From the NCBI GenBank assembly GCA_015492395.1, contig WGFD01000118.1:1-13193 (forward strand): 13,193 bases of DNA, read 5' to 3'. The DNA comes from Deltaproteobacteria bacterium. Its GTDB lineage: Bacteria; Desulfobacterota; GWC2-55-46; S146-70. A program made the position numbers and the translations under genes. The notes beneath the pieces are model-generated. The model saw only the letters and a program-made list of their open reading frames with translations. It made no database searches and had not been told where the DNA came from. Shown one piece after another: positions 1 through 13,193 of the stretch (its first letter is position 1; each line of letters starts with the position of its first letter).

Positions 1-22
1 CTTACAGCCATTGAAAATGTGA

Positions 23-52
23 GAAAAAGAAAAATCGCACTTTTTCTTTTTC
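23..52. repeat. Perfect A/T-rich inverted repeat (12-bp stem)
   Basis: GAAAAAGAAAAA at 23-34 is exactly complementary to TTTTTCTTTTTC at 41-52, with a 6-nt loop TCGCAC. It lies two bases upstream of a second perfect inverted repeat. The T-rich 3' arm could act as an intrinsic terminator for a gene left of the window, but the stem has almost no G/C, so this is a weak call. What lies upstream is not visible. Confidence 0.6.
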
Positions 53-54
53 GT

Positions 55-86
55 CTCTGAATAATTCAGGGATGAATTATTCAGAG
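55..86. repeat. Perfect inverted repeat (13-bp stem)
   Basis: CTCTGAATAATTC at 55-67 pairs exactly with GAATTATTCAGAG at 74-86 around a 6-nt loop AGGGAT. No T-run follows, so it is not a standard Rho-independent terminator on the plus strand. Together with the repeat at 23-52 it forms a tandem of two hairpins at the left end of the window. Function is unknown. Confidence 0.6.
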
Positions 87-110
87 GTTCCTTAAGATGG
101 CATGACCAGC

Positions 111-159
111 CGGCGCCTGTCTGCCGTGGCGCCGCACATGTCCGCCAGGATTGACAGGC
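111..159 (+). other. GC-rich segment with two mutually exclusive stems
   Basis: CGGCGCC at 111-117 pairs perfectly with GGCGCCG at 128-134. GCCTGTC at 115-121 pairs perfectly with GACAGGC at 153-159. Both stems use bases 115-117, so only one can form at a time. The segment is upstream of the promoter proposed for the DUF507 genes, so it would only be part of their mRNA if transcription starts further left. I see no convincing gene in 1-252. Confidence 0.35.
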
Positions 160-210
160 AGGCACTCCCCGCAGCCTCAAGAGGGAGCTTCGACAGTGCT
201 CTACATACCA

Positions 211-240
211 TTGACCTTGAAAGTGGATTGTGGTTATGCT
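211..240 (+). promoter_or_regulatory. Candidate sigma70 promoter for the DUF507 genes
   Basis: TTGACC (211-216) and TATGCT (235-240) are separated by 18 nt. Transcription would start near 247, only a few bases before the ATG at 253, so the mRNA would be nearly leaderless. This agrees with the absence of a Shine-Dalgarno sequence before that ATG. Confidence 0.4.
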
Positions 241-252
241 ATCTTGTAACCC

Positions 253-534
253 ATGAGACTTTCAAAGGAGCAGGTGGACAAGATATCCGGCAAGATACTG
301 GAGACCCTAAAGGCGAAGGAACTCCTGGTCTTCAAGGTTGACGAGTCCACTGTCCTTTCCAGGATCCAGGAAACGTTTCTGAAGGACATCCAGGCCGAGG
401 ATGATCTCGATAGGGAAGTGGAGAATATCCTGAAGTCACATACCAGCGAGATAGACAGCGGTCAGGTCGATTACAGAAGGATGTTCAATCTCATAAAGTC
501 CAAACTTGTGCGGGAAAGGGGGATGGTTATTTGA
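253..534 (+). CDS. DUF507 family protein, first copy
   Basis: A 93-aa protein beginning MRLSKEQVDKISGKIL, the N-terminal pattern of DUF507, a small, mostly helical and highly charged family found in Aquificota, Deltaproteobacteria and Nitrospirota. Its biochemical role is not known to me. No signal peptide or membrane segment is visible. The ATG at 253 is chosen because the conserved MRLS starts there and the paralogue downstream starts the same way, although no Shine-Dalgarno precedes it. The stop TGA overlaps the TTG start of the second DUF507 gene, so the two are almost certainly translated together. Family assignment is by recognition of the sequence pattern; function is left open. Confidence 0.85.
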   Translation: MRLSKEQVDKISGKILETLKAKELLVFKVDESTVLSRIQETFLKDIQAEDDLDREVENILKSHTSEIDSGQVDYRRMFNLIKSKLVRERGMVI

Positions 535-803
535 GGCTTTCCGAAGACCGTATTTCCCATATATCCCACCTTATAGTAGACAGAATATGGAAGGACGACC
601 TGGTGGACTTTGTCGATGAAAACCTGGTCCTGAGAGAGGTAAAGGATGTTATCACGAAGTATCTGAGGATAGAGGAAGAGGCCGACGAGTCTGCGAGGAA
701 GAAGATCAGGTCGCAGTCGAGATACATCCCTGAAGGCAGCAGAGAGTGGGAAGTGTTGTACGCCAAGTACTATCAAGAGGAACTGGATAAGAAAAAGTTT
801 TAG
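531..803 (+). CDS. DUF507 family protein, second copy
   Basis: A 90-aa paralogue of the preceding protein, beginning MRLSEDRISHISHLIVDRIW when the TTG at 531 is read as initiator Met. The TTG shares bases with the TGA stop of the upstream gene (TTGA at 531-534), a coupling arrangement. The body is acidic and helical (EEEADESARKKIRSQ), and it ends in a lysine-rich tail. The likeness between the two N-termini (MRLSKEQV and MRLSEDRI) supports both starts. Tandem DUF507 pairs suggest a heterodimer or an old duplication, which is inference. No known function. Confidence 0.83.
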   Translation: MRLSEDRISHISHLIVDRIWKDDLVDFVDENLVLREVKDVITKYLRIEEEADESARKKIRSQSRYIPEGSREWEVLYAKYYQEELDKKKF

Positions 804-969
804 CCGATAAGACCGACTAGCAACCGCCGTTCCGATATCCTGTACACAACGCCATAAATATATGCGCATACGGAGTGTCATAACGAAGCAGTCCAAGGCG
901 TGACGGCCCTGGGAGCAGCGAGGGTATGCACGGTTACGATGCCCCGTATAGAACCTTCCGTAAGATAAC
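804..969. other. Intergenic region between DUF507 and DUF445 genes
   Basis: There is no credible gene in these 166 nt. It holds a perfect 10-bp palindrome TATGCGCATA at 861-870, and ATACGG (868-873) can pair with CCGTAT (944-949). CCCT (907-910) can pair with AGGG (921-924) between them. No clear sigma70 promoter or T-tract terminator is visible, so co-transcription of the flanking genes remains possible. Confidence 0.4.
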
Positions 970-1578
970 TTGTCGATATATCATATGATAATAATCCCCC
1001 CTGTTGCGGGGGCCGTCATCGGATGGCTGACCAACTATGTAGCAATCAAGATGCTATTCAGGCCCCGCAAGACCATAGAGGTGTTGGGTGTAAGGATCCA
1101 GGGGTTGATACCGAAACGGAGAAAGGCGATCGCCAGGGCGATTGCCTCCGCAATAGAGAGACAGTTGCTCTCCGTTCGTGACCTTGCGGGAATACTCGAG
1201 GGTATAGATATGGAAAGCGAGATAGAGAGAACTGTGGCTGAGGTCATAGAACACAGGTTCAAGACCGGCAGGATCAAGAATATTCCCGTGGTCGGTCTGT
1301 TGACGGATAACTTCTCATACCATATCAAATACTACATAACCAGGGAACTGCTGAAACACTTCGACAGAAAGAAAGGCGACATCGTCAACAGATTCAAGGA
1401 GAATGTCGATATAGGTAGGATGGTGACCTCAAAGATCGATGACCTGGATATCAGGGGACTGGAGACCCTCTTGACCGATATCATAGCCACCGAACTGAGG
1501 CACATAGAATGGATCGGTGGTATCATGGGATTTATTATTGGCCTCTTTCAGGTACTCTTGATACACATACTGAGATGA
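970..1578 (+). CDS. DUF445 family membrane protein
   Basis: A 202-aa protein with hydrophobic ends. Residues about 6-24 (IIIPPVAGAVIGWLTNYVA) carry the family signature G.V.IGW.TN..AIKMLF.P, followed by a helical cytoplasmic or periplasmic body. A second membrane helix lies near residues 182-201 (WIGGIMGFIIGLFQVLLIHI). Many DUF445 members are about twice this length; compact versions near 200 aa are also usual. Function is unknown, and roles linked to the envelope are only a guess from topology. The longest start is TTG 970 and the alternative is ATG 985; neither has a good Shine-Dalgarno, so the start is uncertain by five residues. Its TGA stop overlaps the thiD ATG (ATGA at 1575-1578). Confidence 0.83.
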   Translation: MSIYHMIIIPPVAGAVIGWLTNYVAIKMLFRPRKTIEVLGVRIQGLIPKRRKAIARAIASAIERQLLSVRDLAGILEGIDMESEIERTVAEVIEHRFKTGRIKNIPVVGLLTDNFSYHIKYYITRELLKHFDRKKGDIVNRFKENVDIGRMVTSKIDDLDIRGLETLLTDIIATELRHIEWIGGIMGFIIGLFQVLLIHILR

Positions 1579-2375
1579 AGCATGTGATTACCATAGCCGG
1601 TTCCGATCCTTCCGGCGGTGCGGGCATACAGGCGGACCTTCGGACTATGCACTCATTCGGCATGAACGGACTGTCGGCGGTAACGGCTGTGACCGCGCAA
1701 GGTAAAGACGGGGTGGAGGGAGTATATGTTGTGCCGGCCGGCTTCGTGATAAAGCAGATAAGTGTGCTGCTGGCCTCTTATACCATAGATGCCGCCAAGA
1801 TAGGGATGCTCTTCAGTGAGGACACCGTCTCCGCATTGGTTAATCTCCTTGGGAAGGGGAGTTTGAAGAATGTGGTACTGGACCCCGTGATGGTCTCCAG
1901 CAGCGGTTCCGCCCTTCTGGAGGATGGGGGTCTGGAGGCGCTGAAAGAACTGATTTCCGTGGTATCGGTTGTTACTCCTAATATGCATGAGGCGTCCGTA
2001 CTTGCAGGGATGGATGTGAAAGGGGAAGAGGATATGGAGCTGGCCGCAATGCGGATCAGTACACTGGGGCCGGCATACGTACTTGTGAAGGGCGGGCACC
2101 TGGAGGGAAAGGCCGTTGATATCTTATATGATGGAGTGAGATTCACTAGATTTGAGTCAGAGAGGATAGAGAGGACGCTGCATGGCACCGGATGCATACT
2201 ATCGTCGGCCATAGCCTCATGCCTTGCGAAGGGTGAGAGTTGTGAAGGGGCTGTCAAGAAGGCCAAAGATTATGTTGCCGCCAGGATCGCAGGGTATGCC
2301 GACACAGCGTCAGAACCGGCGCAGGCAGTGGGATCAGATCCCCAAATCGGGTTTCGGGCAAGGAATCAGAGTTGA
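1575..2375 (+). CDS. thiD: Hydroxymethylpyrimidine/phosphomethylpyrimidine kinase ThiD
   Basis: A 266-aa ribokinase-fold enzyme that phosphorylates HMP and then HMP-phosphate to HMP-PP for thiamine diphosphate synthesis, in the cytoplasm. Diagnostic motifs are AGSDPSGGAGIQADL at the N-terminus (substrate binding), VLDPVMVSSSG in the middle, TPNMHEA, VLVKGGH, and HGTGC near the C-terminal end (the ATP/anion-hole motif with its catalytic Cys). The frame is open from 1509, but the ATG at 1575 is the correct start: it aligns with the family N-terminus (MKHVITIAGSDPSGG) and overlaps the DUF445 stop by 4 nt. The C-terminal tail of about 20 residues (SEPAQAVGSDPQIGF) is unconserved. No other thiamine gene is in the window, and no TPP riboswitch signature precedes it. 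Confidence 0.93.
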   Translation: MKHVITIAGSDPSGGAGIQADLRTMHSFGMNGLSAVTAVTAQGKDGVEGVYVVPAGFVIKQISVLLASYTIDAAKIGMLFSEDTVSALVNLLGKGSLKNVVLDPVMVSSSGSALLEDGGLEALKELISVVSVVTPNMHEASVLAGMDVKGEEDMELAAMRISTLGPAYVLVKGGHLEGKAVDILYDGVRFTRFESERIERTLHGTGCILSSAIASCLAKGESCEGAVKKAKDYVAARIAGYADTASEPAQAVGSDPQIGFRARNQS

Positions 2376-2400
2376 CACCATAGCATACTTTCAGTATGAT
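2372..2400 (+). promoter_or_regulatory. Near-consensus sigma70 promoter for citrate synthase
   Basis: TTGACA at 2372-2377 (6/6) and TATGAT at 2395-2400 (5/6) are separated by exactly 17 nt. The -35 box includes the TGA stop codon of thiD. A short inverted repeat, CATAC (2384-2388) and GTATG (2394-2398), overlaps the -10 and could be an operator half-site pair. Transcription should start near 2407, giving an untranslated leader of about 105 nt. Confidence 0.7.
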
Positions 2401-2415
2401 TCCATGTGTTTAGCC

Positions 2416-2482
2416 TTATAGATTATAGATCACTGCCTGAAGTTTCCCGCAGTAAGCTGCAAGGGATGCACTCACCGTGCAT
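2416..2482 (+). promoter_or_regulatory. Structured leader of citrate synthase
   Basis: The leader contains a direct repeat TTATAGA at 2416-2422 and 2423-2429. A small hairpin GCAG/CTGC follows (2449-2452 with 2457-2460), then a perfect hairpin ATGCAC-TCACC-GTGCAT at 2466-2482. The last hairpin ends 19 nt before the Shine-Dalgarno at 2502. These could be protein-binding or RNA control sites; no known riboswitch is recognised. Confidence 0.3.
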
Positions 2483-2501
2483 TCACAATCAAAGACCATA
2501 T

Positions 2502-2508
2502 GGAGGGG
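2502..2508 (+). promoter_or_regulatory. Ribosome binding site selecting the citrate synthase start
   Basis: GGAGGGG sits 3 to 9 nt upstream of the ATG at 2512. It lies inside the codons that would be translated from the in-frame ATG at 2500, which has no Shine-Dalgarno of its own. The start at 2512 is therefore preferred. Confidence 0.6.
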
Positions 2509-2511
2509 TAT

Positions 2512-3660
2512 ATGGAAGAGAGGGTGATGGATGTGGTGCCTGGGCTGGCCGGGATACCGGCGGCGGAATCCGCAATAAGCTTCATAGACGGTAAGAACGG
2601 TATACTCGAATACAGGGGCATACCTATCAACGAGCTCGCGGAGAAGAGCAGCTTCCTGGAGACCAGTTATCTGCTCCTCTACGACAAGCTGCCGACCGTT
2701 GATGAGTACGATAGATTCACCCGGGATATAACCTACCACACGAGGTTGAAGCTCAAGATCCTGAGGATGATGGAGTACCTCCCGGAGAACGGCCATCCGA
2801 TGGATTACCTTCAGTCCGTGACCTCTGCCATGGGCATGTACTACCCGGCGCGGGATACCCTTGATGAAGAGGTGAGATACTGGTCCATCATAAGGCTTAT
2901 CGCGAAGATGCCGACGATAGTAGCGGCCTGCCACAGACTGCGCCATGGTGATGAGCCCATTAAGCCCGATAATGCTCTCTCCTTTGCCGAGAACTTCTAC
3001 TATATGCTCTTCGAGAAGACACCTGACAAGACTACGGGGAGGCTGCTGGACGTGATGTTCATGCTCCATGCCGATCATACCATGAACGCCTCGACATTCA
3101 GCGCCCGTGTTGTCGGATCTACACTGGCGGATCCGTACACCGTAGTGTCCGCCGCTATCGGCACATTGAGTGGTCCGCTCCACGGAGGCGCCAACGAGGC
3201 GGTCATCCGTATGTTCGAGGAGATAGGTTCCAAGGATAAGGTGAGGGGGTATATAGAGGAGAAGCTCGAAAAGAAGGAGAAGATCATGGGGGTGGGGCAC
3301 AGGGTGTATAAGACGAAGGACCCGCGTGCCATAATCCTCCAGAGTTATGCTCACCGGATCTTCAAAGAAGGCAGCTCCGACATGAAGTTGCTGGAGATCG
3401 CGGAAGAGGTCGAGACGATCGTCAATGAAAAGCTTGCACATAAGGGCCTCTACCCTAACGTAGACTTTTATTCAGGAGTTATCTTTCACGCCCTGGGGAT
3501 TCCACAGGACCTCTTCACGCCGATATTCGCGATGGCGAGGGTCTCTGGCTGGCTGGCGCACTGGTTGGAGCAGTTGAAGATGAACCGGATATACCGGCCG
3601 GACCAGAAGTATGTGGGCTTGAGGGAGCAGAGCTATATTCCGATAGAAGAGAGAAAGTAG
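2512..3660 (+). CDS. gltA: Citrate synthase (type II-like, about 380 aa)
   Basis: A 382-aa enzyme condensing oxaloacetate and acetyl-CoA to citrate, entering the TCA cycle or glutamate synthesis. Catalytic residues are in place: H224 in GPLHGGANEA, H263 in GHRVYKTKDPRA and D318 in PNVDFYSG. The HADHTMNASTF motif (H186, H189) and the substrate arginines near MARVSGW and IYRP are also present. Length matches the short bacterial/archaeal citrate synthases that also include methylcitrate synthases, so propionyl-CoA use cannot be excluded, but no prp genes are nearby. An in-frame ATG at 2500 would add MEGY; the Shine-Dalgarno favours 2512. The gene has its own strong promoter, and the pyrophosphatase follows after 30 nt, probably in the same transcript. 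Confidence 0.95.
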   Translation: MEERVMDVVPGLAGIPAAESAISFIDGKNGILEYRGIPINELAEKSSFLETSYLLLYDKLPTVDEYDRFTRDITYHTRLKLKILRMMEYLPENGHPMDYLQSVTSAMGMYYPARDTLDEEVRYWSIIRLIAKMPTIVAACHRLRHGDEPIKPDNALSFAENFYYMLFEKTPDKTTGRLLDVMFMLHADHTMNASTFSARVVGSTLADPYTVVSAAIGTLSGPLHGGANEAVIRMFEEIGSKDKVRGYIEEKLEKKEKIMGVGHRVYKTKDPRAIILQSYAHRIFKEGSSDMKLLEIAEEVETIVNEKLAHKGLYPNVDFYSGVIFHALGIPQDLFTPIFAMARVSGWLAHWLEQLKMNRIYRPDQKYVGLREQSYIPIEERK

Positions 3661-3679
3661 CGGGCAGAGGTATAACTTT

Positions 3680-3688
3680 ATGATATAA
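3680..3688 (+). other. Minimal upstream ORF (ATG-ATA-TAA)
   Basis: A three-codon frame with GAGG at 3667-3670 placed 9 nt ahead ends two bases before the ATG at 3691. The main gene has no Shine-Dalgarno at proper distance, so ribosomes might load here and restart downstream. This is visible in sequence; the regulatory meaning is inference. Confidence 0.25.
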
Positions 3689-3690
3689 AT

Positions 3691-5346
3691 ATGCCGGACG
3701 ATACGAAAGTAATAGTAATAGGTCATAAAAACCCGGATACGGACTCGATCTGTTCCGCCATTGCCTATGCCGCGCTTAAGGATAGGATAGGGATAAAGGG
3801 CGTAATGGCGGCAAGGGCCGGCAATGTAAATCCACAGACCGATTTTGTGCTGAAGTACTTTGGTTACGCACCCCCGGCCTACCTCGCCAATGTATATCCG
3901 AAGGTACGTGATATAATGACGGCGAATGTCTCTCATGTGAACAGGAAGACACCTCTCTCTTCCGCCATGGATACCATAAGGAAGGAGAATCTCAGATCCA
4001 TACCTGTCACTGACGACGGCAGGCCGGTGGGAATACTGGGCATGGCCGATATGGCGGAGAGAATAATAGCCAATGTACATCCGGGGGAGTCCCGGAAGGT
4101 CTATACATCCATAAGCAACGTCATCTCCTCCCTTAAAGCGAGACCTGTCGTGGTGTTCGAGGGTGATGAGGAGTTCAATGCTTCGATATTCGTGGGCGCC
4201 ATGGCGGAGGACAGTTTCCTGAATGTGATAAGCGGCGAGTCGCCTGACAGGTCGATCGTTATCGTGGGGGACCGGGAGTCGATACAGCAGGCATGTATAA
4301 AGGTAGGCGTAAGGCTTATGATAGTAACGGGCAATCTCGATATTCCACATGAGATCGCAGACCTGGCGCGTGAAACGGGGGTGAGCATACTTCTTTCACC
4401 ATACGACTCTGCGACAACGGCGTGGCTGATCAAGTTGAGCCTCCCTTCGGAGCGTCTCTGTCATGGCTTCTTCAGCGCGACCGAAGGAGACCTCGTAAAG
4501 ACGGTAAAGCAGACGATGATGCAGAACAGGGAGAAGATATGCATGGTGGTAGGCGAGGATGAGAAGCTCTGTGGGATTGTCACCGCCAGCGATCTCTTGA
4601 AGACTGCGCCCATAAAACTCATTCTGGTGGACCACAACGAACTTTCCCAGGCAGTGGATGGTGCTGAGGAAGTGGACATCATAGAGGTGGTAGATCACCA
4701 CAAGCTTGGCAACTTCCACACGGCAAGCCCTATCACCTTCATAAACGAGCCGGTTGGAAGCACCTCTACTCTTGTTGCCGGCAGATACCTCCAGGAAGGT
4801 GTGGAGATGGACAAGGGTATAGCCGGACTCTTGGCAAGTGGCATCATATCCGATACCGTAATGCTCAAGTCGCCCACTTCCACCGATAAGGACAGGGTTA
4901 TGCTGCATAGACTCGCGGATACCGCGGGTCTGGATATCGAAAGTTATGCGAAGGAGTTGTTCGCTACAGGTTCGGTGCTGAAGAACAGGAGGCCGGAAGA
5001 GATAATAAAGGCAGATTTTAAGGTATACGAGGTCAATGGCAAGAAGTTCGGCGTAGGTCAGGTTGAGGTCGTAGGTTTTCTCGACTTCTATGAGGTTCAG
5101 GCGGATATAGAGGCCGCCCTGGAGGTGATAAAGAAGCGGGAAGGGTTTAACCTGGTAGGGTTACTGGTGACCGACATATCTTACGGTACCAGTATAATGG
5201 ACCTTATGGCCGATGAAGAAGTTCTCCGCACACTCGGCTACCCTTCGATAAAGAAAAACCTCTATGAGCTGAAGGGTGTTATATCCAGAAAGAAGCAGGT
5301 AGTACCTCACCTGTACAAGGTGTTTACGACGCTCTACGGCAGCTGA
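3691..5346 (+). CDS. ppaC: Mn-dependent family II inorganic pyrophosphatase with CBS and DRTGG domains
   Basis: A 551-aa cytoplasmic enzyme that hydrolyses pyrophosphate to phosphate. The DHH catalytic domain is split. Its first part has GHKNPDTDS (residues 11-19, metal ligands H12, D16, D18). A regulatory insert follows: CBS1 (about 72-126, KVRDIMT to GMADMAERI), a DRTGG domain (about 138-250) and CBS2 (about 255-304). The DHH domain resumes with DHNE (314-317) and DHHKLG (335-340). A DHHA2 substrate domain ends with SRKKQ (532-536). In characterised CBS-PPases the insert binds adenine nucleotides, AMP/ADP inhibiting and ATP or Ap4A activating, so activity should follow cellular energy charge. 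The gene sits 30 nt behind citrate synthase and is likely co-transcribed. The DRTGG domain marks it as the longer, clostridial-like type. Confidence 0.93.
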   Translation: MPDDTKVIVIGHKNPDTDSICSAIAYAALKDRIGIKGVMAARAGNVNPQTDFVLKYFGYAPPAYLANVYPKVRDIMTANVSHVNRKTPLSSAMDTIRKENLRSIPVTDDGRPVGILGMADMAERIIANVHPGESRKVYTSISNVISSLKARPVVVFEGDEEFNASIFVGAMAEDSFLNVISGESPDRSIVIVGDRESIQQACIKVGVRLMIVTGNLDIPHEIADLARETGVSILLSPYDSATTAWLIKLSLPSERLCHGFFSATEGDLVKTVKQTMMQNREKICMVVGEDEKLCGIVTASDLLKTAPIKLILVDHNELSQAVDGAEEVDIIEVVDHHKLGNFHTASPITFINEPVGSTSTLVAGRYLQEGVEMDKGIAGLLASGIISDTVMLKSPTSTDKDRVMLHRLADTAGLDIESYAKELFATGSVLKNRRPEEIIKADFKVYEVNGKKFGVGQVEVVGFLDFYEVQADIEAALEVIKKREGFNLVGLLVTDISYGTSIMDLMADEEVLRTLGYPSIKKNLYELKGVISRKKQVVPHLYKVFTTLYGS

Positions 5347-5355
5347 TGCGCTGCC
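5338..5355. terminator. GC-rich hairpin at the convergent gene junction
   Basis: GGCAGC (5338-5343) pairs with GCTGCC (5350-5355) around TGATGC. The TGA stop of the pyrophosphatase gene lies in the loop. The rlpA stop on the other strand begins six bases further right. No T-tract follows on either strand, so it may only pause or protect ends; a bidirectional terminator role is tentative. Confidence 0.35.
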
Positions 5356-5360
5356 CGCTG

Positions 5361-6101
5361 TCACTTTGTGGCTACTACGAATGGTGAGTCGAAACCCTGG
5401 CTTTCGAAATCACTCCGCGCCTTTTCCGCCTCGTCGATTGTGGAATACCTTCCAACCCTGACCCTGTAGAAGACTCCCCCGCCGTTATTGTAAGTTTCTA
5501 TGGCGGTATCCTTGTTGATCTTGCTGAGCTCCTCTTTCAGGTTCAAGGCGTTTTCCTGTACCCTGAATGCCCCTACCTGGACGGTGAAACTTCCTTTGCT
5601 GTAGTCCGCCTTTACATATGAAACGCCCTTCTTTATCCCCAGCGCCTCGATTCTTACCATCGCCACACCTTCCCCTACAATGTCGAGCTCTTTGGCAGCG
5701 CTGTAAGAAAGGTCTATTATTCTGCCTTTAACGAATGGACCTCTATCGTTTATACGCACTACCGCACTCTTGTCTTTATCCAGGCGCGTGACCTTCACGT
5801 AAGTACCCAGTGGCAGAGTCTTGTGTGCCGCCGTCATTCCGTACATATCGTATACCTCCCCGTTAGAGGTCATCTTCCCGTGAAAGTCCTTTCCATACCA
5901 GGAGGCCATCCCGGTCTTCACATAGCCGTCAGCGGAGCCTAACGGAACATACCATTTACCATAAACCTTATATGGCCGCTGTGTCGGCGCCTTGCCGGCG
6001 GAGTCCACCGGTTTGGAAAGCCTTGTCCCGCAACCTGTAAAGGTAATGAGTATTCCGATAGATACGGCGGATAGGGTATAAAAAAGAGTCCTGCGAAGCA
6101 T
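5361..6101 (-). CDS. rlpA: RlpA-like septal lytic transglycosylase lipoprotein with SPOR domain
   Basis: A 246-aa envelope lipoprotein. An N-terminal signal ([20 protein letters not shown]) ends in the lipobox FTGC with C24 as lipidation site. A double-psi beta-barrel follows with the family motifs GMASWYG (64-70), [10 protein letters not shown] (73-82), TAAHKTLP (90-97) and RINDRGPF (116-123). E82, H93 and D119 match the catalytic residues by motif and spacing. A C-terminal SPOR domain (about 170-246, FTVQVGAFR to FVVATK) binds denuded septal glycan. RlpA cleaves glycan strands lacking stem peptides and helps daughter-cell separation. ATG 6101 is chosen over GTG 6116 because GGGGGAG lies just before it and it gives a normal signal peptide. 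It is the last gene of the minus-strand run. Confidence 0.93.
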
Positions 6102-6107
6102 ATCAAA

Positions 6108-6114
6108 CTCCCCC
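6108..6114 (-). promoter_or_regulatory. Ribosome binding site selecting the rlpA start
   Basis: On the minus strand GGGGGAG lies 6 nt before the ATG at 6101. The upstream in-frame GTG at 6116 immediately follows the coaE stop and has no Shine-Dalgarno of its own. Confidence 0.6.
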
Positions 6115-6116
6115 AC

Positions 6117-6743
6117 TCAGTTGAGATTTGAAGTGGCTATTTCCTTTAACGTGCCGTATACCTCTTCGATCTTCATCTTGGTCTCTTCGATACTGCCGCT
6201 GTTGTCTATTACGATGTCGGCATACTTGAGCCTTTCCTTCCTCGGCATCTGTGCCTTCATCCGTGACCTCACCTCATCCTCTGTAAGTCCCTTTCCCATT
6301 GCCCTCTCCATCTGTATATCCTCCGGTACATCGACCACTATCACACGGTCCACCACCCGGTAGTTGCCGCTTTCGATGAGGAGCGCCGCGTTGATTACTA
6401 TAACGGCCAGCGGATCCGCCGACCGTATCTCTTCCACTTGCCTCTTTTCCTCTTCTATTATACGCGGATGAGTAATGGTGTTCAGACGGTTTAGCCGTTC
6501 CTGGTCCGGGAATACGAGAGCGGCCAAGCGCCTCCTGTTTATTCGCCCCCCGGCATCCAGGATATCTTTTCCGAATGTCTCTACTACATCCTCATATGCG
6601 GGCAGCCCCGGTTCGAGAAGGGCCCTTGCTATCTCATCTGCGTCTATTACGCGGGCGCCCAATCCTCTAAGGATCCCGGGTACAAGGTCCTTTCCGGAGG
6701 CTATTCCTCCCGTCAACCCGACCACCAGCCAATGCCACCTCAC
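6117..6743 (-). CDS. coaE: Dephospho-CoA kinase CoaE with altered P-loop
   Basis: A 208-aa P-loop kinase for the last step of coenzyme A synthesis, dephospho-CoA plus ATP to CoA. Family marks are GLTGGIASGK (9-18), VIDADEIAR (32-40, with the catalytic-type Asp), THPRI (91-95), KAQ and ADIVIDN (175-181). Two departures stand out. The P-loop Ser/Thr after Lys is Asp (D19, codon GAC), which would alter Mg-ATP binding. The usual PLLFE motif reads AALLIE (119-124), and the lid lacks a typical RDG-like arginine (AMGKGLTEDE). It may be a divergent but working enzyme or a degenerating copy. GTG start; GTGA overlaps the pgeF stop, which supports the start and coupled translation. Confidence 0.87.
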   Translation of the reverse strand: MRWHWLVVGLTGGIASGKDLVPGILRGLGARVIDADEIARALLEPGLPAYEDVVETFGKDILDAGGRINRRRLAALVFPDQERLNRLNTITHPRIIEEEKRQVEEIRSADPLAVIVINAALLIESGNYRVVDRVIVVDVPEDIQMERAMGKGLTEDEVRSRMKAQMPRKERLKYADIVIDNSGSIEETKMKIEEVYGTLKEIATSNLN

Positions 6744-7516
6744 CTTTCCTTCATCAATATAAAACTCAACTGTCTTCCCGCCGCCTCACCTTCCTTCCTG
6801 AACGAGAAGAAAAGGTCGGTCTTACAGGAAGTGCAGATGTCCGATATGGAAATATGTTCCTCTTTAATACCATACTCCAGCATCTGGAGCAGATTGGCCC
6901 TCTTCAGGTCCAGCAGCTTGATTCCGTTGTCTGCAAGTATGGCCCCGTCCATATTGGCGAAGCGGTTAGCGACATCGTCCTTTATCTCATAGCAGCATGG
7001 GCCTATTGCCGGCCCCATGGCGGCTATGACATCTTCGGGGTTAGACCCGAAGCGGTTCTTTAACACCTCTATGGTCTTCCCAGTCACACACTTGGACGTC
7101 CCCTGCCAGCCGGCGTGAACGACGGCCGCCGCTCTAACTAAAGGATCAAAGAAGATTACCGGGAGGCAGTCGGCGGTCAGGACCCCCAGGGCTATGCCGT
7201 CCAGGGTGGTGACTATTGCGTCACCCTTGGCGCCGGACAGTTGGGAGAGAATATCCCTGTTTCTGTCTATAGATTCATCGATGACAAGCACCCCGTCACC
7301 ATGCACCTGCCTGGCAATAACGAGTCTGGCATGGTCGAAGCCGAACAGTTTCCCGAGGACGACCTTTCTGCGCTTCGCCTCCACCTTTTCATAACCGTCC
7401 TTCTCCCTGAAGTCCAGTGAAGAGAGCGGTCCTTCCTCTCCTATTCCTTTTCTTGTAAGAAAGGCATGCGTCAATACATCAAAATCATCAAGGATGGGTG
7501 AAGATACGAAGTTCAT
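6740..7516 (-). CDS. pgeF: PgeF (YfiH, DUF152) peptidoglycan editing/polyphenol oxidase family protein
   Basis: A 258-aa protein of the YfiH family. In E. coli the homologue removes wrongly incorporated L-Ser from UDP-MurNAc peptides; related members have laccase-like or purine nucleoside phosphorylase activity. The metal-site motifs are intact: ARQVHG (H72), TADCLP (C117) and HAGWQG (H134). GPAIGPCCYEI and the C-terminal CTSCKTDLFFSFRKEG.AGRQ are also present. No signal peptide, so it is cytoplasmic. It starts 3 nt after the rluD-like stop and overlaps coaE by 4 nt. The rluD-pgeF neighbourhood is common in proteobacteria, supporting both calls. Which reaction it performs here cannot be told from sequence alone. 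Confidence 0.93.
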   Translation of the reverse strand: MNFVSSPILDDFDVLTHAFLTRKGIGEEGPLSSLDFREKDGYEKVEAKRRKVVLGKLFGFDHARLVIARQVHGDGVLVIDESIDRNRDILSQLSGAKGDAIVTTLDGIALGVLTADCLPVIFFDPLVRAAAVVHAGWQGTSKCVTGKTIEVLKNRFGSNPEDVIAAMGPAIGPCCYEIKDDVANRFANMDGAILADNGIKLLDLKRANLLQMLEYGIKEEHISISDICTSCKTDLFFSFRKEGEAAGRQLSFILMKER

Positions 7517-7519
7517 GGG

Positions 7520-8542
7520 TTAATGGCAATATTCCTCTAATATTTCTATAAGTGATTTCATATCCTCCGGCGGTTGCGACGCGAACTCCATATAACCTCC
7601 CCTGAGGGGGTGCACAAAGCCCAATATACCGGCGTGCAGTGCCTGCCGCCGGAAGGACTTCAACTTGTCGATTACAGGTTTTGGCAGCATGGAGGGTATG
7701 GAGCGCTTGCCGTAGACCGGGTCCCCTACGACAGGGTGGTGTATGTGCGACAGGTGGACCCTTATCTGATGGGTCCTGCCGGTCTCCAATGAAAGTTCCA
7801 GCAAAGAGAACTTGCCGTAACTCCTCAGTATCTTGTAGCGTGTCACGGCCCGCCTGGCCCTGGTTGTATTCACGGACATCTTTTTTCTGTGCACCGGGTG
7901 CCTGCCTATGGACATATCGATGGTCCCTTCACTATCGGAGGGTACCCCCCAGGCCACTGCCATATACCTCCTCTTTATCGAATGCTCCTTGAATTGTCTG
8001 GCAAGACCAAGGTGGCATTCGTCATTCTTCGCCACTACCATCACACCGGAGGTGTTCTTGTCTAGTCTGTGCACTATCCCGGGCCGCAGAACGCCGCCGA
8101 TCCCTGAGAGTCCCCTGGCATGGTAGAGTATGGCATTTACCAGGGTGCCGCTCTTGTGCCCGGCGCCCGCGTGAACCACCATGCCCGGCGCCTTGTTTAC
8201 TACGATGAGGTCTTCATCCTCATATATTATATCGAGCGGTATGGGTTCGGCTGTAGTCGCGATGACCTCAGGTGCAGGGATGTCAACCAGCACGACATCA
8301 CCGGCCTTCAGCCTGGTGCCTGCCTTCGCAGGGTTGTTGTTGAGGAGGATATCGCCGGATTCTATGAGATTTTTGATCCTTGAGCGTGTCAGGGATGGGT
8401 TTTTATGCGCCAGGTATACATCGATCCTCTTTGAGGCCTCTTCTTCATCGACCCTGTAGGAACAGGAGCTGAATACCATGGTAGAGTCTCTTTTAAAGTC
8501 CCACTGAGGCGCTGTTTCATCAGTGGAGAAGAGGGTCACCAT
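7520..8542 (-). CDS. rluD: RluD-family 23S rRNA pseudouridine synthase
   Basis: A 340-aa RluA/RluD-type enzyme. An N-terminal S4 RNA-binding domain (about 30-95, EEASKRIDVYLA to GDVVLVDIP) precedes the catalytic domain, with IYEDEDLIVVNKAPGMVVH and the HRLDKNTSG motif holding the catalytic Asp (D161). Next come RRYMAVAWG and the ETGRTHQIRVH motif, with Q.LHA.LGF near the C-terminus. The long form starts at ATG 8542, overlapping the upstream stop by 7 nt. An internal ATG at 8479 (MVFSSCSYRV) would give a 319-aa protein closer to the usual N-terminus, and neither start has a strong Shine-Dalgarno. The exact rRNA target (RluD-like 1911/1915/1917 is the best guess) is inferred from family and from pgeF being next to it. 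Confidence 0.92.
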   Translation of the reverse strand: MVTLFSTDETAPQWDFKRDSTMVFSSCSYRVDEEEASKRIDVYLAHKNPSLTRSRIKNLIESGDILLNNNPAKAGTRLKAGDVVLVDIPAPEVIATTAEPIPLDIIYEDEDLIVVNKAPGMVVHAGAGHKSGTLVNAILYHARGLSGIGGVLRPGIVHRLDKNTSGVMVVAKNDECHLGLARQFKEHSIKRRYMAVAWGVPSDSEGTIDMSIGRHPVHRKKMSVNTTRARRAVTRYKILRSYGKFSLLELSLETGRTHQIRVHLSHIHHPVVGDPVYGKRSIPSMLPKPVIDKLKSFRRQALHAGILGFVHPLRGGYMEFASQPPEDMKSLIEILEEYCH

Positions 8543-8802
8543 ATATCGGATTCTATATTACCGCTCCTCTTTATGAGGACATCAACAATGGCCTTATTGT
8601 AGATGTTGGTTTCCTTGGCGAATTCGGGATCCACCCTGCTTACAAAGAGGTCGTACCCTTCTTTCAGCTCCTCTTCCAGTACCTCGAATAGACTGTCGTT
8701 CTGGATGCCGTCCACAACCTTCGCCTTGTTGTACAGGGCGATATCCGATATGATCGCTCGCGCCAACCTTTGAGCGGCCTCGTGTGACTTGATTAGTCCC
8801 AT
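8536..8802 (-). CDS. Conserved small protein of unknown function (88 aa)
   Basis: An 88-aa soluble, charged protein: MGLIKSHEAAQRLARAIISD, then an acidic helical centre (FEVLEEELKEGYDLFVSRVDPE) and NIYNKAIVDVLIKRSGNIESDIW at the C-terminus. The pattern RLARAI.SDIALYN resembles small unannotated proteins I associate with Geobacter-like and other deltaproteobacterial genomes, but I cannot name a family. The start ATG lies one base after the GntR-gene stop, with AAAAGG before it. It overlaps the rluD-like start by 7 nt. The tight packing and non-random sequence support a real gene. No membrane segment, Cys pair or catalytic motif is visible. Confidence 0.75.
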   Translation of the reverse strand: MGLIKSHEAAQRLARAIISDIALYNKAKVVDGIQNDSLFEVLEEELKEGYDLFVSRVDPEFAKETNIYNKAIVDVLIKRSGNIESDIW

Positions 8803-8803
8803 A

Positions 8804-9487
8804 TCAAACCTTTTCCTTTAAGATTTGTTTTACCAATACTTCCCCACCCTGTTCAGCATTTGCCCTGACCAGCTTCTCCACTTGGTCTTCGTCCCTCTTC
8901 CTGAATGCCTCGATTATATCCTTATGCTGTTTTACCGAATTCCCCATTCTGCCGGGGAGAGAGAGTGAAGTTACCCTGAACCGTTCGAACTGTTGTACAA
9001 GGTTGTTGACAAGGTTATACAGTTTATCGTTGCCGCAGGCGCTTAAGAATATGTCATGAAACGCATTATCAAGATTGAAGAAACCCCTGACGTTGTCCTT
9101 CTTTGCCAGCTTTGCCATCTGTACGTTGAGGGTCTCCATCCTTTTGAGGTCCTTTTCCGTAAACTTTCTGCACGATAACCGTGCTGCGTAACCTTCCAGA
9201 AGACTCTTTATGGCGTAGAACTCCTGTACATCTTTTTGAGTGATAGGACTTACTATTGCACCCTTTCTGGGTGTGATGGAGAGGAACCCCTCCGACTCCA
9301 ACTGCCGGAATGCCTCCCTGATCGGGGTACGGCTTATGCCGAACCTCTCCGCAAGTTCGTGTTCCGGAACACGCTCGCCGGGTTTCAACCTCTCCGTTAT
9401 TATCGCTTCTTTTACAAAATCGACTATCCTCTCCCTTAAGGTAAGGTGCCTCTCTATTGGATAGTCGACCACCTTCGATCCTTCCAT
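8804..9487 (-). CDS. GntR family transcriptional regulator, FCD subfamily
   Basis: A 227-aa DNA-binding regulator. A winged helix (about 15-80) has the typical RLKPGERVPEHELAERFGISRTPIREA.RQLE..G pattern. An FCD ligand domain follows (about 85-222). Of the usual metal ligands, D140 and H144 (DNAFHD) and H188 (KQHKDI) are present, but the last, normally His in R.H, is N210 (VRANAEQ), so metal binding may be weakened. The effector is unknown; FCD regulators mostly sense small organic acids. It heads the minus-strand run and probably controls itself through the repeat at 9504-9521. Start: ATG 9487 has no Shine-Dalgarno, while in-frame GTG 9472 has GAAGGA 6 nt ahead and may be the real one. Confidence 0.92.
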   Translation of the reverse strand: MEGSKVVDYPIERHLTLRERIVDFVKEAIITERLKPGERVPEHELAERFGISRTPIREAFRQLESEGFLSITPRKGAIVSPITQKDVQEFYAIKSLLEGYAARLSCRKFTEKDLKRMETLNVQMAKLAKKDNVRGFFNLDNAFHDIFLSACGNDKLYNLVNNLVQQFERFRVTSLSLPGRMGNSVKQHKDIIEAFRKRDEDQVEKLVRANAEQGGEVLVKQILKEKV

Positions 9488-9495
9488 CGACTCTT

Positions 9496-9525
9496 ATCCT
9501 ATACCCTCTTAGCCCTCTAAGTCAA
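9496..9525 (-). promoter_or_regulatory. Candidate sigma70 promoter for the GntR-led gene run
   Basis: On the minus strand TTGACT (9525-9520) is followed after 18 nt by TAGGAT (9501-9496), or after 16 nt by TATAGG (9503-9498). Transcription would start near 9489, almost at the ATG 9487. This argues for a leaderless transcript or for the GTG start at 9472. Confidence 0.5.
9504..9521. promoter_or_regulatory. Probable operator between -35 and -10 of the GntR gene
   Basis: CCCTCTTAG (9504-9512) and CCCTCTAAG (9513-9521) form an 8/9 direct repeat. Within it CTTAG-CCCT-CTAAG (9508-9521) is a perfect inverted repeat. The site fills the spacer of the leftward promoter, the normal place for autorepression by a GntR-type dimer. 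The core differs from the common FadR-type TGGTNNNACCA, so the match to this regulator is inference. Confidence 0.45.
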
Positions 9526-9597
9526 GAGTTTTGGAGGCGAAATATAGATCTTCCACATCCTCTCGGATCATGGGATGGTCCGCAATATGCGGGGTTG

Positions 9598-9626
9598 TTG
9601 CGTTTCTTGGATTCTTTCTATATACT
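9598..9626 (+). promoter_or_regulatory. Candidate promoter for the structured leader and CNB gene
   Basis: TTGCGT (9598-9603) and TATACT (9621-9626, 5/6) are separated by 17 nt. Transcription from about 9633 would carry all the hairpins at 9676-9856 as a 260-nt leader of the CNB gene, or as a separate small RNA. Confidence 0.4.
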
Positions 9627-9675
9627 TTAGCTGTATCCAGCGGCATCGTGGGACAAAAGATCCGGTTCAGGGTTT

Positions 9676-9706
9676 TGGTGGGAGTCTTTCCACCACTATA
9701 GAGTGG
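9676..9706 (+). repeat. Two overlapping alternative hairpins
   Basis: TGGTGGGA (9676-9683) pairs with TTCCACCA (9688-9695) around GTCT; one of the eight pairs is a G-U. CCACT (9693-9697) pairs perfectly with AGTGG (9702-9706) around ATAG. The two stems share bases 9693-9695, so only one can form fully. No T-run follows. Confidence 0.45.
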
Positions 9707-9722
9707 CCGTATATACCGTTTT

Positions 9723-9856
9723 ATACAGAGCGTCGCAACCGTACATACCTTCTGTCGTCCCTGGTTCATCGGTGCGGCGTACAATAAAATAAGAGTACGC
9801 CTTCTCATTCCTCACCTTCACCGCGCCTCGGTCTGCGTTGCCCTGACGCTCTGTAT
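9723..9856. repeat. 134-nt element with long inverted arms (MITE-like or structured RNA)
   Basis: The left arm ATACAGAGCGTCGCAAC (9723-9739) is complementary over all 17 bases to GTTGC-CCT-GACGCTCTGTAT (9837-9856), with only the CCT unpaired; the outer 12 bp are uninterrupted. Nested inside are CGGTG (9770-9774) with CACCG (9819-9823), and a perfect 7-bp stem GGCGTAC (9776-9782) with GTACGCC (9795-9801) around a 12-nt A-rich loop. The arms end in TA-CAGAG and CTCTG-TA, compatible with a small non-autonomous element flanked by TA. The nested stems equally suggest a folded RNA leader. No transposase is nearby. Confidence 0.6.
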
Positions 9857-9867
9857 GCCCATATATT
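9838..9867 (+). promoter_or_regulatory. Second, weaker promoter candidate for the CNB gene
   Basis: TTGCCC (9838-9843), inside the right arm of the inverted-repeat element, and TATATT (9862-9867) are separated by 18 nt. If used, transcription begins near 9874 and the leader contains little besides the Shine-Dalgarno. Confidence 0.3.
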
Positions 9868-9893
9868 TATAACGTAGTGTATAGGAGGCTGCG

Positions 9894-10352
9894 ATGATCG
9901 ACTATGATGACCTGATAAGGATAGATCTCTTTGATGACCTTACCGAAGAGGAGCTCAAGTCCATCCGGGAGATATGCAGCGAGGAGCGGTATGCCCCCGG
10001 GGAGTTTATCTTCAAAGAGGGATCCCAGGCCAAACGCCTCTACGTCCTGAAAGAAGGCAAGGTCTCTATAGAGATCCAGGTGGGTGACAATAAGCACCTC
10101 AGCGTATTTACCATATCCCAGGGTGCGGATCTCTTCGGATGGTCCGCCCTTGTGGAGCCATTTAAGTTTACAGCCTCTGCGCGGTGTGTCGATGCGGCTA
10201 CAGTCCTTGCCGTCGACGGGGTGAAGTTGATGGGCCTGATCGAGAAGGACTACCGTATGGGTTTCCTGATTATGAGGAGGATATTGAGATTCATATCGCA
10301 ACGTGTCAGGGATTCACGCCTCCAGCTCATCCACTGCTACTATGCCCGGTAG
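9894..10352 (+). CDS. Stand-alone cyclic-nucleotide-binding-fold protein without DNA-binding domain
   Basis: A 152-aa protein with a Crp-type beta-roll (about 10-110): DLFDDLTEEELKSI at the N-terminus, APGEFIFKEGSQAKRLYVLKEGKVSIE, then FGWSALVEPFKFTASAR in place of the phosphate-binding cassette. In Crp-like binders the cassette reads GE...R.A; here Glu is W83 and the Arg position is F92, so cAMP or cGMP binding is unlikely. A C-terminal helix (115-147) follows, but no helix-turn-helix. Such FGWSALVEP proteins are common in Deltaproteobacteria and may act as protein-interaction sensors; this one is unassigned. AGGAGG at 9883-9888, five bases before the ATG, fixes the start. A structured leader precedes it. 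The [FeFe]-hydrogenase maturation genes follow after 204 nt. Confidence 0.88.
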   Translation: MIDYDDLIRIDLFDDLTEEELKSIREICSEERYAPGEFIFKEGSQAKRLYVLKEGKVSIEIQVGDNKHLSVFTISQGADLFGWSALVEPFKFTASARCVDAATVLAVDGVKLMGLIEKDYRMGFLIMRRILRFISQRVRDSRLQLIHCYYAR

Positions 10353-10381
10353 GCCGGACGTTACAGTTTAAGTGCCGGCCT
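10351..10381 (+). terminator. Hairpin at the end of the CNB gene
   Basis: AGGCCGG (10351-10357) pairs perfectly with CCGGCCT (10375-10381) around a 17-nt loop, beginning inside the TAG stop codon. Only GTTT follows rather than a full T-tract, so termination would be incomplete. Confidence 0.3.
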
Positions 10382-10556
10382 GTTTCGGAAGATCGGCCGC
10401 GATCCATCGGACTGACAAAAAACACGGACGCGAGACATCGGGAAGCGGGGCCTGTCTGCCACGGGCAGGGATGATGCCGTAATTGGCTCGTATGCCACGA
10501 CAGGGAGTGGCTAGGCAACACCGCGGATGGACTTTTCAGCAGCCTTGATATAAGCC
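10382..10556 (+). promoter_or_regulatory. Hairpin-rich leader before the hypC-hydE gene
   Basis: Perfect short stems are GATCG-GCCG-CGATC (10391-10404), CTGCC-ACG-GGCAG (10456-10468) and GCCAC/GTGGC (10494-10498 with 10507-10511). CCTGTC (10451-10456) can also pair with GACAGG (10499-10504), competing with the others. No clear sigma70 or sigma54 promoter and no Shine-Dalgarno before the ATG at 10557 are visible. It does not match a riboswitch class I know. It shares GCCTGTCTGCC with the leader at 115-125. Confidence 0.35.
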
Positions 10557-11873
10557 ATGTGTTACGCTATACCAGCGAAAGTAATGGAGATAAATAAGAG
10601 AACGGCCGTTATCGACTACTTCGGTGTCAGGAGGGAGGCCCTCATTGACGGTGGAGAGGTAAAGGTTGGCGACTATGTCTTCGCCCAGGGTGGTTTTGTG
10701 GTAGAGGTAATCCCCGGCGGGGAGGCCCGCGATATCCTGGAGAACTGGAGGGAGGTTTTCTTAAGGCTGGAGGAGAGGGACAGGCGACTCTCCTCCAGCG
10801 CCGCTGGAACCGGGGGCGGAGATCCAGGGATATCCAGGATACTGGATGAGATGGAGGGTGGAAGGCCCGTTTCCGAGGATGAAATTCTCGCGCTTCTGAG
10901 CATCGATGGAGAGGAGAATCTGGAGATGCTCTATGACGCGGCAAACCGCCTGCGTCAGAGGGTGCATGGCAACTCATGCTGTGTCCATGGAATTATAGAG
11001 TTTTCCAATATCTGCGGGAATGACTGCGCCTACTGCGGAATCAGGAAGGAAAACAACGGCCTGAGAAGGTACAGGATGGAGCCTGATGAGGTGGTGGGGG
11101 TGGCAAGCAGGGCGGTCAACAACATGGGCTTCAGGGCGCTCGTATTGCAATCGGGTGAAGACGGTTACTATACGACCGGTGTCCTTGGAGGTATAGTGAG
11201 GAGAATCAGGGAGAGATGCGGGGTCCTCATCATATTGAGTATTGGCGAAAGATCGCTGGCCGACTATGAAGAGCTCTATAAGGCTGGGGCACGCGGTGTG
11301 TTGATGAGATTCGAGACATCCAGTCCGGAGATTTACGCCAGGATGCATGCCACCCTCGCTTACGGGAAGAGGCTGGAAATACTCGGCGGACTCAAGTCCA
11401 TCGGCTACATTATCGCCACCGGATCGCTCATAGGGTTGCCCGGCCAGGGTCCGGAGGACCTGCGCGGGGATATACTGCTGGCCGCTTCCCTGAAGACGGA
11501 TATGTACTCATTTGGACCCCTGCTGGCGCACCCACACACACCGCTTGCGGGGACTCCGGAAGTAGATCTCCATAAGGGAATGAAGGTAATAGCGGTAACC
11601 AGGCTTATTGATCCGAACGGCACCATATTGGTAACCTCCGCTATGGAACAGCTTTTCGGTCGAAGGGGGATGAAAATGGCATTGGAGAGCGGCGGCAACT
11701 CCATGATGATAAATCTGACCCCTTCCGAATACCGCCGGCACTACTCTATCTATCCAGGCAAGGGAGATGGTTCCGGAGGAATCAGGGAGGAGGTCGACAC
11801 CAAACTGGAACTTCTCCACTCCCTGGGCAGGGGACCTTTGGACATAGGAATGAAGACGGGGGTGATGCAGTGA
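10557..11873 (+). CDS. hydE: HypC-HydE fusion: [FeFe]-hydrogenase radical SAM maturase with N-terminal HypC domain
   Basis: A 438-aa protein in two parts. Residues 1-70 are a HypC/HupF domain: MCYAIPAKVMEI, DYFGVRREAL, VGDYVFAQGGFVVEVI and EARDILENWREVF. Cys2, which carries the iron synthon in HypC, is kept; the conserved His of the LVHxGF motif is Q44. A Ser/Gly-rich linker (about 78-91) leads to HydE (92-438). That part has a radical SAM cluster motif CGNDCAYC (C153, C157, C160), QSGED (198-202), GLPGQ (293-297), FGPLLAHPHTPLA, and a C-terminal RRHYSIYPGK with the tyrosines of the family. The optional C-terminal auxiliary-cluster cysteines of some HydEs are absent. HydE converts the HydG product, an Fe(CO)2(CN)-cysteine complex, into the precursor of the [2Fe] H-cluster. 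The start is fixed by the invariant MC; there is no Shine-Dalgarno. Stop overlaps hydG. Confidence 0.92.
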   Translation: MCYAIPAKVMEINKRTAVIDYFGVRREALIDGGEVKVGDYVFAQGGFVVEVIPGGEARDILENWREVFLRLEERDRRLSSSAAGTGGGDPGISRILDEMEGGRPVSEDEILALLSIDGEENLEMLYDAANRLRQRVHGNSCCVHGIIEFSNICGNDCAYCGIRKENNGLRRYRMEPDEVVGVASRAVNNMGFRALVLQSGEDGYYTTGVLGGIVRRIRERCGVLIILSIGERSLADYEELYKAGARGVLMRFETSSPEIYARMHATLAYGKRLEILGGLKSIGYIIATGSLIGLPGQGPEDLRGDILLAASLKTDMYSFGPLLAHPHTPLAGTPEVDLHKGMKVIAVTRLIDPNGTILVTSAMEQLFGRRGMKMALESGGNSMMINLTPSEYRRHYSIYPGKGDGSGGIREEVDTKLELLHSLGRGPLDIGMKTGVMQ

Positions 11874-13193
11874 GAAGGCCTGGGGAGATGATTCCATTCG
11901 GAGAGATCGGCCACCTCCTCGAGCGGGCAAGTGGAGCGTCCCCTGGGGAGGTGGACTCCATAATCCGTAAGGCAAGGTCACTCGAAGGGCTGACACCTTA
12001 CGAGACCGGGGTGCTGCTCTGTGCTAATGGCAAGGACGTTACCGGAGCCGTCTTTGAGGCGGCAAGAGATGTAAAGGAGGCCGTCTATGGCAGGCGGCTC
12101 GTCCTCTTCGCGCCGCTCTACCTTTCCAACCTGTGCGAGAACGACTGTCTCTACTGCGGATTCAGGCGTGGCAACAAGGAACTCGGCAGAAGAGTGCTGA
12201 CCCTTGAAGAGATAAGGAGTGAGGCCGAGGCAATCATAGAAGATGGCCATAAGAGGGTCCTGGTCGTAGCCGGTGAGGATAGAGAGAGATGCGGAATAGA
12301 CTATATTGAGAAGGCGGTCCGCGCCATATACAGTGTGGGGACTGGCGGCGGAAAGATCAGGAGAGTGAACGTCAACGTCGCCCCCCTGACGGAAGAAGGA
12401 TTCAGGCGCCTCAAGTCCATACACATAGGCACATACCAGCTCTTTCAGGAGACATATCACCCCGAGACCTATAAAAAGATGCACCCAAACGGCCCCAAGA
12501 GCGACTTTCATAACAGGCTTGCCGCCCTGGATATGGCGCAGGAGGCGGGAATAGACGACGTAGGCATGGGAGTACTCTTCGGACTCCATGACTACAGGTT
12601 CGAGGTCTTGGCGCTCGTCTACCACTCTCTCCACCTTGAGGCAAGATACGGCGTAGGGCCGCACACCATATCAGTTCCCAGGATAGAGCCTGCAAACAAC
12701 GCCCCTGTCTCTCTCTGCATCCCGTATGAAGTTTCCGACGACGACTTCATGAAGATAATAGCCGTTCTGAGGCTGGCCGTACCGTATACCGGCCTGATCA
12801 TTAGCACCAGAGAGCGGGCGGAGTTTAGGGACAGGCTCCTGGGTTTGGGTGTGTCGCAGATAAGCGCCAACTCACGGACATCACCAGGCGGATATACGCT
12901 TGAAAGCGGCGGCAGGCGGGAAGAGCAGTTCTCCATAGCTGACAAGAGGACCACGGAGGATGTCATAAGGGATATCTCAAGATACGGCTTTTCGCCCAGT
13001 TTTTGTACCGCCTGTTACAGGACAGGCAGGACCGGAAGTGAATTCATGGGCCACGCAAAACCTGGGGAGATCCAGAGATTTTGTCTTCCGAACTCGATCC
13101 TCAGCTTCAAGGAGTACCTCATCGATTACGGGAGCGATGATCTCAGAGAGATAGGCGATGGGCTGATAAAGGAACAGATAACCGGGATAAAAG
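11870..13193 (+). CDS. hydG: HydG, [FeFe]-hydrogenase maturase (tyrosine lyase), 3' end outside the window
   Basis: The 441 visible residues cover nearly all of HydG. This radical SAM enzyme cleaves tyrosine to p-cresol plus CO and cyanide and builds the Fe(CO)2(CN) synthon on an auxiliary cluster. The radical SAM motif is CENDCLYC (C89, C93, C96). Family stretches VNVNVAPLTEEGFR, GTYQLFQETYHPETY, GIDDVGMGVLFGL and GVGPHTISVPRIEPA follow. The C-terminal cluster motif C-X2-C-X22-C is complete (C379, C382, C405), which separates HydG from the related ThiH. Probably some 20-40 residues are missing at the right edge. GTG 11870 overlaps the hydE stop (GTGA), implying coupled translation; ATG 11888 is an alternative. 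HydF, the scaffold GTPase, and the hydrogenase itself are not in view. Confidence 0.95.
   Translation, partial: MRRPGEMIPFGEIGHLLERASGASPGEVDSIIRKARSLEGLTPYETGVLLCANGKDVTGAVFEAARDVKEAVYGRRLVLFAPLYLSNLCENDCLYCGFRRGNKELGRRVLTLEEIRSEAEAIIEDGHKRVLVVAGEDRERCGIDYIEKAVRAIYSVGTGGGKIRRVNVNVAPLTEEGFRRLKSIHIGTYQLFQETYHPETYKKMHPNGPKSDFHNRLAALDMAQEAGIDDVGMGVLFGLHDYRFEVLALVYHSLHLEARYGVGPHTISVPRIEPANNAPVSLCIPYEVSDDDFMKIIAVLRLAVPYTGLIISTRERAEFRDRLLGLGVSQISANSRTSPGGYTLESGGRREEQFSIADKRTTEDVIRDISRYGFSPSFCTACYRTGRTGSEFMGHAKPGEIQRFCLPNSILSFKEYLIDYGSDDLREIGDGLIKEQITGIK

What the first reader, a model, noticed from the sequence alone, without database searches (positions are those of the whole stretch)
10557..11873. 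HypC domain fused to HydE: a hybrid of [NiFe] and [FeFe] hydrogenase maturation
The sequence shows a near-complete HypC domain (residues 1-70, starting MCYAIP with Cys2) joined by a Ser/Gly linker to a full HydE. HypC is known to carry an Fe(CN)2CO unit through Cys2 in [NiFe] maturation. HydE is known to accept the Fe(CO)2(CN)-cysteine product of HydG, encoded next door. My inference is that the HypC domain is a tethered carrier or docking arm that captures the HydG iron complex and presents it to HydE, replacing free diffusion. I do not know of a described system of this kind.
Basis: partly seen in the sequence, partly recalled or inferred. Interest (0 to 1): 0.85.

Follow-up and report, generated by a model that had tools for sequence, protein, structure and literature searches.

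The report
Radical-SAM route to [NiFe] hydrogenase
Some bacteria and archaea appear to build the iron part of their nickel-iron hydrogenase with the radical enzymes HydE and HydG, borrowed from the unrelated iron-iron hydrogenase, and with a delivery domain fused to HydE; if true, this is a new way to make one of biology's oldest metal centres.

Summary
The fusion is real. Window 10557-11873 encodes a HypC domain (residues 1-83) joined to HydE, with HydG overlapping by 4 bases. It is not rare: all 119 other best-listed database relatives carry both domains.

The proposed role in [FeFe] hydrogenase is not supported. This genome has no detected [FeFe] hydrogenase, full-length HydF, HypD or HypF, and this is its only HypC, but it has a complete sulfhydrogenase-type [NiFe] hydrogenase with its protease. 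The pattern repeats in 14 of 14 fusion genomes profiled: [NiFe] large subunit 14/14; HypD, HypF, [FeFe] hydrogenase and HydF 0/14 each. Among 20 genomes with HydE but no fused HypC, 17 have [FeFe] hydrogenase. HydE splits into matching clades (100/99). In one relative the operon reads HypC-HydE, HydG, [NiFe] protease, HypA, HypB. In another, reported 100% complete, the large subunit nests among those of HypD-bearing sister genomes: same enzyme, swapped maturase.

Best explanation: HydG and HydE make the Fe-CO/CN unit from tyrosine, and the HypC domain delivers it to the [NiFe] large subunit, replacing HypCDEF. The chemistry is inferred. Nine Micrarchaeota-phylum genomes have [NiFe] subunits and neither route, which is unexplained. 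I found no description in the papers searched.

The parts
10557..11873 (+). HypC-HydE fusion protein, 438 aa
10557..10805 (+). HypC (HupF_HypC) domain, residues 1-83
   Evidence: Pfam PF01455 55.8 bits; aligns to solved HypCs 2z1c, 3vyr, 3d3r, 2ot2
10560..10562 (+). Cys2 codon, the Fe(CN)2CO-carrying cysteine in canonical HypC
   Evidence: motif found in 132 of 133 fusion N-termini, the other starting later; role in canonical HypC from PMC11565642 passages
10686..10688 (+). Gln44 codon, at the place of the histidine conserved in stand-alone HypC
   Evidence: Gln in 130 of 132 aligned fusions; His in 9 of 9 HypCs found beside HypD (10 loci looked at) and 4 of 4 solved HypCs
10824..11873 (+). 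HydE (radical SAM, TIM barrel) part, residues 90-438
11013..11036 (+). radical SAM cluster motif C153-x3-C157-x2-C160
   Evidence: sequence; the three Cys are invariant in alignment A1
11870..13192 (+). HydG, tyrosine lyase making CO/CN on iron; overlaps the fusion by 4 bases, open at the window's end
   Evidence: TIGR03955 498.3 bits over positions 34-445 of 470; CX3CX2C and CX2CX22C motifs present

Best explanation
[quoted passage not shown] HydG splits tyrosine and assembles an Fe(CO)2(CN)-cysteine synthon (established for its family). The HydE domain of the fusion accepts and processes that synthon, but instead of two being joined into the [2Fe] unit for HydF, the product is taken by Cys2 of the tethered HypC domain. 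The HypC domain then docks on the apo large subunit and delivers the iron unit, after which HypA/HypB add nickel and the protease trims the C-terminus. Shown here: the fusion, its neighbours, gene co-occurrence and exclusion, the two HydE clades, and the swap of maturases around one hydrogenase lineage. Inferred: every chemical step in this variant, the hand-over from HydE to Cys2, and how a 2 CO : 1 CN synthon becomes (or does not become) the usual 1 CO : 2 CN unit.
For: (1) Own genome, 93.4% complete: no match to [FeFe] hydrogenase or HypD, one HypC only, this one, HypF only as a partial match far below cut-off, HydF likewise, yet a four-subunit sulfhydrogenase-type [NiFe] hydrogenase with both Cys motifs and a maturation protease. 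(2) 14 fusion genomes: [NiFe] large subunit 14/14, both CxxC pairs in 14/14 (for the own genome, for 13); HypD 0/14 (35), [FeFe] 0/14 (37), HypF over cut-off 0/14 (38), HydF full length 0/14 (44). Controls: 15 other genomes of the same class, [NiFe] 15/15, HypD 15/15, HypF 14/15, [FeFe] 0/15; 20 genomes with HydE but no fused HypC, [FeFe] 17/20, full-length HydF 16/20. Own phylum, [NiFe]-bearing genomes: HypD 0/3 with fusion, 25/25 without, Fisher p 3e-4; HydE-bearing genomes: [FeFe] 0/14 against 17/20, p 1e-6. (3) G079 operon: HypC-HydE, HydG, HycI-type protease, HypA, HypB. (4) G322, reported 100% complete: its large subunit sits inside the clade of large subunits from HypD-bearing sister genomes (100/98), yet it has no HypD or HypF over cut-off and has the fusion plus HydG. 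(5) HydE tree: the 38 fusion rows and two HydEs from genomes with [NiFe] but no [FeFe] are split from 33 others at 100/99. (6) Literature passages: in canonical maturation HypC Cys2 holds Fe(CN)2CO and HypC alone is thought to deliver it to the large subunit (PMC11565642); HydG passes its synthon directly to HydE (PMC12752695). (7) Of the eight relatives longer than 470 residues that I checked, three (P0005, P0018, P0019) continue into HydG, i.e. HypC-HydE-HydG in one chain; in P0018 only 39 residues of HydG are matched.
Against: Nine of 20 sampled Micrarchaeota-phylum genomes without a HydE hit have a [NiFe] large subunit but no HypD and no HypF over cut-off; three more have only weak N-terminal PF00374 matches. 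So in that phylum lack of HypD is not informative, and a third route, a host supply or incomplete genomes must exist. Two genomes (G411, G413) have the [NiFe]-type HydE without fused HypC, and no HypC was seen in the 66 kb fetched from them. HydG does not split as HydE does: 13 of 15 [NiFe]-side HydGs group, but those of this window and G493 fall with [FeFe]-side HydGs. One HydE-only genome, G347, has neither [FeFe] nor [NiFe] nor full-length HydF. HydG's known synthon is Fe(CO)2CN, not Fe(CN)2CO. The His conserved in HypC is lost. In this genome the hydrogenase lies on another contig; HypA, HypB and HypE were not searched for genome-wide. The own-phylum contrast rests on three fusion genomes. 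No biochemistry.
Confidence: 0.82

Rival explanations
1. HydE/HydG supply only diatomics (CO, perhaps CN) or a partial synthon, and a still unrecognised protein replaces HypD/HypE/HypF to complete Fe(CN)2CO; the HypC domain works with that protein.
For: The ligand ratio mismatch (2 CO: 1 CN against 1 CO: 2 CN), and genomes with [NiFe] large subunits but neither route, leave room for unknown factors. HypE was not searched for.
Against: Beyond HydG I saw no gene recurring next to the fusion, but most neighbours were only compared with a small reference set, so this is weak; 42 HydE columns, the cluster cysteines among them, are conserved across both clades (two more at the trimmed end left out).
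Confidence: 0.1
2. One reading: the HypC domain is a tethered arm that captures the HydG complex for HydE in H-cluster assembly of [FeFe] hydrogenase.
For: HydG is adjacent; HypC is known to carry an Fe-CO/CN unit on Cys2.
Against: No [FeFe] hydrogenase in 14 of 14 and no full-length HydF in 14 of 14 fusion genomes; [NiFe] protease, HypA and HypB in the G079 operon.
Confidence: 0.03
3. The pair matures an unknown Fe-CO/CN enzyme and its co-occurrence with [NiFe] hydrogenase is incidental.
For: In most fusion loci no hydrogenase gene was seen among the neighbours.
Against: G079 operon and G452, where large and small [NiFe] subunits lie about 3 kb away on the other strand; 14/14 co-occurrence together with absence of HypD and HypF.
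Confidence: 0.04
4. Artefact of incomplete or mis-binned genomes: HypCDEF are merely missing.
For: Many are fragmented assemblies; hyp genes often cluster, so one gap could remove all. Nine Micrarchaeota-phylum genomes lack both routes.
Against: G322 is reported 100% complete in about 20 contigs and has neither HypD nor HypF over cut-off; 14/14 pattern in bacteria and archaea; the fusion itself is in all 119 other best-listed relatives.
Confidence: 0.02

Closest known systems
HydE (rSAM_HydE, TIGR03956; T. maritima HydE 7o1o, 8qmk)
   Different: Own clade; fused N-terminal HypC; clade-specific swaps, the sharpest being Arg (33 of 33 rows of the other clade; R64 of the tagged chain, R54 without the tag) to His144 (38 of 38 fusions plus G411 and G413); no HydF or [FeFe] hydrogenase in the genome.
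HypC of the HypCDEF pathway
   Same: Domain over Pfam cut-off; Cys2 kept.
   Different: Fused to HydE; no HypD partner found in the genome; the VH-x-GFA histidine is Gln in 130 of 132.
HydG (TIGR03955)
   Same: Over cut-off, both cluster motifs kept.
   Different: Found where there is no HydF or [FeFe] hydrogenase.
HydEFG pathway for the H-cluster
   Same: Two of three maturases.
   Different: Third maturase and the target absent.
HypX-type aerobic CO supply (name recalled; the formyl-THF route is mentioned)
   Same: An alternative source of a [NiFe] ligand.
   Different: Recalled: HypX supplies CO only and works with HypCDEF; here HypD and HypF are not found.

Membership tests
HydE family | HydE-type radical SAM TIM barrel with CX3CX2C | tested here: met
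   233.9 bits, below the NCBIfam equivalog cut-off 254.6 for the window's protein, 271.2 (above) for G079's
HypC family | HupF_HypC domain with N-terminal Met-Cys | tested here: met
HypC family | conserved histidine in the VH-x-GFA motif | tested here: not met
   Gln in 130 of 132 against His in 9 of 9 found beside HypD
HydEFG [FeFe] maturation pathway | HydF present | tested here: not met
   0 of 14 full length
HydEFG [FeFe] maturation pathway | [FeFe] hydrogenase present | tested here: not met
   0 of 14
HypCDEF [NiFe] maturation pathway | HypD present | tested here: not met
   0 of 14
HypCDEF [NiFe] maturation pathway | HypF present | tested here: not met
   0 of 14 over cut-off; weak partial matches only
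HypCDEF [NiFe] maturation pathway | HypE present | not tested
[NiFe] maturation in general | [NiFe] large subunit target with both CxxC motifs | tested here: met
   14 of 14
[NiFe] maturation in general | protease, HypA, HypB | tested here: inconclusive
   all three in the G079 operon; protease in the own genome and near G418's large subunit; HypA/HypB not searched genome-wide
[NiFe] maturation in general | delivery of an Fe-CO/CN unit to the large subunit | not testable with these tools
   needs biochemistry

The most novel reading that the evidence does not exclude
These [NiFe] hydrogenases carry a non-standard iron ligand set. Because HydG makes Fe(CO)2(CN), the HypC domain may deliver that unit unchanged, giving a Ni-Fe(CO)2(CN) site (or a mixed one) with all diatomics from tyrosine: a fourth kind of hydrogenase active site, assembled without carbamoyl phosphate.
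Probability: 0.2. Interest if true: 0.98.

Novelty: categorically new. Interest (0 to 1): 0.92.

Why it matters
[NiFe] hydrogenase cofactor assembly is taught as HypABCDEF-dependent, with cyanide from carbamoyl phosphate. The anoxic origin of its CO ligand is called elusive in a 2024 paper (PMC11565642, passages read). A pathway in which HydG, a known maker of both CO and CN from tyrosine, feeds a [NiFe] site through a HypC-HydE fusion would be a second, independent solution, would link two hydrogenase classes thought to be convergent (recalled), and would help explain why some archaea and bacteria with [NiFe] hydrogenase lack HypD and HypF. It is directly testable, and a two- or three-gene maturation set would be useful for heterologous hydrogenase production.

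Tried and rejected
Rejected: the H-cluster role (no target, no HydF in 14 of 14). Rejected: a rare oddity or assembly join (all 119 other best-listed relatives share the architecture). Tried without result: Rfam scan of the window at gathering threshold, no match; a genome-contig scan with a single sequence gave only 5 loci, one with the fusion; stand-alone HypC near HydE or the hydrogenase in G411 and G413, none seen in the stretches fetched; a HydG tree expected to mirror HydE did not. A search for a published role of Tm HydE Arg54 gave nothing relevant. Literature searches for prior description: (open-access PMC library only; most subscription papers and all bioRxiv preprints not covered; Greening et al. 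Cell 2024, recalled as 'Minimal and hybrid hydrogenases', is not held). PMC12727194 and PMC9431212 were seen as passages only and those passages do not describe it.

Choices that shape the counts: fusion status was read from N-termini for the 30 best loci (3 fusions); the N-termini of the other 35 hit genomes were not inspected. The 15 'HydE-only' genomes of the own phylum come from the top of that ranking (of 62 other genomes with a hit), not at random. The 15 class controls are all other same-class genomes listed besides G322; three of them (G054, G242, G378) have a weak hit (E 3e-21 to 6e-24) that I took for another radical SAM protein. The 20 Micrarchaeota-phylum genomes without HydE are the 20 listed of 285. 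G175's weak N-terminal PF00374 match (E 1.9e-5) was not counted as [NiFe]; counted, the own-phylum HypD contrast would be 0/3 against 25/26. Weak PF00374 matches of G398, G409 and G415 were not counted either. G675's HydF (306 bits, full length) was counted although just under the cut-off. The large-subunit tree leaves out the four group-4-like subunits and G303's. In one search the label HypC_HydE_own was by mistake a concatenation of 121 proteins, so its identities are not quoted; one search repeats this properly. One search failed and was redone.

Full report

How common. Of 2618 database hits the best 120 are listed; one is the window's own protein and the other 119 all carry PF01455 with PF04055. 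Names given by sources include Nitrospirota, Thermodesulfobacteriota, Omnitrophica, Altiarchaeota, Aenigmarchaeota, Woesearchaeota and Micrarchaeota. Of eight relatives longer than 470 residues that I checked, three (P0005, P0018, P0019) run on into HydG, P0018 for only 39 matched residues, so all three parts can sit in one chain. In a sample of 395 genomes of the own phylum, 65 have a hit; of the 30 best-scoring loci, whose N-termini I inspected, three are fusions (the window's own, G322, G079). In 301 genomes of the Micrarchaeota contig's phylum, 16 have a hit and 11 are fusions.

Which hydrogenase. The window's genome (93.4% complete) gives no match to [FeFe] hydrogenase or HypD, no second HypC, no HypF over cut-off and no full-length HydF. 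It does have a [NiFe] hydrogenase on contig C226 whose alpha, beta and delta subunits best match sulfhydrogenase models and whose gamma subunit matches related ones, all below those models' cut-offs: beta, gamma, delta and alpha in a row, then a maturation protease over cut-off. The alpha subunit keeps RICGIC and DPCISC.

Is this general? I profiled 69 genomes (HydF: 34 of them). Fusion genomes (14): [NiFe] large subunit 14, HypD 0, [FeFe] 0, HypF 0, HydF 0. In all 14 the large subunit has both CxxC pairs (for the own genome, for the rest); in G418, G422, G423 and G424 it is of a group-4-like type (group recalled, from the motifs), of which the one scanned, G418's, also matches Complex1_49kDa. 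Genomes of the same class without the fusion (15): [NiFe] 15, HypD 15, HypF 14, [FeFe] 0. Genomes with HydE but no fused HypC (20, of which 15 in the own phylum): [FeFe] 17, full-length HydF 16, HypD 10, HypF 10. Among the 30 non-fusion genomes profiled in the own phylum, HypD is present exactly where a clear [NiFe] large subunit is (25 with both, 5 with neither, G175's weak match not counted). Fisher tests are (HypD among [NiFe]-bearing genomes of the own phylum, p 3e-4; [FeFe] among HydE-bearing genomes, p 1e-6); they ignore relatedness and the way genomes were picked.

Genomic context. In G079 the fusion and HydG are followed on the same strand by a HycI-type hydrogenase protease, HypA and HypB: the late [NiFe] maturation set, with HypC-HydE and HydG where HypCDEF would be expected. 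In G452 [NiFe] large and small subunits lie about 3 kb from the fusion, on the other strand. In the other fusion loci HydG is the only neighbour I recognised: it follows in 14 of 14 (in G452 it is cut by the contig end; in G422 a usual start codon lies only inside the frame). Most other neighbours were compared only with a small reference set.

A natural swap. In a tree of 36 large subunits G322's sits inside the clade formed by sister genomes that have HypD (12-row clade 100/98; 15-row clade 100/99), and the window's own is sister to that clade (98/96). G322 is reported 100% complete, has no HypD and no HypF over cut-off and has the fusion and HydG. The same enzyme lineage is thus matured by HypCDEF in the sisters and, it seems, by HydE/HydG here.

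Specialisation is in HydE. HydE sequences divide at 100/99 into one side with 38 fusions plus G411 and G413 (which have [NiFe], no [FeFe], HypD, HypF or full-length HydF, and an unfused HydE) and another with 33 unfused HydEs; 18 of these 33 come from genomes profiled, and 17 of the 18 have [FeFe] hydrogenase. Forty-two columns are conserved on both sides, but a few positions are fixed differently, above all Arg in 33 of 33 against His in 38 of 38 at own residue 144, on the first barrel strand nine residues before the first cluster cysteine. HydG shows no such clean split: 13 of 15 [NiFe]-side HydGs group together, while the window's and G493's fall with [FeFe]-side HydGs. I read this as HydG making the same synthon for both pathways and being exchangeable, with HydE deciding its fate; that is inference.

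The HypC domain. The Met-Cys-x3-Pro start (Val for Met in G426) was found in 132 of 133 fusion N-termini, the exception starting later. The histidine of the VH-x-GFA motif, present in 4 of 4 solved HypCs and in 9 of 9 HypCs found beside HypD (10 loci looked at), is Gln in 130 of 132 fusions. This fits a HypC that keeps its cargo cysteine but has lost HypD as partner.

Mechanism. From passages seen: HydG makes [Fe(cys)(CN)(CO)2] from two tyrosine turnovers and hands it directly to HydE, which reduces it and is held to form a dimeric product that goes on to HydF (PMC12752695); in [NiFe] maturation HypC Cys2 and HypD Cys41 hold Fe(CN)2CO, HypC alone is thought to deliver it to the large subunit, HypA/HypB then add Ni, and the anoxic source of CO is unknown (PMC11565642). 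Combining these with the gene data, I propose that HydE passes a mononuclear Fe-CO/CN unit to Cys2 of its own HypC domain, which delivers it to the apo large subunit. Untested: the hand-over and the ligand ratio. HydG's synthon has two CO and one CN, the classical [NiFe] site one CO and two CN; either ligands are exchanged or these hydrogenases have a different site.

Against. Nine Micrarchaeota-phylum genomes have [NiFe] large subunits (DPCxxC in 9 of 9, RxCGxC in 7 of 9) but no HypD, no HypF over cut-off and no HydE hit at E 1e-30. In that phylum HypD is rare whatever the genotype (1 of 36 profiled), so the HypD contrast rests on the own phylum (3 fusion genomes against 25). HydE-only G347 has no hydrogenase match of either class, and G175 has [FeFe] without full-length HydF. 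HypE, and HypA/HypB genome-wide, were not searched. The fusion and the hydrogenase lie on different contigs in the window's genome. I know of no experiment.

Membership and novelty. It is a HydE and a HypC by sequence, but the system meets neither pathway's definition: no HydF or [FeFe] hydrogenase, no HypD or HypF. I found no description of such a system in eight searches of open-access papers; most subscription papers and all bioRxiv preprints were not covered. I rate it a new kind of hydrogenase maturation pathway, at 0.82 for 'HydE/HydG with HypC serve [NiFe] maturation in place of HypCDEF', and lower, about 0.55, for the exact hand-over proposed.

Noticed in passing
L124-L132 (G399, G400, G403, G404, G406, G407, G410, G414, G416): Micrarchaeota-phylum genomes with a [NiFe] large subunit but neither HypD/HypF nor a HydE hit: incomplete genomes, host supply or a third route.
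   Followed up: partly
L106, L107 (G411, G413): HydE of the [NiFe] clade without fused HypC, with HydG next door, in genomes with [NiFe] and no [FeFe], HypD, HypF or full-length HydF: possibly a split version with HypC elsewhere.
   Followed up: partly
P0005, P0018, P0019: HypC-HydE chains that continue into HydG, a triple fusion (P0005 matches HydG over 259 residues and is named partial by its source; P0018 over 39).
   Followed up: partly
window 9894-10352 (+): A 152-aa protein with a cyclic-nucleotide-binding domain (PF00027) as its only Pfam match, 204 bases upstream of the fusion; possible sensor for the operon.
   Followed up: no
window 10353-10556: Intergenic stretch before the fusion's start that by eye holds short inverted repeats; no Rfam family matches at gathering threshold.
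   Followed up: partly
Micrarchaeota-phylum genomes G396, G398, G401, G405, G408, G409, G415: [FeFe] hydrogenase domain present without a HydE hit at E 1e-30: maturation source unknown.
   Followed up: no
L041:6721-8406 (-): A 561-aa ORF that by eye looks like a radical SAM protein, on the same contig as the [NiFe] hydrogenase; not identified further.
   Followed up: no
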